64,000 nt of DNA, taken from assembly GCF_005885635.1 (NCBI RefSeq), contig NZ_VATY01000005.1, positions 186,001 to 250,000 of the forward strand. Direction: 5' to 3'. Below the pieces are notes generated by a model. The model searched no databases, was not told the origin of the DNA, and saw only the letters and a list, made by a program, of their open reading frames with translations. Positions 1 to 64,000 of the stretch are shown piece after piece. The position numbers and the translations under genes were made by a program. Numbering within the stretch: position 1 is the first letter of the stretch; each line of letters opens with the position of its first letter. Source of the DNA: Maribacter algarum (ex Zhang et al. 2020). Lineage in GTDB: Bacteria; Bacteroidota; Bacteroidia; Flavobacteriales; Flavobacteriaceae.

Positions 1-191
1 ATATTTACTTACAAGGTTTGATTCAGCACAACACCTCTGACAAACTTTGGGCGGCCAATGTCCGTTTCGGATGGCTTCAGCAAGCAAATACGGGTCTTTT
101 CGTAGTTTGGAATTATAACCTGCAAGATGGTGACCCATTGAATAATAGTTTTATCATCAAGTATACCCGAATCTTTGATTTGGTAAAATAA
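1..191 (+). CDS. C-terminal end of an outer membrane protein, probably DUF5916 family (partial)
   Basis: The reading frame is open from the window edge and ends at a TAA at 189-191, giving about 62 residues. The sequence alternates polar and aromatic residues (WAANVRFGWL, TGLFVVWNYN, FIIKYTRIFDL), as in the last strands of an outer membrane beta-barrel. This matches my memory of DUF5916 proteins, which carry an N-terminal family 9 carbohydrate-binding-like domain followed by a barrel-like C-terminus ending in a lysine/tyrosine strand. Only the tail is visible, so the family call is an inference and the start lies upstream of the window. Confidence 0.6.
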   Translation, partial: IYLQGLIQHNTSDKLWAANVRFGWLQQANTGLFVVWNYNLQDGDPLNNSFIIKYTRIFDLVK

Positions 192-214
192 GGGTTTAAT
201 AAAATGAATTTGGA

Positions 215-796
215 ATGAAAAAAGTGGTTACGTTTATCAGCATATTTTTCTTAGTTGTTTTGGTTTCATCTTGTGCCGAAAAAACTGCTCCGCCGGAAGT
301 TTTATTTCAAAAGGAATCAAAAGATTGGTTTAGCGAGGGGCATGCGGAATGGAAATACGTCAAGAATGAATTGATAGGAAGTTTAGATAGTGGTTCAGGA
401 TTCGTAATGACCAATAAGTCCTACTCCAATTTTGTACTGGAACTGGAATTCAAACCAGATAGCGCCATAAACTCTGGAATTTTTATCCGTTGCAAGGAGA
501 ATGTTATTTCAAATACAGACTGCTATGAAATCAATATCTGGGATTTGCACCCCAATCAGGACAATCGCACTGGATCAGTGGTAACTCGATCAAAACCTTT
601 GGAAAAGGTTGAAACCCTAGATAAATGGAATAGCTATAAAATTAGGAATGACAAAGATCATCTTCAAGTATGGGTCAATGATATAATGACCATAGATATT
701 AAAAATAAAGACCTTAGTGATGGGCCGATAGGGTTACAAGCCGCAGCATCTGGGAAGATTTTATTTCGGAATGTGAGGCTTACTCCTTTAGAATGA
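215..796 (+). CDS. DUF1080 (3-keto-disaccharide hydrolase family) lipoprotein
   Basis: This is a 193-residue lipoprotein: the signal peptide ends in VSSC with the acylated Cys at about residue 20. The rest is one DUF1080 / 3-keto-disaccharide hydrolase domain, a concanavalin-like beta sandwich. It shows the typical order: an FELELEFKP-like strand, NSGIFIRC, a DCYEINIWD segment, a W-N-S-Y-K-I strand, then GPIGLQAA and a terminal FRNVRL strand. Members act on 3-keto-glycosides or simply bind sugars at the cell surface. It starts 24 bp after the preceding gene on the same strand, so the two may be co-transcribed. The substrate cannot be read from the sequence. Confidence 0.85.
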   Translation: MKKVVTFISIFFLVVLVSSCAEKTAPPEVLFQKESKDWFSEGHAEWKYVKNELIGSLDSGSGFVMTNKSYSNFVLELEFKPDSAINSGIFIRCKENVISNTDCYEINIWDLHPNQDNRTGSVVTRSKPLEKVETLDKWNSYKIRNDKDHLQVWVNDIMTIDIKNKDLSDGPIGLQAAASGKILFRNVRLTPLE

Positions 797-798
797 GT

Positions 799-1245
799 TT
801 AATCCCATACAAATTTCCAACTTCCGTCGGGTTGTCTTTTCCAAACCGTGTGGAATGTGCCCGTATTTTCTTTCTTTGTGCCGTTTGAATCTACAGTAGT
901 AAAAACATATCCACCATAGGTGTAGGCCATATCGCCGGAACTACTTACGTCAATAAAATCAGGCTGCCAGGTCAGGGTTTCTCCTGGTCTGCTATCATTT
1001 CGATACCAATCACCAATCGCTTTTGGCCCTTGAATTACTTTACCACCCTTTCGAATTACGCCTGTTGGCGCTGCGAATTTTTCGAATGCAACGGCAAGGC
1101 CCTTTTCTTGTGCCAAATCATTAAACTCCTGTTCGACCGCCTTAATTTCGGACTTCCATTTTTCCATTTCATGAGTTGCGGTACGCTCTTTACAATTGCT
1201 TAAGAATAGCAATACACAAAATAAGAAGGCAACGATTTTTTTCAT
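799..1245 (-). CDS. SnoaL-like / DUF4440 lipoprotein
   Basis: A 148-residue protein with a lipoprotein-type signal (Cys at about residue 18, LSNC) followed by a helical segment and a cone-shaped SnoaL/NTF2-like fold of the DUF4440 type. Visible family features are the first-helix EFNDLAQEKG motif, the RKGGKVIQGPKAI segment, the central AYTYGGYVFT strand and the closing TVWKRQPDGSWKFVWD strand. Such domains are small-molecule binding or isomerase-like modules, and no catalytic residue can be assigned here. It converges with the DUF1080 gene with only 2 bp between stops, and heads away from the DoxX gene 16 bp upstream on the same strand. Confidence 0.8.
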   Translation of the reverse strand: MKKIVAFLFCVLLFLSNCKERTATHEMEKWKSEIKAVEQEFNDLAQEKGLAVAFEKFAAPTGVIRKGGKVIQGPKAIGDWYRNDSRPGETLTWQPDFIDVSSSGDMAYTYGGYVFTTVDSNGTKKENTGTFHTVWKRQPDGSWKFVWD

Positions 1246-1261
1246 GATTGTGAATTAAAGG

Positions 1262-1618
1262 TCAATCAGCTGAAATTTTATGCAAATAAATATTTGAGAT
1301 AACCAGCAAGGCCACTAAAACCATATTGATCATGGTTATAAAAAAGGGGTCTTTATGTGCCGTATGTGCAATGATGGCTGTCAGGAAAAAGAGTGCGATA
1401 CCTACATAGGCCCATTCTTTTACTTGAAGAGGTATTTGCGGAACTAGAATTAGAACCACCGCAATCACTTTTAAAATGGCTAATTGAACCCTGAAATGAT
1501 CGGGGAAGCCCAGATTGCGCACACCGTCAATTGTACCTTTGCTAAATAAATAGGTATACGAACTCCAAAGAAGAAAAAGTGATAGTATTCCAGTAGTTGT
1601 CCAATAGATTGTTTTCAT
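1262..1618 (-). CDS. DoxX-like membrane protein
   Basis: This 118-residue integral membrane protein has four predicted transmembrane helices and matches the DoxX-like (DoxX_2) pattern: a first helix followed by a VRNLGFPDHFRVQLAILK segment, then LVPQIPLQVKEWAYVGI and a last helix. DoxX relatives are associated with thiol and redox stress, but the biochemical role of this subgroup is not established. The stop of the antibiotic-biosynthesis-monooxygenase gene is 2 bp upstream, so the two are almost certainly on one mRNA with the SnoaL-like gene. Confidence 0.8.
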   Translation of the reverse strand: MKTIYWTTTGILSLFLLWSSYTYLFSKGTIDGVRNLGFPDHFRVQLAILKVIAVVLILVPQIPLQVKEWAYVGIALFFLTAIIAHTAHKDPFFITMINMVLVALLVISNIYLHKISAD

Positions 1619-1620
1619 AA

Positions 1621-1911
1621 TTATCCGATATGGGTCAATTCTTGAAGTGTAAATTTTTCCACAGAACCTTCCGTAGCTTTTAAGTATTCTGCGATATGTG
1701 GGCTGGCCAAATGTTTTTCCAATAGTGTTTTACTCTCCCAATTTTCATGGAAAACGAAAAGGTTCGGATTTTCATTATCCTGATGTAGGTCGTAGTTTAT
1801 GCAGCCTTCTTCCACTCTTGTTGGCGCAATAAGTTTTAAAAGTTCGCTTTTTACCAGTTCTCTTTTTTCGTTTTTTGCTAGTATACTAGCGATAAGTGTT
1901 AGTTTACTCAT
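1621..1911 (-). CDS. Antibiotic biosynthesis monooxygenase (ABM) domain, putative quinol monooxygenase
   Basis: A 96-residue single-domain dimeric alpha+beta barrel protein of the ABM family (YgiN-like). The pattern is typical: LTLIASILAK strand, a helix with ELLKLIAPTRVEEGCINYDLHQD, then LFVFHENWESKTLLEKHLASPHI. Relatives act on quinols or other small aromatics without a bound cofactor. It has no signal peptide, so it is cytoplasmic. It is the first gene of a tight three-gene minus-strand unit with DoxX and the SnoaL-like lipoprotein. Together these suggest small-molecule or redox stress handling, which is an inference from context. Confidence 0.85.
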   Translation of the reverse strand: MSKLTLIASILAKNEKRELVKSELLKLIAPTRVEEGCINYDLHQDNENPNLFVFHENWESKTLLEKHLASPHIAEYLKATEGSVEKFTLQELTHIG

Positions 1912-1963
1912 GATTCTATTTGGAATAAAGTGATGTTATTTTTTGTGGTGAAATTTTTCTTGT

Positions 1964-4465
1964 CTACGACAGGTTAACAATCAACCCCTCATCAGGAGGC
2001 AAAACACCGGCACAAACCAGTGGATGTAATGCAACCAGTTCATGCAAGCCATTTAGTTGTTTAAATTTAAGCCAACTTTTCGTTTTTGCCGTGGTCTTCA
2101 TGAGAAAGCTTGTCGTTTTTTGGTCAAAACGTTCCGCTCCCCATTCTTTCATTCGTTTTTGAATATGTCCCGGGGCAAAGAAAAATTTGCTTCGCTCTGA
2201 AATGATTCCTTCTTTGGGTTTCGCATTCGCCCAGTGTGTTAATCCCACGTTACTTGTAAATTTCATTTGGTCACCTAAATGCGTATGTAGCGCAGCCAAT
2301 ACATCTTGATTCCCCGACATATCAACAATTACAGTTGGTATCCTGGAATCAATACTAGTAACTTCTTTATAAGTCAAACAGTGGTTGTAGATATTTAAAT
2401 TCTTGACGGTTTCTAAATTCCTTCGAGAGGTCACACCAATGACATTAGGGGCATTTTCATCGGATTTCAATGCATACCCTAATCCTGTACTTGTTTTACT
2501 ACTCGCACTGAGAATAATTAGCTGTTTCGCACCATACCATTCCTTTTCCTGTAAGGCGTCCCATAAACAAAAAGAAGTCAGATGCAGCGGAAATAACAGC
2601 ATACGTTCTCTATCATTTTGTGAATTGTAGTTTTTCTCATTATGTACCCTTCGATAAATATTATAACCAACAGGCAATTCTGAACGATGAGGTGAACCAT
2701 CTATGAACCTTTTTTCCTTACAACCCACAGGTTTCATCTTTAGATATTTTGCTGGGGGGAAATATCCAAATAAACGGTCCCCTATAGGAATTTCATCCGT
2801 TTTGGATTCAACAACAGATGCAAATCCCCAAACAGGAATCACCCCCCAACCATCTGTATTTTCTCCCACTGGTGGAAAGAATTGCCAATAGCCTATCGTA
2901 TCACCAGCAACGGCATAGGTGATATTATTAGCAGTATAGGCGAACTTTTCGACCTTCACTAATACATCGCCTTCATCCAGTTTGAGTTCAGAAGATGGTG
3001 TTTCCACAATACGATTTCTAATAAAAATATTTTGGTTTACCTGAAACTGTGGATTTTCAATTTCAGAATTCTCTATTTCATCTAGCTTTGAAATAAATTG
3101 TTCGAGCCGCATCATTGCAGGCATCGAGGCACTGCGCATTCTTTTTAAAAGAGCCATTTTATCGGCATCCTTTTTATCCACATTGTTTACTAGTCTACCA
3201 AAACCATTCAGACGATTCGTAACTAACCACTTTCGGAGATCTTTATCCTTCGACCATATAAATTGGTTGGTCAATTGAGCGGACAACATTTTTATCCAAT
3301 CGGTATCATGGTTTGGGAGAAGCACTACTTGACAAAGCGTATTCTTTGTTTTGTCATCTCCATAATGTGCTTCGACATAGGCTATAACCGATGCACTAAA
3401 AACAGGTTGGTATGAGCGAACGGTTTGTGGCGTTATCAAGCCATCTTCAAATATGGGACGAATGTCGTGTTGCGTAATTGCGGTTGCCGAGCAATCTATA
3501 TGAATATGGCCTGTAGAAGTTGGAATGGCCCCCCTATCCATGATAATTTGATTTGTTTCCAAACGTTGAACCCTTCCCAGACGAATTATGTTCCTGATTT
3601 TTCTAAGTTCTACCAATTCCAATTGGCTAACTGTTGCCCCATGAAACATAGTTGGCCGAATATTTTTATCCAAACGTAAGAATACGCCGGCTTCTGCAAG
3701 GTTATAAAATAAATCAGGAATTGAGTTCGCCCTAGGAATTACCTCTAATTGTGCCGCCATTGAACCAATTGAAGTTTCAAAAAATTCATCTGTAGGCTGA
3801 GTGTTTTTACGGTCAAGTAGCCATGCATCTCTTGAGACAATCCAAGTGATATCGTTTGGATTAACCTGTTTTTCTAAAAGCCAAAGACAAGCATCTATAC
3901 CTGTTTTACCACCTCCAATAACTACATAACCTTTTGGAGCGTTCTCAACTTTGGGTAGATCATTTAATGGCATAAATTGTACACCATCTTCAATTGCAAA
4001 ATTAGGGGTGTGAGTTGCAGGAACGCTTGTTCCTAAGATTGTAGTGTCGACTACTTTCTTATTCACCTTTACCAGTTGTTTCTCACCTGTTTCAAAGGAT
4101 TCAAACTCACGATTGCCTTTGTAATTACAGTTAGGAAAGTATTTTACCCTTCCTGAGGACAGGAAAGTATTCTGCATGACGTCTTCATAATAGGCATTTA
4201 TTTCTGAGCCTTTTGCCAGGCTATACAATCCCTTGTTGGTACCTGTCTCATCCTTACGACCGTTGCTTAATTCTTTTGAGCTTACGCCATAGAATTGTGA
4301 AGGCTGGTGCAAGGTTACAAAGGGATAGGCAACATTCCAATGCCCGCCAGGGTTTGCATAACGGTCTATCATAATGATATTGGCATCTGTTTCTGATAAT
4401 AAAGTATCAACGAAGGCCATTCCGACCGCACCGCTACCAATGACTAAGTAATCCGTTTCTAGCAT
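1964..4465 (-). CDS. FAD/NAD(P)-binding oxidoreductase fused to a DUF2855 domain
   Basis: I chose the ATG at 4463-4465 (833 residues). The longer frame begins with TTG, and the Rossmann strand LVIGSGAVG starts right after the ATG. Residues about 1-470 form an FAD-dependent oxidoreductase: a dinucleotide motif GSGAVG at about 10-15 and a second nucleotide-binding motif VIGGGKTG at about 182-189. Residues about 478-833 match DUF2855, a medium-chain-dehydrogenase-like domain of unknown function (NIFIRNRIVETPSSEL, AYTANNITYAVAGDTIGYW). It has no export signal. The fusion implies two linked redox steps on one substrate, which is inference. It is followed 49 bp upstream on the DNA by the gluconolactonase-like gene, in the same direction. 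Confidence 0.75.
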   Translation of the reverse strand: MLETDYLVIGSGAVGMAFVDTLLSETDANIIMIDRYANPGGHWNVAYPFVTLHQPSQFYGVSSKELSNGRKDETGTNKGLYSLAKGSEINAYYEDVMQNTFLSSGRVKYFPNCNYKGNREFESFETGEKQLVKVNKKVVDTTILGTSVPATHTPNFAIEDGVQFMPLNDLPKVENAPKGYVVIGGGKTGIDACLWLLEKQVNPNDITWIVSRDAWLLDRKNTQPTDEFFETSIGSMAAQLEVIPRANSIPDLFYNLAEAGVFLRLDKNIRPTMFHGATVSQLELVELRKIRNIIRLGRVQRLETNQIIMDRGAIPTSTGHIHIDCSATAITQHDIRPIFEDGLITPQTVRSYQPVFSASVIAYVEAHYGDDKTKNTLCQVVLLPNHDTDWIKMLSAQLTNQFIWSKDKDLRKWLVTNRLNGFGRLVNNVDKKDADKMALLKRMRSASMPAMMRLEQFISKLDEIENSEIENPQFQVNQNIFIRNRIVETPSSELKLDEGDVLVKVEKFAYTANNITYAVAGDTIGYWQFFPPVGENTDGWGVIPVWGFASVVESKTDEIPIGDRLFGYFPPAKYLKMKPVGCKEKRFIDGSPHRSELPVGYNIYRRVHNEKNYNSQNDRERMLLFPLHLTSFCLWDALQEKEWYGAKQLIILSASSKTSTGLGYALKSDENAPNVIGVTSRRNLETVKNLNIYNHCLTYKEVTSIDSRIPTVIVDMSGNQDVLAALHTHLGDQMKFTSNVGLTHWANAKPKEGIISERSKFFFAPGHIQKRMKEWGAERFDQKTTSFLMKTTAKTKSWLKFKQLNGLHELVALHPLVCAGVLPPDEGLIVNLS

Positions 4466-4513
4466 AAATTTTTTAAATTTTTTGGATTTCAACAAGATTC
4501 AAGAACTCTTCAC

Positions 4514-5428
4514 TTATCTAATTCCGTTCACATTCATCTCTAGGGTATATACCGAATCCATGGCCGTGATAAATAAGATATCTTGATTTGGACCACCAAA
4601 GGTGACGTTGGCTGTCCATGCTTCCGGAATTTTTATGTGTTCGATTTGTTTACCGTTCGAATTAAAAACCGTAACGCCATTGCCCGTAAGATACACATTG
4701 CCCTTATTATCTATGGTCATTCCATCTGAGCCCATTTCACAAAAAACTCTTTTGTTTATTAGGCTTCCATCCGCTTGTATGGAATAAGAATATGTTTTCT
4801 TGTCCGAACTAGAACCCGGGTACCCAATATCAGCAACATAAAGGGTTTTTCCATCCGGAATACCAATAATGCCATTGGGTTGGGAATAATTTTCTGCCGC
4901 AATGCTTATTTCCTCATTATCAGGACTAAGATAGTACACACGTTTTGGGATGGTATCTTGAGTACGATTCCAATACGGCCTTTTGTAATGGGGGTCTGTC
5001 AGGTAAATACCTCCCTTAGTATCAATCCAAAGATCATTTGGACCATTAAGTTTCTTATTTTCAAAATCTTTAACAAGTACGGTAATATTCTTTTCAACAT
5101 CAATACGCCAAATCTCATTTTTTTCATCAGCACAAGCTATGAGATTTCCATCAAGGTCAAAATAGAGTCCGTTGGAACGACCGCTAGGTTTCATCCAATC
5201 AGAAACGGAATTGTCACTTGCATCCCATTTAACGATTCTATCATTGGGTTGGTCTGTAAAATAAACATCACCATTTTTATCAACCGCAGGGCCTTCCGTA
5301 AAATCATAACCATCGGCTACCAGAGTTAATTCAGCGCCTTCTTTAATAATGCTTGTAGTCTGTGCTTTGCAACTACTGAGTGTTATAAGTAAAGCAAAAA
5401 CAAATAGGGTTTTGTTCTGTGATTTCAT
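4514..5428 (-). CDS. SMP-30/gluconolactonase-like lipoprotein
   Basis: This 304-residue lipoprotein (signal ending TLSSC, Cys about 20) is a six-bladed beta-propeller of the SMP-30/gluconolactonase/LRE family. Family landmarks are FTEGPAVDKNGDVYFTDQPNDRI, GRSNGLYFDLDGNLIACAD, LNGPNDLWIDTKGGIYLTDP, QPNGIIGIPDGKTLYVAD and GSDGMTIDNKGNVYLTG. The acidic and Asn residues that bind the catalytic metal in relatives (E in TEGPA, N in GPND, D in SDGMT) are present. It probably opens a lactone outside the cytoplasmic membrane. It belongs to the minus-strand run of exported proteins at 4514-9945. Confidence 0.85.
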   Translation of the reverse strand: MKSQNKTLFVFALLITLSSCKAQTTSIIKEGAELTLVADGYDFTEGPAVDKNGDVYFTDQPNDRIVKWDASDNSVSDWMKPSGRSNGLYFDLDGNLIACADEKNEIWRIDVEKNITVLVKDFENKKLNGPNDLWIDTKGGIYLTDPHYKRPYWNRTQDTIPKRVYYLSPDNEEISIAAENYSQPNGIIGIPDGKTLYVADIGYPGSSSDKKTYSYSIQADGSLINKRVFCEMGSDGMTIDNKGNVYLTGNGVTVFNSNGKQIEHIKIPEAWTANVTFGGPNQDILFITAMDSVYTLEMNVNGIR

Positions 5429-5449
5429 TATTCATATGGTTTAATAAAT

Positions 5450-7102
5450 TCATTTTACTTTCCATCCGGGCCCTCGAACCACACGGCCTGGAAAAGAACC
5501 TGTATGTTCGCCGTCTTTTAGGACTACTGTACCGTTGACTAAAACATGCTGCATTCCTGTAGCATATTGATGTGGCTTTTCAAAAGTAGCATTGTCCTTG
5601 ATTTTAGCGGAGTCAAATACCGTAATATCGGCATAAAAACCTTCTTTTAGTGCCCCTCGTTTTTTAAGCTTCAAATTTGTAGCTGGGAGCGTTGTCAATT
5701 TATAAACAGCATCTTCCAAGCTAACCACCTTCTCCTCACGTACATATTTACCCAATAACCGCGCAAACGAGCCATAGGCTCTGGGGTGTGTGCTTTGTTC
5801 TAAAAACACACCTTCATTCGTATAAGAACCAGAATCAGAGCAAATGGACATGTAGGGGAGCGCCAATTTCTTTTTGATATTTTCTTCGGACATGGAGAAA
5901 TAAACCACCTGTATTCTGCTATTATCCTCATAAATCAAATCAACAATGGCCTCTTCAGGGGATATATTTCTTTCTTTTGCAACAGCAGCCAGTGTTTTGC
6001 CAATATTGGTTCGCATTTCCTTATTTCGGAAACCTACTAAAAGGATATTCTCAGGAGGCACATGAAAATCTACTTCGGCCATCATCTTTTTGCGCTTGTC
6101 TTTTTGTTCAATGAGTTTCATCGTCGCTCCATGGCCACCTTCTTTTGCCCAAGCGGGAAGCAATATATTCAATCCTGTAGAACTCGCATTATACATATAC
6201 ATATCAGTAGTTACTTCCAAACCTTTTTTGCGGGCCTTCTCAACCAGTGTTATAGCGGAATCCAACAAGTGCCAATTGGCATTTCCGGAAGCTTTGAAAT
6301 GATAGATTTCTGATGTGATATCAGCTTCTTCGGCAATAGTAATCAATTCTTGAACAGCATCTAGTAGGAATCCTTCTTCATCACGGATATGGGAAATGTA
6401 CATTCCGTCATACTCAGAAACTACTTTGGCCAATTCAATTATTTCATCTGTTTTTGCATGCCCACTAGGAACGTAAATTAATGAAGTTGATATGCCCATC
6501 GCACCTTCTTCCATTGCTTCCCGGGTCAACCTTTTCATCGTTTCCATTTCATAGGGGGTAGGAGGTCGATTCTCATAACCAATAGTATTCTTGCGTAAAG
6601 TGGCGTTTCCAATAAAGGAAGCGATGTTAGTAGAAACCCCTTTGTTTTCGAGATATTCAAGATATTCACCTAAAGTAGTCCATGGAATATCATATTTGAT
6701 GGTGGATTGTCCTTCCTTCATTTCCTTTTTCATCGATTCACTCAATGGTCCCATTGAATTTCCTTCGCCTAAAACTTCAAGTGTAACGCCTTGTCGAATA
6801 TCACCTTGTGACCGACCATCTTCAATTAAAGATTCATTGGCCCAACTTAGCATATTGATAAATCCGGGGGCAACTGTGAGTCCGGTGGCGTCGATTTCTT
6901 GTTTACCAATAGCATGCTGAATATCTCCAACTGCTACAATAGTATCCCCGTTGATTGCGATATTACCGGAATATCCAGGTTTACCTGAACCATCTACAAT
7001 TTGTCCGTTTTTTATTAAAATGTCATAAGTGGTTACTTCTGGAGAACAAGCTACGGATAATATAAGGCATACTATCCCAAGTATTCGAATCAAATTCTTC
7101 AT
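5450..7102 (-). CDS. D-aminoacylase-like amidohydrolase with altered metal site (lipoprotein)
   Basis: A 550-residue lipoprotein (signal ending SVAC, Cys 19) with the full length and order of N-acyl-D-amino-acid deacylases: beta-sandwich start YDILIKNGQIVDGSG, TIM barrel, and a terminal GTVVLKDGEHTG with GRVVRGP. In the family the metals are held by an HxH pair, a Cys, two His and an Asp. Here the HxH site reads L85-S86-W87, and the Cys of GNCG is replaced (GEGN, Gly 114). H238 (YISHIRDE), H268 (YHFKASG) and D423 (CSDSG) remain. The protein is not truncated, so this is a defined subfamily or a pseudo-enzyme rather than decay. Its activity is uncertain. Confidence 0.75.
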   Translation of the reverse strand: MKNLIRILGIVCLILSVACSPEVTTYDILIKNGQIVDGSGKPGYSGNIAINGDTIVAVGDIQHAIGKQEIDATGLTVAPGFINMLSWANESLIEDGRSQGDIRQGVTLEVLGEGNSMGPLSESMKKEMKEGQSTIKYDIPWTTLGEYLEYLENKGVSTNIASFIGNATLRKNTIGYENRPPTPYEMETMKRLTREAMEEGAMGISTSLIYVPSGHAKTDEIIELAKVVSEYDGMYISHIRDEEGFLLDAVQELITIAEEADITSEIYHFKASGNANWHLLDSAITLVEKARKKGLEVTTDMYMYNASSTGLNILLPAWAKEGGHGATMKLIEQKDKRKKMMAEVDFHVPPENILLVGFRNKEMRTNIGKTLAAVAKERNISPEEAIVDLIYEDNSRIQVVYFSMSEENIKKKLALPYMSICSDSGSYTNEGVFLEQSTHPRAYGSFARLLGKYVREEKVVSLEDAVYKLTTLPATNLKLKKRGALKEGFYADITVFDSAKIKDNATFEKPHQYATGMQHVLVNGTVVLKDGEHTGSFPGRVVRGPGWKVK

Positions 7103-7130
7103 AAGGATTTTATTTTCAGTTGGTTGATGA

Positions 7131-7967
7131 TTAGAGATTTCCTAAAAACTCCATATTGTGTTTCATGCTTTCTAGCGGCGTACTGGCATACTCTTCTTGT
7201 TCGATAAAAATATGTTTTACTCCTGATTCTTTTTGATTTGCCATCATAGTTGGAATGTCGAGGCTACCTTTCCCAAATTCCGTGCTTTCCATTTTGGTCA
7301 TGTTCATATCCTTCAAATGCCAAAGCGGAAAACGACCAGGATACTTTTTGAAATAATCCAACGGGTCTTTTCCGCCAACGATTACCCAGCCCAAATCCAA
7401 TTCCATATGGACCAAATCTGGCTCAGTATGATCCATTAAGACATCGTATAAAACTTCGTCATTTTCAGCTTCGAATTCGTATTCATGATTGTGATAGCCG
7501 AACTTTAAACCTTGTTTTTTACAAGATTCACCGGCTTTATTGAAAGCATCAGCTACTTTTTTGTAGTTATCTACCGTTTGCCCTTTGCTAGGCATTGAAG
7601 AACAGATTAGATACTCTTGACCTGAAGCGACTGCCTCTTCCATGGTTTTATCAAAACTGTCGTCTAGTGCAACATGACCACTGGTAAGTTTCATTCCTAA
7701 GGCATCACATGTATCTTTCATTTCCTTTGGGGAGAGTCCATAGTAATGGCCTTCGCGACTTCTTGCCGATTCTATTTTTTTCAATCCGATGGAAGCTATT
7801 TTTTCCAGAGTTCCTTTTGCATCATTGGCCATTTCATCTCGGAATGAATAAAGCTGCACCCCATATTGCTGCGATTCCAAGTAATTAGCAAAAGCGCAGG
7901 AAGGTAATAGGATAGTTCCCGCAGTAAATAATCCTGATTTAAATAAAAACTCACGTCTGGTATTCAT
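7131..7967 (-). CDS. Exported sugar phosphate isomerase/epimerase-like TIM-barrel protein
   Basis: A 278-residue protein of the xylose isomerase-like / AP endonuclease 2 TIM-barrel family. The N-terminus (TRREFL, then a hydrophobic stretch and LLPSC) is a Tat-type export signal with a possible lipobox Cys at about 24. Barrel features include QLYSFRDEM, a GYHNHEYEF strand with metal-type His and Glu, MELDLGWVIVGG, and the terminal HIFIEQEEY. Exported members of this family are common in Bacteroidota catabolic clusters and act as epimerases or isomerases on modified sugars. The exact substrate is unknown. It lies between the D-aminoacylase-like and DUF3500 genes with short gaps (28 and 14 bp). 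Confidence 0.85.
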   Translation of the reverse strand: MNTRREFLFKSGLFTAGTILLPSCAFANYLESQQYGVQLYSFRDEMANDAKGTLEKIASIGLKKIESARSREGHYYGLSPKEMKDTCDALGMKLTSGHVALDDSFDKTMEEAVASGQEYLICSSMPSKGQTVDNYKKVADAFNKAGESCKKQGLKFGYHNHEYEFEAENDEVLYDVLMDHTEPDLVHMELDLGWVIVGGKDPLDYFKKYPGRFPLWHLKDMNMTKMESTEFGKGSLDIPTMMANQKESGVKHIFIEQEEYASTPLESMKHNMEFLGNL

Positions 7968-7981
7968 AAATAAAACTGGTA

Positions 7982-9007
7982 TTAGTTGTGGTGCCTTTTG
8001 TAATGTTCTCTAAGTATATCTTCTCCGTAGTCATTTGTCAAATCCCGAACCACCGCATGAGCGTGATTTGCGTTGTTTTGTGTATTGTCATATTCAATGA
8101 GCAGTGTAGGACCTTGAATTCTGTAATAATGTCCAGTACCTGGTTGAAGACTCCCCGCCCACGCGAAGGTCAGGTTATCGATTCCGGAGTCCTTTATCTT
8201 TTCCCAAAAACTGGATTCAAAATGAGGCTCAAAGGTTGACAGATAAACATTCAATAATTGGAGCAGTACCTCTTTCTGGTCTTCTGATAAGGCCGTATAA
8301 GAAATACCCTCGGGATATAATTTCTCTACCTTTCGGTGGTTTGCTGAGCTAACATCTAAGGGTGCTTCTTCTGTAAATCGTGTCACCTTCAATTGTGTTT
8401 CATTCATTGAATTAATAAGTTGAAAACCTAATTCTGCCTCCTTCTTTAAAACCTCTTTTTCTTCTTGATTAGTAGTTTTTATAATACCTGGGTTAGTACC
8501 AAAGAAAGATGGTGTTGAAGCGCTGATTTTTCCTTCTGCGGATGTAAAGTTCAATGAAATGTGATGTCCTTCAAATCGCCAGCCCCATGGCGCTTTTGAG
8601 GCGGGGTCACCGAAAATGCAGAAATGATAATTCAAAGGATCTCTTCTTGGTCGACCATCTGGCATTTTATCATTATCGTCGTTTTCAATAATGCGAAGGA
8701 CTTTTTCAAGAGCTATAATTTCTTGTGTTTTTCTATAACCTTCTTTGCCTAATGAAGACTGCAGTAAATCCAATGCTGCTGCTTTTTGTTTTTCATCGAA
8801 ATCATGAAACGTCGGCCCCTTTCTAGGAATGGGCACGTAATTCATGTTGAAACGCTCTTCGTCTTCCAGTTCAAAAAGTACTTTTTCCTTTATTTCATCT
8901 GATAAGAGATTTAGAAAAGTAGTTGCTTTTTCAGAAAGGTTTTGGGCCGTCATGTGAAAGGTCAACCCACATAAAATTAGGCACAGAAGTATTTTTTTAT
9001 ATTTCAT
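7982..9007 (-). CDS. DUF3500 family secreted protein
   Basis: This 341-residue protein has a signal peptide ending near TAQ and then a single DUF3500 domain. The family hallmark WGWRFEGHHISLNFT is visible near the middle, followed by PSFFGTNPG and, at the C-terminus, HYYRIQGPTLLIEYDNTQNNANHAHAVVRDLTNDYG. The conserved His residues (GHH and HAHAV) suggest a metal or substrate site, but no reaction is established for the family. It is embedded in the operon-like series of exported proteins, with 5 bp to the propeller gene upstream. Confidence 0.85.
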   Translation of the reverse strand: MKYKKILLCLILCGLTFHMTAQNLSEKATTFLNLLSDEIKEKVLFELEDEERFNMNYVPIPRKGPTFHDFDEKQKAAALDLLQSSLGKEGYRKTQEIIALEKVLRIIENDDNDKMPDGRPRRDPLNYHFCIFGDPASKAPWGWRFEGHHISLNFTSAEGKISASTPSFFGTNPGIIKTTNQEEKEVLKKEAELGFQLINSMNETQLKVTRFTEEAPLDVSSANHRKVEKLYPEGISYTALSEDQKEVLLQLLNVYLSTFEPHFESSFWEKIKDSGIDNLTFAWAGSLQPGTGHYYRIQGPTLLIEYDNTQNNANHAHAVVRDLTNDYGEDILREHYKRHHN

Positions 9008-9012
9008 TTCTT

Positions 9013-9945
9013 TTATTTAAACTGATAACTAACAAAAGCAATTTGTTGACTATCCGGCGACCACGACGGTACATTAATAGTTCCTTGCCCGCCAAATAGT
9101 TTAGCTATTGTTATAACCTCTTTTGTTTCTAAATGCATCAAACGAAGCATCACATTTTTATTGGCAGGGTGTTGCCCTGAAGGGACATCTGTGCCGAAAG
9201 TGACGTAAACAATAAATTTTCCATCAGGGGAAGGATGTGGAAACCAATCGTTTAGTTCATCGTTGGTAACTTGTTCTTGTTCGGTACCATCTGTTTTCAT
9301 ACGCCAAACCTGCATGGTTCCCGTTCTCTCGGAATTAAAATAGATATACTTCCCGTCGGGAGAATAATCTGGGCCGTCATCCAAACCATCTGAAGATGTC
9401 AAACGTTTTTCTTCACCGCCTTTTAGTGGAATTGAATAAATGTCATAGTTGCCATTTCGTTCCGCACAATAGGCCAAAGTTTTTCCGTCAGGTGACCAAC
9501 CGTGCCAGTAGGACGGACCAACCGGTGTGATTTGTTTTGGTTCACCCCCTTTAATAGGTAGTGAATAAATTAATGATTTTCCGGTCTCTGTCTGATCGCT
9601 AATTACCATTTGAGTACCATCTGGTGAAATACCATGGTCGTTATTAATTCTTGTAAGAGAACCCGTGGGAATCAATTCTGGTTTCCCACCTTCAACGGGA
9701 ATTTTATATAACAATCCTTTACTATTATAAATCAATGTCTTTCCGTCGGGAGTCCAATTTGGTGCTTCAAAATGAATATTATTCTGGTAAATTACTCTTC
9801 GTTCTAGAGAAGCTATGGAGATTATTTCCAAGGTACTTTCTATCACCTTTTCAGAATCTGTGTTTTGAGCCTGGCAAATATTTCCCAGAGAGATTATCCC
9901 TAGAAATAGAAAACTATTAAAACCTATTTTAGAAAGGAGAGACAT
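9013..9945 (-). CDS. TolB-like WD40-type beta-propeller, secreted
   Basis: A 310-residue protein with an N-terminal signal peptide (ending ICQAQ) and six PD40/TolB-type blades recognisable from repeated xxxSPDGKxxxY motifs: [67 protein letters not shown] and [14 protein letters not shown]. It has no DPP-IV or other catalytic domain, so it is a binding or sensing propeller rather than a peptidase. It is the promoter-proximal gene of the minus-strand series running to 4514, divergent from mazG, with about 105 bp between the two starts. Confidence 0.85.
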
Positions 9946-10050
9946 TTGGTGTGCTGTTCATTTTCAATCTTTTAAAGATAACCAAAAATACACTTCCGAA
10001 AGGGTGAAGGAAAACCATTGTGATTTGTACTTTTACCGAAAGCAATTTCG

Positions 10051-10824
10051 ATGAATTCAAGAGAAACCCAATTAGCCGCTTTTGACCGCTTACTCACTAT
10101 AAAGGATGAACTTCGGGAGCAATGTCCGTGGGATAAGAAGCAAACTATGCAAACCCTTAGACACCTGACCATTGAAGAGACTTATGAATTGGGAGACGCC
10201 ATTTTAGACAATGATTTAGAGGAAGTCAAGAAAGAGCTAGGCGATATTCTTTTACATATTATTTTCTATGCCAAAATAGGAAGTGAAACTAAAGACTTTG
10301 ATATTGCCGATGTATGCACAAGTATTAGTGAAAAATTGATTAATCGACACCCTCATATTTATGGAGATGTGACGGTGGAAGATGAAAAGGATGTAAAGCG
10401 AAATTGGGAGAATTTAAAGCTTAAAGAAGGAAAGAAAAGTGTTTTAGAAGGAGTACCAAATGGATTACCGTCCCTGGTAAAAGCCAACCGCATTCAAGAT
10501 AAAGTTTCTGGAGTTGGTTTTGATTGGGAAAAACCTGAACAAGTTTGGGAAAAAGTTCAGGAAGAACTGGCAGAGTTTCAATATGAAGTAAAAAAGCAAG
10601 ATACTGAGAAGATGGAGGAGGAGTTTGGTGACGTTCTTTTTTCAATGGTGAATTATGCCAGATTCTTAGATATAAGTCCCGAAAATGCTTTGGAACGCAC
10701 AAACAAAAAATTTATAAAAAGGTTTCAATATTTGGAGAATAAGGCCAAAGGATTAGGTAAATCTTTAAAAGAAATGACTTTAGAGGAGATGGATGTTTTC
10801 TGGGAAGAAGCTAAAAAAGTTTGA
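10051..10824 (+). CDS. mazG: Nucleoside triphosphate pyrophosphohydrolase MazG
   Basis: A 257-residue protein of normal MazG length (about 263 in E. coli) with two all-alpha MazG domains. The N-terminal one starts at FDRLLTIKDELREQCPWDKKQTMQTLRHLTIEETYEL, with the metal-binding EExxE-type and ELGDILLHIIFYAKIG motifs. The C-terminal one has the active EELAEFQYE and EEEFGDVLFSMVNYARF motifs. It hydrolyses NTPs to NMP and pyrophosphate, cleaning the nucleotide pool. It is cytoplasmic. The start ATG at 10051 fits the conserved N-terminus. The MATE gene follows after 22 bp. Confidence 0.95.
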   Translation: MNSRETQLAAFDRLLTIKDELREQCPWDKKQTMQTLRHLTIEETYELGDAILDNDLEEVKKELGDILLHIIFYAKIGSETKDFDIADVCTSISEKLINRHPHIYGDVTVEDEKDVKRNWENLKLKEGKKSVLEGVPNGLPSLVKANRIQDKVSGVGFDWEKPEQVWEKVQEELAEFQYEVKKQDTEKMEEEFGDVLFSMVNYARFLDISPENALERTNKKFIKRFQYLENKAKGLGKSLKEMTLEEMDVFWEEAKKV

Positions 10825-10846
10825 AATTGAAATACCGACTGAGTAA

Positions 10847-12217
10847 GTGCTAAAAAACTATACCAAAGAGTTTACCTATAACATTAAGTTGTCAGTACCT
10901 GTAATCATGGGTCTTTTGGGTCATACTGTGGTGCAACTGGCTGATAATATTATGGTGGGCCAATTGGGTACGGCTGAACTTGCTGCGGTATCCTTGGGGA
11001 ACAGTTTTGTATTTATCGCCATGTCTTTGGGTATAGGATTTTCAACAGCTATCACCCCCTTAGTTGCCGAAGCGGATGGTGCAGGCAATAAGGCAGATGG
11101 CAAAAGTGCACTAAAGCACGGACTTGTTTTATGCGCAGTTTTAGGTGTCTCTCTGTTTGGCTTGATTCTCTTAGCAAAGCCTTTAATGCATATGATGGAC
11201 CAACCTCCTGAAGTGGTTGAACTGGCAATGCCGTATTTAGATTTGGTTGCCTTTTCACTAATTCCTTTGGTAATCTTTCAGGCATTTAAACAATTTTCTG
11301 ATGGACTGTCACAAACAAGATATCCCATGTATGCTACGGTCGTTGCCAATGTGGTAAATATTATCTTGAATTATCTATTGATTTTTGGCTCTTTCGGATT
11401 TCCTAAAATGGGAATTGTTGGTGCGGCCATAGGTACTTTGGTTGCTCGAATATTAATGGTGCTTTATATCTGGTATTTGTTGAAGAGTAAGAAGAAGTTC
11501 CATGACTATGTTACCGGTTTTAATTTTCGTGATCTCGAAAAGAAGGTGATGAACAAGATTATTAGTTTGGGTTTCCCATCGGCCTTACAAATGTTTTTTG
11601 AAGTGGCCATTTTTACCGCAGCCATTTGGCTAAGCGGAGTTCTAGGCAAGAATGCTCAAGCAGCCAATCAAATTGCCCTTAATCTGAGCAGCATGACCTT
11701 TATGTTCAGTATGGGCTTAGGAGTAGTCGCAATGATACGCGTTGGAAATCAGAAGGGGCTTCAGAATTTCAAGGAGTTAAGACGGATAGCGCAATCTATT
11801 TTCTTGCTAACCTTTTTTGTTACAATTGTTTTTGCTACGCTCTTTTTATGGGGTAGAAATTGGTTTCCGACCTTGTATTTGGATTTAGACTCGGCTTTGA
11901 ACCTATCTGATAATACTGAGGTGGTTTTCCTTGCTGCACAGCTTCTTCTGGTTTCAGCCTTTTTTCAAATTTCGGACGGTATACAAGTAGTTGTTTTAGG
12001 TGCTCTAAGGGGATTACAAGATGTAAAGATTCCTACTTTTATAACATTTATTGCGTATTGGCTCGTCGGATTTCCTATCTGTTACTACCTAGGATTGCAT
12101 ACAGAATTGGGAAGTGCAGGTATCTGGATTGGACTTTTAGCAGGTCTTACAGCATCGGCCATTATGTTGTATATTCGATTTAATTATCTCACGAAAAAGT
12201 TAATAGTTCAAAGTTGA
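10847..12217 (+). CDS. MATE family multidrug/sodium antiporter
   Basis: A 456-residue integral membrane protein with about twelve hydrophobic helices. Its N-terminus (YTKEFTYNIKLSVPVIMGLLGH, then DNIMVGQLGTAELAAVSLGNS) is typical of the NorM-like MATE family. It exports cationic drugs or metabolites in exchange for Na+ or H+. The start codon is GTG: no in-frame ATG precedes the conserved N-terminus, and the next Met is already inside the first helix. It overlaps a small downstream frame only if that frame uses its TTG; with the ATG chosen there, the genes are 5 bp apart. Confidence 0.9.
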   Translation: MLKNYTKEFTYNIKLSVPVIMGLLGHTVVQLADNIMVGQLGTAELAAVSLGNSFVFIAMSLGIGFSTAITPLVAEADGAGNKADGKSALKHGLVLCAVLGVSLFGLILLAKPLMHMMDQPPEVVELAMPYLDLVAFSLIPLVIFQAFKQFSDGLSQTRYPMYATVVANVVNIILNYLLIFGSFGFPKMGIVGAAIGTLVARILMVLYIWYLLKSKKKFHDYVTGFNFRDLEKKVMNKIISLGFPSALQMFFEVAIFTAAIWLSGVLGKNAQAANQIALNLSSMTFMFSMGLGVVAMIRVGNQKGLQNFKELRRIAQSIFLLTFFVTIVFATLFLWGRNWFPTLYLDLDSALNLSDNTEVVFLAAQLLLVSAFFQISDGIQVVVLGALRGLQDVKIPTFITFIAYWLVGFPICYYLGLHTELGSAGIWIGLLAGLTASAIMLYIRFNYLTKKLIVQS

Positions 12218-12222
12218 TTACC

Positions 12223-12450
12223 ATGGAATTCCCGAAATTTTTATTAGGTGATAATACTGATTATCCATCTGCCATATTTATTGTTCATACAGAGTACCCT
12301 AGATTTATCATTAATCTTGAAGATGATGAGGTACAATGGTTTGAAGAATTCACCACTGACGATGAAAAAGAGCTTGAAAACGAAACTGAAAGTTTAATAA
12401 AACAAGCAACGGCTTTTTACGATAGAGAAGTTTCTAGATACGAAGACTAG
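12223..12450 (+). CDS. Small conserved acidic hypothetical protein
   Basis: A 75-residue very acidic protein (MEFPKFLLGDNTD start, DDEVQWFEEFTTDDEKELENE middle). I took the ATG at 12223 over a TTG nine bases upstream that overlaps the MATE stop. It has no signal peptide, membrane segment or recognisable domain. I recall similar short proteins in other flavobacteria but know no function. It sits 5 bp before the PAP2 phosphatase gene, so it belongs to the 10051-14679 plus-strand transcription unit. Confidence 0.7.
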   Translation: MEFPKFLLGDNTDYPSAIFIVHTEYPRFIINLEDDEVQWFEEFTTDDEKELENETESLIKQATAFYDREVSRYED

Positions 12451-12454
12451 TTCT

Positions 12455-13024
12455 ATGCTAGAGGAAATCCTTAAATATGACAAAGAAGTTTTCTTGTTAC
12501 TCAATAATTTGGGAACCGAAACTTGGGATGGTTTGTGGATGTTCATTACCAATAAATACAGTTCAATTCCAATATATCTACTCCTCATATTTCTTTCATA
12601 CAAACAGTTTGGATTGAAAAAGACGGGATTACTCGTTGTAACCGCTATTTTAATGATTACCGTAACCAATGGCTTAGCTGATTTTTTTAAATATGGAGTT
12701 CAGCGCTTACGTCCGTGTTTTGATATAGATGTTAATGAATTGGCTCGATTGGTAAAAGATAACTGCGGAGGTAAGTTTGGCTATTTTTCGGCCCATGCTG
12801 GTAATACAATGGCAGTGGCCGTTTTCTTTTCAATAATATTGAAAGGTAAATTTCGTCATATAGGAATTTTCCTGTTAGTTTGGGCCGTTTTCGTAGCCTA
12901 TAGTAGGATATATATTGGAGTGCATTTTCCCTTAGACGTATTTTCGGGAATGGTAATAGGTCTCTTTTTTGGCTGGTTATTTGCAAAGTTGTTTATATTT
13001 GCTCTCCCCAAAATCCGTCTATGA
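12455..13024 (+). CDS. PAP2 family phosphatase (membrane)
   Basis: A 189-residue membrane phosphatase with the three PAP2 signatures: Kx6RP (FKYGVQRLRP), a PSGH-like SAHA motif (GYFSAHAGNTMA) and SRx5Hx3D (SRIYIGVHFPLD). These form the vanadium-haloperoxidase-like active site with the His nucleophile. Bacterial members dephosphorylate undecaprenyl pyrophosphate, PGP or lipid A. The last four bases overlap the start of the GT39 gene (ATGA). That coupling suggests it acts on a lipid-linked intermediate of that glycosyltransferase, for example recycling the polyprenyl carrier (inference). Confidence 0.9.
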   Translation: MLEEILKYDKEVFLLLNNLGTETWDGLWMFITNKYSSIPIYLLLIFLSYKQFGLKKTGLLVVTAILMITVTNGLADFFKYGVQRLRPCFDIDVNELARLVKDNCGGKFGYFSAHAGNTMAVAVFFSIILKGKFRHIGIFLLVWAVFVAYSRIYIGVHFPLDVFSGMVIGLFFGWLFAKLFIFALPKIRL

Positions 13025-14679
13025 TATCTAACACTAGGTATTGGTTTTTGTTGTTTCTGACCATTTTTGTGTACATCTCAGGAATGTTCGTGAAACTCTT
13101 TGAGAATGATTCTGCACAGTTTGCCGTGATGGCCATGCGTATGGTTCAGGAGAATGACTTCTTGAGCCTTTTTAAGGGTCCAGAAGAATACCTCGACAAG
13201 CCACATATGCATTATTGGCTTGCCGCACTTTCCTACAAAATTTTTGGTATACACGCTTGGGCATATCGCATTCCCGGAATACTAGCCACTCTTTTAGGGG
13301 CCTATAGCTGCTTCGGTTTAGGCAAACTCTTATACAATACGGAAACGGGTAAGTTAGCTGCTATTGTCTTTATGACAGCACAAACCATAGTTCTAGCTAC
13401 CATAGATGTTCGGACAGATGCTGTGCTCACCGGTTTTACCATTTTTGCCATTTGGCAATTAACGGGATATATTGAAAGTAAGTCCTTAAAAAATATTGTT
13501 CTAGGGGCTTTTGGGGCTGGTATAGCATTTTCCACAAAAGGTCAGATAGCTCTTTTAGTAATAGGTTTTCCATTACTCTGTCATTTGGCGTATACTAGAA
13601 AATGGAGACGTTTTTTGAGTTGGAAAGTTGTTATTGCTCTAGTGATTTTTGCAATTGCCATCGCGCCTATGCTCTATGCCTATTACCATCAGTTTGATTT
13701 ACATCCTGAAAAAATCATACGGGGTAGAAGTAATCGAAGCGGCATCTTTTTTATTTTCTGGGAACAGAGTTTTGAACGCATGAGCGGAACAGGCATGGGA
13801 AAGAACAGCAGTGATTACTTTTTCTTTTTCCACACATTTCTTTGGGTGTTCTTACCTTGGACGATTTTAGGAATCTGTGCATATCTCTGCAGATTGAAAA
13901 CGCTTATCAATCTAAAATTCAAGTATAACCCTAAGTATGAATTTTTGACGTTCGGAGGGATTACCCTGATTTTTATTATCATCAGTTTTGCCCAGTTCAA
14001 ATTGCCTCATTATTTGAACATTACGATTCCATTGTTCTCTGTACTGACGGCCTCTTACTTGTATAGCCTTTATAAATATACTAAGCGAAAAACGATAAAG
14101 GTACTTCTGGGAGTTCAATATTTTGTTCTCAGCTTGGTTTTTATCGCCTCTGTATTGATATGTTTTTACGTATTCAAATTTGAAAGTAACTATGCCTATA
14201 TTTTAATGGGGAGCGCTTTCGCCGTAATAATTTATTACTCCTTGAAGCGTGAAGAGTATTATTTACGTATTATTACGATTTCGGTATGTAGCTCATTATT
14301 ATTGAATGCCGTTTTAAATACTCATTTCTATCCATCATTACTGGAATACCAAGCCGGTTCTTCAATGGCAGAAACTGTGGCTGAAAACAACATTCCTGTT
14401 GATAATATTTATAAGGTATCCACACATCATACTTGGGCTCTGGATTTTTACAATAAAAAACCCGTAAAGATTACTACTATAAGTGGGTTGAGCGATAAAA
14501 AGAATGTCTGGGTTTATGTCGATGATTTGCAATTGAAAGAACTTCAAAATATGGGTTTCGATTGGGATAGACAGTTTAGCGAAGACCAGTTTAGAATTAC
14601 AAGATTACAAGCCAAGTTTTTAGATCCTGCTACAAGAAAGAAGGTCTTGAATAAACGGCATTTGATTCATATTTATTGA
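13021..14679 (+). CDS. ArnT-like family 39 glycosyltransferase
   Basis: A 552-residue polytopic membrane protein. The first periplasmic loop carries the GT39/ArnT signature: FENDSAQFAVMAMRMVQ followed by DKPHMHYWLAALSYKIFG, with the catalytic acidic residue in the DE/ND-type motif. About eleven to twelve hydrophobic helices follow, then a soluble C-terminal part from about residue 430. The family transfers a sugar from polyprenyl phosphate to lipid A or protein on the outer face of the inner membrane. It is translationally coupled to the PAP2 gene and converges on the YbhN-like and GT2 genes, which could make and handle the lipid-linked sugar. Confidence 0.88.
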   Translation: MISNTRYWFLLFLTIFVYISGMFVKLFENDSAQFAVMAMRMVQENDFLSLFKGPEEYLDKPHMHYWLAALSYKIFGIHAWAYRIPGILATLLGAYSCFGLGKLLYNTETGKLAAIVFMTAQTIVLATIDVRTDAVLTGFTIFAIWQLTGYIESKSLKNIVLGAFGAGIAFSTKGQIALLVIGFPLLCHLAYTRKWRRFLSWKVVIALVIFAIAIAPMLYAYYHQFDLHPEKIIRGRSNRSGIFFIFWEQSFERMSGTGMGKNSSDYFFFFHTFLWVFLPWTILGICAYLCRLKTLINLKFKYNPKYEFLTFGGITLIFIIISFAQFKLPHYLNITIPLFSVLTASYLYSLYKYTKRKTIKVLLGVQYFVLSLVFIASVLICFYVFKFESNYAYILMGSAFAVIIYYSLKREEYYLRIITISVCSSLLLNAVLNTHFYPSLLEYQAGSSMAETVAENNIPVDNIYKVSTHHTWALDFYNKKPVKITTISGLSDKKNVWVYVDDLQLKELQNMGFDWDRQFSEDQFRITRLQAKFLDPATRKKVLNKRHLIHIY

Positions 14680-15542
14680 TGGACCTCCAGCTCAGGTTTT
14701 CCTACTGCGTAGTATACCCCAAGTAGAGATACCACTGCCGTAATTAAAAAGAATAGCATGCTAACAGCTACAGAAGTACTCTCATTTAATCCAAGAAGCG
14801 CTGCACCATAGAAGAATGTAAGTTCTCGACTTCCTATTCCGCCTATAGTTAAAGGAATTACGGATACTATAGATGAAATTAAGAAAATGACCAGGTAAGC
14901 TACGATACTCGTTTCGACTCCTAGGGATATCAATATGAAATACACACAAATCAATTGCGATAGTTGAACCAAAGCCGAATAACCGAACGATTTCCAAAAA
15001 ACTGATAGGACGTATCCTAAGAATTTTTTATTTAAAAAATAAAAAACCACGACACTCAAGGGAATTGCGAGCCCTATTAGAATTTTAAAATTTTCGAGTT
15101 GACTGTTATTGAGGAACAATGCCAATCCACAAGCATAAATGAACAGTAAATGAAGACCACTTAACCGATCCAAAACCAAAACGGAAACTACTTTTTTCGT
15201 TTCTATCTCAAATTTTTTTTTGATAACATAGCCTTTGTAGGCATCACCACCAATTCCCCCAGGCAGAAAGAGGTTGTAAAACATTCCCAATAGATATAGT
15301 TTCAAATTGCTTTTATGTGTCAAGAAAATTCTCAACTCATGAAAGTAGCTATTTAGGCGAAAAGCTGCTATTACTTTAGAAATGATGAAAATTGCTAGCG
15401 CGAAGATTAAATAAAAAGGATTCGACTTTTTGACAGTTTCAAAAATCTCGGCAACATTAAGTTTGGTAAAAATGAAATAGATAAGCGCTGCACTTATAAG
15501 AATCTTTAATGTAGTTATACCTTTCTTACGCAGATTCGCCAC
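14673..15542 (-). CDS. YbhN/LPG-synthase-TM family membrane protein
   Basis: A 289-residue membrane protein with seven or eight hydrophobic helices matching the lysylphosphatidylglycerol synthase transmembrane family (UPF0104/YbhN): GMFYNLFLPGGIGGDAYKGYVIKKK, VLVLDRLSGL, and TIGGIGSRELTFFYGA. It lacks the soluble aminoacyl-transferase domain of MprF, so it is not a full synthase; relatives are thought to move or position lipid-linked sugars. The start codon is GTG, and the first 17 bases overlap the 3' end of the GT2 gene, a coupling that supports a shared pathway. It also overlaps the convergent GT39 gene by 7 bp at the stops. Confidence 0.85.
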   Translation of the reverse strand: MANLRKKGITTLKILISAALIYFIFTKLNVAEIFETVKKSNPFYLIFALAIFIISKVIAAFRLNSYFHELRIFLTHKSNLKLYLLGMFYNLFLPGGIGGDAYKGYVIKKKFEIETKKVVSVLVLDRLSGLHLLFIYACGLALFLNNSQLENFKILIGLAIPLSVVVFYFLNKKFLGYVLSVFWKSFGYSALVQLSQLICVYFILISLGVETSIVAYLVIFLISSIVSVIPLTIGGIGSRELTFFYGAALLGLNESTSVAVSMLFFLITAVVSLLGVYYAVGKPELEVHQ

Positions 15543-16485
15543 CTACAGTGATTTTTTTGATTCTATAGGGTCGTTTCTGCTGTGATTCATAGTAGGTTCG
15601 AATCAAAAGTTCCATAACGATACCTATTGTAAATAATTGAATACCGGCTAGAATGAACATCAAACCGAAAATAAGTAATGGTCTGGTTCCGATATCTTCG
15701 CCAAAACCGAATTTTACGATTAAAAGATAAATGTTGATTAGTCCGCCTAAAATTATTAGTAAGACTCCAAAAATACCAAAAAGGTGAATGGGTCGTTGAA
15801 AATACTTCCGTATGAAAAGCAGAAGCATCATATCTGCAACTACTTTAAATACACGCTCTAATCCGTATTTTGAAACACCTGCATGTCTTGCGTGGTGTTT
15901 TACGGGAACTTGTTTTATCTGAGCGCCTTCGAGATGCGCAAGCAAGGTAATAAAGCGATGCATTTCGCCGTAAAGATTCAATTCTTTGGCAATATCTTTG
16001 GTAAATACCTTGAGCGCACAGCCATTGTCCTTAATATCCAATTTAGTTACTCTTCTTACCAAGAAGTTGGCAATTTTAGAAGGAATTTTTTTGACTAAAG
16101 AGTCCTTACGTTTCCGACGGATTCCTGTCACGACATCATACTCCTCTTGCACAGCATAGCCCAGCATTTCAGGAATATCACTAGGGTCGTTTTGTAAATC
16201 ACCATCCATAGTAATAATGTACTCTCCTTTGGCATGATCTATACCAGCGGCAAGGGCTAAACTTTGTCCGTAGTTCTTTTTAAGTTCAATCAAATGGACC
16301 TTACTATCACTCATTGCCTTGACAACTTTTCTGGTATTATCAGTAGAAAAATCATCCACATAAATGATTTCATAGTTATACCCTTGCAGACTCTCATGAA
16401 TTTTCTCGGTTAAGAGAACTGCATTGTCTTGCTCGTTATAAAAAGGAACTACTATTGAAAGTAAAGAATCGGTAATTACATTCAT
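15526..16485 (-). CDS. DPM1/ArnC-like family 2 glycosyltransferase
   Basis: A 319-residue enzyme with a GT2 domain (about residues 8-230) and two C-terminal transmembrane helices. Motifs are SIVVPFYNEQDN, IIYVDDFSTDNT, the DxD-type metal site MDGDLQNDP, and a QVPVKHHARHAGVSKYGLERV segment. Such enzymes move a sugar from a nucleotide donor to undecaprenyl phosphate on the cytoplasmic side. It is the upstream gene of a two-gene minus-strand unit with the YbhN-like protein, opposite the GT39/PAP2 unit. The sugar cannot be deduced. Confidence 0.9.
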   Translation of the reverse strand: MNVITDSLLSIVVPFYNEQDNAVLLTEKIHESLQGYNYEIIYVDDFSTDNTRKVVKAMSDSKVHLIELKKNYGQSLALAAGIDHAKGEYIITMDGDLQNDPSDIPEMLGYAVQEEYDVVTGIRRKRKDSLVKKIPSKIANFLVRRVTKLDIKDNGCALKVFTKDIAKELNLYGEMHRFITLLAHLEGAQIKQVPVKHHARHAGVSKYGLERVFKVVADMMLLLFIRKYFQRPIHLFGIFGVLLIILGGLINIYLLIVKFGFGEDIGTRPLLIFGLMFILAGIQLFTIGIVMELLIRTYYESQQKRPYRIKKITVGGESA

Positions 16486-16518
16486 TGACTAGGTGTTGCT
16501 GGCGCAAATTTAGGGATT

Positions 16519-17556
16519 TCATTTATGATGTGCCCGTAGTAGTTTTTCTGCGGCACGAAATGGGGAAATCCTATTGTTTATAACATCCTCTATTAACTTC
16601 TCAAGCGCTTTAGCCACCTTTTTATCTTGATAAAATTGTTGCTTGAGTTGGTCATCAAGTGTCTGTAGTAACCAATTTTTGTTTTGTTTTTGCCGTTTGG
16701 AGTTAAAAAAGTTTGAAGCTTTGTTTTCTAAGATATAATTTAGAATCATTTCCCAGATTTTATCAAGTCCTGTATTTTCAATTGAAGAACAGCTTAACAC
16801 TTTAGGTGTCCATCCATTTACTTTTGGCGGATATAAATGTAAGGCTCTAGAAAACTCAATAGATGCATTTCGGGCGCGTTTTACATTATCACCATCTGCT
16901 TTATTGATAACTATAGCATCGGCCATTTCTATGATTCCCCTTTTGATTCCCTGTAGCTCATCTCCAGCTCCTGGCAGTTTCAACAACAAAAAGAAATCTA
17001 CCATGCTATGTACGGCAGTTTCGCTTTGACCCACACCTACGGTTTCCACAAGAATAACATCATAACCAGCAGCTTCACAAAGAATAATGGTTTCTCGCGT
17101 TTTACGGGTGACACCGCCTAATGATATTCCCGAAGGAGAGGGGCGAATAAACGCCTTTTCATCTTTTACCAATTCTTGCATTCTAGTCTTGTCCCCTAAA
17201 ATACTTCCTTTGGTCTCTGTACTTGTAGGATCTACGGCCAGAACCGCTACTTTTTTTCCTAAGGACGTCAATTGTTTACCGAAAGATTCAATAAAGGTAC
17301 TTTTACCAACTCCTGGTACTCCGGTAATGCCGATTCGAATGCTATCTGTTTTTTTTGCTAAGCAGTTTTCAATGATTGCATTTGCCTTTTCAAGATTTTC
17401 TTGCTTGGTACTTTCAACTAAAGTAATAGCACGGGCCAGAGCGGTTTTATCACTTTTGAGAATACCCAAAGTCAATTCGTCAACTGTGGGAATAAGCTTC
17501 CTACTATCTTGAATTTTAGAAATTCGGGATGAAGTAATATTTTTTTGAGTCGCCAA
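16519..17556 (-). CDS. meaB: Methylmalonyl-CoA mutase-associated GTPase MeaB
   Basis: A 345-residue G3E-family GTPase. The P-loop GVPGVGKS lies at residues 79-86. It is followed by VLAVDPTSTETKGSILGDKTRM, the switch-type segment SGISLGGVTRKTRE, ILVETVGVGQSE, and the NKAD base-recognition motif. MeaB loads and protects the adenosylcobalamin of methylmalonyl-CoA mutase. The start codon appears to be TTG, placed 2 bp after the DUF2911 stop with an AAGG just before it. No mutase gene is in the window, but a PduO-type cobalamin adenosyltransferase is present at about 57 kb. Confidence 0.93.
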   Translation of the reverse strand: MATQKNITSSRISKIQDSRKLIPTVDELTLGILKSDKTALARAITLVESTKQENLEKANAIIENCLAKKTDSIRIGITGVPGVGKSTFIESFGKQLTSLGKKVAVLAVDPTSTETKGSILGDKTRMQELVKDEKAFIRPSPSGISLGGVTRKTRETIILCEAAGYDVILVETVGVGQSETAVHSMVDFFLLLKLPGAGDELQGIKRGIIEMADAIVINKADGDNVKRARNASIEFSRALHLYPPKVNGWTPKVLSCSSIENTGLDKIWEMILNYILENKASNFFNSKRQKQNKNWLLQTLDDQLKQQFYQDKKVAKALEKLIEDVINNRISPFRAAEKLLRAHHK

Positions 17557-17558
17557 CC

Positions 17559-18128
17559 TTATCTTTTAATAGGAACTTGAACAATTGTTTCATCCCAAGA
17601 TAAAGAAAGATTTACTGGGTTTCCGTGATCAAAAGAAATCGTAAAATTTTCACGCTCAGCCGAAAGAGAATTTGAAGGAACTTCAACCTGTAAAACATCC
17701 AAATCGGGGTCTCTCGTTGTTTCTTTACCTCCACTTAAAAGTGTCACTCCCCATTCAGGAACTTCACTATTGAATATGATAGACCAACTATTTTTCCCTG
17801 GGATGGTCCATAGGGCATAAGTACCTGCGGCCAAATCCTTATCTATAATTTTAATTGGAGTTTTGGTAGTAAATGTGGTAGGCTCATTTGCTCCAGTTCG
17901 CCAAACCTCATTATAAGGAACCAACTCTCCGAAAATTACCCTACCTTTTTTAAACGGGCTTGAATATGCAACAGTCAAATCCATGCCGTTTTCAATATAG
18001 GTAGCCACTTTTTGGGGACTTATTTTTTTAGTTTCGCCCTGTAAATAAGGCCAAGCGATAAATTTGAATATCAAAAACAAGGCACTAAATGTAATCAGCA
18101 GGCCAATGAGCCATTTTTTTAGTTTCAT
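17559..18128 (-). CDS. DUF2911 family protein, membrane-anchored
   Basis: A 189-residue protein with one N-terminal hydrophobic helix (residues about 7-27) that anchors or exports it, followed by a DUF2911 beta-sandwich. The family features are VAYSSPFKKGRVIFGELVPYNEVWRTGANEPTTF, LAAGTYALWTIPG, WSIIFNSEVPEWG and the closing LSLSWDETIVQVPIK. Function is unknown for the family; members are frequent in Bacteroidota and are exported. It lies directly upstream of meaB with a 2-bp gap, but the two have no evident functional tie. Confidence 0.87.
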   Translation of the reverse strand: MKLKKWLIGLLITFSALFLIFKFIAWPYLQGETKKISPQKVATYIENGMDLTVAYSSPFKKGRVIFGELVPYNEVWRTGANEPTTFTTKTPIKIIDKDLAAGTYALWTIPGKNSWSIIFNSEVPEWGVTLLSGGKETTRDPDLDVLQVEVPSNSLSAERENFTISFDHGNPVNLSLSWDETIVQVPIKR

Positions 18129-18198
18129 GTCTATATGTATTGGGTTAGTCTAAGTTACTAAATCAGTAGGTATTTCAGCAATTTTGAGCAGCGTCTAT

Positions 18199-19104
18199 TT
18201 ATAATAGGTCAAAAACAAATTTAGATTCATTCTTGTAGATTTCACCAGGACGAAGTCTACTGCTCGGAAAGTTTTTATGGTTTGGTGCATCAGGATAGTT
18301 TTGGGTTTCAAAACATATCGCTGGAAATTCAGGAGGCGTGTAGCAGACTAAGGCCGGTTGATTTGTGCTTACTTCCATCGAAATAGCTGTTTTATCTGAG
18401 GAAACTTTTCCCGCCACTTTTGATTTGGAGTCAATTACGAAAGGTGTATCTAATCGAGTACTTCCAATTTTCTTTTCATTCAGAAAATCGAAAGAAGTTC
18501 CATTGACAGGAATTAATGCACCTGTGGGCAATAGATTTGCATAGGTCTCTACCATTCGCGAGCAATTCAATTGGAGGTTATAGTCATCTATTTGACTGGT
18601 GCCATCTAATCGAAAATAGGAATGGTTGGTCAGATTGATTACCGTCGTAAGGTCGGTGCTTGCCTCATGGATAATATGTAGGTGATTGTTGATTAGTTTA
18701 TAAGTGACATATACTTTCAAATTACCAGGGTAACCCTCTTCTAAATGCTTACTATGATAGGAAAGCTTCACAAAAGGTTGGCGCCCCTGATGCACTTCTT
18801 CGATAGTCCAGTATTTTAGACCGAAACCTTTTTTTCCGCCATGAAGATGTACACCATCTTTTTGGTGCAAATCATAGGTTTCACGTTCTAGTTCAAATTT
18901 TCCATTTGAGATACGACCGGCATACCTTCCAATACAGGCACCTAAAAATTTATTATCCTCTAAATATTTTTCAGGAGAGTTAAAACCAACAACAACGTTG
19001 ACCGATTCTCCATTTTTATCTTTTACCAGTAGCTTTTGAATAATTGCTCCGTAATCAAGCACGATTAGTGTTATAAAGGGTGTGCTGATGGTAACTTGCT
19101 TCAT
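18199..19104 (-). CDS. Aldose 1-epimerase (galactose mutarotase)
   Basis: A 301-residue GalM-like beta-supersandwich enzyme that interconverts alpha and beta anomers of hexoses. Catalytic landmarks are visible: GRYAGRISNGKF for substrate contact, VINLTNHSYFRLDG with the general-acid His, and the late FETQNYPDAPN with the base Glu. It has no signal peptide, so it is cytoplasmic, unlike many Bacteroidota mutarotases that are lipoproteins. It is divergent from the sigma-factor gene and separated from the DUF2911 gene by about 70 bp. Confidence 0.92.
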   Translation of the reverse strand: MKQVTISTPFITLIVLDYGAIIQKLLVKDKNGESVNVVVGFNSPEKYLEDNKFLGACIGRYAGRISNGKFELERETYDLHQKDGVHLHGGKKGFGLKYWTIEEVHQGRQPFVKLSYHSKHLEEGYPGNLKVYVTYKLINNHLHIIHEASTDLTTVINLTNHSYFRLDGTSQIDDYNLQLNCSRMVETYANLLPTGALIPVNGTSFDFLNEKKIGSTRLDTPFVIDSKSKVAGKVSSDKTAISMEVSTNQPALVCYTPPEFPAICFETQNYPDAPNHKNFPSSRLRPGEIYKNESKFVFDLL

Positions 19105-19278
19105 ATAATTTTAATAATTATTTGGGGATGGATTTTGAATCAAATACGTAAGTTTCGCTTAAATCGATGTTTTAACAAGTGACTTATTTCATAAAATTAC
19201 TTGTTTTTTGCAACATCCAATTTTTTCTTTCGTCCTTTAAGGGAATTCATCATCAAAAACCAACAACGAAACTACCGA

Positions 19279-19821
19279 ATGTTTCAAATTGATATCGTAG
19301 AGGAATGCAAAGCGAATAATCGCAGAGCGCAATTAAAGCTTTATAAACAGTATTGTGACGGAATGTTTTATGTCGCCATGCGGTTTTTAAAGAATGCGGA
19401 TGACGCTGAAGATGTCATACAGGAATCATTCATTAAGGCATTCCAAAAAATAGAGCAGTTTAAAGGTGATGTCACTTTTGGAGCTTGGTTAAAACGGATT
19501 GTTATTAATAAGAGTATTGATTTCTTAAAAGCGAAAAAACAAAAGTTAGTTGAATTGAATGAAGGTTATATACATGTGGCGGAAGATGAGGATTGGTCAA
19601 TAGAAGAAAACATTTCCTTAGATGAGGTAAGGCAGGCGATTGAAAGTCTACCGGAAAAATATAAATACGTGGTTATGATGTTTCTAATGGAAGGGTTTGA
19701 CCATAGCGAGATTTCGCAAGTATTGAATATTTCTGAATCGGCGTGTAGAACTAGATTATTAAGGGGAAAAGGATTTTTGAAAGAATTATTAAAAGATAGA
19801 AGATATGTCTCAGGATCTTAG
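19279..19821 (+). CDS. ECF-type RNA polymerase sigma factor
   Basis: A 180-residue sigma-70 family factor with only regions 2 and 4. Region 2 spans LYKQYCDGMFYVAMRFLKNADDAEDVIQESFIKAFQKI and region 4 spans LPEKYKYVVMMFLMEGFDHSEISQVLNISESACRTRL. I chose the ATG at 19279; a longer frame exists only with a TTG at 19201 and adds non-homologous sequence. Its last 17 bases overlap the next gene, whose product has a single membrane helix and is probably its anti-sigma factor. Together with the third gene they form a coupled operon that likely responds to envelope conditions (inference). Confidence 0.92.
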   Translation: MFQIDIVEECKANNRRAQLKLYKQYCDGMFYVAMRFLKNADDAEDVIQESFIKAFQKIEQFKGDVTFGAWLKRIVINKSIDFLKAKKQKLVELNEGYIHVAEDEDWSIEENISLDEVRQAIESLPEKYKYVVMMFLMEGFDHSEISQVLNISESACRTRLLRGKGFLKELLKDRRYVSGS

Positions 19822-20389
19822 AGAATTATTCAAAAAGGAAAGGGAAAAAGAAAAGCCTAGAATGAATCATGGCCACCAGGAACGATTTTTAGAACGGTTG
19901 GAAGATGAACTTCCAAAAGCGAAAAAGTCATACCTCTATGTATTGAAAATAGCAGCCACTGTCTTGTTATTCATAACTGCAGGGTATTTCGCATTTGAAA
20001 AGTATGCAGAAGAGCCAATTAAACAAACTATCGTAAAAAAAGACGGAGAAATAGAAAAACGGAAAGGAATCTCTTTAGGTGACTTATCTCCTGATCTGAA
20101 GAAAGTAGAAAACTACTACGTAGCCAATATCAATTTAGAATTATCAAAACTAGCGGTTTCGGATGATAACAAAGCGCTAGTGGATAGTTATATGGAACAA
20201 TTAGAAAGTTTGGATACTGAGTATAAAAGATTAAACAAAGAGTTGAATGAAATAGGTCCCAATGACCAGACCATATCAGCGCTCATACAGAATTTACAAT
20301 TACGATTACAATTATTACAGAAGTTAAAAAAGAAGTTGAACGATTTAAACACATCAAAAAATGAACAAGTCGAGACAAACATCATTTAA
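19805..20389 (+). CDS. Single-pass membrane protein, probable anti-sigma factor
   Basis: A 194-residue protein: a charged cytoplasmic N-terminus (residues 1-42, with a helical HQERFLERLEDELPKAK segment), one transmembrane helix (about 44-64), and a predicted extracytoplasmic helical and coiled-coil part from about 100 to 190. No zinc-binding ZAS motif or named domain is recognised. The position, overlapping the sigma gene by 17 bp and the downstream gene by 29 bp, is that of an anti-sigma or regulatory membrane partner. That role is inferred from context only. Confidence 0.7.
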   Translation: MSQDLRELFKKEREKEKPRMNHGHQERFLERLEDELPKAKKSYLYVLKIAATVLLFITAGYFAFEKYAEEPIKQTIVKKDGEIEKRKGISLGDLSPDLKKVENYYVANINLELSKLAVSDDNKALVDSYMEQLESLDTEYKRLNKELNEIGPNDQTISALIQNLQLRLQLLQKLKKKLNDLNTSKNEQVETNII

Positions 20390-21821
20390 AATGCTCACAA
20401 TGCTCCTATGCTTCATCGCCATGGGAGCATATGGGCAAAAGCAAACCAAAACCTTTAAAGAAACTTTTAATGTTTCCGAGGATGCAGTGTTAGAGATTAA
20501 TACGAGTCATGCCGACATTGAATTTGAAACTTGGAGCAAAAACGAAGTGGAAATTGAAGCTATTATCGAAATTGAAGATGCGACTAACGAGGAGGCTGAA
20601 AAATACTTTGAAAATTCAGGTTTAGAGATTTTAGGAAATAGTAAAAAGGTTTCGATTACATCAGGCTCTCAAAATATGGGGCTCTGGCAAAATTCCATTA
20701 GTGACTTGCAAAATTTTCATATTGAAATGCCCAAGTTCCCTGAATTGCATAACTACAGCTTTGATTTCGATTTTGATGAATTGAGTAATATCCCAGTTCC
20801 ACCCATGGCGGAGTTTGATCATGAGGCTTTTAAGAAAGATGGGGATAAGTATATCAGACAGTGGAAGAAAGATTTTGATAAAAGTTATGATGAGGAACAT
20901 GTGAAAAAATTAGAGGAGTGGGCCAAGCGAATGGAAGAGAAGCAAGAAAAATTAACGAAGAAAAGAGAAGAGATGATGGAGAAACGAGCGGAAATGGAAA
21001 GAAAAAGAGGAGAAAAACTAAATGAGCGAATGGAGAAAATGGCTCAGGCCCGAGCAAAAAGGATGGAGGCCCAAAATGAGAGAAGAGAAAGATTTCTTGA
21101 ATTGAGAACAAGAAAAAAGTCGGCAAATGATTCTACAAGTATCTTCTACTTTAACAGTCATGGAGAGGGGAGACCGAACATTTTTTATGGTTCCCATGAT
21201 GGGCTACATAAAAACTACAAGGTTAAAAAGACGATTAAGGTGAAAATGCCGAAGGGAATGAAAATCAAAATGAACGTGCGTCATGGAGAAGTTAAATTGG
21301 CAGGTAATACGATGAACTTAAATGCAATACTTTCACATTCGAGTCTTTGGGCCGCCAAGATTGATGGAGTAGGAACTAAAATAGATGCTTCTTACACTCC
21401 TATAAATGTTAAAACTTGGTATTACGGGCAATTGCAAACAAAGTATTCCGAGGATGTCGCGTTGGAAGAGGTATTTGATTTGAAGCTAAATTCTACCTCC
21501 TCTAATGTAATGATTGAACGTTTGGTGAATGGGGCTTTTATTAAAAATGATTTTGGCCCTTTAGAAATCAAATCGATATCTAATGATTTTAAAGATATAG
21601 ATATTACCTTACAGAATGCTGAATTCAACTGCGCAACACCTGATGTTCCATTTACGATATATGTAAACGGAACATCATCCAAATTTTCTTCTCCTGAGAA
21701 TATAACCCTAAATCGGACACAAAATTTTAACAATACGATTCACCGGGGGTATTTTAAGAATAAGAATTCAAGCAGTTCAATTAATATTAATTCTAAGTTT
21801 AGTGAAGTAATTATTGAATAG
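20361..21821 (+). CDS. Secreted DUF4097-like beta-structured protein with a charged coiled-coil insert
   Basis: A 486-residue exported protein (signal peptide ends near AYGQ, about residue 26). Residues 30-110 and 290-486 read as an adhesin-like repetitive beta structure of the DUF4097 / head-GIN type (LEINTSHADIEFETWSKNEVEIEA, MNVRHGEVKLAGN, LNSTSSNVMIERL). Between them, about residues 160-255, lies a very long K/E/R/M-rich helix with a near seven-residue pattern. The ATG at 20361 overlaps the preceding gene by 29 bp, so translation is coupled to the sigma/anti-sigma pair. It may be the envelope effector or sensor of that system (inference). Confidence 0.75.
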   Translation: MNKSRQTSFKMLTMLLCFIAMGAYGQKQTKTFKETFNVSEDAVLEINTSHADIEFETWSKNEVEIEAIIEIEDATNEEAEKYFENSGLEILGNSKKVSITSGSQNMGLWQNSISDLQNFHIEMPKFPELHNYSFDFDFDELSNIPVPPMAEFDHEAFKKDGDKYIRQWKKDFDKSYDEEHVKKLEEWAKRMEEKQEKLTKKREEMMEKRAEMERKRGEKLNERMEKMAQARAKRMEAQNERRERFLELRTRKKSANDSTSIFYFNSHGEGRPNIFYGSHDGLHKNYKVKKTIKVKMPKGMKIKMNVRHGEVKLAGNTMNLNAILSHSSLWAAKIDGVGTKIDASYTPINVKTWYYGQLQTKYSEDVALEEVFDLKLNSTSSNVMIERLVNGAFIKNDFGPLEIKSISNDFKDIDITLQNAEFNCATPDVPFTIYVNGTSSKFSSPENITLNRTQNFNNTIHRGYFKNKNSSSSININSKFSEVIIE

Positions 21822-21824
21822 TTC

Positions 21825-22559
21825 TTACTTAAGCACGAGCGTCCCAAAAATATCTGCATTAACCCAAGCTTGATTTTTATCTTCTCCAGGAACAAAAACG
21901 GAACCTATATAGTTTTCTCGCTCTATGCTACCATCATTATCGCAATAGGCTAGTGCAAACCCAATTTTTTTATTAGTTTCTAGAACAGTAGTTTGATTTT
22001 TACTTTTCTCAGAATAACTGTCATCATAAAGGGTTATTGCCATTTCCCATGTAGTTTGATTACCATGTTGTGTTTTTGCCGAAAGAATATGTTCATTGAA
22101 AAGTTTTGGTGCTTTGGATTCGGATAAGTCAACCACATTTCCATCAAGTGCAATGTGATAACCAAAAGCATTATGACTTTTTTGATGTAATCCTCCAGAG
22201 TTATCCTCATCGATAAAGACTTGTAAAGAGTCATCGTTCCACCATAGTTTCAATGGGTCTTTTACACGGTCGTACAAGGAATCATCGATAATCTCTACTA
22301 GCAAATAGAGGTAATCTTCATCCCAGTTTAGTTTGTACCGTCCGTTAAAGTCATTGTAATCGTAGGAAGGACCCAACCAGTTTTGATCTAAAGGATGCCA
22401 TTCGGTAACGTTCCAAGAGTTTTCATTGCCTTTACCATCAATTATTGGACTTTTTGTTGCTCTTTTTACCTCGATGATTTGATGGTCTTCCTTATAATGA
22501 GGTTTAGGATGGCAAGAATAAAAAAAGAGTAATAGGAGGGGTGGGACTATTAACTTCAT
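21825..22559 (-). CDS. Family 9 carbohydrate-binding-like lipoprotein
   Basis: A 244-residue lipoprotein (Cys about 16, LLLLFFYSC) starting at the ATG at 22557-22559; a TTG nine bases upstream extends the frame but adds nothing. The remainder is one CBM9-like domain: SPIIDGKGNENSWNVTEWHPLDQ, YKLNWDEDYLYLLVEIIDDSLYD, WWNDDSLQVFIDEDNSGG, and HNAFGYHIALDGNVVDL. Such domains bind sugars, or occur at the N-terminus of DUF5916 proteins; here it stands alone. It converges with the sigma operon, with only 3 bp between stops. Confidence 0.85.
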   Translation of the reverse strand: MKLIVPPLLLLFFYSCHPKPHYKEDHQIIEVKRATKSPIIDGKGNENSWNVTEWHPLDQNWLGPSYDYNDFNGRYKLNWDEDYLYLLVEIIDDSLYDRVKDPLKLWWNDDSLQVFIDEDNSGGLHQKSHNAFGYHIALDGNVVDLSESKAPKLFNEHILSAKTQHGNQTTWEMAITLYDDSYSEKSKNQTTVLETNKKIGFALAYCDNDGSIERENYIGSVFVPGEDKNQAWVNADIFGTLVLK

Positions 22560-22660
22560 AGGCAACAAATTTGGGGATTTGCATACCCTAAGATAGTAAT
22601 TTCTTACGTTTTAAGAAGATTTTATTACCGTAAACAGGGATTAAAAAGAATTGATAGAAG

Positions 22661-22688
22661 AAAAAAGCGGCTATATAGCCGCTTTTTA
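22661..22688 (-). terminator. Rho-independent terminator after msrA
   Basis: A perfect inverted repeat (AAAAAGCGGCTA and TAGCCGCTTTTT) forms a 12-bp stem with a 2-base centre and A/T tracts on both sides. It lies 19 bp past the msrA stop, so it ends the msrA mRNA on the minus strand. The symmetric tracts would let it work in both directions. Confidence 0.85.
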
Positions 22689-22706
22689 GAACTATGTTGC
22701 TAAAAC

Positions 22707-23393
22707 TTAATGGGCGTCCTCTTTTAAGTAGTCACCAAAATTTGACTTAAATCGATTTAATCTTGGAATAGAAACATTAGTAATGTAAGAATTATTAGGA
22801 TGCTTTTTTTCATAGTCCTGATGGTAGTCTTCTGCAATCCAAAATTTTTCAAAGGCGGTTACCTCAGTTGTAATCGGATCACCACCATATACATTTTGTT
22901 CTTTCAAAGCTCTGATGTAAGCTTCAATGATTTTCTTTTCCTCTTCATTCTTGTAGAAGGCAACAGATCTATATTGAGGCCCTCTGTCGGGTCCTTGTCT
23001 GTTTAAGGTAGTTGGGTCATGTGAGCCAAAAAAGACTTGAACCAATGCCGTAAAGGAAATCACTTTAGGGTCGTAATATACTTCTACAGCTTCTGCGTGG
23101 CTTGTTAGTCCCGCACCTACTTGCTGGTATGTGGGATTATCTTCGGTGCCTCCAGCGTAACCTGAAACAGCTTCTTTAACTCCTTTTACGCTCTCAAAAA
23201 TCGCTTCCACACACCAAAAGCAACCGCTGGCGAAATAGGCAGTTTCGTATTTGCTCAAATCTTGTTGAGAAAGTTTGGCGATTTCTTTTTTGGTTTCTTG
23301 CGTTGCTTCAGTTTTATCCTTTTTTACATTTGACTGGCAGCTTGTTGATATCAGAAGTACAACAGCCAAGAGGTTTGTTTTTAAAATTCTCAT
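22707..23393 (-). CDS. msrA: Peptide-methionine (S)-S-oxide reductase MsrA, lipoprotein form
   Basis: A 228-residue MsrA with the catalytic GCFWC motif (Cys 58 and Cys 61) followed by the family blocks VSGYAGG, PTYQQVGAGLTSHAEAVEV, FFGSHDPTTLNRQGPDRGPQYRS and AEDYHQDYEKKHP. An N-terminal lipoprotein signal (STSC, Cys about 19) and a polar linker place it outside the cytoplasm, so it repairs oxidised methionines in envelope proteins. It is a single gene between two strong terminators at 22661 and 23484. Confidence 0.95.
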   Translation of the reverse strand: MRILKTNLLAVVLLISTSCQSNVKKDKTEATQETKKEIAKLSQQDLSKYETAYFASGCFWCVEAIFESVKGVKEAVSGYAGGTEDNPTYQQVGAGLTSHAEAVEVYYDPKVISFTALVQVFFGSHDPTTLNRQGPDRGPQYRSVAFYKNEEEKKIIEAYIRALKEQNVYGGDPITTEVTAFEKFWIAEDYHQDYEKKHPNNSYITNVSIPRLNRFKSNFGDYLKEDAH

Positions 23394-23483
23394 TTTTTCA
23401 ATTTCAAAGTTTGTAGTTCAAGTTACGAAGTCCTTACAGTATTGAAGGTTAAAAAATGTTAACATTCATGGGTTTGTCAATTG

Positions 23484-23511
23484 AAAAACCCCGCTATCAA
23501 AGCGGGGTTTT
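23484..23511 (-). terminator. Rho-independent terminator after the malectin gene
   Basis: The sequence AAAACCCCGCT / AGCGGGGTTTT forms an 11-bp perfect stem with a 5-base loop. It lies 53-80 bp past the stop of the gene at 23564 on the minus strand and about 90 bp before the msrA start, so it most likely ends the malectin-protein mRNA. Confidence 0.85.
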
Positions 23512-23563
23512 ATTTTTAATTTAATAAAAATCAAAGGTTCTCTCTAAAATTTAATTCTAGATA

Positions 23564-24469
23564 TTATGGATTTATAGTACCATCACCGAAAATTTCTATT
23601 GCAGAAACTTTAGGCTTATCAACCGTTGAGGTGAAAACAATATTCAATTCTCCATCAGTAACTTCAATATCGTACATTTTGGTAAAAGCAATTGCAGAAC
23701 CTCCAGCAACCTCAAAAACATCAAAGGTGTTTAAAATTGAAGTATTTTCTATATCAACATCGAAAATACGGCTACCAATGCCACCCAATGTTTCATTTCC
23801 ATCGGTTTTTGTTTCACCCCAGTAAATCTCAGCAAAATGTAGCTTAACGGTGTAAGTTCCGTTTGAAACAGGAATATCATAGGAAACCGGACCGTTGTTC
23901 TGTTCATTGCTGGTAATGGTCTCAGTCAAGTAAATCTCATCAAGATCTGTATTAGCGATTTCCGTAATACTTGGGTGAGCTGTATAGTCCGCACTAGGTG
24001 TACTCGTATATTGATCTTCTAAAAAGGTCTCAGCACCAATAGTAACTTCTGGCCCTCCACAGTTGATTTTTAAGATATTAGGCCCTACTACGTCTGTAGA
24101 CTCCATAGCATCTTCTGGGCAACCATCTAGAGCAGCAACGCCAGCTTCATTCGGACAGGCATCATCTTTATCGGCAATTCCGTCACCATCTGCATCCGGG
24201 CAACCGGCTAAATCAGAAAGTCCGGCTTCGTTAGGACAGGAATCATCTTTATCAGCAACGCCATCACTATCAGCATCAGGGCAGCCACCTAAAGCGGCAA
24301 GACCAGCTTCGCTAGGGCAAGCATCATCAGCATCAGCAACGCCGTCACCGTCAGTATCAACGACAGGGGCTGGAGGGTCTGGATCATCACTTCCGCAGGA
24401 ACTGGAAATTATTGCCAAGGAAAATAGCAAAACAATTAATTTCATTTTGGAAAAAACAATTCTTTTCAT
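23564..24469 (-). CDS. Lipoprotein with thrombospondin type 3 repeats and a malectin domain
   Basis: A 301-residue lipoprotein (signal ending ISSSC, Cys about 25). I used the ATG at 24467-24469; the frame extends two codons to a TTG. Residues 38-118 hold three 27-residue thrombospondin type 3 calcium-binding repeats (DxDxDGxADxDDxCPxEAG). Residues about 130-300 form a malectin/CBM57-like carbohydrate-binding beta sandwich: ILKINCGGPEV, YTVKLHFAEIYWGE, GSRIFDVDIENT and AIEIFG. It probably presents a sugar-binding domain on a calcium-stiffened stalk at the cell surface (inference). Two terminators isolate it as a single-gene unit. Confidence 0.85.
   Translation of the reverse strand: MKRIVFSKMKLIVLLFSLAIISSSCGSDDPDPPAPVVDTDGDGVADADDACPSEAGLAALGGCPDADSDGVADKDDSCPNEAGLSDLAGCPDADGDGIADKDDACPNEAGVAALDGCPEDAMESTDVVGPNILKINCGGPEVTIGAETFLEDQYTSTPSADYTAHPSITEIANTDLDEIYLTETITSNEQNNGPVSYDIPVSNGTYTVKLHFAEIYWGETKTDGNETLGGIGSRIFDVDIENTSILNTFDVFEVAGGSAIAFTKMYDIEVTDGELNIVFTSTVDKPKVSAIEIFGDGTINP
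24116..24358 (-). repeat. Three tandem 81-bp repeats encoding thrombospondin type 3 units
   Basis: Three consecutive 27-codon units code for residues 38-64, 65-91 and 92-118 of the malectin lipoprotein. Each has the form DxDxDGVADxDDxCPxEAGxxxLxGCP. The units are similar at the DNA level too, which makes copy-number change by slippage possible. Confidence 0.85.
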
Positions 24470-24750
24470 AATCAAGTAGTTAAGGGTTTAATTTATTTCT
24501 CTTTCAGGGTTGAATTTGATCATAAAACTATTCAAAGTCCGCAGGGTCAACAAGAATTTAACAATAATCTCGTTTAACGGCATTGCTGCATTATGCTTGA
24601 TATTAACGGTTTTTGTATTTTTTTGTTATTCAAAACTAGCACGAAATTTAGTCATAATCAAGTACCATAGATAAACTGCATCCTTTTTTTAAACAATTTA
24701 AATTGATAAAACCCTAAAATCATTGCAAATTTGAAGCAAAGATTAAGTGT

Positions 24751-25428
24751 ATGATTTCTTCGTTAACCGAACTTTTCGAAAACCTGGAAAGCCCAATATA
24801 TCTATTAGATTCTTTAATTACCCTTGATTCGTTTTGCCCTATAGATTTGAGTGTTTACAACAACGAATTAGACAATATCGATATTACAAATCCAGATAAA
24901 TGTCAAGAATATATTGACACGGTTTTGGCTAAAAACAAGGCTAAAGTTGGGTATGGTGGCTACTTAGAGAAGCGTAATTTATACTCAGATAAGTCAAGCT
25001 TTTCTGACCAGACCGCCTATCGCAATATTCATTTAGGTGTAGATTTTTGGACCACAGCTGGAACAAAAGTAATAACCCCTTTAAAGGGAAACGTACATAG
25101 TTTTAAAAATAATAACGTATTTGGGGACTATGGACCTACCATTATTTTACAACATGAAATAAGAGGATTTAGGTTTCACACTCTTTACGGGCATCTATCT
25201 ATTGAATCCATAGAAACTATTCAAATTGGACAAGAATTCGAAAAAGGAAGCGTTTTGGCAACTTTGGGTACGCCAGACATCAATGTAAATTATGCTCCTC
25301 ATCTACATTTTCAAATTATCATTGATATGGAGGGAATGAAAGGTGACTACCCGGGAGTTTGTTCCGTGGACAAGTTGAAATTCTACGCTCAAAATTGTCC
25401 CGACCCTAATATTTTACTCAATTTCTAA
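24751..25428 (+). CDS. Stand-alone M23-type metallopeptidase domain, apparently cytoplasmic
   Basis: A 225-residue protein with a complete LytM/M23 zinc site: H94xxxD98 (HLGVDFW), H148 (YGHLS) and H184-L-H186 (APHLHF). It has no signal peptide or membrane helix. The C-terminus (GDYPGVCSVDKLKFYAQNCPDPNILL) matches what I remember of the M23 module inside large cytoplasmic fusions of a phosphotransferase-like and an aminotransferase class III domain, rather than secreted peptidoglycan hydrolases. Here that module is free. The substrate is unknown, and peptidoglycan is unlikely unless it is exported by another route. Confidence 0.75.
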   Translation: MISSLTELFENLESPIYLLDSLITLDSFCPIDLSVYNNELDNIDITNPDKCQEYIDTVLAKNKAKVGYGGYLEKRNLYSDKSSFSDQTAYRNIHLGVDFWTTAGTKVITPLKGNVHSFKNNNVFGDYGPTIILQHEIRGFRFHTLYGHLSIESIETIQIGQEFEKGSVLATLGTPDINVNYAPHLHFQIIIDMEGMKGDYPGVCSVDKLKFYAQNCPDPNILLNF

Positions 25429-25460
25429 GATTTTCTATCGACAAAAAACCAATCATTTCG

Positions 25461-25486
25461 GTGAAGTGAAAATGCATGCACTTCAC
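25461..25486. repeat. Inverted repeat downstream of the M23 gene
   Basis: GTGAAGTG and CACTTCAC form a perfect 8-bp inverted repeat with a 10-base loop, 33 bp after the M23 stop and touching the conserved leader element of the next gene. It is a weak terminator or an operator. A smaller GGTG/CACC inverted repeat sits at the equivalent place (41468-41479) before the paralogous leader. Confidence 0.5.
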
Positions 25487-25551
25487 TTTATCGAGTCTAT
25501 TCTACACTTTGTCCTAAGTTTTACAACATACCGAAAATAAAGGGTTCTTAG
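25482..25551 (+). promoter_or_regulatory. Conserved leader/promoter element shared with 41487-41554
   Basis: About 70 bases upstream of the small secreted protein gene at 25612 match the region before its paralogue at 41627. Conserved blocks are TATCGAG, TTCTACACTTT (25500-25510), TCCTAA (25512-25517) and TACCGAAAA (25529-25537), with the same 11-base spacing between the last two. Non-coding conservation this strong, with divergence in the rest of the upstream DNA, indicates a shared promoter, operator or RNA leader. I see no clear match to the TAnnTTTG promoter box. Confidence 0.7.
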
Positions 25552-25611
25552 ACGAATCATAACCCTTCAAAATGCACTTGCGCCAGTTATACTAATAACA
25601 AATCGCAAGAC

Positions 25612-25863
25612 ATGAAAGCAATACTAACTTTATTATTTGTTCTTTTTATCGGAGTCGCTGCTCAAGCTCAATCTTCTGTTGTTGACATTAAAGAAGAAGT
25701 TAAAGTAGAAACAATGGTGATGGGTATTGTTACGACTACTCAAACTAAAGAAGTTGTCACAGAAAAGAATACTGAAGTTGCGCGTTTGTACAAGTTTAAA
25801 AACTCTAGAATTAAAAAAGCTTTGAAATTCACCACAAAAAGAAATAAGGCCAAAATGGCTTAA
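25612..25863 (+). CDS. Small secreted basic protein (paralogue of the gene at 41627)
   Basis: An 83-residue protein with a clear Sec signal peptide (cleavage after AQAQ, about residue 20), a variable middle of about 35 residues, and a strongly basic C-terminus: TEVARLYKFKNSRIKKAL, then F-TTKRNKAKMA. The last 30 residues are nearly identical to the protein at 41627, whereas the middle differs, so the C-terminal tail is the conserved functional part. I know no domain name. The mature peptide would be about 63 residues with a cationic, amphipathic-looking tail. Confidence 0.8.
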   Translation: MKAILTLLFVLFIGVAAQAQSSVVDIKEEVKVETMVMGIVTTTQTKEVVTEKNTEVARLYKFKNSRIKKALKFTTKRNKAKMA

Positions 25864-25868
25864 AATTC

Positions 25869-26567
25869 TCAAAGCAATCCTTCAAGAACAACCCAAACAT
25901 TTTCTCTAACAATTTTCTGTCCCTCAGCCGTGGGGTGAATTCCATCAGGTAAATTCAAATCAGGAATACCTGCAACACCATCCAACAAAAAAGGAATCAA
26001 CTGCAAATCATTTTTTTCCGCCAAATCAGGAAAGATGGTTCTGAACTCTTTCGTGTATTCTTGTCCCATATTAGGTGGAATTTGCATTCCGGCCAATACA
26101 ATTTTGGTTTCAGAATTCTTTTCACGAACGGCATCAATGATGGTTTGAAGATTGTTTCTGGTCTCATCTAAAGGAATTCCACGCAAACCATCATTCGCTC
26201 CTAGTTCCAAAACAAAAATATCAACCTTCTGTTTTAAGACCCAACCCAAACGGTTTTTACCAGCCGCGGTCGTTTCTCCACTCAATCCCGCATTGATGAC
26301 GGTATAATTTAGGTCTAGGGAATCCAATCTATTTTGAATCAAAGAGGGGAAGGATTCTTTTGTATCTAAACCATATCCGGCTGTTAAACTGTTTCCGAAG
26401 AACAAAATCGTTTTTGTGTCGGCAATTTCCAAGGTCTTACTCTTAATTTTTGTTTGCTGTTTTGCTTCCTCAGTGGACTGTTCATCTGTTTTTTTGGAGG
26501 TAGAATCTCCGCAGGAAATCATCCCTATTAAGACAAAAAAATAACTAAACTTTAAGAAGATGTGCAT
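25869..26567 (-). CDS. TesA-like SGNH arylesterase/lysophospholipase, lipoprotein
   Basis: A 232-residue SGNH hydrolase. The blocks are ILFFGNSLTAGYG (block I, catalytic Ser, with GNSL instead of GDSL), GLSGETTAAG (block II Gly), LELGANDGLRG (block III Asn) and DGIHPTAEGQ (block V Asp/His). A lipoprotein signal (ISCG, Cys about 19) puts it in the envelope, where relatives hydrolyse thioesters, esters or lysophospholipids. It is divergent from an ABC transporter pair (26634, 27320) in the same arrangement as E. coli tesA-ybbA-ybbP. Confidence 0.92.
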   Translation of the reverse strand: MHIFLKFSYFFVLIGMISCGDSTSKKTDEQSTEEAKQQTKIKSKTLEIADTKTILFFGNSLTAGYGLDTKESFPSLIQNRLDSLDLNYTVINAGLSGETTAAGKNRLGWVLKQKVDIFVLELGANDGLRGIPLDETRNNLQTIIDAVREKNSETKIVLAGMQIPPNMGQEYTKEFRTIFPDLAEKNDLQLIPFLLDGVAGIPDLNLPDGIHPTAEGQKIVRENVWVVLEGLL

Positions 26568-26633
26568 AACGGTAAGGTCTATTTATCAGAATCATTTCCT
26601 TATTTTGCAATTTGCTATAGGAAACTGAGAATT

Positions 26634-27323
26634 ATGACAAAGATATTAAACGTTCGCAACCTAGGGAAGACCTATACAAGTGGTTCGAAACGATTGACGG
26701 TATTAGATGATATTTCATTTGATGTGGAAACTGGAGCAACCTTTTCAATTGTTGGGCCATCGGGTAGTGGTAAAACTACTTTACTTGGTCTTTGTGCCGG
26801 TCTAGATAATGCCGATACGGGAAGTGTGGAACTTTGCGGTACTGTTTTAGACACTCTTAATGAGGATGAAAGAGCCCTTTTACGGAATAAGAATATCGGT
26901 TTTATTTTTCAAGATTTTCAACTTCTTCCGACATTAACAGCACTTGAGAATGTGAGTGTTCCCCTTGAATTACAAGGAGCAAAAAATGCTTCCGTCATAG
27001 CTAAAGAACTTTTACAGAAGGTTGGATTGGGTGAACGTACTAATCATTACCCTTCTCAACTTTCAGGAGGAGAGCAACAACGTGTGGCCTTGGCCAGAGC
27101 CTTTTCAAACAAACCCTCTTTACTTTTTGCTGATGAACCTACAGGAAATTTGGATGAAGATACAGGGGAAAAAGTAATACAACTCCTTTTCGAATTGAAT
27201 AAAGAGGCTGGGACGACTTTAGTTATTGTCACCCATGATTTGGATTTGGCCAAACGAACGCAACATATTCTTCGCTTAAAAGGTGGGAAGATTTTAACAA
27301 ACGAAACTACTGCTATATCGTGA
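26634..27323 (+). CDS. ybbA: ABC transporter ATP-binding protein (YbbA-like)
   Basis: A 229-residue LolD/YbbA-class ATPase: Walker A GPSGSGKTT, signature LSGGEQQR, Walker B LLFADEPTGNLD and switch His in IVTHD. The start is the ATG at 26634; the longer frame runs from an upstream alternative codon that overlaps the divergent esterase start. Its stop overlaps the GTG start of the permease by 4 bp, so subunits are made in step. Members of this class power extraction or movement of envelope lipids or lipoproteins rather than import. Confidence 0.92.
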   Translation: MTKILNVRNLGKTYTSGSKRLTVLDDISFDVETGATFSIVGPSGSGKTTLLGLCAGLDNADTGSVELCGTVLDTLNEDERALLRNKNIGFIFQDFQLLPTLTALENVSVPLELQGAKNASVIAKELLQKVGLGERTNHYPSQLSGGEQQRVALARAFSNKPSLLFADEPTGNLDEDTGEKVIQLLFELNKEAGTTLVIVTHDLDLAKRTQHILRLKGGKILTNETTAIS

Positions 27324-29866
27324 ACGACCATCCTATAGTTTCGAAAGCTAGTTTTAGTTGGATTCTAAAAATGGCATGGCGCGACGGCAAGGCTAGCGGA
27401 AAGCGTTTGCTTCTATTTATGGCCTCCATTATTCTTGGTATTGCCGCGGTCGTTTCTATTCAATCTTTTAGCCAAAACCTTAAAAATAATATTGCACTTC
27501 AGTCAAAAGAATTGATGGGCGCAGACTATATTATCGACAGTAATCAACTCCCAACCGAGAAAGTTCAGAAGATTATAGATTCGTTAGGTGCGGGTGGGAG
27601 AGAGGTCAGTTTTGCGTCCATGGCCGCTTTTCCAAAAAATGGTGCAACTAAATTGGTTCAAGTTCGTGGTATTGAAGGAGGGTTTCCTTTATATGGTGAA
27701 CTCGAAACAGTTCCAGTCTCGGCATCCGTTGATTACCAATCTGAAAACGGAGCTCTAGTAGATGCGACCCTGATGTTGCAATACAAGTTAAAAGCCGGTG
27801 ATAGTGTAAAAGTGGGGGAATTGACATTTCCTATTATTGGTTCTGTTGTCTCTGCCCCAGGAAGTAATGCTATTTCAACCACAGTTGCTCCACCGATAAT
27901 TTTGCCTTTTGGATTTATTAAAAATACAGGACTACTACAAACAGGAAGTCGATACAAGTACAATTACTATTTTAAAGCCGAACCTGGTTATGATGTGGAA
28001 GCCTTGGACGAGGAACTTGACCCCATATTAGATGCTGAAAATGCAGATTTTGATTCGCATATGTCGGTAAGTCAAAGGTTGGGTAGACGTTATGAAAATT
28101 TTGCGAAATTTTTGAATTTAGTAGCTTTTATAGCCCTCTTACTGGGCTGTGTTGGTATTGCTAGTTCGGTACATATTTATATCAAGGAGAAGCTACGCGG
28201 TATTGCTGTTCTAAAATGTATGGGTGCTACACGTAGACAAACCTTCCTGATTTACCTCGTTCAAATTGCGGGATTGGGATTATTAGGTGGTATTGTTGGA
28301 ACACTTTTAGGATTAGGTCTACAACAAGCATTTCCTTTGCTATTACAAGAGTTTCTTCCTTTCAGTGTAGAGATTTCGACATCCTTACAGCCGATAGTTA
28401 TGGGCTTACTGTTAGGTATTTTCATGTCAGTTTTATTTGCGCTCCTTCCCTTACTGTCCACTTGGTATGTATCTCCTTTAGAGGTACTGCGCGTTCAGGA
28501 AGGAAATCCTGTAGAACTCCAAAGAGCGGGAATTTTCGTTTTGTTGGGTATAATGGCATTTATTTATTTCTTTTCACTGTGGCTCCTCAAAGATAGTCGT
28601 TACGCCATGGCCTTTGTATTAGGCATTGTGGTAACCTTCTCCATTTTGGCAGGTGTTGCCACCTTGTTCATGAGGGCAATTAAGAAATATTTTCCCACCT
28701 CTTGGGGATTCACAGCCCGAACGAGTCTTTTAAACCTCTTTCGTCCAAACAACCAAACCATGGTTTTGATATTAGCTATTGGGGTCGGTTCATTTTTGAT
28801 AAGTACCTTGTATTTTACCAAAGATATTTTATTGGCAAAGGCAACACTGGAAGCCAATATGAAAAATCCGAATATTATTTTGTTGGACATACAAACTAAC
28901 CAGAAAGACGAAGTTGCTAGAACTATCGCTCCTAAAGGATTGCCGATTATCGATAATATTCCAATCATTACGATGCGTATGAATAGCATCAAAGGAGTTC
29001 CTGTCAATGATTTACGTTTGGATACGACTTTGACCATGAAAAAATGGATTCTTAACCATGAGTTTCGTGTGACGTATAGAGATTCCTTAATAGCCTCGGA
29101 GAAATTGGCTTCAGGAAATTTTAATGTTGACATTCCCGAGAATGGACCCATTCCAATTTCCTTGTCCGATAATATTGCAAGTGATGCGCAGGTGGTTATT
29201 GGTGATACGATAGTTTTTAACGTGCAAGGTGTATTAATGGAGACTAAGGTAGGTAGTATAAGAAAGGTCGATTGGGGACGCATGCAGTTGAACTTTTCTG
29301 TTGTATTTCCTGAAGGTGTTTTAGAAGAAGCTCCTCAATTTCATGTAATAACCACAAAAGCTCCGGATGAAAAAACATCGGCTCAGTTACAAAGAGAATT
29401 AGTAAGTAAGTTTCCGAACGTCTCTGTCATAGATTTGAGACAGGTATTGACACTACTACAGGGCATACTTGATAAGATTTCTTGGGTAATTAACTTTATG
29501 GCATTCTTTAGTATCCTTACGGGAATTATTGTGCTTATTGGTTCCGTAAGGACAAGCAAATACCAACGAATTAAAGAGAGTGTACTCCTTAGAACATTAG
29601 GTGCAAAGAGCGATCAAATACTAAAAATTACCGCGTTGGAATATTTGCATTTAGGAATTCTAGGTAGCGGTATCGGCATTCTTTTATCGCTGGTCAGCGC
29701 CCAGTTGTTAGCATGGTTGGTTTTCGACTCTCCCTTTGTTCCTTCTTGGGTGCCTTTTGTGATTTTACTTCCAGGTATTACAATCCTTGTATTGCTTATA
29801 GGTTTAGGAAATAGCAGAAGCGTTTTGAATAGTCCACCTTTGGAGGTGCTGCGGAAAGAGGGATGA
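27320..29866 (+). CDS. ybbP: ABC transporter permease, FtsX-like (YbbP-like)
   Basis: An 848-residue permease with a first helix near residue 30, a periplasmic MacB-like domain, a block of helices from about 270 to 500, a second periplasmic domain, and a final set of three helices with an FtsX motif (RTSKYQRIKESVLLRTLGAKSDQILK). This double FtsX layout with about ten helices is that of E. coli YbbP. The start is GTG, overlapping the ATPase stop. With the divergent TesA-like esterase it forms a conserved locus of unknown substrate, probably involved in lipid or secondary-metabolite handling at the envelope. Confidence 0.9.
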   Translation: MNDHPIVSKASFSWILKMAWRDGKASGKRLLLFMASIILGIAAVVSIQSFSQNLKNNIALQSKELMGADYIIDSNQLPTEKVQKIIDSLGAGGREVSFASMAAFPKNGATKLVQVRGIEGGFPLYGELETVPVSASVDYQSENGALVDATLMLQYKLKAGDSVKVGELTFPIIGSVVSAPGSNAISTTVAPPIILPFGFIKNTGLLQTGSRYKYNYYFKAEPGYDVEALDEELDPILDAENADFDSHMSVSQRLGRRYENFAKFLNLVAFIALLLGCVGIASSVHIYIKEKLRGIAVLKCMGATRRQTFLIYLVQIAGLGLLGGIVGTLLGLGLQQAFPLLLQEFLPFSVEISTSLQPIVMGLLLGIFMSVLFALLPLLSTWYVSPLEVLRVQEGNPVELQRAGIFVLLGIMAFIYFFSLWLLKDSRYAMAFVLGIVVTFSILAGVATLFMRAIKKYFPTSWGFTARTSLLNLFRPNNQTMVLILAIGVGSFLISTLYFTKDILLAKATLEANMKNPNIILLDIQTNQKDEVARTIAPKGLPIIDNIPIITMRMNSIKGVPVNDLRLDTTLTMKKWILNHEFRVTYRDSLIASEKLASGNFNVDIPENGPIPISLSDNIASDAQVVIGDTIVFNVQGVLMETKVGSIRKVDWGRMQLNFSVVFPEGVLEEAPQFHVITTKAPDEKTSAQLQRELVSKFPNVSVIDLRQVLTLLQGILDKISWVINFMAFFSILTGIIVLIGSVRTSKYQRIKESVLLRTLGAKSDQILKITALEYLHLGILGSGIGILLSLVSAQLLAWLVFDSPFVPSWVPFVILLPGITILVLLIGLGNSRSVLNSPPLEVLRKEG

Positions 29867-29953
29867 TTTTCTGTTAATTAATTTAACAAAAATTCAGTAA
29901 CATTTATATTATTTTCGCGTCTCTTAAAGAGAACTAATTTAGAACACTAGAAA

Positions 29954-32002
29954 ATGAAAAAAATGTACTTCTTCGCTGTTGCTTTGATATCCTTTGGATT
30001 TTGCGCAGCGCAAACCGAAACTATCAATGATGGTGATGCCTTACCCGGAATTGATTTGGAGAATATGAAACCCGAAATAAGTCCGAAAGATGATTTTTAC
30101 AATTTTGTAAATGGTACTTGGATGGACGAGACGGAAATTCCTGCTGATAGATCAAGTTGGGGCGGATTTTCGGTACTTCGCAAATCTACTGACAATGATG
30201 TCCTAGAAATATTGGCAAAAGCAAAGGCAAGCGGAAAATATGGTCCTGAGACGGATCAAGCTAAAGCCTTGGCGATTTTCGATACAAAGTTAGATACCGT
30301 GGCTAGAAATAAAGCTGGTTTGGCTCCTTTGCAACCAGCCTTGGATGCCATTGCAGGTATAAAGAACCTTACGGACTTACAAACTGTTCTTGCCAAAAAT
30401 GACGCTGTTTCTTCTCCGTTTATTGGACTAGGTGTTCAGGCAGATTTAAACAATAGTGCAATGAATGCTGTTTATATGGGTCCTGCGGGACTCGGATTAC
30501 CAGATAGAGACTTTTATTTAGAGCAAGATGAAAAGTCAAAGGAAATCAGAGAGGAATATAAAAAACATACCGCCCGTATGTTGCAAATGCTAGGGGATAG
30601 CGAGGCGGATGCAACTGCTGCCGCAGAAAAGATTTTGGCCATGGAAACTACCTTGGCTGAACCTCGACTTGACAAAGTAGAAAGTAGGGATGTTCGCAAT
30701 TTTAATAATCCAAGGACTATTGCAGAGGCTGATGCCATGCTGAGTAGTATTGATATAAATAAAATGATTGTGGACTTGGGAATAACCAAAAAGTTTGATA
30801 CGCTTATCGTTACCCAATTAAAGTACACCGAAGCGCTGGATAAATTTTTAAAAGAGACTTCTATCGATGATATCAAAACACTTTTGAGATGGGATACTTT
30901 TAATAGTGCTGCAGGGAGACTTACCACTACCACAGAAAAGGCAGATTGGGGATTCTATAGTAAATATTTAAGGGGTTCTGAAAAACAACGTCCGTCAGAC
31001 GAGCGTGCTTTGGCAACTGTTAATGGTTCTGTTGGTGAAGCTTTAGGACAATTGTACGTTGATGCAAAATTTCCGCCAGAGGCTAAGGCAAAAGCAGAAT
31101 TAATGATTGCTAATGTAATCGAAGCTTTTAAAGCACGAATTCAAAAGTTGGATTGGATGGGTGATACCACCAAATTAAAAGCTATTGAAAAGCTTGATAA
31201 GTTTACAGTTAAGATTGCCTATCCAGATGAGTGGGAAGACTACTCAAAAATGGAAGTTGCGGCAGATAAATCCTATTTTGATAACCGAGCAGCTGTTAGT
31301 AAATGGAGAAGACAAAAAAATTACTCCGAAATTGGTGAACCCGTTGATAAAAAAGAATGGGGCATGTCTCCTCAAACTGTTAATGCCTATTTCAATCCAC
31401 TGAATAATGAGATTGTTTTCCCGGCTGCAATTTTACAGCCACCTTTTTATAACTACCAAGCTGATGAAGCTGTTAATTATGGTGGAATAGGAGCTGTAAT
31501 CGGTCACGAAATTTCTCACGCATTTGACGATAGTGGTGCTCGTTTCGATGCTGACGGAAATGTAAACAACTGGTGGACCGAGGAAGATTTGAAAGCTTTT
31601 ACAGAGCGTGGAGATGCTTTAGCAGCACAATACGATGGCATTCAAGTATTGGATAGCGTAAATGTAAATGGAAAATTCACCTTAGGGGAAAACATTGGTG
31701 ACTTAGGGGGTGTTTTAGGAGCTTATGATGGTTTACAACGTTTCTACAAAGAAAACGGAAGACCAGATGATATTGATGGCTTTACTGCTGAGCAGCGCTT
31801 CTTTATGTCTTGGGCAACCGTTTGGAGAACAAAGAGTAGAGATGAAGCTTTGCGAACGCAAATCAAAACAGACCCACACTCTCCAGGACGCATAAGAGCT
31901 ACACAGCCTTTGTTGAACATCCAGGCGTTTTACGATGCTTTTGATATTAAGGAAGGTGATGCGATGTACTTAGCTCCTGAGCACAGGGTAAGTATTTGGT
32001 AA
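29954..32002 (+). CDS. M13 family (neprilysin/PepO-like) zinc endopeptidase
   Basis: A 682-residue secreted metallopeptidase: signal peptide ending near FCAAQ, then a SPKDDFYNFVNGTWMDETEIPADRSSWG N-terminal M13 domain and a C-terminal catalytic domain. The zinc site is complete: HEISH at about 518-522 and ENIGD with Glu about 579. The substrate-binding NAYFNP segment is also present. It cleaves peptides of limited size outside the cytoplasm. It is a single gene, followed by a strong terminator at 32023. Confidence 0.95.
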   Translation: MKKMYFFAVALISFGFCAAQTETINDGDALPGIDLENMKPEISPKDDFYNFVNGTWMDETEIPADRSSWGGFSVLRKSTDNDVLEILAKAKASGKYGPETDQAKALAIFDTKLDTVARNKAGLAPLQPALDAIAGIKNLTDLQTVLAKNDAVSSPFIGLGVQADLNNSAMNAVYMGPAGLGLPDRDFYLEQDEKSKEIREEYKKHTARMLQMLGDSEADATAAAEKILAMETTLAEPRLDKVESRDVRNFNNPRTIAEADAMLSSIDINKMIVDLGITKKFDTLIVTQLKYTEALDKFLKETSIDDIKTLLRWDTFNSAAGRLTTTTEKADWGFYSKYLRGSEKQRPSDERALATVNGSVGEALGQLYVDAKFPPEAKAKAELMIANVIEAFKARIQKLDWMGDTTKLKAIEKLDKFTVKIAYPDEWEDYSKMEVAADKSYFDNRAAVSKWRRQKNYSEIGEPVDKKEWGMSPQTVNAYFNPLNNEIVFPAAILQPPFYNYQADEAVNYGGIGAVIGHEISHAFDDSGARFDADGNVNNWWTEEDLKAFTERGDALAAQYDGIQVLDSVNVNGKFTLGENIGDLGGVLGAYDGLQRFYKENGRPDDIDGFTAEQRFFMSWATVWRTKSRDEALRTQIKTDPHSPGRIRATQPLLNIQAFYDAFDIKEGDAMYLAPEHRVSIW

Positions 32003-32022
32003 AATCATTTATTTAGAAAACT

Positions 32023-32058
32023 AAAAACCGATTTCTTCTCTAAGAAATCGGTTTTTTT
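32023..32058 (+). terminator. Strong bidirectional rho-independent terminator
   Basis: A perfect 15-bp stem (AAAAACCGATTTCTT with its complement) closes a 4-base loop and is followed by a T run. It lies 20 bp after the M13 peptidase stop and 18 bp before the stop of the converging DUF4287 gene, so it serves both mRNAs. Confidence 0.92.
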
Positions 32059-32075
32059 ATTTGTAAAATCAATTT

Positions 32076-32618
32076 TTAGTTTGCTTTTTCGTAAGCTTCT
32101 TTTAACCAAGCCACTAATTCGGCATCAACTTCTGATACTGAGGAGAGTTGCACGCGATGTGTACACATACTCCCAAACGGACCAGAGTTACCTAATCGAT
32201 CAGTAATTGGCGTGTTCTTTAATTTTAAACCTAGATCAATTCGTGTTTTAGTGGCTGGTTTTATAAGAGCAAATTGTTTCTTTCGGATAATGCTTACACT
32301 TGTTTTTTTGGGAGTTTTTACTACGTCACTTCCAAAATCTGAAACCACAGTAATCAACTTTTCATAGATTGGAATGAGATCCTCTTTCCCCTTATATTGG
32401 GCACTGACTAAGTCATCGGTACTTTCTTTATTTTCTTTTGATAAGTGAATAATCGTGTTAGCAAAGCCATGTGTAACGCCATGTTCACCTTTTAGAAATT
32501 TCATTGCATCACCATGCTTGGCAAAACTTTTTTGTTTCAAAATTGCTTTCCATTCTTCCAATGATTTACCTGTTTTTTTAGGCATATTAGTAATCATGGT
32601 TTGAAGTGCCTTGTCCAT
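32076..32618 (-). CDS. DUF4287/DUF5655 domain protein
   Basis: A 180-residue cytoplasmic protein. Residues about 1-62 match DUF4287 (NMPKKTGKSLEEWKAIL, then KHGDAMKFLKGEHGVTHGFANTI), and residues about 75-178 match DUF5655 (YEKLITVVSDFGSDVVKTPKKTSVSIIRKKQFALIKP, TKTRIDLGLKLK). Neither has an assigned function; the two are often found together in this order. It is transcribed towards the shared terminator at 32023. Confidence 0.85.
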   Translation of the reverse strand: MDKALQTMITNMPKKTGKSLEEWKAILKQKSFAKHGDAMKFLKGEHGVTHGFANTIIHLSKENKESTDDLVSAQYKGKEDLIPIYEKLITVVSDFGSDVVKTPKKTSVSIIRKKQFALIKPATKTRIDLGLKLKNTPITDRLGNSGPFGSMCTHRVQLSSVSEVDAELVAWLKEAYEKAN

Positions 32619-32656
32619 AATTTTGTGTATTTAGATGTTTGTTTATATGGAGAACT

Positions 32657-34015
32657 TTATTCTTTCATCAATTTTTCTAAACCCTCTGGAGTTCGAGGCA
32701 AGTCCATACTAAGAACTTCACAGCCGTTTTCAGTTACTAGAATCACATCCTCTGTAAAAACTGAAATTTGCTCATCGTGATTGTAATACCAAGGCTCAAC
32801 CGTAAAAATCATGCCGGGTTGAAGTTTTGCATCTGAAAGGTTTGGGTCTCCAGTAGAAAGTCCTAAATGATGTCCAAAGAAGAGGCCTACTTGCATGTAT
32901 TTCTTTGCATCTTCCGGAATGCTTCGATCGGTCAATTCTTTGATATCGGAAAATGTGATTCCGGGTTTGATAAAATCTATGATTTGGTCCGCTATACCAA
33001 CTTCCATAGTTAAAATCTCTTTTTGTCTTTTACTGAACTTCCCTGAAACAGGGAACGTTCTTCCCACATCACTTACATAGTTTTTGTACTCACTACCTAC
33101 ATCAAAAATTACCATTTCCCCATTTTCAAGTTTACGATTCCGACGATTGTAATGGGTTGCCAGAATACGCCAAGGCCAAAGGGAGTTGGGGCCTGATTTT
33201 ATGATTGACCCAAAAGCCAATCGATGTGCTCCGTTAACTTTGTAGTTTCCTTCAAGGATACCTTCTAGATAACGTTCTTCAATTCCATTTTTTATACTTC
33301 TTGCAGCGGTTTTGATTCCTTCGACATTGATAGCTGTAGACTTTCGCATGATTTCAATTTCAGCTGAAGATTTTATCATTCGTACTCTTGCCACAGCTTC
33401 ATACATGTTTTCAAACTTCAAACCTTTGTGCTTCGCTTCCATAGCTTTCAAAAGAATCTGTTCGGGAGTAGGGGAGCCAATATAGTCTTCGGTGGCATGT
33501 CGAATTTCTCCAATTCGTCCGTTATCAATAAAAACGATATTTCCTTCCAAAGCTTTTTGGTCCATTAAAGCTGGGAAATCAGAAATGTTCTGTAACGACA
33601 AACCTGATTGCTCGGCTATTGAAATATCATTTAGTAAGGGTCTTCCCGGAAAATCATTGGATCTTGAATTACTTTTAAAGCGCAGATCCTCCTCAGGAGT
33701 ATAGATTACTTCCGAATTCCCCTTAATATCCAAAACCAAAATACTATTTGGTAGTTCCAAACCCGTGAAATAGTAGAAGTTATCTAATTGCCGAAAGGTT
33801 TCTCCGTATGAAAATCCGTCCTTTGCAGGGATAATTACGATTCCTGTTTTTCCCGATTTTCGTAAATCTTGTAATAAATTTGACCTTCTTTCCTTTAATT
33901 CCTCCTTTGAAAAGGGCATTTCCGTCCATTCGAAATAGGATTGCTGAGGAGTCTGAGAAAATAGACTGATGGATAAGCTAACTAAGGCTATTAGGAGGAA
34001 AGTTTTTAATCTCAT
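32657..34015 (-). CDS. Exported Xaa-Pro aminopeptidase (M24B)
   Basis: A 452-residue aminopeptidase P-type enzyme. I took the ATG at 34013-34015, which begins a signal peptide (MRLKTFLLIALVSLSISLFSQ) and avoids overlap with the next gene; an upstream ATG exists. The pita-bread catalytic domain shows the five metal ligands: Asp in VIFDVGSEYKNYVSDVGRTF (two), His in FGHHLGLSTGD, Glu in FTVEPWYY and Glu in FTEDVILV. It removes the first residue of peptides with proline in position two, here in the periplasm. Confidence 0.92.
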   Translation of the reverse strand: MRLKTFLLIALVSLSISLFSQTPQQSYFEWTEMPFSKEELKERRSNLLQDLRKSGKTGIVIIPAKDGFSYGETFRQLDNFYYFTGLELPNSILVLDIKGNSEVIYTPEEDLRFKSNSRSNDFPGRPLLNDISIAEQSGLSLQNISDFPALMDQKALEGNIVFIDNGRIGEIRHATEDYIGSPTPEQILLKAMEAKHKGLKFENMYEAVARVRMIKSSAEIEIMRKSTAINVEGIKTAARSIKNGIEERYLEGILEGNYKVNGAHRLAFGSIIKSGPNSLWPWRILATHYNRRNRKLENGEMVIFDVGSEYKNYVSDVGRTFPVSGKFSKRQKEILTMEVGIADQIIDFIKPGITFSDIKELTDRSIPEDAKKYMQVGLFFGHHLGLSTGDPNLSDAKLQPGMIFTVEPWYYNHDEQISVFTEDVILVTENGCEVLSMDLPRTPEGLEKLMKE

Positions 34016-34022
34016 TTGGACG

Positions 34023-34436
34023 CTATTGTTGGTAAAATGATTCTTCATCAACCATCAAGGTGGTAAGCTCAACGATATGACCGTCTAAGTCTTTGGTATA
34101 AATGGAATGGAAATAAAAATGATCTTGAATCGTGTAGTCTAGTCCCAGGGCATCATATTTTTTTTGGGCGGTCTTAAAATTTGCATTGGTCACATTAAAA
34201 GCGAAATGATCAATTCGTATACTTTTTCTGTTTACTTGCGTCTTTTCTAAATTTAAATCTGCAGGAAATATGGCCAGCCCCGTTTTTCCTGAAAGCATGA
34301 AAACTGGATATTCCCCCCACCTCTCTAGTTTATATTTTTTAAGACCTAGCACTTTTTTGTACCAATCTGCGGAAGCTTCAACGTCCGCTACGTTAATCGC
34401 TACGTGATCTAAAAATTCAAGTTTTAATTCTGACAT
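34023..34436 (-). CDS. Glyoxalase/VOC superfamily protein
   Basis: A 137-residue two-module VOC protein: DHVAINVADVEASADWYKKVLGLKK at the start and IDHFAFNVTNANF, then YFHSIYTKDLDGHIVELTT at the end. His near residue 11, His in DHFAF and Glu in HIVELT are candidate metal ligands. Members include glyoxalases, ring-cleaving dioxygenases and resistance proteins, so the reaction is open. It sits 5 bp from the SRPBCC gene and 7 bp from the aminopeptidase start. Confidence 0.85.
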   Translation of the reverse strand: MSELKLEFLDHVAINVADVEASADWYKKVLGLKKYKLERWGEYPVFMLSGKTGLAIFPADLNLEKTQVNRKSIRIDHFAFNVTNANFKTAQKKYDALGLDYTIQDHFYFHSIYTKDLDGHIVELTTLMVDEESFYQQ

Positions 34437-34441
34437 ATTAG

Positions 34442-34900
34442 TTATTCTTCCTTAGGATAGCGGTCCGCGATAAGATTTAATTCTAGGTTGTGTTCCATGT
34501 ACGCTTTGGCACCAGCAAGAACCCATGTAAAACCACCAGTGGCATCGCGAATCTGTGCCATGATTTCATCGGTTGTTCCCTTAAGACCTGTGTTGGTTAT
34601 TGTGACAAAGGTTTTGTCAGGTCCCATTGATTTAAAATTCCATTCTGCTATTGCATCTTTATCTTCACCCCATTGAATTTTAATATTTTCATTCGGAGTT
34701 ATTGAAATCACATGAATGGAAGCCGTATGATCGAACATTTCCCAAGTCCAGTCAATTGTTTTTCCTACTTCCAATTTTCCAGAACTTTTAGTAAACCAGA
34801 ATTTTGTTGTGATTTCAGGATGTATAAAGGCATCAAAAACCTTGGAAATTGGTTTTCGAATTAGCATTGCAGTTTCGGCGTAGTTGCCCATGGTCTTCAT
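34442..34900 (-). CDS. SRPBCC/AHSA1 domain protein
   Basis: A 152-residue START-like protein of the AHSA1 (activator of Hsp90 ATPase homologue) group: AETAMLIRKPISKVFDAFIHPEITTKFWFTKSSGKLEVGKTIDWTWEMF, then VTITNTGLKG and a long C-terminal helix with GGFTWVLAGAKAYMEHNL. These form a helix-grip fold with a hydrophobic ligand cavity. It has no signal peptide. It is co-oriented and closely spaced with the VOC gene, a pairing common in small-molecule stress gene groups. Confidence 0.88.
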   Translation of the reverse strand: MKTMGNYAETAMLIRKPISKVFDAFIHPEITTKFWFTKSSGKLEVGKTIDWTWEMFDHTASIHVISITPNENIKIQWGEDKDAIAEWNFKSMGPDKTFVTITNTGLKGTTDEIMAQIRDATGGFTWVLAGAKAYMEHNLELNLIADRYPKEE

Positions 34901-34961
34901 TTTTACATGTGTTGTGTACTGTAAAATAAAGATTAAAATGGAATTGCTATGTTAAAGAGTC

Positions 34962-36515
34962 CTACAAAATATCTTTGGGTAGAATTTTACGTGTCCAGGT
35001 TTTGACACGTTTGATATTGCTCACTTCCGAATCGGGATTGAATTCAACTGTAGTTTCCCAAGCATTTTCGGGTTTAAATTCTTCTTCGATTCCTTTTAAA
35101 ACATTTTGAGATACCTGTTCTGATTGGATAACCGCCAAACATTCCGTATTTAAATTGGCACTTCTCGGGTCTAAATTAAAGGTTCCAATAACTGTTATCT
35201 TACCGTCGACCACCATGCTTTTGGAGTGTAGTCCAAATATAGGCTGATAGTCAATGGAGGCCTGTAATTCCCCCGTCATGATTCGCTTGCGCTCAGCTGC
35301 GTCTGGTCTGAATTCAAAAATACGGACTCCGGTTTCCAATAATGCTTTTCGGTCTTTCTGGTACCCGCTAAAAGCTTCAAGATTATCTGTTGAAGCCAAG
35401 CTATTGGTAAGGATACGAATCTTTACGCCACGATCAGTTGCCTCTTTAAATAACTCACGGCTCAACTCTGAAGTAATTAAATATGGACTTTGAATTTCAA
35501 TGGATGTTTTCGCATTCTTCACCAAACGGATTAATTTGCTAGTTGAAATTCCACCACCTCCTAATCCGCTATTGCCATCATTTTTGCCCGGCTCATCAGA
35601 AGTAAATTCCACATCATCTACCCAAACTAGAGACCCAGAATCCTTGATTGCAGGGAAAGCGGCCGGTAAATTTTTAATCTTCTCACGAACCTGCGGCCAA
35701 AAATTTTCTGGATTGCAGGCATACTCATGCAATTTATCAAATCGATTTTCATCGGTAACGTTATCCGGAAGTTCATCTGTCAACTCGGTTACAGCAACAC
35801 TTAGGTCGCTATTCCAGAATTTATGAAAAGAGGCATTTACTTTCTTGGTTTCTTTTCCTAAAAGTAAAACATCTCGATCTCTAAAATTGTATTCATGGTC
35901 GTAGTCGAAATATTCATCTGCGATATTTCTGCCGCCCGTTATTACTACTTTTCCATCAACTACAAAAGTTTTGTTATGCATTCGTTGATTGAATGAACGA
36001 AAATCGGTAGCCAGTTTGCCGAGCTTTTCGAAAATGTTTTTGCCAAGATTTACTCCCGGATTGTAGACCTTAATTGTAATATTCTCATGGGAATCAAGTG
36101 TTAGTATATCTTGTATATCTGCATCCACCATAATATCATCCACAAGCAATCTTATTTTTACTCCTCTGTCAGCAGCTCGAACTAGATAATCACAGGCGAT
36201 TAGTCCAACGTTATCCATCGAAAAAATAAAATACTGAATGTCAATGGTCTCCTCCGCATATTCAGTCAGCCAAGCCCTTGTAATCATGGCGCCACCACCA
36301 TCTTCGAGTACATAAACTCCCGTTTTTGTTTTCATTAATTCGGAAATGTCTTCCAGTTCTTTTGAGAGACTAATGGAATAGTTCCTGTGAATGTTATCAC
36401 AAAAACTGGTTGTTAACTTTCCTGATAGAGGATTCTTTTCTTCCTTACAAGAGGTGAAGAGAATCAAGCCTATCATAAATATTATGAGGTAGGGTGAGAG
36501 TTTTGATTTGGTCAT
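34962..36515 (-). CDS. Phospholipase D-like / cardiolipin synthase-like lipoprotein
   Basis: A 517-residue lipoprotein (signal ending LFTSC) with two PLDc domains. The HKD motifs are HNKTFVVDG with ITGGRN and HSKSMVVDG with IGTFNLDPRSANLN. It matches the YmdC/ClsC-like group, which makes cardiolipin or hydrolyses phospholipids. The lipoprotein anchor means the active site faces the periplasm or surface rather than the cytoplasm, which is unusual for cardiolipin synthases. It is a single gene with about 120 bp to the next upstream gene. Confidence 0.88.
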   Translation of the reverse strand: MTKSKLSPYLIIFMIGLILFTSCKEEKNPLSGKLTTSFCDNIHRNYSISLSKELEDISELMKTKTGVYVLEDGGGAMITRAWLTEYAEETIDIQYFIFSMDNVGLIACDYLVRAADRGVKIRLLVDDIMVDADIQDILTLDSHENITIKVYNPGVNLGKNIFEKLGKLATDFRSFNQRMHNKTFVVDGKVVITGGRNIADEYFDYDHEYNFRDRDVLLLGKETKKVNASFHKFWNSDLSVAVTELTDELPDNVTDENRFDKLHEYACNPENFWPQVREKIKNLPAAFPAIKDSGSLVWVDDVEFTSDEPGKNDGNSGLGGGGISTSKLIRLVKNAKTSIEIQSPYLITSELSRELFKEATDRGVKIRILTNSLASTDNLEAFSGYQKDRKALLETGVRIFEFRPDAAERKRIMTGELQASIDYQPIFGLHSKSMVVDGKITVIGTFNLDPRSANLNTECLAVIQSEQVSQNVLKGIEEEFKPENAWETTVEFNPDSEVSNIKRVKTWTRKILPKDIL

Positions 36516-36633
36516 TTGGTTTATCGTTCGGTATAAATTTACTCGATAATCGAGATTTAAAATGCTCCAACGCTCGCGTCGAAATCAATGTTAGTTTTCC
36601 TTATAATGCCCCTTGGGATTTCCCCTAGGTTAT

Positions 36634-37653
36634 TTATTGAACAATTTCTATTTGCGAAGTCAAAGGCCTATCGTTATCATCAGAACTTGATACTTGGATG
36701 TAATGACCTTCATTAACTTCCAAAATCTGACAGGTCAGGACCATTTTGGGAATGTCTTTTTGTGCAGGATTAGCCAAATTAGCCACTGGTGTTAGGGTGT
36801 AGGTACATTCATCGAGCCAATCTACCTTAAGTTTTAATTTATATCCTAAAGCTTCGTTTTCTTCAATCTGATATCCTTGACTACGGACTATTTTGGTAAC
36901 TCCATTTTGACGGCTTTCTATTTGAAAACTTCCTGTCTTGACATCTGAACAATCTCCGCATTGGAGATTGAAATCACTTAGGTATTCCTTCGTAATGGGT
37001 TGTCCGCCAAGTGCTCTTGTTGCTTTTAAATACTTTTTGGCATTTGCGCAATCTTGACTATTCAAGTACGCTATAGACAATTTATAGGTCGTGTGAATAT
37101 ACTCGGAATCAATTGCATAGGAAGCTAGAAGCTTCTCTTTTGCCATTTTTAAGCTTCTTTGAGCGCTTTTGTAATTTGAACGAACATTATCGTAATATTC
37201 CCCCAAATAGGTAGTGGCATAATCGGTTAAAATTGGTGCGCTTTCAGGGTCGAGTTTTAGCCCATGCGTATATTCGTTTCTTGCTTCATCATAGGCTCCT
37301 AAAGCCATGTAGACGGATCCATACCCCCAATAGATTCCAGAGTTTTTCGGATTCAGTAAATAGGCTTGATTAAAGCGATACATGGCAGTTTTTAAATCTC
37401 CTTTGTACAAATAGTCAAAACCGATATGAATCATTTCATGTGCACCCTCGGAGTTCGATTTTCCATTTTCAAGAATAGAGTTCACAAATCTTGTGTCTGC
37501 TGCAATTTCCGATTTGGTTTTTTCAGTATTACCATACTCAGGAAGCATTCGAATGTCTTTTTTCGCTTCTTTTTGCCAAGATTTAAATGACGATTGTTGG
37601 GCATATGCTCCTAAAGAGAATAAAAATGAAAGTACTAGTATGAGATACTGCAT
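36634..37653 (-). CDS. Secreted tetratricopeptide repeat protein
   Basis: A 339-residue exported protein (signal peptide ending AYAQ). Residues about 60-200 contain at least three TPR-like units (DYLYKGDLKTAMYRFNQAYLLNPKNSGIYWGYG, VYMALGAYDEARNEYTHGLKLDPESAPILTDYA, KLSIAYLNSQDCANAKKYLKATR). A C-terminal beta-rich domain follows, with Cys residues (CGDCSD, CTYTLTP, CQILEV). It is probably a periplasmic protein-interaction factor; no catalytic motif is seen. Confidence 0.82.
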   Translation of the reverse strand: MQYLILVLSFLFSLGAYAQQSSFKSWQKEAKKDIRMLPEYGNTEKTKSEIAADTRFVNSILENGKSNSEGAHEMIHIGFDYLYKGDLKTAMYRFNQAYLLNPKNSGIYWGYGSVYMALGAYDEARNEYTHGLKLDPESAPILTDYATTYLGEYYDNVRSNYKSAQRSLKMAKEKLLASYAIDSEYIHTTYKLSIAYLNSQDCANAKKYLKATRALGGQPITKEYLSDFNLQCGDCSDVKTGSFQIESRQNGVTKIVRSQGYQIEENEALGYKLKLKVDWLDECTYTLTPVANLANPAQKDIPKMVLTCQILEVNEGHYIQVSSSDDNDRPLTSQIEIVQ

Positions 37654-37713
37654 AGGTTGAATTTAACCTATTTATAACGTAAAGCGACTGTTTTTGTTGC
37701 TGTTAACCCACTT

Positions 37714-38415
37714 TTAACTATCCTTCCTATGGGTGTAAGGATTTGCACGATAATACGCTTTTGGGTCAAATTCGCGGTCTTCGAATTTTTCTGGTAAGAT
37801 TTTAAAGTGAAGAATTCGGTCTACTCTAAAAGCTCGATAGTCTTTACGTAAGTGGCACCAGGCCATTAAAATCCATTTGTTGTCAGAATACAAGAGCATG
37901 TAAGGCTCAACTTTTCTAAAAGAAGGCTCTGAGTTATCTAGTTTTCGGTAATTGATTTCAATGTAATTGAAGTTTGTAGCTGCCAATTGTATTTCAGAGA
38001 GTGCATTACTACTAATGTTTTCGGAACGTCTTCCAAACACATGTATTTTCTTGTTAAGCATTTCGCTTTTCTCCAGAACAGAGGAACGAAAAACAGATTT
38101 GATTTTAGTAAGTGCTTCCTCAAAATCAAGAACGAATGAAGAATCATTTGATTTGCTGACCAAGTGTTGTGCCGTGATTAAGGCATTAGCTTCTTTTTCC
38201 GTGAATTGCACGGGCGCTACCGTATAACCATCCATTAATGTATATCCTCTTCCTTCTAAAGTTACAACTGGAACACCAGCTTCAATTAGTTTTTGGATAT
38301 CCCTATAAATCGTACGGATGCTGACCTCGAACTTATCTGACAATTCGGTTGCGGTCAAAACCCGTTTGGATTTTAGCAGTGTTAATATTGATATAAGGCG
38401 GGATAACTGTGTCAT
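37714..38415 (-). CDS. YafY-like transcriptional regulator (HTH + WYL)
   Basis: A 233-residue cytoplasmic regulator: an N-terminal winged helix (LSRLISILTLLKSKRVLTATELSDKFEVSIRTIYRDIQKL) and a WYL ligand-sensing domain (YIEINYRKLDN, VEPYMLLYSDNKWILMAWCHLRKDYRAFRVDRI), with a WCX-like tail. I start it at the ATG at 38413-38415; a TTG lies three codons upstream. Such regulators bind DNA near their own gene. The nearest candidate target is the VOC gene at 38472, transcribed in the same direction just upstream. Confidence 0.9.
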   Translation of the reverse strand: MTQLSRLISILTLLKSKRVLTATELSDKFEVSIRTIYRDIQKLIEAGVPVVTLEGRGYTLMDGYTVAPVQFTEKEANALITAQHLVSKSNDSSFVLDFEEALTKIKSVFRSSVLEKSEMLNKKIHVFGRRSENISSNALSEIQLAATNFNYIEINYRKLDNSEPSFRKVEPYMLLYSDNKWILMAWCHLRKDYRAFRVDRILHFKILPEKFEDREFDPKAYYRANPYTHRKDS

Positions 38416-38471
38416 TAGAAACAAAGATAGCGAACCGTCAACCGATTCGCCATCTTAAGAATTTTAAGGTA

Positions 38472-38843
38472 CTAGTTCCAAGAATGTAAGGCTATTTTGT
38501 TTCCTTCGGTATCTACTATTTGTGCCATGAATCCGTTTTCCCCAATATCGGTCTTTGGCATTACTACAGAACCCCCTGCTGTCACCACACGGGCTAAGGG
38601 AACACTAAGGTCATCTCCTCCATTAAGATAAACAACAACACCATCTTTTGAGGGTGTATAGCCTTCCATTTCAACAATACCTCCACCAACTCCATTGTTG
38701 TCTTCATCATATGCGAACATGCCATATTTCATTTCCGCCATTGGCGCATCTGTAATTTTGGTGTTTAATACGTTCGTGTAGAATGATTTAGCTCTTTCGA
38801 AATTTTTTACTGGAATTTCAAACCAGCTGATTGCATTTGTCAT
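38472..38843 (-). CDS. VOC family protein
   Basis: A 123-residue glyoxalase-fold protein starting AISWFEIPVKNFERAKSFYTNVL, with a closing GFMAQIVDTEGNKIALHSW. It resembles the bleomycin-resistance-like VOC proteins that lack the full metal triad: the first position is Trp-Phe-Glu and the last is Ala-Leu-His. It has no signal peptide. It is the gene upstream of the WYL regulator on the same strand (57 bp apart), so both may respond to the same compound. Confidence 0.87.
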   Translation of the reverse strand: MTNAISWFEIPVKNFERAKSFYTNVLNTKITDAPMAEMKYGMFAYDEDNNGVGGGIVEMEGYTPSKDGVVVYLNGGDDLSVPLARVVTAGGSVVMPKTDIGENGFMAQIVDTEGNKIALHSWN

Positions 38844-38961
38844 TGTATTTTAATTTAAAGGTTAAACTTAATACAAAGATATTTAGCAAAATGTCAGATG
38901 TTGTCAGGGGTTTTTCATTTTATCAATTCCTTTAGCGCAGGAGAATTTTTTTGAATCGATT

Positions 38962-39375
38962 TCACTCATGATATCCTTTTTCAACCAATCGCTTTGAAAT
39001 CCACCAATAATTCCCTTCGGGGTCAATTACACCCCCTTGACGATCTTCATAGTCCATATTGGCAGGAGGAAAACTTTCTATAGCACCATTTTCTAAGGCA
39101 TTTTTATAAACGGTGTCTACATCATTAACATAAAGATAGAGCGCGGTACGCATGTTTTCAAATTCTCCACGGGCCTGACTTATCATGAAACAGCTATTAC
39201 CAATTTTCAAAATACAATTACCAACATCTCCATTTGGAGCAATGGAGCGATTGATTTCCTCGGCCCAGAACGCTTTTTTCAAAAAGTCGATTTCTTTCTG
39301 GGGGTCCGAAACAAACAAATAGGAATTTACAGTTTGAAATCCCTCTGGTTTAAACACATTATAAATTCCTTTCAT
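38962..39375 (-). CDS. VOC / PhnB-like glyoxalase-fold protein
   Basis: A 137-residue protein of the PhnB-like VOC group: GFQTVNSYLFVSDPQKEIDFLKKAFWAEE, GNCILKIGNSCFMISQA, LYLYVNDVDTVYKNALENGA and the closing GGVIDPEGNYWWISKRL. Relatives are mostly uncharacterised or act in stress resistance. It is the last gene of a close-packed group with DUF1772 and an NAD(P)H-binding protein (gaps of 4 and 9 bp), which follows an AraC-type regulator gene. Confidence 0.87.
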   Translation of the reverse strand: MKGIYNVFKPEGFQTVNSYLFVSDPQKEIDFLKKAFWAEEINRSIAPNGDVGNCILKIGNSCFMISQARGEFENMRTALYLYVNDVDTVYKNALENGAIESFPPANMDYEDRQGGVIDPEGNYWWISKRLVEKGYHE

Positions 39376-39379
39376 AAGA

Positions 39380-39874
39380 TTATATTTTTGATGTTATACT
39401 GCAGATAATGAGTAAAATAAAAGCAGCTAGAGCACTATAGGTACGTATCCAATTTAGTAAATTCCATTTGTTTTCGAAACTCTCACGTAGTGTTTTAGCG
39501 TCTTCTAATGAGATGTCGTTTAATTGGGTCTTATCCAAAATAGTATTCAAAGGAATGTTCCCTACAAAGGTCACTATGATTACACCAATTAGATATAACA
39601 ATGAGGCGATTAAAAGCATCCAAAATAGATTTTGGGGTTTCAACCTCAAATGCAAAAAAGACGATAATGGCAGCAATACTGCCGCACCGAATATTGCAAG
39701 GAAAAACGCAGGATTCAAAATGGTTCGGTTCATTGCCTGAAAAGACCTAAGATATTCAACATCACTCAACCTACCAATACCGCTAGTGACCGTATTCGAC
39801 CAAGTAAAAAAGAGACCTGCCATGACTCCGGTTGATAGGGTCGCAAGAATTAGAATTATAGATTGTGCTTTCAT
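39380..39874 (-). CDS. DUF1772 family membrane protein (anthrone oxygenase-like)
   Basis: A 164-residue membrane protein with four hydrophobic helices. It starts IILILATLSTGVMAGLFFTWSNTVTSGIGRLSDVEYLRSFQAMNRTILNP, which is the DUF1772 signature, and ends with ENKWNLLNWIRTYSALAAFILLI. The family includes anthrone oxygenases acting on aromatic polyketides; most bacterial members are uncharacterised. It lies between the SDR-like and VOC genes in the presumed AraC-controlled unit. Confidence 0.87.
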   Translation of the reverse strand: MKAQSIILILATLSTGVMAGLFFTWSNTVTSGIGRLSDVEYLRSFQAMNRTILNPAFFLAIFGAAVLLPLSSFLHLRLKPQNLFWMLLIASLLYLIGVIIVTFVGNIPLNTILDKTQLNDISLEDAKTLRESFENKWNLLNWIRTYSALAAFILLIICSITSKI

Positions 39875-39883
39875 GATTTCGGA

Positions 39884-40516
39884 TTAATACGATAGACCAG
39901 GAGTTTTATGTAAATAGTTAAGGCTATTCAATTGCTTTAGAATAAAGTCAGCAACATCAGCTCTAGATATCTTTAGTTTTAGCGATTTGTCCTTAGGACT
40001 AAATCCATGTATGTAATTTCCAGTTTTCTCGCCGTCAGTAAATGCTCCAGGTCTAACGATTGTCCAAGTCAACCCGCTTTCTTGAACATACTTTTCCTGA
40101 AGTTCATGATCTTGAAAGATTTGTTTGAGATACCAACCGAACATAATGTATTTCCAGAAAAAATTTAGGTTCTCGTTGCTTTCATAGGTGCCTAATGTGC
40201 TTTGACATATTAGACGTTGTACGCCATTAGCTTTCATAGCTGCGATAATGTGCTTTGTACCTTCCGAGCGTACAACACTTTTTCTGCTCCTTCCTGACCC
40301 TAATGCTATGATGACGACATCCTGCCCTTGAACCGCACTTGTTACATCCAAGGGATTGAATACATCACCATTCGCGATTTTCAAATTGGGACTCTGAAAA
40401 TCTTCTAGTTTTGATTCGTTTCTACAAAATGCTGTGACTTTATGCCCTTGCTCTAGAGATTGAAAAATAAGATGTTTTCCGATAGTGCCTGTGGCACCAA
40501 ATACTACTACTTTCAT
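39884..40516 (-). CDS. NAD(P)H-binding SDR-like oxidoreductase
   Basis: A 210-residue atypical short-chain dehydrogenase (NmrA/flavin-reductase-like). The Rossmann motif VVVFGATGTIGKHLI is right at the N-terminus, and it supports the ATG at 40514-40516 over an upstream extension. Further features are DVVIIALGSGRS, a VQRLICQSTLGTYE strand and WTIVRPGAFTDGEKTG. It lacks the classic YxxxK catalytic pair, as is usual in this subgroup. It follows the AraC-family gene by 84 bp and is followed by DUF1772 after 9 bp. Confidence 0.88.
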   Translation of the reverse strand: MKVVVFGATGTIGKHLIFQSLEQGHKVTAFCRNESKLEDFQSPNLKIANGDVFNPLDVTSAVQGQDVVIIALGSGRSRKSVVRSEGTKHIIAAMKANGVQRLICQSTLGTYESNENLNFFWKYIMFGWYLKQIFQDHELQEKYVQESGLTWTIVRPGAFTDGEKTGNYIHGFSPKDKSLKLKISRADVADFILKQLNSLNYLHKTPGLSY

Positions 40517-40600
40517 GTTTTTTGATTTTTTGATGATTAATACTGACACAAAACTAGCGCGGAACAAAGAGCCCCAATAGAACAAAACCGACAAAATGAG

Positions 40601-41386
40601 TTAGTGAGCGGTTTCCTGTAGGAATTCAGATGGCGTTTTACCAGTATATTTTTTAAAACTACGTATGAAATGCGATTGGTCGGAGAAACCACTCTCAAAA
40701 CTAATGTCTAGCAATTGCTTATAGTTCTCATTGGTCAATTGCATTAGTGAGCATTTGAACTGAATGATTTTAGCAAACTGTTTGGGAGTAAGCCCCACTT
40801 GGGCATTGAACTTTCGTTCGAATGTACGTTCGGCCAAGAAGACCTTATCACGGATTACTTTTATAGAGAGTTGTCCACGCTCTGCTAATATCAAAGCAAT
40901 GGCTTCCTGTATTTGATCGTCTTTTGGCACTTGGTGATAGCTTATTAGTTCTTCGGTCAATTCTGAAAGAATGCCTACCCATTCTTCTAAAACTTCAGTA
41001 GCTCTTAACTTTTTGACATAAGCATTTACATTAATTTGTTCTAGTTGAAACAGGTCATAACAATCATCATTCAATTCTCTGGGGTTTACCCCTAGCAGAT
41101 ATTTAGATGCAAAAGGATAAAGTTGAAGTACCACAAATTTAAATGGACCTTTTATATCTAAGGAAACAGGTTCAAGCGTTTGCCCATATAAAAAAAGCTC
41201 AGATAACTTTTTGTTTCGCGGAAGCAGATAACAGCCATTTTCAGAAGTGTAATACATAATTCCTGGATAGCCGTCTGCGTAAAGAGGAATGTTGGTATGG
41301 GAATTCATAGCATTAGTTTCCATGACCATTATGGTATTTACATAGGGTCTTAACCTTTCGGGAGGCATGAATTCAGCTTTTCGCAT
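40601..41386 (-). CDS. AraC family transcriptional regulator
   Basis: A 261-residue regulator with an N-terminal ligand-binding part of the DUF6597 type (PPERLRPYVNTIMVMET, then GPFKFVVLQLYPFASKYLLGV) and a C-terminal pair of helix-turn-helix motifs (FLAERTFERKFNAQVGLTPKQFAKIIQF and ISFESGFSDQSHFIRSFKKYTGKTPSEFL). It lies immediately upstream of the SDR-like, DUF1772 and VOC genes on the same strand, which are its probable targets (inference). Confidence 0.93.
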   Translation of the reverse strand: MRKAEFMPPERLRPYVNTIMVMETNAMNSHTNIPLYADGYPGIMYYTSENGCYLLPRNKKLSELFLYGQTLEPVSLDIKGPFKFVVLQLYPFASKYLLGVNPRELNDDCYDLFQLEQINVNAYVKKLRATEVLEEWVGILSELTEELISYHQVPKDDQIQEAIALILAERGQLSIKVIRDKVFLAERTFERKFNAQVGLTPKQFAKIIQFKCSLMQLTNENYKQLLDISFESGFSDQSHFIRSFKKYTGKTPSEFLQETAH

Positions 41387-41486
41387 ATATTAAAAGTACA
41401 ATTTCTAATGCCTTTGGTCTTAAAATCAACTAAAAAAGTACCGATAAAAAACCACTTCAATCGTTAAGGTGTTTTCACCATCGAAT

Positions 41487-41554
41487 TCACTTATCGAGCA
41501 TTTTCTACACTTTATCCTAATTTTTGTCAAGTACCGAAAAATAAGGCTTTTCAG
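41487..41554 (+). promoter_or_regulatory. Conserved leader/promoter element shared with 25482-25551
   Basis: This element, starting about 140 bp upstream of the small secreted protein gene at 41627, repeats the blocks found before its paralogue: TATCGAG, TTCTACACTTT (41503-41513), TCCTAA (41515-41520) and TACCGAAAA (41532-41540), again with 11 bases between the last two. A GGTG-TTTT-CACC inverted repeat lies just upstream at 41468-41479. The two copies differ elsewhere, so the blocks are under constraint. Confidence 0.7.
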
Positions 41555-41626
41555 CGATTGAAATCGAGATGAGGCTTCAAGCTGTCGTTATTTTGGTGTA
41601 ACCCAAATGATTATAAATACCTACTT

Positions 41627-41914
41627 ATGAAGTCTTTAATTACTCTTCTTTTTATCCTTACATCTGCAGTATCTGCTTTAGCAAATACGAACGACCACGA
41701 TAAAGTATTAAACCCTCAAATCGAAAGTTATGTACAAGTTGAATTTTCTAAAATGGGCGATCTTTTGGATAGTAGCACTATTGTTGCTGCCGAGCTTAAT
41801 GAAGTTAAGACAGCAACTGAAACTGAAGTTGCTCGCTTATACAAATTCAAAAACTCAAGAATAAAAAAGGCATTAGCTTTTAAAACGAAAAGAAACAGAG
41901 CCAAAACGGCATAA
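41627..41914 (+). CDS. Small secreted basic protein (paralogue of the gene at 25612)
   Basis: A 95-residue protein with a Sec signal peptide (cleavage after ALA, about residue 19), a variable acidic-to-neutral middle and the same basic tail as the protein at 25612 (TEVARLYKFKNSRIKKAL, then F-KTKRNRAKTA). Twelve of the conserved tail residues are Lys or Arg. Function is unknown. A 43-residue membrane peptide gene follows after 26 bp, and both are closed off by a terminator at 42158. Confidence 0.8.
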   Translation: MKSLITLLFILTSAVSALANTNDHDKVLNPQIESYVQVEFSKMGDLLDSSTIVAAELNEVKTATETEVARLYKFKNSRIKKALAFKTKRNRAKTA

Positions 41915-41940
41915 GACTTAACCCCAAATAAATATATACC

Positions 41941-42072
41941 ATGATTGTATTAGCATCTTTAATTCCTGCAGTAGTTCTTACGACAATGCTTTTAAGAGTT
42001 AAAAAACAAACGAAAAAATTAGAGCCTATTAAAGTAAGGGTTCAGAATGATAGAAGACAGTTTCGGTCTTAA
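41941..42072 (+). CDS. 43-residue single-helix membrane peptide
   Basis: A short frame ATG-TAA encodes 43 residues: a hydrophobic N-terminus (MIVLASLIPAVVLTTMLL), then a strongly basic tail (RVKKQTKKLEPIKVRVQNDR). The predicted form is one membrane helix with a cytoplasmic basic tail. It begins 26 bp after the secreted basic protein gene and ends before the terminator, which supports a real co-transcribed gene. I know no family for it, and the paralogous locus at 25.6 kb has no counterpart. Confidence 0.5.
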   Translation: MIVLASLIPAVVLTTMLLRVKKQTKKLEPIKVRVQNDRRQFRS

Positions 42073-42089
42073 TAATACAAAGTCCCCCT

Positions 42090-42120
42090 CTTAAGCCGTT
42101 TCCTAGCGGTGTGGCTTAAG
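42090..42120 (+). repeat. Inverted repeat after the 43-residue peptide gene
   Basis: CTTAAGCC (42090-42097) and GGCTTAAG (42113-42120) are perfect complements with a 15-base loop, 17 bp past the stop. There is no long T run after it, so it may be an mRNA 3' stabiliser or a weak terminator ahead of the stronger one at 42158. Confidence 0.55.
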
Positions 42121-42157
42121 AATTTTGTCACCTATCAATACCAATATTAATTAGTTA

Positions 42158-42206
42158 AGCATCGAACGATTCCCTGAGGGGAGGTTTGGTGCTTTTTTCT
42201 TTTTAT
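42158..42206 (+). terminator. Rho-independent terminator of the small-peptide operon
   Basis: AGCATCGAAC pairs with GTTTGGTGCT (two G-U pairs), with an inner TCCC/GGGA stem, followed by a T-rich tract. It ends the plus-strand unit of the two small peptide genes. Confidence 0.8.
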
Positions 42207-42286
42207 CATGTTTTAAGCGGATTTTCCTCGCTTTGCGACTGCTAAAATTATTATTTTCTTTACGTACTTCTCTTGCGATGGAGGTA

Positions 42287-42724
42287 CTATGCAACTTTCG
42301 TTGTACTCCTCTTTTTAGCTTTAATACTATTTGTAATTAACATATAGACTGCGTGGGGCAACATAAAAATGGTAATACCTGAATTTGGCACCATATAACA
42401 ACCAAGTAGCACAATTACAATATAACCCACAGTAAAATAATGCGGCAAAACCTGTTTCTGTTTTTCAATAGAATGTACCAATAGGCCCAAGGGAATGAGG
42501 AAAATACCGAAATATAAAAACCAAAATGCAGCAAAATTTTCGAAATTCGTATGACCTACAGCCGCAGGTAATTCTTCCATACCATCACTGACTATAAAGA
42601 AATATGATTTTGAGAACTGAAGCATCTGTTTTTGAAAACCATCGGGAGAAAAGGCAAATTGTGTATGTAGTAGACCGATTATTATAATTAATATTCCGCT
42701 TGTAATTTTTTTAATAATTCTCAT
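42287..42724 (-). CDS. Four-helix membrane protein, DUF6463-like
   Basis: A 145-residue membrane protein with four hydrophobic segments and an N-terminal IIIIGLLHTQFAFSPDG stretch. It resembles proteins annotated DUF6463, which are often found beside Crp/Fnr or similar regulators. No catalytic motif is evident. It is the gene downstream of the Crp/Fnr regulator, 71 bp apart, and a 16-bp palindrome lies in that gap, which suggests direct control by that regulator. Confidence 0.65.
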   Translation of the reverse strand: MRIIKKITSGILIIIIGLLHTQFAFSPDGFQKQMLQFSKSYFFIVSDGMEELPAAVGHTNFENFAAFWFLYFGIFLIPLGLLVHSIEKQKQVLPHYFTVGYIVIVLLGCYMVPNSGITIFMLPHAVYMLITNSIKAKKRSTTKVA

Positions 42725-42779
42725 ACTGTATTTGTATTAAAAGGTAGTGACAAAACTACTTTTTCATACAGTACTTTCT

Positions 42780-42795
42780 TTTGACCTAGGTCAAA
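42780..42795. promoter_or_regulatory. Perfect 16-bp palindrome, candidate Crp/Fnr operator
   Basis: TTTGACCTAGGTCAAA is a perfect palindrome placed between the stop of the Crp/Fnr-type gene and the start of the DUF6463-like gene, 56-71 bp before the latter's ATG. It has the TTGAC-N4-GTCAA layout of the Crp/Fnr class of binding sites (Fnr: TTGAT-N4-ATCAA). That the adjacent regulator binds it is inference. Confidence 0.6.
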
Positions 42796-43377
42796 TTATT
42801 CTTTTGAGGCTCTAATTCTGCTCAGTGTTTCTTGTGTGATTCCTAAAAAAGAAGCAATATCTCCCAAAGGTACTATTAACTCTATTTTTGGGTACTGTTT
42901 AATTAAGCTTTGGTAACGTTGCTTAACGGTTTTAAACTGAAGGGAAAACATTCGATGTCTATACTGTACAATTACCTTTGACAATACAATCCTAAATAGA
43001 TGTTCAAAATCATGATGCGTATTACACAATATTTCAACATCTTCTTTATTAGTTTCCAATAGAATACAGTCTTCCATAGTTTCAATATCATGAAGACTGG
43101 GTTCATCTGTAAAATAACTAGTACTAGACGTAATAAATTCATTTTTGAAGGCAAACCAGTCCATGATTCGTTTACCATCTTTTAAGTAATAAGCTTTTAG
43201 TGAACCTTCTAAGACAAAAAATAATTTGTGCTGTCGTTGTCCTAGATTAATTAAGTGTGTTCCTCTTTTATATTTGGAAACAGTATACTTAGTACTCCAA
43301 TCTACTAATATATCCCCTGTCAAATCACAGTAGTTTTGAGCTATTTGATGTGCGATTTCGTTTAAATTTTTGCTCAA
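42796..43377 (-). CDS. Crp/Fnr family transcriptional regulator
   Basis: A 193-residue regulator with a cyclic-nucleotide-binding-type beta roll (YKRGTHLINLGQRQHKLFFVLEGSLKAYYLKDGKRIMDWF) and a short C-terminal helix-turn-helix (IVPLGDIASFLGITQETLSRIRA), the usual form in Bacteroidota. No Cys cluster for an iron-sulfur centre is seen. The start codon appears to be TTG (43375-43377), since there is no in-frame ATG upstream before a stop. The bases around that start contain CAACGGTTGAGC, identical to the edge of the repeat at 44468, so the 5' end may have been shaped by that repeat family. Confidence 0.85.
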   Translation of the reverse strand: MSKNLNEIAHQIAQNYCDLTGDILVDWSTKYTVSKYKRGTHLINLGQRQHKLFFVLEGSLKAYYLKDGKRIMDWFAFKNEFITSSTSYFTDEPSLHDIETMEDCILLETNKEDVEILCNTHHDFEHLFRIVLSKVIVQYRHRMFSLQFKTVKQRYQSLIKQYPKIELIVPLGDIASFLGITQETLSRIRASKE

Positions 43378-43461
43378 CCGTTGGTTTTTATAATGATTGT
43401 TGCAAGGTATTTTTATTAATTGGATATTATTTACTTAATGTGTGCAATATATTTTTTAAAT

Positions 43462-43661
43462 GCACCACGACGTCTCGGCTATGATTAGTACGGGACTAAA
43501 GGGCACTTTTGTTTCCGTTTAAGCAATTAGCCGAATCTTTTTGTTTGTTTTTATTTTTTCTTTTTTAAAGCCAAATCCAAAAGATTTGGCAGACTTTCTA
43601 AAAATACACAGACCTTAGCTTTATAGCCCAAAACCCGTATTAATTATAGCCATTGTTGTGC
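43462..43661. repeat. Long imperfect palindromic repeat, copy A (cassette-site-like)
   Basis: This occupies most of the 334-bp gap between the Crp/Fnr gene and the DUF6090 gene. It is a 200-bp element whose ends are complementary: GGCTATGATTAGTACGGG (43477-43494) against CCCGTATTAATTATAGCC (43634-43651), 16 of 18 pairs plus two G-T. The outer ends are GCACCACGAC and ATTGTTGTGC. In the middle is a hairpin GCCAAATC-CAAAA-GATTTGGC (43570-43590) and an ATCTTTTTGTTT tract. It is related to copy B at 44468-44664 along its whole length. The remaining gap sequence (43378-43461 and 43662-43711) shows nothing recognisable. Confidence 0.8.
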
Positions 43662-43711
43662 TTTAGTTATTTTTCGTTCATATTCCTTTTTGGTCTATTC
43701 AAATTCTAAAA

Positions 43712-44443
43712 TCAATTAATACTTGAAAGGTAATTATTAATTATTTCAAGATTACTTTCAGCCTGTTTAAGAGCTTCAATTACTATTCTACGTTGAGCAG
43801 ACCAATTATGCTTAGTATTTCTTAAAATTCCGATAAATTCAATATCGTTGATAATATAGTTTAAATGTGATATGTCTTTAGGTCTTTCTAATTCTGTCAT
43901 TTCTAATGGAAATCCGTGTTTAATAAGATAATCGCGAAGTAAATTTAGACTGTAAAATGAAAGCCCTTCATAAAACTGATTGTTTGACTCAACAGAGTAT
44001 GTAGAATAATAAGTAGTCAGATTATTAGTTAAACCATCAGGTAGCAGTTCGGATTTTGGGTGTTTATTTAATTTGTTATATCCAAAATTTATAGTAGTAA
44101 GAGAGCTAACTCTATGAACTCGTGAAATATTATTCAATAATGAGTCAACAGGCATTATGTTGCCATTGGTAAGTAAATTATCAAGGTTATTAATAAATGC
44201 TTCTGAGAATTTGATTTCCTCTCTAAGAGAAAGAATGTCTTTATTGAGGTCACTACGTATTTCTTTAACAGTTTGTTTTAATTCATTTTTGTAGGTTACA
44301 TTCTGGTTCCAATTATTAAGACTTAATGCAATTAAAATACCAACAACGACAAGAACTATTTCTCCAATCGCATATTTCAGATACTTTCCAGTTTTGCCTT
44401 CTGAAAGTAAGTTTTGTCTAATTTTTCTAAAGAATTTTATCAT
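43712..44443 (-). CDS. DUF6090 family single-pass membrane protein
   Basis: A 243-residue protein starting MIKFFRKIRQNLLSEGKTGKYLKYAIGEIVLVVVGILIALSLNNWN, the hallmark of DUF6090: a short basic cytoplasmic start, one transmembrane helix (about 26-45) and an extracytoplasmic helical domain. Function is unknown; flavobacteria often carry many copies. The gene visibly has more A and T than its neighbours and is enclosed by repeat copies A and B, whose facing ends (GTTGTGC and GCACAAC) are exact complements. That makes it look like a single-gene mobile unit. Confidence 0.88.
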   Translation of the reverse strand: MIKFFRKIRQNLLSEGKTGKYLKYAIGEIVLVVVGILIALSLNNWNQNVTYKNELKQTVKEIRSDLNKDILSLREEIKFSEAFINNLDNLLTNGNIMPVDSLLNNISRVHRVSSLTTINFGYNKLNKHPKSELLPDGLTNNLTTYYSTYSVESNNQFYEGLSFYSLNLLRDYLIKHGFPLEMTELERPKDISHLNYIINDIEFIGILRNTKHNWSAQRRIVIEALKQAESNLEIINNYLSSIN

Positions 44444-44467
44444 TGGTTATTTGTTAGTCATAATGAA

Positions 44468-44664
44468 GCACAACGGTTGAGCTATGAACAGTAGGGGGGC
44501 AAACTAGCGTTTGCTTTGCGCCACGCACATAGCGAAATCTTTTTGTTTTGATTTATTTTTTCCTGTCCAGAGCAAAATCCAAAAGATTTTGCGGACTTCA
44601 TAAAAATATGCAAACCATGCGATTAAGCCAGAAGCCCGTATTGTTTATAGGTTTTGTTGTACGC
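44468..44664. repeat. Long imperfect palindromic repeat, copy B (cassette-site-like)
   Basis: A 197-bp element related to copy A. The arms CTATGAACAGTA-GGG (44482-44496) and CCCGTATTGTTTATAG (44635-44650) pair with the same two G-T positions and one bulge. The central hairpin GCAAAATC-CAAAA-GATTTTGC (44572-44592) keeps the loop of copy A while both stem sides have changed together. It ends in GTTGTACGC (44656-44664), 6 bp before the stop of the DUF1877-like gene. It fills the gap between the two minus-strand genes. Confidence 0.8.
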
Positions 44665-44670
44665 AGTTTT

Positions 44671-45132
44671 TTACCCCCAATTTATTGCAATTCCATCGTC
44701 CATTTCAGATGCCTTTTCAAATGCCTTCTGATACGTTTTTATGTGAACAAAGATGTATTCCCAATCATAGTCCATCTCCGCCCTATATACGTAATGTTCT
44801 GTCATTTTTTTTCGGTCATAATGCTTTTTCAAACCATTATTTATTATTTCTTGAAATAACTGATTTATAGGTTTTACTTCTTTAGACTTAACAAAAAGAT
44901 TATCTAATGAGTTTAAGATTTTTGTATCTGTAGTGTCCGCTTGTTTTAGAATATACTTTGCAATTGCCCAACACTTGTCCATTGGAAATACCGTATCATT
45001 TTCCACGTGATATTTTCCGTTAATACTTCCGTAATTCTCGTCCAGATATTCAATGGCTTCGTCCTGATTTAGTTTCATTAAATCATCGATTCGGTTGTCC
45101 GATACTCGATATAATTCACAAATCATTCCCAT
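44671..45132 (-). CDS. DUF1877-like (YfbM-type) protein
   Basis: A 153-residue cytoplasmic protein starting MGMICELYRVSD, with a middle LDKCW-like segment (FPMDKCWAIAKYIL), then LNSLDNLFVKSKEVKPINQLFQEI and a C-terminal helical region. This pattern fits the DUF1877/YfbM family, of unknown function, though with modest similarity. The unit is bounded by GTTGTACGC on the stop side and GCGTACAAC (45177-45185) on the start side, exact complements of each other but different from those of the neighbouring DUF6090 unit. Confidence 0.65.
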   Translation of the reverse strand: MGMICELYRVSDNRIDDLMKLNQDEAIEYLDENYGSINGKYHVENDTVFPMDKCWAIAKYILKQADTTDTKILNSLDNLFVKSKEVKPINQLFQEIINNGLKKHYDRKKMTEHYVYRAEMDYDWEYIFVHIKTYQKAFEKASEMDDGIAINWG

Positions 45133-45176
45133 TCTTTTGCCTTGTATATTTTCTGGTTAATAGTTTTTCTGAAATT

Positions 45177-45251
45177 GCGTACAACAATTGGCTAAACGTA
45201 CTCAGGTATGCTTATTCCATTTTTAGTATTACTTGCAAAATAAAATTTTGC
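45177..45251. repeat. Truncated third copy of the palindromic repeat (copy C)
   Basis: It begins GCGTACAACAATTGGCTA, like the outer arm of copies A and B, and ends in a hairpin GCAAAAT-AAA-ATTTTGC (45235-45251) with the same stem as copy B. The second arm is missing: the 3' end of the amidohydrolase gene begins here. It looks like a half element, so the array edge is probably at about 45250. The hairpin may also terminate the amidohydrolase mRNA. Confidence 0.5.
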
Positions 45252-46843
45252 TATTCCTTAATCCCAGGCTGCAAAATCTTATATCCAGTCTTTGCCTTTT
45301 CAGCAGCAACCATATCTTTCACCTCTTTTAACAAAGCTTTTGAGTCATAGATGATACCATCTTTTATGGTATACTTTACACCGCCTTCACGAATAACTTC
45401 GTTGTCTTCTGTTAGTTTTATTGCCCCTGTTCCATATAGTACTTTTAAGTTTGCCAGTGGATTCGCATCAACCACTACAAAATCTGCCATTTTTCCAATG
45501 GATACCGAACCTATCTTGTCATCCATGCCGAGAGCTTCCGCTCCGTTTAATGTCGCTGAACGAATAACCTCCAAGGGGTGAAAGCCTGCTTCACGCAGCA
45601 ATTCCAATTCACGAATAAAGGCGAAACCGTAGAGCTGAAATATGAATCCGGAATCAGAACCAGCCGTAACTCGCCCCCCTCTGTTTTTATATTCATTGAT
45701 AAAAGTCATCCAAAGTTGAAAGTTTTGTCTCCAGGCTACTTCTTGTTCAGTGCCCCAATCATGCCAATAACTTCCATGGGAAATTTTACTGGGTTGATAG
45801 AAATCCCACAGAGAGGGCAGAGTGTATTCCTCGTGCCATTCCGCGCGACGTGCTCGCTGTAAATCTCGACTTGCTTCATAGATGTTGAAGGTTGGGTCAA
45901 GGGTGAAGTCTAGTTCTAGCAACTCGGTCATCACGTTTTCCCAATGTTCGGAGTAGGGTTTTGCCGCCTGCGCCCAAAGCTTTCCAGCATTTTCAAAACG
46001 GTGTTGTTCGTTTTGGTAGTTGTAATCCAAAGGATAATCTTGCACGGTTCTATCATCGAAAAGGGCCTCTGGTAATCCGTACCAGTGTTCCATAGAAGTT
46101 AATCCCGCTCTGGCGGAATGCAAAACGTTCCATCTGGCCACACTGAGTTGTGCGTGGTGGCAGGCTGAACCTAATCCTAGTTTTTTGTTCTCATCTAAAG
46201 CTGCAGCCATGATTTCAGGTTCTGCTCCGAAGAATTTGATACCGTCCGCTCCTTTTTTTGCATTGGCGCGTACCCATTCCCTAGCTTGTTCTGCCGTAGA
46301 AATAGGAATGTCATTTAAAGGATTGAAGGTTTTACTAGTTTGTCCGAAGCCTGTATAGGCCATAATTCTAGGAGCAACGATTTCGTTTTTCGCACTTTTT
46401 CGTTTTAAGTCCATCGTAAAATCAACACCGCGACCACTGGGTTCACGGACGGTAGTTACACCATGACCCATCCAAAGTTTAAAAACATAGTCTGGTTCGG
46501 CACCTTGTGCGTTACCACCAATATGCCCATGCATATCTACAAAACCCGGCATCAAATACATACCATTACAATCGAGCTCCTTGCCTCCAGCCTTTAGTTT
46601 TGGTCTTTTAGACTCATCAATGGGCACTCCATCATAGCCGACAACCTGAATCTTTTTAATAATATTTTTTTCGACTACAATATCGATGGGACCTTGTGGA
46701 GGCGCTCCATTACCATTTACTAACATCACACCACGAATAATCAATTGTGAATGCGGTCCGTCACCTTGTGCGGATTGGGAGATGGCCTGAGAAATGCCAC
46801 TAAAAAGAAGGGCTAGTGTGAATAAAATGGTTTTTGTTTTCAT
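45251..46843 (-). CDS. Secreted amidohydrolase (imidazolonepropionase-like)
   Basis: A 530-residue exported enzyme (signal peptide ending near AISQS) of the metal-dependent amidohydrolase superfamily. The binuclear site is complete: HxH at 105-107 (DMHGHIGG), the carboxylated Lys candidate 203 (DGIKFFGAE), His at 229/230 (SACHHAQLS), His 253 (SMEHWYG) and Asp 397 (TAGSDSGF). The C-terminal half returns to the beta-sandwich (GKMADFVVVDANP). The substrate is likely a peptide-like or cyclic amide, not defined. It is the first gene beyond the repeat array and looks like ordinary chromosomal sequence. Confidence 0.9.
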   Translation of the reverse strand: MKTKTILFTLALLFSGISQAISQSAQGDGPHSQLIIRGVMLVNGNGAPPQGPIDIVVEKNIIKKIQVVGYDGVPIDESKRPKLKAGGKELDCNGMYLMPGFVDMHGHIGGNAQGAEPDYVFKLWMGHGVTTVREPSGRGVDFTMDLKRKSAKNEIVAPRIMAYTGFGQTSKTFNPLNDIPISTAEQAREWVRANAKKGADGIKFFGAEPEIMAAALDENKKLGLGSACHHAQLSVARWNVLHSARAGLTSMEHWYGLPEALFDDRTVQDYPLDYNYQNEQHRFENAGKLWAQAAKPYSEHWENVMTELLELDFTLDPTFNIYEASRDLQRARRAEWHEEYTLPSLWDFYQPSKISHGSYWHDWGTEQEVAWRQNFQLWMTFINEYKNRGGRVTAGSDSGFIFQLYGFAFIRELELLREAGFHPLEVIRSATLNGAEALGMDDKIGSVSIGKMADFVVVDANPLANLKVLYGTGAIKLTEDNEVIREGGVKYTIKDGIIYDSKALLKEVKDMVAAEKAKTGYKILQPGIKE

Positions 46844-46881
46844 ATTCCTTTAGATTATTTGACGGATAGGTATTTAGATTG

Positions 46882-47589
46882 TTATTTTTTAATGCCTCGT
46901 ATGTGCATAAACGCTGGGAAGGTATTTAGTTCCTTATAGTGTCTTTGGTCGTATTTTTCAAATTCTGGTACTGGTTTAGGTTCAATAAGCTTGTCGATAT
47001 AGAAACCATTATTGGTAATGGGTTTGATGCATTCGATCAAAGGTCTTCTATAGCTATGCATTTTGATTCGCTTTCCAAACCCACCCCAAGTAGCTTTTAC
47101 TGCCTCAACTTCAAAATACTTTTTTGATTTGAAATAGAGATACTCGAAAAAGGGATGTTCTACAGAAATCACTAAAGTGCCTTTCGGCTTTAAAACTCTA
47201 CAGAATTCTTGCATGCTTGTATTCCAATCTTCCAAATAGTGCATGGCAAGAGCACAAACTACGGTGTCAAAAGATTCATTTTTTAGCATTTCCAGTGGTG
47301 CGGACAAATCATGAACGAAGAACTCTCCATCGTTTTTGTTTCTTGTTTTTGCCAATTCTACCATTCTTGGGCTATTATCGAATCCGGTAACGGTTGCTCC
47401 TTGTTTCAATAATATCTCAGCGTATTTACCAGGCCCACAAGCAGCATCTAAAATATTCTTTCCATTGGCATCGCCAATCAATTTCAGTGTATTCGGACGG
47501 TCGTAATAGGCATTATGAGGCTTATGTTCAATGAGCGCATCATAACTATCCGCCAACTCTTCATAAGCCGCGATTATTTTTTCTTTCAT
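46882..47589 (-). CDS. Class I SAM-dependent methyltransferase
   Basis: A 235-residue methyltransferase (Methyltransf_11/25 type). Motif I is KNILDAACGPGKYAEILLKQG. It is followed by the acidic loop VTGFDNSPRMVELAK, then SFDTVVCALAMHYLEDW (motif IV) and FCRVLKPKGTLVISVEHPF. It has no signal peptide. The acceptor is unknown; the C-terminal part (YRRPLIECIKPITNNGFYIDKLIEP) is typical of small-molecule methyltransferases. It lies 4 bp after the start-side neighbour, the M14 peptidase gene, in the same direction. Confidence 0.92.
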   Translation of the reverse strand: MKEKIIAAYEELADSYDALIEHKPHNAYYDRPNTLKLIGDANGKNILDAACGPGKYAEILLKQGATVTGFDNSPRMVELAKTRNKNDGEFFVHDLSAPLEMLKNESFDTVVCALAMHYLEDWNTSMQEFCRVLKPKGTLVISVEHPFFEYLYFKSKKYFEVEAVKATWGGFGKRIKMHSYRRPLIECIKPITNNGFYIDKLIEPKPVPEFEKYDQRHYKELNTFPAFMHIRGIKK

Positions 47590-47593
47590 TCGA

Positions 47594-50128
47594 CTAATCC
47601 CTAGATGGAATATTAATTTTATCCCCTAAAAACAAAGCGTTTAAGAAAAGGCGATTCGTTCCATACCAACTTCCCCTAAAATTTGGGTTGTCGGCAAACA
47701 GAACTACTCTTCCGCCGCCCACTTTACTCACTATTAGTGATGCAGAGGGCTTGAGATATTCTTCCATGTTCTTTTTCGTTAAGAATCCATCGATATGTGG
47801 ATTTTTGGAATATTTAGCTACCGTTGCATATTCGTTTTTGCTGGGCGCTAACCAAACCGTATTGTTTTTATAGACAGGAATCGAACTGTCACGATACCCA
47901 AAACCCAAAGGATGTGTCGTATCTAAATCCGCTCTTAGAATAACTCCCCCAACACTTTCTTTTCCTAAGTTTTCACCAGCGTCGACATAGGGTTTTCTAT
48001 CGACAACTTTGGTCGAATCTTTTTTCAAGGAATCTTTTTCTTTATTCGTCAATTTCTCCTTGACTAATTTTTTGTCAATCGCCCATTTCGAAGCTGTCCC
48101 AATGGTAATCAAAGTATTTCCCTTGCTAACCCAGGCTTTGATTTTTTCTTGCTGCTTTTTAGTCAAGTTGTATCGCCCAGATACCATGACTAGGGTAGTG
48201 TATTTGTCAAAATTGGTGCGATTGAAGTTGCGCAAGGGTATTTTGCTAATGGGCATGTTCATACGGGTATCCAATAAATGCCAAACTTCACCAGCCTCGT
48301 ATGAACGAGTTCCATCTCCTATGAGCATCGCAGCTTTTACCTTTTTAACGGGCTGAATATATCTGCTCCCTAAATCAACTCCCTTTAGGCTATATCCGGA
48401 ATTGACAGCGTATAAGGGTACTTGGTATTTTTCCTGCGCTTTTTGAACTAAATCATAGACTTCTTGGGCGTTTTTCTTTTGGAGCGACACCGGTACAACG
48501 AGCGAACCATAATTAAATGATTTTGATTGGCTGCCTACTTTTACGGTAAAAGGTTTAAAGGCAGATGAAATCACCAATCCTTTTTGCTGTAAGTAATTGA
48601 GCACTGCCGGGGCACTATAATCATCCCAATCAATTACATAGGCATATTCAGATTTTTGAACCGCGGAAACGTTTACAAGATTGTTTGTGCTTTCTATTTT
48701 TTCTTCCATCTTAAGGCTTGTTACAGGTCTGTACTTCATATTATAGAAGTTTGCCACCGACCAAGCGGAAGCATCGTAATAAACACTGTCACGATATTTT
48801 GAATAGGTTTCAAACATGGTTTGTACCATTCTATATTGTGGTTGTTTGGTAGGAACTACATAGCGATTTCCTGATTTGTACACATCAATGTCATGGACTA
48901 AAAGTTTATCGATGAATGCCTTGGTTCGGTTTTGGTCGTAATCATCTCCAAAAGAATATCCACGGACTTTCTTCTTAGCAGCGTTGGTGAGTGCACTTTT
49001 AAAGAAATCTTGCTGGTACTTTCGCATATAGGCTTTGTTTGCCACTGCCGTTTTAACCGTTGTAATACTTGAAGTATATTGATTTCGGATGGTAAAGGGA
49101 AAGGTGATTTTTCCAAAAGCCGTTTTTTGCTCATGCCCCCTCGAACTGGCTTGCTCAAATAATAGGGCCAGAGCTCCATGTAAATCGGGGTAGGAGGAGC
49201 CATAGCCTGGATAGGTACCATCAAATACTTCCTTAGTAAAGTAAAAGGAACCGATACTGTCCAATGCCTTTGCAAATTCTGCTCCGAACATATTGTTGAG
49301 GTCTACATAATTCTCCTTTGGCATTATAGGGTCATAGGAGGCATTCGTCTTCATCGGTTCGAAGAAGTAGCTTGCCTGGCTTCCCATTTCATGGAAATCG
49401 GTCACTACATTAGGCAACCATTCATGAAACCATTTTAACTTACCACGGCTCTCTGGGTTTATAGCCAATAACCAATCTCGATTCAAATCGAACCAGTAGT
49501 GATTGGTTCTTCCACCGGGCCAATATTCATTGTGTTCAGCATCTTGCGGGTCTGTCACATTTGGTGTTCCTTGGTAAGAATTGGCCCACTGTGTATGGCG
49601 GTCACGACCATCAGGATTGATGGTTGGGTCAATCATTATTACTGCATTATTAATATATTTTAATACCTCGGGATTGTTCGACGCTGCGAAAGTATATGCC
49701 GTCAATAAGGCAGCCTCTGAGCTTGATGGTTCATTACCGTGCACGTTATACGCCAAATTAATGAAAATAGGAACCTCACCGTAATTGGTTACATTCTTCG
49801 CTGGATCTGCAAAAGCAAGATGTTGCTGCTTTAAATTATCTAAGTTGGATAAGTTTTCAGGACTCGTAATTGTTAGGATAACTAACTTCCGTCCTTCATG
49901 AGTTTTTCCGTATTGGTATATGGAAGCCCTCTCTGAGGTTTCAGCCAATTTGGTTAAATAGGCAACAATCAGGTCGTGACGGGTATGATGCTCCCCGATT
50001 CCATAGCCAAGAAATTCTTCCGGACTAGGTACATTATCATTAAAAGGTTGGAATTTTTTGAAAAAGTAGTCTTGTGCTTGGATGGTGGTACTAAAACATA
50101 GCATCACCAAGAGTAATCTTTTTAGCAT
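47594..50128 (-). CDS. Secreted M14 family zinc carboxypeptidase
   Basis: An 844-residue exported peptidase (signal peptide ending TIQAQ). The M14 domain has zinc ligands His 130 and Glu 133 (NVHGNEPSSSE) and His 246 (VTDFHEMGSQ). It also has the NPDGRDRHTQW and FDLNRDWL substrate motifs and a later catalytic Glu candidate in ALLFEQASSRG. A long C-terminal region includes a class I glutamine-amidotransferase-like or Rossmann-like segment (KKVKAAMLIGDG, TLVMVSGRYNLTKKQQEKIKAWVSKGNTLITIG). It trims peptides outside the cytoplasm. The methyltransferase gene follows after 4 bp. Confidence 0.92.
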   Translation of the reverse strand: MLKRLLLVMLCFSTTIQAQDYFFKKFQPFNDNVPSPEEFLGYGIGEHHTRHDLIVAYLTKLAETSERASIYQYGKTHEGRKLVILTITSPENLSNLDNLKQQHLAFADPAKNVTNYGEVPIFINLAYNVHGNEPSSSEAALLTAYTFAASNNPEVLKYINNAVIMIDPTINPDGRDRHTQWANSYQGTPNVTDPQDAEHNEYWPGGRTNHYWFDLNRDWLLAINPESRGKLKWFHEWLPNVVTDFHEMGSQASYFFEPMKTNASYDPIMPKENYVDLNNMFGAEFAKALDSIGSFYFTKEVFDGTYPGYGSSYPDLHGALALLFEQASSRGHEQKTAFGKITFPFTIRNQYTSSITTVKTAVANKAYMRKYQQDFFKSALTNAAKKKVRGYSFGDDYDQNRTKAFIDKLLVHDIDVYKSGNRYVVPTKQPQYRMVQTMFETYSKYRDSVYYDASAWSVANFYNMKYRPVTSLKMEEKIESTNNLVNVSAVQKSEYAYVIDWDDYSAPAVLNYLQQKGLVISSAFKPFTVKVGSQSKSFNYGSLVVPVSLQKKNAQEVYDLVQKAQEKYQVPLYAVNSGYSLKGVDLGSRYIQPVKKVKAAMLIGDGTRSYEAGEVWHLLDTRMNMPISKIPLRNFNRTNFDKYTTLVMVSGRYNLTKKQQEKIKAWVSKGNTLITIGTASKWAIDKKLVKEKLTNKEKDSLKKDSTKVVDRKPYVDAGENLGKESVGGVILRADLDTTHPLGFGYRDSSIPVYKNNTVWLAPSKNEYATVAKYSKNPHIDGFLTKKNMEEYLKPSASLIVSKVGGGRVVLFADNPNFRGSWYGTNRLFLNALFLGDKINIPSRD

Positions 50129-50201
50129 TGGAACAGTTTTAATTAGTCGTACTAAATATAAGTATAATACGCCGAACTAAGATCTGTAAAATTTTAGGGT
50201 T

Positions 50202-51425
50202 TTAAGCAGGTTGAACCATAGGAGGAACCTGAGGTTTTATCTCTTTGAACTTCACAATATAATGTGTTCCCTTTCGGGTAATATCGCGGACAATAGAACC
50301 ACGTAGCTGCCGAGCTAAATTGTGGATTAATTTTAGGCCCAATGATTGTGTAGTTTTATGATTTATAGTTTCTGAATATCCAACTCCTGTATCACCAATA
50401 TTCAATAAATATTCGTCATACTCGCCTTTACGCAACTTAATAAAAATATGTCCTTGACTATCATCAACAATCCCATATTTTAAGGCATTGGTTACAGCCT
50501 CGTTTATTAGCAACCCTAAGGGAATTGCGGTATCAATGTTCAGTTTTACATCTGGAATATCAATATCTAGAGTAATATTACTGCTGGTGCCTTTGATAGA
50601 ACGCACCAAATATTCTGCAAGTTCTTGTACGTAAGATTTGTATCCGATTTTAGAAATATCCTCTCGCATGTACAACATTTCATGTACCATAGCCATTGAA
50701 ATAACCCTGTTCTGACTGCTTTTTAGAAGACTTTTGGTATCCTTATCTGAGACATTTCTAGCCTGCAAACTGAGCAAACTAGATACAGTTTGTAAATTGT
50801 TTTTTACACGGTGGTGCACTTCTTTAAGTAAGGTTTCCTTTTCATTGATTTTCCGTTCTAACTCTCCCTTGGTTTTATAAAGGTTGTGGTGGGCGCTCAG
50901 TAAATTTTTACCAAAAACACCTCCTAAAAGATATACGGAAAATAGTACACTAAGTAGAGCAAAAATATTTTTTGACTTTTCAGGAACCACGTTGGTAGCA
51001 AAACTAAAATCAGCTATGCTTTGAGAATATATAAGAACGATTATTAGTAGGCATAAATTGAGGTATAGCGAGCCGTATGATTTGGTTGTAACGTATCCCG
51101 CAATTACTATTATGGCAAGCACAAAAATAAAGGGGCTATTAATACCTCCACTGTACAAGGTAATAACACTTGCTCCGGCTAATGTCATTATTGACACCAC
51201 ATTATAAGTGATGGTCAAATTTTTGTGGTAATAATAAAGAATTGTGTTGATAAGGTTTAGGATGCCAAAACCTAAGAATACAAAAGGGATAACTTCAGTA
51301 ATATCTAAAAGAAAGAGGCATATACAGGCGAAAACCAGAGAGAAGGCTGAAGTGAAATAATTTACCCTAAGCACCAAACGTGCCTTATCTCTGAGCCGTT
51401 CTTCAAGTTTTTTGTTCTCTTCCAT
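50202..51425 (-). CDS. Membrane sensor histidine kinase, HisKA_2 type (orphan, copy 1)
   Basis: A 407-residue kinase with about six transmembrane helices (residues about 20-175, YSGGINSPFIFVLAIIVIAGY loop) instead of a periplasmic sensor domain. A short coiled coil follows, then the HisKA_2 box KEVHHRVKNNLQTVSSLLSLQ (His 204/205) and an HATPase_c domain (PLGLLINEAVTNALKYG, GDTGVGYSE, SLGLKLIHNLARQL). No response regulator gene is adjacent. It is a tandem duplicate of the gene at 51602-52822. The ligand or cue is unknown. Confidence 0.92.
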   Translation of the reverse strand: MEENKKLEERLRDKARLVLRVNYFTSAFSLVFACICLFLLDITEVIPFVFLGFGILNLINTILYYYHKNLTITYNVVSIMTLAGASVITLYSGGINSPFIFVLAIIVIAGYVTTKSYGSLYLNLCLLIIVLIYSQSIADFSFATNVVPEKSKNIFALLSVLFSVYLLGGVFGKNLLSAHHNLYKTKGELERKINEKETLLKEVHHRVKNNLQTVSSLLSLQARNVSDKDTKSLLKSSQNRVISMAMVHEMLYMREDISKIGYKSYVQELAEYLVRSIKGTSSNITLDIDIPDVKLNIDTAIPLGLLINEAVTNALKYGIVDDSQGHIFIKLRKGEYDEYLLNIGDTGVGYSETINHKTTQSLGLKLIHNLARQLRGSIVRDITRKGTHYIVKFKEIKPQVPPMVQPA

Positions 51426-51601
51426 TGTATCTGGTTTATAGATTGGTTAAAGATATAGGGGCAATCCGAAGATTACTAGAGCAATTTTAACGTAAATCTA
51501 AATATGTTTTGGCTTATATTCCAATTTCTACCTTTTTATTTGTCTAATGGCTTTATGAAAATTGTTATGTAGATGATTTAAATTTCACCTGTTAAAGTCA
51601 T

Positions 51602-52822
51602 TTAAGCTACAGGGCTTAGCGTTTGTGGCACATCTTTAAACTTGATATAATAAGTGGTGCCTACTTTTGATTCATCTTTTATAGCTGACCCTTGTAGTTG
51701 TCTTGCTAGGTTATGAATTAGCTTAAGACCAAGTGATCTTGTTGAATTTGAACTGGTTTCATCCGAGAACCCAACACCGTTATCACTTATCGTGAGTATA
51801 TAGTCTTCATCACTATTTTCTTGCTTTTGAAGTCCGATACCAATGCACCCATCATTTCTGCCATGAAACCCATACTTTAATGAATTGGTAATAGTTTCAT
51901 TTATGAGCAAACCCAGTGGAATTGCAGTGTCTATACCTAATTTGACATCGGGAATATCAATATTCAAATCTATACTCTGGCTAGACCCGTCTACGGACTT
52001 AATAAGAAACGCTGAAAGTTCCTCAACATACGGTTTGAATGCTATTTTTGAAAGGTTATCATTCATGTAAAGCATTTCATGAATAATGGCCATTGAAATT
52101 ACACGATTCTGACTACTCTTAATAATTTTTTTAATTTGTTCATTAGTGGTGTTTCTACCCTGCATACTAAGGAGGCTTGAAACCGTCTGCAGGTTGTTTT
52201 TCACACGATGGTGTATTTCTTTTAGTAGCGTTTCTTTTTCAATAATCTGTTTCTCAATTTCTGTTTTTGATTTATACAAGCGATGATGCGTCTTTAGTAG
52301 ATTTTTACCGAAAATGGCGCCAAGTAAATAGACAGAAAACAATGCGCTGAGCAAAGCGAAATGGTCTTTTGATGCCCCTGGAATTTCATTTGTAAAATTG
52401 AAAACATCCAGTTTTCCTAAAGTATAAATGGAGCAAACAATACCTAAAATGGAGTATAAATAGATTTTGCCAAAAAGGCTGGTTACGACATATCCTGCGA
52501 GAACAATGAGAGCAAGCACGAAGAGAAAGGGGCTATTTATACCGCCACTATAAAGAACAATTATAATGGTACTAATTAGAGATAGCAAAGATGTTGCTAC
52601 GGCCATGACAAGTAAGCTGCCATGACGTTTAAACATGAATATGTTCAAAACATTTAAAATGGTGTAGGTGAAAAAAGCATGTGGAACAATACTTTTTATA
52701 TCAAGAAAGTAATAGCACAACACGCCAAATACCAAGCTTAGAATGGAAGAGGTATAGTTAAACTTTAGAAGCAATTTGGTCTTATCGCTAAGCCTGCTAT
52801 TTTTTTTAGTTGAATGTTGCAT
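51602..52822 (-). CDS. Membrane sensor histidine kinase, HisKA_2 type (orphan, copy 2)
   Basis: A 406-residue paralogue of the kinase at 50202 with the same layout: six-helix membrane part containing LYSGGINSPFLFVLALIVLAGY, the KEIHHRVKNNLQTVSSLLSMQ phosphoacceptor box, and an HATPase domain (PLGLLINETITNSLKYGF, SDNGVGFSDE). I used the ATG at 52820-52822; a GTG precedes it directly. The kinase domains are much more alike than the membrane parts. No receiver protein is encoded nearby, so its partner lies elsewhere. Confidence 0.92.
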   Translation of the reverse strand: MQHSTKKNSRLSDKTKLLLKFNYTSSILSLVFGVLCYYFLDIKSIVPHAFFTYTILNVLNIFMFKRHGSLLVMAVATSLLSLISTIIIVLYSGGINSPFLFVLALIVLAGYVVTSLFGKIYLYSILGIVCSIYTLGKLDVFNFTNEIPGASKDHFALLSALFSVYLLGAIFGKNLLKTHHRLYKSKTEIEKQIIEKETLLKEIHHRVKNNLQTVSSLLSMQGRNTTNEQIKKIIKSSQNRVISMAIIHEMLYMNDNLSKIAFKPYVEELSAFLIKSVDGSSQSIDLNIDIPDVKLGIDTAIPLGLLINETITNSLKYGFHGRNDGCIGIGLQKQENSDEDYILTISDNGVGFSDETSSNSTRSLGLKLIHNLARQLQGSAIKDESKVGTTYYIKFKDVPQTLSPVA

Positions 52823-53008
52823 CACCTTTCCTTTAGAAAGCAGGGAATACTAAGGTTCATGGGCAAGAAGGGGACAAGAGTATGTAGTAAAGCTACTTTT
52901 AAACGGGTAAAGGATATTGAAAATGTGGTGAAAGAGGTAATTTATGTGGTATAGAAAGGAATTTGCGCTATAAACAAGACTTGTTTTACTCTGATTTTCT
53001 AGTTTTAA

Positions 53009-53042
53009 TCAATAAAAACGGCGACCGAATAGGTCGCCGTTT
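53009..53042 (-). terminator. Rho-independent terminator after secA
   Basis: AAACGGCGACC and GGTCGCCGTTT form an 11-bp perfect stem around a 5-base loop. On the minus strand it is followed by TTTTTATTG. It lies about 20 bp past the secA stop. Confidence 0.9.
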
Positions 53043-53062
53043 ACTAAATATGTATTAGGGTT

Positions 53063-56000
53063 TTAGTCCTCAGTCAATACCCATTCCCCTTTATTAATTA
53101 AAGGTTCTGCCTGTTTATACTTGACTACTTTACTTTCACCCGACATAATATTCTTTATAGTCACGCGATCATTTCTTCCAATTTTTTTGTGTTCACGAAC
53201 AATAGTTTCTGTAACCGCAGGTCTTCCTCCTTGATTTTGACCAATAGCTCTGCTTTGTGCAGCCCGTTCATCACTATTTGGAATTTCCTCTTTACTAGTC
53301 TGTAAATTTTCCTTTGGTCTTCGGATGTTATCTGCCTGTTGAATCTCATTTGGGTTACCACTTGGTAATTCGCCCTTGAATAAGAAGGAAACTACCTCTT
53401 TGTTCACCTTCTCAATCATACCTTTGAAGAGCTCAAAAGCCTCGAATTTGTAAATCAACAAGGGATCCTTTTGCTCATGTACTGCCAATTGAACCGATTG
53501 CTTTAATTCATCCATTTTACGTAAATGAGTTTTCCAGGAATCATCTATAATGGCTAGAGAGATATTCTTTTCAAAATCTGTTACCAGCTGTGCCCCATTA
53601 CTGTCATAAGCTTCTTGAAGATTGGTAACTACATTCAAGGTTTTTATTCCGTCTGTGAAAGGAACTACAATACGTTCAAAATTATTGCCTTTGTCTTCAT
53701 ATACGTTTTTAATCACAGGAAAGGCCACGGCAGCGTTTCTTTCTATCTTCTCTTTATAATGGTCGTAAGCCGCCTTGTAGAGTGTATTCGAGATTTCTTG
53801 AACACCTTGTTTCTCAAACTCACCTTCAGAAATGGGTGAAGTGATAGAGAAATATTTAATCAGTTCGAACTCAAAGTTTTTATAGTCGTTCGCCGCCTTA
53901 TTCTGCTCGGTGATTACCTCGCAAGTATCATAAACCATATTGGCGATATCTACCTGAAGACGCTCTCCTTGTAATGCGTGACGTCTTCGTTTATAAACGA
54001 CTTCACGTTGCGCATTCATTACATCATCATACTCTAGCAAACGCTTACGTACTCCAAAGTTATTTTCTTCCACTTTTTTCTGAGCACGTTCAATAGACTT
54101 GGTCATCATAGAATGTTGAATCACCTCACCTTCTTCAAGTCCCATTTTATCCATCATCTTGGCTACTCGATCAGAACCGAATAAACGCATTAGGTTATCT
54201 TCTAGAGAAACATAAAATTGAGAACTTCCTGGATCACCTTGACGACCCGAACGACCACGTAACTGTCTATCTACACGACGTGAATCATGACGTTCTGTAC
54301 CTACTATGGCCAACCCACCAGCTGCTTTAACTTTATCAGAAAGCTTAATATCTGTACCACGACCTGCCATGTTGGTTGCAATGGTCACAATACCCGCGTT
54401 ACCCGCTTCGGCAACTACATCAGCTTCCTTCTTATGCAATTTTGCATTCAATACGTTATGAGGGACTTTTCGAATATTCAACATTCGAGAAAGCAATTCT
54501 GAAATTTCTACGGAAGTTGTACCAATTAAAACTGGTCTTCCTTGTTGCGACAATTGGGTAACTTCGTCAATAATCGCATTATATTTTTCACGTTTGGTCT
54601 TGTAAATCAAATCGTTTCTATCATCTCGGGCAATTGGTCTGTTGGTCGGAATTTCCATAACGTCCAACTTGTAAATCTCCCAGAACTCACCTGCCTCTGT
54701 AATCGCAGTACCTGTCATACCAGCCAATTTGCTGTACATTCTGAAGTAATTCTGTAGGGTAACTGTCGCGAAAGTCTGTGTGAGCGCTTCAATTTTTACG
54801 TTCTCTTTCGCTTCAATGGCCTGGTGCAATCCGTCTGAATAACGACGACCATCCATAATACGACCTGTTTGCTCGTCTACAATCATCACTTTGTTATCCA
54901 TAACTACATATTCCACATCCTTTTCGAAGAGGGTATAGGCCTTTAATAATTGGCTCATGGTATGGATGCGTTCACTCTTAACCGTAAAATCCTTGAATAG
55001 CTCTTCTTTGAGTTCAGCTTCCTTTTCTATTTCAAGATTTTGATTTTCAATTCTGGCAATCTCTCCACCAATATCTGGCATCACGAAGAAATCCTTATTC
55101 TGTTCTCCAGAAATATATTCAATCCCTTTATCGGTAAGTTCAATTTGGTTATTCTTCTCTTCGATTACAAATAACAAATCTTCATCCACCTTGGGCATTT
55201 CACGATTGTTGTCTTGCATATAGAAGTTCTCGGTCTTCTGTAACAACTGCTTTACACCTTCTTCACTTAAAAATTTTATAAGTGCTTTGTTTTTTGGTAG
55301 ACCTCTTTGAACACGAAGCAGTAAGAACCCTCCTTCTTTCGTATCACCTTCATTTATTAATTTCTTGGCCTCCGCTAGAACTCCGGTTAAATGTTGTCTT
55401 TGTTTTTGAACAATCTCACTGACCTTCGGCTTAAGCTCATTGAATTCGTGACGATCACCCTCGGGCACCGGACCTGAAATGATTAAGGGTGTACGCGCAT
55501 CATCGACCAATACAGAATCGACCTCATCAACTATAGAGTAGTTATGTGGTCGCTGTACCAAATCTTTAGGTGTATGCGCCATATTATCTCTTAGGTAATC
55601 AAAACCAAACTCATTGTTTGTTCCATAGGTAATATCAGCATTGTAGGCTTTACGTCTACCATCAGAATTGGGCTTATGATGGTCGATACAGTCAATAGTT
55701 AGTCCGTGGAACTGAAAGATTGGCGCCATCCATGCGCTATCACGTTTGGCCAAGTAATCGTTTACTGTTACCAAATGTGCACCATTGCCGGTAAGGGCAT
55801 TCAGGTAGAGTGGAAGGGTAGCGACTAATGTTTTTCCTTCCCCCGTTTGCATCTCTGCAATTTTGCCCTGGTGTAAGGCTATCCCCCCAATCAGCTGTAC
55901 ATCATAGTGAATCATATCCCAAGTCACCTCTTTTCCGGCAGCATCCCAAGAGTTTTTCCAAACGGCATTATCTCCATCTAAGGTTACATAGTCATTGCTT

Positions 56001-56425
56001 CCTGAAAGCTCTCTATCATACTCAGAAGCTGTAACTGAAAGTGTAGTATTGTTTGCGAAGCGTTTTGCCGTTTCCTTTACTACAGCAAATGCTTCAGGTA
56101 AAATTTCGTTTAGCGTATCCTCAGAAATTTTATACGCCTCTTCTTTTAGCTTATCTATTTCTGTGTAGATATCCTCATTTTTATCAATATCAGTAGATGC
56201 ATTTACCTCCTCTTTTAAAGCTTCAATTTGGTCATCTAAAGCTTTACGGTCCTCCTTAATTTTGGCTTTGAACTCTGCGGTTTTAGCTCTAAGTTCATCG
56301 TGGCTTAAGCCTTCAAGTTGTGATTCAAAAGATCTAATCTTATCGACCATAGGTTGCAACTGCTTCACATCTTTCTGAGACTTGTCGCCTACAAACGCTT
56401 TTATAACTGAATTTATAAAACTCAT
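53063..56425 (-). CDS. secA: Preprotein translocase ATPase SecA
   Basis: A 1120-residue SecA, about 200 residues longer than E. coli SecA (901). Walker A is at about 193-199 (MQTGEGKT), followed by VTVNDYLAKRD, YGTNNEFGFDYLRDNM, the DEVDSVLVDDARTPL DEAD-type motif, and nucleotide-binding domain 2 motifs (ATNMAGRGTDIKL, VGTERHDSRRVDRQLRGRSGRQGDPG). Insertions relative to E. coli are visible near residues 60-100 and 330-480. The C-terminus has no CxCx8C zinc motif and ends in a different conserved tail (RVTIKNIMSGESKVVKYK), as in other Bacteroidota. It drives Sec export at the inner membrane. Confidence 0.97.
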   Translation of the reverse strand: MSFINSVIKAFVGDKSQKDVKQLQPMVDKIRSFESQLEGLSHDELRAKTAEFKAKIKEDRKALDDQIEALKEEVNASTDIDKNEDIYTEIDKLKEEAYKISEDTLNEILPEAFAVVKETAKRFANNTTLSVTASEYDRELSGSNDYVTLDGDNAVWKNSWDAAGKEVTWDMIHYDVQLIGGIALHQGKIAEMQTGEGKTLVATLPLYLNALTGNGAHLVTVNDYLAKRDSAWMAPIFQFHGLTIDCIDHHKPNSDGRRKAYNADITYGTNNEFGFDYLRDNMAHTPKDLVQRPHNYSIVDEVDSVLVDDARTPLIISGPVPEGDRHEFNELKPKVSEIVQKQRQHLTGVLAEAKKLINEGDTKEGGFLLLRVQRGLPKNKALIKFLSEEGVKQLLQKTENFYMQDNNREMPKVDEDLLFVIEEKNNQIELTDKGIEYISGEQNKDFFVMPDIGGEIARIENQNLEIEKEAELKEELFKDFTVKSERIHTMSQLLKAYTLFEKDVEYVVMDNKVMIVDEQTGRIMDGRRYSDGLHQAIEAKENVKIEALTQTFATVTLQNYFRMYSKLAGMTGTAITEAGEFWEIYKLDVMEIPTNRPIARDDRNDLIYKTKREKYNAIIDEVTQLSQQGRPVLIGTTSVEISELLSRMLNIRKVPHNVLNAKLHKKEADVVAEAGNAGIVTIATNMAGRGTDIKLSDKVKAAGGLAIVGTERHDSRRVDRQLRGRSGRQGDPGSSQFYVSLEDNLMRLFGSDRVAKMMDKMGLEEGEVIQHSMMTKSIERAQKKVEENNFGVRKRLLEYDDVMNAQREVVYKRRRHALQGERLQVDIANMVYDTCEVITEQNKAANDYKNFEFELIKYFSITSPISEGEFEKQGVQEISNTLYKAAYDHYKEKIERNAAVAFPVIKNVYEDKGNNFERIVVPFTDGIKTLNVVTNLQEAYDSNGAQLVTDFEKNISLAIIDDSWKTHLRKMDELKQSVQLAVHEQKDPLLIYKFEAFELFKGMIEKVNKEVVSFLFKGELPSGNPNEIQQADNIRRPKENLQTSKEEIPNSDERAAQSRAIGQNQGGRPAVTETIVREHKKIGRNDRVTIKNIMSGESKVVKYKQAEPLINKGEWVLTED

Positions 56426-56567
56426 AAATTTATTTTATATGGTGAACCGCTTCTAAGTAATCACGGTACTACGTAATTCGATTTCTGATGCCTTTGGTTG
56501 AGCAAAAGGTATTCCAGTTTCCAATTCAATGGGAAGTTAGGCATACACCTGACAAAATTACATAAAA

Positions 56568-56593
56568 AAAAAGCCTCGTATGAGACTTTTTAA
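56568..56593 (-). terminator. Rho-independent terminator after the DUF2795 gene
   Basis: On the minus strand AAAAAGTCTC and GAGGCTTTTT form a stem (one U-G pair) with a 4-base loop followed by a run of T. It lies 25 bp past the stop of the gene at 56617 and before secA. Confidence 0.8.
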
Positions 56594-56616
56594 CTTCAAA
56601 TTAAATTGAAATGTTA

Positions 56617-56841
56617 TTAATATTCATCCTCATTCCAGAGGTAATCTTCTTCTGTAGGATAATCTGGCCAAATCTCTTCGATAGACTCATATATCTCTCC
56701 ACCTTCTTCTTCCATAGATTGTAGGTTTTCGACAACCTCCAACGGCGCTCCTGTACGAATTGAGTAATCGATTAATTCGTCTTTGGTAGCTGGCCAAGGC
56801 GCATCACTTAAATAAGATGCTAATTCTAATGTCCAATACAT
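56617..56841 (-). CDS. DUF2795 family small acidic protein
   Basis: A 74-residue acidic protein. MYWTLELASYLSDAPWPATKDELIDYSIRTGAPLEVVENLQ is the DUF2795 domain, and the tail is EEIWPDYPTEEDYLWNEDEY. It is very well conserved among flavobacteria, usually near the adenosyltransferase and secA, but its function is not known. It has no signal peptide. A terminator separates it from secA, so it is probably transcribed alone or with the upstream adenosyltransferase gene. Confidence 0.88.
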   Translation of the reverse strand: MYWTLELASYLSDAPWPATKDELIDYSIRTGAPLEVVENLQSMEEEGGEIYESIEEIWPDYPTEEDYLWNEDEY

Positions 56842-56965
56842 GGTAATAGTTTGATTTTAAATTTTTTGCAAAAATAATTTTTAATGCGAAACCACCAAGT
56901 TTTTTAGTGTTTTTTATTGAAAATTTCTGCTTTAATAGTTTGATAACGAAGAAAAAACAGATTTA

Positions 56966-57541
56966 TTAGTCCTTTTTCTCAGGAATCCATTTTATTTCTT
57001 CCGCTTGAAGGTCTGAGGACAATTTTCGTGCCAATACGAAAAGGTAATCGGAAAGTCTGTTTATGTACATTAAAACCCGTTCGTCATAGGGTTCATTTTC
57101 ATTGAGCAGAGAAGCTATTCGCTCAGCACGACGGCAAACCGTTCGAGCTATGTGACAGTATGACACGGTAGCATGACCTCCTGGAAGTATAAAATGCGTC
57201 ATTTGGGGAAGTTCGGCATCCATATCATCCATTTCTTTTTCGAGTAGTTCTATGTCGCCGGCATCAATTTTAGGAATATTCAATCGGTCTTTTCCACTTT
57301 TTAGAATAGCCTTATCAGGATCGGTTGCTAAAATTGCTCCAACAGTAAAGAGTTTGTCTTGTATTAAAGTCAATATTTTTTTGGAATGTGTATCAATCTC
57401 TTGATCTCGAATCAATCCCAGCCATGAGTTCAATTCGTCAATTGTACCATAGCTATCAATACGAATATGGTGTTTGGCAACCCGGGTACCTCCGAATAAA
57501 GCTGTAGTTCCGTTATCTCCTGTTTTGGTATATATTTTCAT
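56966..57541 (-). CDS. PduO-type cob(I)alamin adenosyltransferase
   Basis: A 191-residue ATP:cob(I)alamin adenosyltransferase: the ATP-binding N-terminus KIYTKTGDNGTTALFGGTRVAKHH, DSYGTIDELNSWLGL, and the C-terminal helix motif RTVCRRAERIASLL followed by YINRLSDYLFVLARKL. It makes adenosylcobalamin, the cofactor of methylmalonyl-CoA mutase, and MeaB for that enzyme is encoded at 16519. It is cytoplasmic and trimeric in relatives. The next gene in the same direction upstream is a 46-residue membrane peptide. Confidence 0.94.
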   Translation of the reverse strand: MKIYTKTGDNGTTALFGGTRVAKHHIRIDSYGTIDELNSWLGLIRDQEIDTHSKKILTLIQDKLFTVGAILATDPDKAILKSGKDRLNIPKIDAGDIELLEKEMDDMDAELPQMTHFILPGGHATVSYCHIARTVCRRAERIASLLNENEPYDERVLMYINRLSDYLFVLARKLSSDLQAEEIKWIPEKKD

Positions 57542-57626
57542 TGATTGGTGCTTAGTTTGTAGTAGCTCAATTACGATTTAATTCAAATTATCGTGAAATT
57601 TCGGAAATTAGTTTTTCTTCGTCTAC

Positions 57627-57767
57627 TTACTTCTTATCATCACGCTTGTAGTCTTCCATAAACTTTCTCGATTTTCGGGCTTTTGCCTTACTTCTTGTCG
57701 CTATTGATATGATGAGGTAGAGCATAAATACGCCCCCTAGAATCATATAAATTGTATTGTTTGCCAT
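57627..57767 (-). CDS. 46-residue single-helix membrane protein
   Basis: A short frame (ATG at 57765-57767, TAA at 57627-57629) encodes 46 residues: MANNTIYMILGGVFMLYLII as one membrane helix, followed by a basic and then acidic tail (TRSKAKARKSRKFMEDYKRDDKK). I recall very similar short proteins at this position in related flavobacteria. It has no known function. It lies between the adenosyltransferase and the methyltransferase-like gene, all on the minus strand. Confidence 0.6.
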   Translation of the reverse strand: MANNTIYMILGGVFMLYLIISIATRSKAKARKSRKFMEDYKRDDKK

Positions 57768-57797
57768 AACTTTAATACTTATACTAAAATTACAGGA

Positions 57798-58292
57798 TTA
57801 AATCCGAATCTTAAAATGTTCCTTGGCTTGTTCTTTGCGTATGAAAAGTAAGCCGCAATAAAACATGTCGATAGAGACCGTCACCTTTTTATTATTTCTT
57901 AATGCTTCCCAAATCTCAGTTGTTTTCTTTGTACTATGGATGTTTTTCAAAAAGAAGAAACTATCATTATGTATTTTATCTGTGTAGACCGTCAGGACGT
58001 TTTCTTCGGGATTATCTAGATAAACTAAGTCAAGAAGAGTTTCGTCTGAAGATTTTAGTCCAAATTCCTTGAGAATTCGATTTTCTAAAGCAAAATCATT
58101 TGAGCTAATCTTAATCTCTTTAGCCGAAAAATACGGGATGCTTTTCAACAGGACATTCTCCCATTTTGAGCCTTTAAATTTTGTATTTGCATACAAACAC
58201 TTTGTCAAATAATTATATACAAAAGGGGAGTGGACGCCGTGTTGGTTGGTCGCTGTCAGAAGGTGTTTTATGTATTGAAGAAAATAATACAT
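57798..58292 (-). CDS. Methyltransferase-like protein that lacks the SAM-binding core
   Basis: A 164-residue protein. The N-terminus (TNQHGVHSPFVYNYLTKCLY) and the C-terminus (EIWEALRNNKKVTVSIDMFYCGLLFIRKEQAKEHFKIR) match the two ends of a flavobacterial O-methyltransferase-like family of about 240 residues. Between them, where relatives have the glycine-rich SAM motif and the DD-IHW metal/acid motif, this protein is shorter and reads HNDSFFFLKNIHS. The frame is open and starts at a TAATG overlap with the ABC-F stop. It is either a decayed enzyme that kept its frame or a reduced protein with another job. Confidence 0.65.
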   Translation of the reverse strand: MYYFLQYIKHLLTATNQHGVHSPFVYNYLTKCLYANTKFKGSKWENVLLKSIPYFSAKEIKISSNDFALENRILKEFGLKSSDETLLDLVYLDNPEENVLTVYTDKIHNDSFFFLKNIHSTKKTTEIWEALRNNKKVTVSIDMFYCGLLFIRKEQAKEHFKIRI

Positions 58293-60181
58293 TATTCCAA
58301 CAAGGCAGAAAGCTCAAACCATCTTTCAGTCTTTGTTTCTATGCCGTCACTAATTTCCTTTAGATTCTTGGAAAGTTCTGTAATATCCTCTACGGATAAA
58401 TCTCCAGTAACGAATTGTTGTTCGATTTCTCCCTTTTTAAACTCCAACTTCTGAATATCCTTTTCGAGTTGTTTGTATTCCTTTTGTTCAGAATAGGATA
58501 ATTTTTTGTTTTTATCTTCGGTTTTCCATGAATTTTTAGCACTATTGGTTTCCTTCTTCTTCTCTTTCGCTTTCTCTTTTTCAGCTCTTATTTCTAAAGC
58601 CGTACTATCTTCATAAGCTCTATAATCAGAGTAGTTTCCTGGGAAATCTTCCACAACGGCATCTCCTCGAAATACAAAAAGGTGATCTACAATTTTGTCC
58701 ATAAAATAGCGATCGTGCGAGACAACAATCAAACAACCCGGAAAATCTAGTAAAAAACTTTCCAAAACATTTAAGGTTACAATATCTAAATCGTTTGTAG
58801 GTTCATCTAATATCAAGAAATTCGGATTTTGAATCAAAACGGTACACAAATAGAGCCGTTTACGCTCACCACCACTCAACTTGTCTATAAAATCATATTG
58901 TTTTTTTCGGTCGAATAAAAAACGTTCCAATAATTGTTGTGCGGATATTTGTCTTCCCTTTGCTAGGGGAATATAATCACCAAATTCTTTTATGACCTCA
59001 ATTACCTTTTGACCTTCTTTTATCGCAATGCCCTTTTGGGTGTAATAACCGAATTTTATGGTATCACCTTTCACCACTTTCCCTGAATCAGGTTGGTCGG
59101 TTCCTGTAATAATATTTAAAAATGTGGATTTTCCCGTTCCATTTTTACCAATAATACCAATGCGTTCGCCTTTGATGAAATTATATTCAAACTTGTCTAA
59201 AATTGGTTTGTCAGGATAGGCTTTAGAGATTTTATGGAGTTCTAGAATTTTACTTCCCATTCGTTCCATATTAATTTCTAGCTGTACTTCATGGTCTTTG
59301 CGGCGTTGGCTTGCTTTCTCCTTTATTTTATTGAAATCGTCGATTCTCGATTTTGATTTCGTCGTTCGAGCCTTGGGCTGTTTGCGCATCCAGGTCAATT
59401 CCTTTTTGAACAGTAATTTTGTTTTGTGATGCTCAACGGCTTCTTGCTCGATTCTGGCTTCTTTCTTTTCGAGGTAATAGGAATAGTTTCCCTTGTACGG
59501 ATACAATTTTCCATTGTCCAATTCGATGATTTCATTGCATACCCGTTCTAGAAAATAACGGTCGTGCGTAACCATGAACAAGGTCATGTTTTCTTTGGCG
59601 AAATACTGCTCTAACCACTCGATCATTTCCAAATCGAGGTGGTTGGTAGGTTCATCTAAAATGAGAAGCTCCGGCTTATTGATTAGTGCATTCGCCAAGG
59701 CCAGACGTTTTTTTTGCCCCCCAGAAAGTAATCCGACTTTGACACTGAAATCTTCTAATTTTAGTTTGAATAGAATCTGTTGGTATTGGGTTTCAAAGTC
59801 CCATGCCTGGTGATGCTCCATGGCTTCGAATGCTGCTTGATAGGCATCTTGATCATCAGGATTCGCCAATGCTTTTTCATAGTTAGCAATTACCTTCAGT
59901 ACCTCATTGTCTGAGGCAAAAATGGTCTCTTCAATCGTCAAATCAGGATTTAAATCAGGCTCTTGTTCTAAAAAGGAAACGCGAATGCCTTTGCGATAAT
60001 TCACTTGTCCCGTATCAGGAGCGTCGGCACCCGATAACATTCTTAGTATGGATGTTTTTCCCGTTCCATTCTTGGCAATGAATGCGATTTTTTGGTCTTT
60101 ATTGACTCCGAAAGATAGATTTTCAAAGAGCACTAGTTCGCCAAAGGACTTGGATATGTTTTCTACTGTGAGTAGGTTCAT
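58292..60181 (-). CDS. ABC-F family ATPase (Uup-like)
   Basis: A 629-residue soluble protein with two ABC domains and no membrane segments. First domain: Walker A AKNGTGKTS, signature LSGGQKKRLALA, Walker B LLILDEPTNHLD. Second domain: GKNGTGKST, LSGGERKRLYLC, FLILDEPTNDLD. The linker holds a long charged helix (AVEHHKTKLLFKKELTWMRKQPKARTTKSKSR), and the C-terminus ends in a Uup-type coiled coil (SYSEQKEYKQLEKDIQKLEFKKGEIEQQF). ABC-F proteins act on the ribosome; Uup relatives also affect transposon excision. Its stop overlaps the next start by one base. Confidence 0.93.
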   Translation of the reverse strand: MNLLTVENISKSFGELVLFENLSFGVNKDQKIAFIAKNGTGKTSILRMLSGADAPDTGQVNYRKGIRVSFLEQEPDLNPDLTIEETIFASDNEVLKVIANYEKALANPDDQDAYQAAFEAMEHHQAWDFETQYQQILFKLKLEDFSVKVGLLSGGQKKRLALANALINKPELLILDEPTNHLDLEMIEWLEQYFAKENMTLFMVTHDRYFLERVCNEIIELDNGKLYPYKGNYSYYLEKKEARIEQEAVEHHKTKLLFKKELTWMRKQPKARTTKSKSRIDDFNKIKEKASQRRKDHEVQLEINMERMGSKILELHKISKAYPDKPILDKFEYNFIKGERIGIIGKNGTGKSTFLNIITGTDQPDSGKVVKGDTIKFGYYTQKGIAIKEGQKVIEVIKEFGDYIPLAKGRQISAQQLLERFLFDRKKQYDFIDKLSGGERKRLYLCTVLIQNPNFLILDEPTNDLDIVTLNVLESFLLDFPGCLIVVSHDRYFMDKIVDHLFVFRGDAVVEDFPGNYSDYRAYEDSTALEIRAEKEKAKEKKKETNSAKNSWKTEDKNKKLSYSEQKEYKQLEKDIQKLEFKKGEIEQQFVTGDLSVEDITELSKNLKEISDGIETKTERWFELSALLE

Positions 60182-60203
60182 TTTTATAGTTAAGAGTTCG
60201 GAG

Positions 60204-61394
60204 TTATGAGTTTTGAGTTAAGGCTGAATTGCCTATACTGTTAATTAAGAATAGATAGCGAATTCCTACTGCCACTAGAATGAAAATAAGAAGAGGTGAG
60301 AAAATCTGGATTTTAAAAATCCATAGAACTCCTGTTATTACCATTCCGGCTAGAAGAACCCAAAGATATTTCTTAACCCAAACAGGTGGGGTTTTTGATT
60401 TCATAAAAACAAAGGCAAGAACCAAGTTTAAGGGGAAAGCCCAAAGCAAGTTAAAATTGGCCTTGGTAAAGACATGATCCGTCATGAACCAAAGGAAGAA
60501 AATTAATAGTCCCGCTAGGCCTGTTAGTAAGAACAAAGTAAAATCTAACCATTTGCTTCTTTTTTTCTTTTTTTGGTCAAAATATGTGACAGCCACCACG
60601 AAAGTCATCAGGATTATCAACCAGAATAAAGGGGTAAGGACAAATAGACTCCCTTTTTCAGTTGGTTCTTCCTCTACTAGCATTTCTTCCTTGGTCACGA
60701 ATGCATCCCCATTAATAGTGGTATTCGGCATTTGCTTTTCAACATATAGAGGTAAAAATTGATGTTCCCAAGGGGTAGCTTTTCGATCAATAATGGAACC
60801 CAATGCTAAATCTATTCCGAAGGTTGCCCATGCATTTTCATCTAAGCTTTGGTGTATTAACTCGCGGAAGGTGAAAGTCTCCTTCAAATGAGGATAAGTG
60901 AACTTCAGTTTATCGCCTAATCCTTTTTTAAGTACTTCTGGGATTTTAGTCGCACAATTATCAAAAAGAAAATCATAAAGGTAGTAACGGTTCTCTTCCC
61001 GATAGTTGTTTTGAAGAAATGCAAAAATTTCATTTCGCTCGTCCTGAGACAAATTCAATGTTTGTTCCTTTACCCACCTGTTTTCCTGCTTGTATGCTTT
61101 AACAAAGCTGTCGGTCTTATAACCAGACATTCGGTAATTCAGTTTACCACGGGCGAATTTTACATAAAACCCGGGCGGGTCAAAATCAAATCCACCGTAA
61201 TCATAAATCCGGTCAACACCTATTGTGGGGTCTTGAATGCGAAATGCACTATGGCCAAATTTTGAGTATAACTCATCTCCGGTACCTACCGTTAATAGGC
61301 TAATCTTAGAAAGCGGAGAAAGCAACATTTCCTGAGAAAATCCTAAAGCTGAAAAACTTATAAGAAGTAAAGTGATTATTTTTTTAAAATTCAT
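60204..61394 (-). CDS. DUF4105 domain membrane protein
   Basis: A 396-residue protein. The start is the ATG at 61392-61394, which begins a signal peptide (MNFKKIITLLLISFSALGFSQ); the upstream extension runs through the promoter region of the divergent pssA gene. Residues about 25-180 match DUF4105, a periplasmic domain of the NlpC-like Lnb type (YSKFGHSAFRIQDP, YDYGGFDFDPPGFYVKFARGKLNY, FDNCATKIPEVL). Five hydrophobic helices follow (about 255-390). His and Cys in these motifs are the candidate catalytic pair. Confidence 0.88.
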   Translation of the reverse strand: MNFKKIITLLLISFSALGFSQEMLLSPLSKISLLTVGTGDELYSKFGHSAFRIQDPTIGVDRIYDYGGFDFDPPGFYVKFARGKLNYRMSGYKTDSFVKAYKQENRWVKEQTLNLSQDERNEIFAFLQNNYREENRYYLYDFLFDNCATKIPEVLKKGLGDKLKFTYPHLKETFTFRELIHQSLDENAWATFGIDLALGSIIDRKATPWEHQFLPLYVEKQMPNTTINGDAFVTKEEMLVEEEPTEKGSLFVLTPLFWLIILMTFVVAVTYFDQKKKKRSKWLDFTLFLLTGLAGLLIFFLWFMTDHVFTKANFNLLWAFPLNLVLAFVFMKSKTPPVWVKKYLWVLLAGMVITGVLWIFKIQIFSPLLIFILVAVGIRYLFLINSIGNSALTQNS

Positions 61395-61489
61395 TTGAAA
61401 AGTAAAATAGCTCGAATACAAATATCCGAATAATAATGGACTAAAGCGATTACTCGAAAATTGTATTATTTTTACGAAAACAACCAAAA

Positions 61490-62242
61490 ATGAAAAGGCA
61501 TATTCCCAATCTTATTACCCTTCTAAATGTCTTCTGTGGTTGTGTGGCAACAGTATTTGCCGTTTTAAACCAGTTAGAACTAGCTGCAGTATTCGTTTTT
61601 CTAGGAATAGTTTTCGACTTTTTCGATGGTTTGGCTGCTCGCGTTTTAGATGTAAAAAGTGAGTTGGGCCTACAACTCGATTCTTTAGCAGATATGATTA
61701 CTAGCGGTTTGGTACCCGGTATTGTGATGTTTCAACTCTTTGCAATGTCGAGTACAGGGGGGTGGAATGTTGGTTTAAACCCACCTAGTGACCAAGACTC
61801 TTTCTGGCTTGGATTAGATATATATCCCATTGCATTTTTGGGGTTCTTAATTACAATGGCATCTGCCTATCGTTTGGCGAAATTCAATATTGACGAGAAT
61901 CAAGTTTCCTCCTTTATTGGCTTGCCGACGCCTGCAAACGCTTTGCTGATTCTTTCATTGCCTTTGATTCTACTGCATCAAAACAATGATTTTTTAAACG
62001 GAATTATTTTGAACCAATGGTTCTTGATCGGCATGACCATTTTAAGTGCCTACCTATTGAACTCCAGAATGGAACTATTTGCCTTAAAGTTTAAGAACTG
62101 GAGTTTTCAAGATAATGCCTTGCGCTATATTTTTATCATTATTAGCCTCGTTCTGCTGGTTACTATGAAGTTTTTGGCAGTTCCTGTGATAATTGCTTTT
62201 TATATTTTCAGTTCACTTTTAAGCAAGATTTCGGCAAAATGA
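61490..62242 (+). CDS. pssA: CDP-diacylglycerol-serine O-phosphatidyltransferase
   Basis: A 250-residue membrane enzyme of the CDP-alcohol phosphotransferase family, with the complete DGx2ARx8Gx3Dx3D motif (Asp 46, Gly 47, Ala 50, Arg 51, Gly 60, Asp 64, Asp 68) and a start (MKRHIPNLITLLNVFCGC) typical of PssA. It makes phosphatidylserine, the precursor of phosphatidylethanolamine, in the inner membrane. Its stop overlaps the start of the DinB gene by 4 bp. Confidence 0.94.
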   Translation: MKRHIPNLITLLNVFCGCVATVFAVLNQLELAAVFVFLGIVFDFFDGLAARVLDVKSELGLQLDSLADMITSGLVPGIVMFQLFAMSSTGGWNVGLNPPSDQDSFWLGLDIYPIAFLGFLITMASAYRLAKFNIDENQVSSFIGLPTPANALLILSLPLILLHQNNDFLNGIILNQWFLIGMTILSAYLLNSRMELFALKFKNWSFQDNALRYIFIIISLVLLVTMKFLAVPVIIAFYIFSSLLSKISAK

Positions 62243-62769
62243 ATGTAACAGAACTTTTAATCGAGCAAACCAAAGATGCCCATCTTTGGACGAACAAACT
62301 AATCGATTCCATTCCTATGGAAAATTGGAATGAAACTCCAGATACCTTAGCATCAAATATCAGTTGGCAAGTGGGGCATTTGGTAATTAGCGAATACTAT
62401 CATGCAATTTTAGTGGTTTCTGGATTTGACGAGGAAATCATGCAAAAAATCGATTTGAAAACACACAACCAAATGTATGGTTATGAAAGCGTTCCCAAGG
62501 AGTTGATTGGAAAGTGCGAACCTAAGCTTTTAAGGGAACAATTGCACTTTATGCAGCATAAGGTCATCCAAAATGTTTCTATGCTAACAATGGAAGATTT
62601 AGAAAGCAGAGTGGAACAACCCATCAAACAAGAACATCCTGTAGCGAAGATAAAATTAGATGCAGTGTCATGGAATATCAAACATACCATGTGGCATTGC
62701 GGGCAGATTGCATCTATAAAAAGACTGATTCACGGAGGATTTGATTTTGGTTTGCCAAAAAGAAGATGA
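62239..62769 (+). CDS. DinB family protein
   Basis: A 176-residue four-helix protein of the DinB/YfiT superfamily. Candidate metal ligands are His 47 (SWQVGHLVISEY) and the two His near the end (KHTMWHCGQIASIKRL). The family includes thiol-dependent transferases using bacillithiol or other thiols; no partner is defined here. It has no signal peptide. Translational coupling to pssA (ATGA overlap) is likely, although a functional link is not evident. Confidence 0.88.
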   Translation: MNVTELLIEQTKDAHLWTNKLIDSIPMENWNETPDTLASNISWQVGHLVISEYYHAILVVSGFDEEIMQKIDLKTHNQMYGYESVPKELIGKCEPKLLREQLHFMQHKVIQNVSMLTMEDLESRVEQPIKQEHPVAKIKLDAVSWNIKHTMWHCGQIASIKRLIHGGFDFGLPKRR

Positions 62770-62796
62770 TAGATAATTTTAGTATTAACACTAATT

Positions 62797-63048
62797 ATGA
62801 GAACCATGAGTATAAGAAAATCGATTTTTATCACCATTATCGCATTGGGTCTTTTAAGTGCCTGCGGTGAGCAAAAACCCAAAGAGGTGAAAATTGACTC
62901 TGCCGAAGTTGAGAAGCGAGCAGCTGAACTGAAAGCAAAAGCTGCCCAGGAGGAAGCTGAACTAAGAGCAGCCAAAGAAAGAGTTGAAGACAGCTTAAGA
63001 AAGTTGGATAGCCTTCAACAGGTCAAAGAACACGGACACGCTCATTAG
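62797..63048 (+). CDS. Small lipoprotein with charged coiled coil
   Basis: An 83-residue lipoprotein (GLLSACGEQ, Cys about 23). The mature part is a helical Ala/Glu/Lys-rich segment (VEKRAAELKAKAAQEEAELRAAKERVEDSLRKLDSLQ) with a seven-residue pattern and a terminal EHGHAH that could bind a metal. A second Met at residue 4 could also be the start. It lies 12 bp before the HupE-type gene and may be its partner. Confidence 0.75.
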   Translation: MRTMSIRKSIFITIIALGLLSACGEQKPKEVKIDSAEVEKRAAELKAKAAQEEAELRAAKERVEDSLRKLDSLQQVKEHGHAH

Positions 63049-63060
63049 AAATACCCACAA

Positions 63061-63741
63061 ATGTTCAAGAAAATAATCGTCCTTCTCGCTTTATGTTTTG
63101 TGTCGGTAACGGCCTATGCACATGGGGTCGATGATGAGACACAATCCTTTTTGCTAACGAACAAGGGTATAGCCTTTGGTCCCTTTTTGTATATAGGAGC
63201 GAAACATATGCTTACAGGCTATGATCACTTGCTTTTTTTAGTTGGGGTTATTTTCTTTTTATATCGCACACGCGAAATTCTGTTGTATATCAGTTTTTTC
63301 ACTATTGGACATAGTCTGACCCTATTACTTGGGGTCATGGCTGATATCAATGTGAATGCCTATCTCATTGATGCCATTATCGCCTTGTCAATAGTGTACA
63401 AAGGATTTGATAATTTGGGTGGATTCAAGCAGTTTTTTGGCAGGCAACCCAATACGAAAGTTGCTGTTTTGGTCTTCGGACTTTTTCACGGTTTCGGACT
63501 TGCCACAAAACTACAGGAGTTTGAGTTTGATAAAGAAGGACTTTTTGTCAATTTATTAGGATTCAACCTTGGTGTTGAGATTGGACAATTCTTAGCACTA
63601 GGCTTTGTTTTATTGGTGCTTGGCGTTTGGAGAAGGTATAGTAGTTATATCAAATTCTCTAATGTTACCAACATTGCATTAATGGCAGCAGGATTCCTAC
63701 TACTCGGATTTCAGTTGGCAGGATACTTTACGACTTCTTAA
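63061..63741 (+). CDS. HupE/UreJ-like membrane protein
   Basis: A 226-residue protein with a cleavable start (ending AYAHG) and six or seven helices. It has the HupE/UreJ features MLTGYDHLLFLVGVIFFL, SFFTIGHSLTLLLGV and VLVFGLFHGFGLATKLQE, with conserved His and Asp in helices typical of nickel or cobalt permease-like proteins. The substrate in flavobacteria is not proven. It is followed after 9 bp by a membrane-anchor gene, and these two genes often occur together. Confidence 0.85.
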   Translation: MFKKIIVLLALCFVSVTAYAHGVDDETQSFLLTNKGIAFGPFLYIGAKHMLTGYDHLLFLVGVIFFLYRTREILLYISFFTIGHSLTLLLGVMADINVNAYLIDAIIALSIVYKGFDNLGGFKQFFGRQPNTKVAVLVFGLFHGFGLATKLQEFEFDKEGLFVNLLGFNLGVEIGQFLALGFVLLVLGVWRRYSSYIKFSNVTNIALMAAGFLLLGFQLAGYFTTS

Positions 63742-63750
63742 TTTTTGAAT

Positions 63751-64000
63751 ATGGAAACTACGAATCAACCCTCCTTAAGTAAAAAACAACTGATAAAATC
63801 GGTAATAATAGCTGCAATAATTGGCGCCGTAGTCTTAGTAGTAGCCGTCTTACCTGCGGAGTATGGAAGGGATTTAACTGGATTAGGCAAAGTTTTTGGT
63901 TTTGATAAACTGTATGTTGGTCAGTCGGAAGAAGAAAATATTGATGGTACGCTTCAAGTAGTTCCTAAAAATGTGAAAAGATTGAAATTGGAAAAACTAG
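63751..64000 (+). CDS. Membrane anchor protein (partial, runs off the window)
   Basis: The frame from ATG 63751 is open to the window end (about 83 residues). It has a polar start (METTNQPSLSKKQLIKS), one hydrophobic helix (VIIAAIIGAVVLVVAVLPAEYG) and a segment DLTGLGKVFGFDKL. This matches what I remember of the short proteins annotated as transmembrane anchor proteins beside HupE-like genes. The C-terminal part is beyond the window. Confidence 0.7.
   Translation, partial: METTNQPSLSKKQLIKSVIIAAIIGAVVLVVAVLPAEYGRDLTGLGKVFGFDKLYVGQSEEENIDGTLQVVPKNVKRLKLEKL

Follow-up and report, generated by a model that had tools for sequence, protein, structure and literature searches.

The island described here lies at positions 43,462–45,251 of the window, the 64,000-nt stretch of the Maribacter algarum genome (5.1 Mb in 20 contigs) that corresponds to C16:186001–250000. 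It comprises two accessory genes on the minus strand, encoding a DUF1877 protein of 153 aa (44671–45132; Pfam PF08974, E 4.1e-11) and a DUF6090 protein of 243 aa (43712–44443; PF19578, E 1e-6), in agreement with the identities given in an initial annotation. The repeats of ~200 bp that this annotation had described around the two genes are real, and covariance-model boundaries put both copies where it had placed them: copy A at 43465–43661 and copy B at 44468–44662, 78% identical across their longest ungapped stretch of 92 nt. Read along the minus strand, each unit runs from a tag beginning with GTT through the gene to a complementary tag ending in AAC, and then into a hairpin site of 195–197 nt.

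On this basis, we delineated two putative cassettes, both on the minus strand. Cassette 1 (44475–45185) consists of the DUF1877 gene and most of the site formed by copy B (attC B; minus strand as top strand; R'' core GTACAAC at 44656–44662, R' core GTTGTGC at 44468–44474), with end tags GTTGTACGCAAT and ACTGCGTACAAC. Cassette 2 (43472–44474) consists of the DUF6090 gene and most of the site formed by copy A (attC A; R'' core GCACAAC at 43655–43661), with end tags GTTGTGCTTCAT and CTAAAGCACAAC. This is the last site of the island, also on the minus strand, and its terminal R' core (GTCGTGG, 43465–43471) is decayed, reading GTC instead of GTT. Covariance model R1 scored attC B at 208.9 bits and attC A at 184.7 bits, each copy being itself one of the 24 from which it was built. 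The facing ends agree with those originally quoted, alike within a unit and different between units: in the DUF6090 unit, GTTGTGC (44474–44468) faces GCACAAC (43661–43655), and in the DUF1877 unit, GTTGTACGC (45185–45177) faces GCGTACAAC (44664–44656). Complementarity extends to 10 and 11 of 12 positions, respectively. The claim that repeats enclose both genes holds for the DUF6090 gene, which lies between copies A and B; the right end of the DUF1877 unit is instead an attI-like half-palindrome, with no third full repeat. This left junction (45183–45218, minus strand; half-palindrome at about 45186–45218) is an imperfect palindrome, AATAAGCATAC-CTGA-GTACGTTTAGCC, followed by AATT|GTT.

The genes flanking the island are 3.3 kb apart in M. 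algarum, whereas 10 of 11 congeners have them at a distance of ~180–345 nt; for the remaining congener, the second flanking gene was not found within the stretch examined. Of the empty sites that the initial annotation had proposed to look for, none in the strict sense, with a single site replacing a site-gene-site arrangement, was found; the 10 congeners show the flanking genes lying close together without the island. Also within the 3.3-kb gap are genes for a Crp-like protein of 193 aa and a protein of 145 aa (together 42287–43377), located between attC A and the gene that adjoins an amidohydrolase gene in congeners. This pair may be a further cassette after loss of its attC, or a separate insertion; no closing attC was seen by eye at 41915–42286. 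Crp-like genes also occur, as judged by eye, between sites of the C16 array described below (L030:3774–4358 and L029:9795–10370). At gathering thresholds, Rfam gave no match in the window or in loci L030 and L031, and tblastn detected no recombinase remnant in the window (best E 0.06) and nothing convincing at the ectopic sites.

When searched against its own genome, the 1790-bp island sequence gave 35 matches, itself included, and the covariance model from 24 copies gave 50 rows representing 49 distinct sites (one row was the reverse strand of another, and two sites are cut by contig ends). These sites form arrays of 12 at 50–71 kb of C16, 14 on C19 and 11 on C20, and occur in nine other places including the window. 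The expectation that similar repeats would occur elsewhere with differing genes between copies was therefore borne out; the repeats are neither confined to one locus nor tied to constant genes, either of which the initial annotation would have taken as a mark of ordinary intergenic sequence. The longest ATG-initiated open reading frame runs in the sense of the array in 29 of 33 intervals between sites of this genome, and for 15 of the 20 cassette proteins scanned Pfam gave a match with E ≤ 0.001 (one of these under its own cut-off), including hydrolases, an amidase, DJ-1/PfpI, an aminotransferase, an acyltransferase and members of the beta-lactamase superfamily, among others. A second DUF6090 gene lies between two sites on C20.

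The C16 array starts directly after a gene for a 394-aa tyrosine recombinase pointing in the same direction. A second recombinase gene (375 aa) is found near the end of contig C12, with a cassette and then a shorter site between it and the break of the contig. The description "integrase-less" consequently suits the window and fails for the genome, in which each of two recombinase genes is followed by cassettes; the search for a common tyrosine recombinase was positive both here and in relatives of the same family. In the window, two sites 807 nt apart with no adjoining integrase fit the definition of a CALIN (at least two attC within 4 kb, no adjoining integrase), with sites of the present kind and not those of the published attC models.

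If a free circular cassette brings its own two ends together, the end tags should be complementary within a unit. We examined this in 60 pairs of consecutive sites, 150–4000 nt apart, from 86 sites in 11 genomes (M. algarum and 10 relatives); the 86 were taken from 137 covariance-model rows after removal of rows that were partial, duplicate or on the reverse strand, and of some further ones (including L084:18453, L037:4998, L029:2353, L071:7363, L031:1836 and the L073 rows). Across seven variable positions, 376 of 420 were complementary, versus a shuffled mean of 155 (sd 11), and none of 5000 shuffles of unit partners reached 376. At least six of the seven positions were complementary in 52 of the 60 units, while the two tags of one and the same site matched at only 36%. 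The cassette reading of the units is correct, and neither the differing cores nor the orientation, the latter initially regarded as setting the units apart from integrons, does so, since a match of ends within the unit is what integron cassettes predict. At the 11th end position of 160 units defined more loosely, A stood against G in 117, the reverse in 2, and another combination in 41, with the same polarity as the stem mismatches described below; the DUF6090 unit of the window is without this wobble.

The sites in which cassettes end have the make-up of attC, with complementary end tags and the four boxes R'', L'', L' and R'. Among the 189 sites whose stem was good, 118 were 116–127 nt and 50 were 180–191 nt long. 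Across 97 loci, attC lengths lay near 121 and 186 nt, in steps of ~64 nt, with few near 50–57 nt; these short ones were more frequent in the loci of other families. In 46 short sites, 95.8% of cells in the L stem were paired versus 72.1% after shuffling, 12 of 16 stem pairs showed changes on both sides with pairing kept, and the covariation score was 0.597 as opposed to 0.157 in shuffled and at most 0.15 in slid alignments. The consensus stem is continuous when G.T pairs are counted, with one extra base in some short sites (alignment A5, column 26). One stem pair was G.U on the bottom strand in all 46 short sites, and another in 33.

These wobbles have a strand polarity. With the sense fixed by the recombinase and no demand made on polarity, top-strand mismatches of A opposite C numbered 195 versus none reversed in 90 sites of the family, and 76 versus 14 in 42 sites from other families. 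Mismatches of C opposite A, which also yield a G.T wobble on the bottom strand, showed a weak bias in the family (13 versus 4) and none elsewhere (10 versus 10). The duplex is thus nearly symmetric, yet one strand folds with fewer mismatches. Predicted folding energy, a weak test of strand, favoured the bottom strand in 21 of 28 sites.

Neither recombinase of M. algarum reaches the TIGR02249 (IntI) cut-off of 265 bits (193 and 218 bits). No frame of this genome does, and sub-threshold matches of this kind were also present in all 14 control genomes. NCBIfam NF040815, named "site-specific tyrosine recombinase/integron integrase" (cut-off 220 bits), was passed by the C12 recombinase (238.6 bits) and nearly so by that of C16 (211 bits), so that a link to integrons is already implied in automatic naming. 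Alignment with three IntI (A3) showed that the IntI-defining insertion, a domain near patch III, is absent. In line with this, the K-DR to H-LRH distance was 58–59 residues in all 42 frames of the present kind measured, compared with 100 in all 8 IntI frames measured (33 IntI loci tried) and 66 in the only Xer measured. In a tree of 42 of these recombinases, 11 IntI and 3 Xer, retained by a length and motif filter from 42, 34 and 15 loci, respectively, each group fell on one side of a branch, with support of 96/67 for the 42 and 100/99 for IntI; given the few IntI and Xer rows, the 96/67 support and a flagged long Xer branch, the tree does not fix the branching order of the three groups. The recombinases do not belong to the Xer class that resolves chromosome dimers: they lie opposite the three Xer rows and have arrays adjoining them.

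Most of these recombinases carry ~80 extra N-terminal residues. Among 39 members searched with Pfam, this domain matched DUF5710 in four (best E 2.9e-5), HARP in three (best E 4.6e-5) and DUF7397 in three (best E 0.0011), and its profile gave a best E of 0.14 against the PDB; with matches in 3 of 39 members, HARP is just a lead. The domain is absent from L122–L124 and L126, of which L126 adjoins an array. In this locus, from an Owenweeksia MAG (448–8722 and 9953–10777), the recombinase has 275 aa and the attC sites run away from it in a divergent arrangement. Such a divergent layout of integrase and array is that of classical integrons.

Of 40 recombinase loci, 24 have a tagged R' core 15–230 nt beyond the recombinase gene and 8 have it further off; in the other 8 it was not found. 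The flank of this first core is either common to the members of each clade, as judged by eye, or palindromic. Recombinases of the C16 type often have ATATAAC-A|GTT before the first core (by eye), and matches without mismatch to the pattern TTAGTTGTCATNNAACAAGTT are confined, within this genome, to the C16 recombinase and two ectopic cassettes. Those of the C12 type have a palindrome followed by approximately CAATT|GTT, whose letters vary between species with symmetry kept. A script ranked the palindrome first in 15 of the 40 loci, with a score exceeding that of every one of the 60 shuffles in 9 of the 15. By eye, the window junction and three other ectopic junctions resemble the palindromic attI of the C12 type, and the window junction is like the attI sites following clade-B recombinases of relatives, most of all that of G005.

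Among 299 genomes of the family, the recombinase was detected in 193 and sites in 208: both in 162, sites only in 46, the recombinase only in 31 and neither in 60 (p = 7e-13, Fisher test, kinship ignored). At the cut-off used, the recombinase was thus missing from 46 of 208 site-positive genomes, and from 14 of the 96 with at least five site matches. In the class as sampled, it was present in 198 of 395 genomes. To describe the arrangement of recombinase and array, we counted unit pairs within 9 kb on each side of 29 recombinases from 25 one-contig genomes of the family (the matches listed with coordinates, plus the rest under the same rule); one tag may be counted with several partners. Strict pairs numbered 143 downstream in sense (25 of 29 loci), with 1 upstream and 4 antisense. 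A looser count gave 160 downstream (28 loci) versus 16 (11 loci), and 31 in one shuffle of each whole locus. For other families of the class, 20 of 22 fitting loci were used (minus-strand matches among those listed, with at least 9 kb of contig downstream), leaving out G813:C14 and the second G842 locus and retaining two G1024 loci. These gave 43 strict pairs downstream (15 of 20 loci), none upstream in sense and 3 antisense; once the polarity demand was dropped, there were 84 downstream in 18 loci and 9 upstream in 7. Two of the 20 loci (L217 and L221) have no open recombinase frame at their centre, and no strict unit was present at 4 of the 29 recombinase loci of the family and 5 of the 20 from other families. 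Separately, a contig end lay at most 6 kb downstream of the recombinase in 9 of 11 loci (L116–L126), such that draft assemblies may hide much of the arrays.

Evidence for cassette movement came from units sharing the same start. Among 289 distinct strict units of 97 loci, we identified 12 such pairs, which are not independent (four copies in L070 account for six and three copies in L158 for three; one is in L153, and two link separate genomes). Mean identity was 1.00 in the first ten bases from GTT and 0.93–0.99 over the next fifty, as against 0.32–0.68 in blocks before GTT; the upstream 60 nt differ in 11 of the 12 pairs. By BLAST, the shared stretch begins 0 to 28 nt before the core, and it may start before the core because neighbouring sites look alike near their ends. 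Copies at different positions within L070, L153 and L158 are 98.8–99.3% identical, with two of the L070 copies sharing 98.8% over 584 nt and ending at the next GTT. Between genomes, the cassette beside the attI of G156 was found again inside an array of G076 (86% over 381 nt, from the core itself). Relatives of the DUF1877 gene occur in 6 of the 299 genomes of the family, M. algarum included, and carry the tags of cassette 1 in G228, where the protein is 45% identical, and in G206, where two pieces are 38% and 55% identical. In L232 the gene belongs to another unit, and no cassette tags were seen around it in L231 or L234. G228 contains three DUF1877 copies with the same tags (L233, L236 and L238), the next units differing between L236 and L238.

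Taken together, these data make it very probable that the units of the window are mobile gene cassettes of an integron-type system, in which tyrosine recombinases of a distinct family, with Xer and IntI as relatives, carry out cassette excision and insertion at the GTT of the R' core. The island would then be a pair of cassettes located ectopically, at an attI-like site of the contig that also carries the array recombinase and ~156 kb away from it, with the local recombinase presumably doing the cassette work. Joining of the two end tags in the free circle would keep them complementary, and the crossover would fall at G|TT. The bottom strand of attC may be recombined as a folded hairpin, with the fixed G.T wobbles (A.C mismatches on the other strand) choosing the strand and the extra N-terminal domain possibly helping to read the fold. 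As far as sequence comparison reaches, the arrays, the end tags, the adjacency and orientation of recombinase and array, the cassette boundaries, the recurrence of the same cassette in other genomes and the covarying stem are direct observations.

An alternative, which we consider unlikely, is that the sites are recombined as ordinary double-stranded DNA, with L'' and L' being unequal protein-binding sites and the stem a by-product of two facing recombinase arms. A symmetric protein can indeed select for inverted repeats, the fixed unequal bases of L'' and L' could represent contacts made with double-stranded DNA, and folding energies separate the strands poorly; nevertheless, neighbouring stem pairs change on both sides and stay paired, and the end tags are complementary while free in sequence. 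It is clearly less probable that the arrays are fossils and that the recombinase family has another role today. The decayed core of copy A and the recombinase loci lacking units could be read in this way, but the nearly identical copies in L070, L153 and L158 point to recent movement or duplication.

Mobilisation of canonical integron cassettes (CALIN) by a true IntI acting in trans would share the same cassette logic, and outside this class IntI of the canonical kind is widespread in the phylum: 105 of 395 genomes pass the TIGR02249 cut-off, and among the matches it is frequent in other classes and nearly absent from this one. We regard this as very unlikely, since the arrays follow a different recombinase, the genome has no frame over the IntI cut-off, and the 108 genomes with IntI matches at E 1e-50 or better comprise 107 of other classes, one of this class and none of this family, whose share of the sample is only partly listed. 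Finally, the repeats are palindromic and AT-rich, and their short sub-hairpins look terminator-like, as might be expected of ordinary intergenic repeats (terminators, REP or MITE-like elements) flanking genes by chance; this has almost no probability in view of the unit-specific complementary tags, the one-sided placement downstream of the recombinase and the boundaries at the core.

The integron-type system favoured here resembles IntI integrons (class 1, the Vibrio superintegron) in its single-gene cassettes, R''-L''-L'-R' sites, GTT core, within-cassette complementary tags, a recombinase and a putative attI at the head of the array, and insertions elsewhere. It differs in a recombinase without the IntI insertion and mostly with an N-terminal domain, which points along the cassettes (divergent in L126), in an R arm of ~12 nt, in fixed G.T wobbles, and in the palindromic putative attI of one clade. 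The R arm of IntI integron sites is 7 nt. Strand choice in IntI integrons rests on extrahelical bases (PMC2727003). The window island itself resembles a CALIN in having two cassettes and no adjoining integrase, but its sites are of the present kind and the genome has two array recombinases. Should the proposed mechanism hold, a further parallel would be the XerCD-mediated integration of CTXphi, in which a tyrosine recombinase without an I2-like domain acts on a folded single strand; unlike the present system, CTXphi encodes no recombinase (PMC4792948). Bacteroidota are listed among the phyla with integrons (PMC9668308, PMC8618304), and the integrons of Bacteroidetes, the same phylum in a broad sense, were found with IntI profiles (PMC9024848), which sets them apart from those described here. 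We found no description of this cassette system in the open-licence papers searched. CTXphi integration is not known to involve a cassette array.

The initial interpretation therefore stands as regards mobile single-gene cassettes, and falls as regards the label "integrase-less", which fails for the genome, and a difference from integrons by orientation. The real departures from integrons are the recombinase without the IntI insertion, the wobble-coded stem and the palindromic putative attI of one clade. Because the IntI-specific domain was looked for and is absent, we do not file the system as an integron in the strict sense; it has an integron-like architecture and probably an integron-like mode of action. 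More broadly, we see an even chance that it represents a second, IntI-independent integron lineage extending through the class Bacteroidia, in which a folded attC is read without the I2 insertion, perhaps via a HARP-like N-terminal domain, fixed G.T wobbles encode the choice of strand, attC falls into discrete length classes, and one clade has a palindromic attI whose sequence varies, such that recognition of both partners may involve folded DNA.

Integrons are one of the main bacterial routes to collect and shuffle genes, and they are detected by IntI profiles and trained attC models. If another recombinase drives cassettes, searches with IntI profiles would miss the system, and with about half of the sampled genomes of the class carrying this recombinase, a large cassette pool may be unread. 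The system would also give a natural test of how an Xer-like recombinase can act on folded single-stranded sites without the domain held necessary for it, and of how, in the absence of extrahelical bases, a choice of strand can be encoded.
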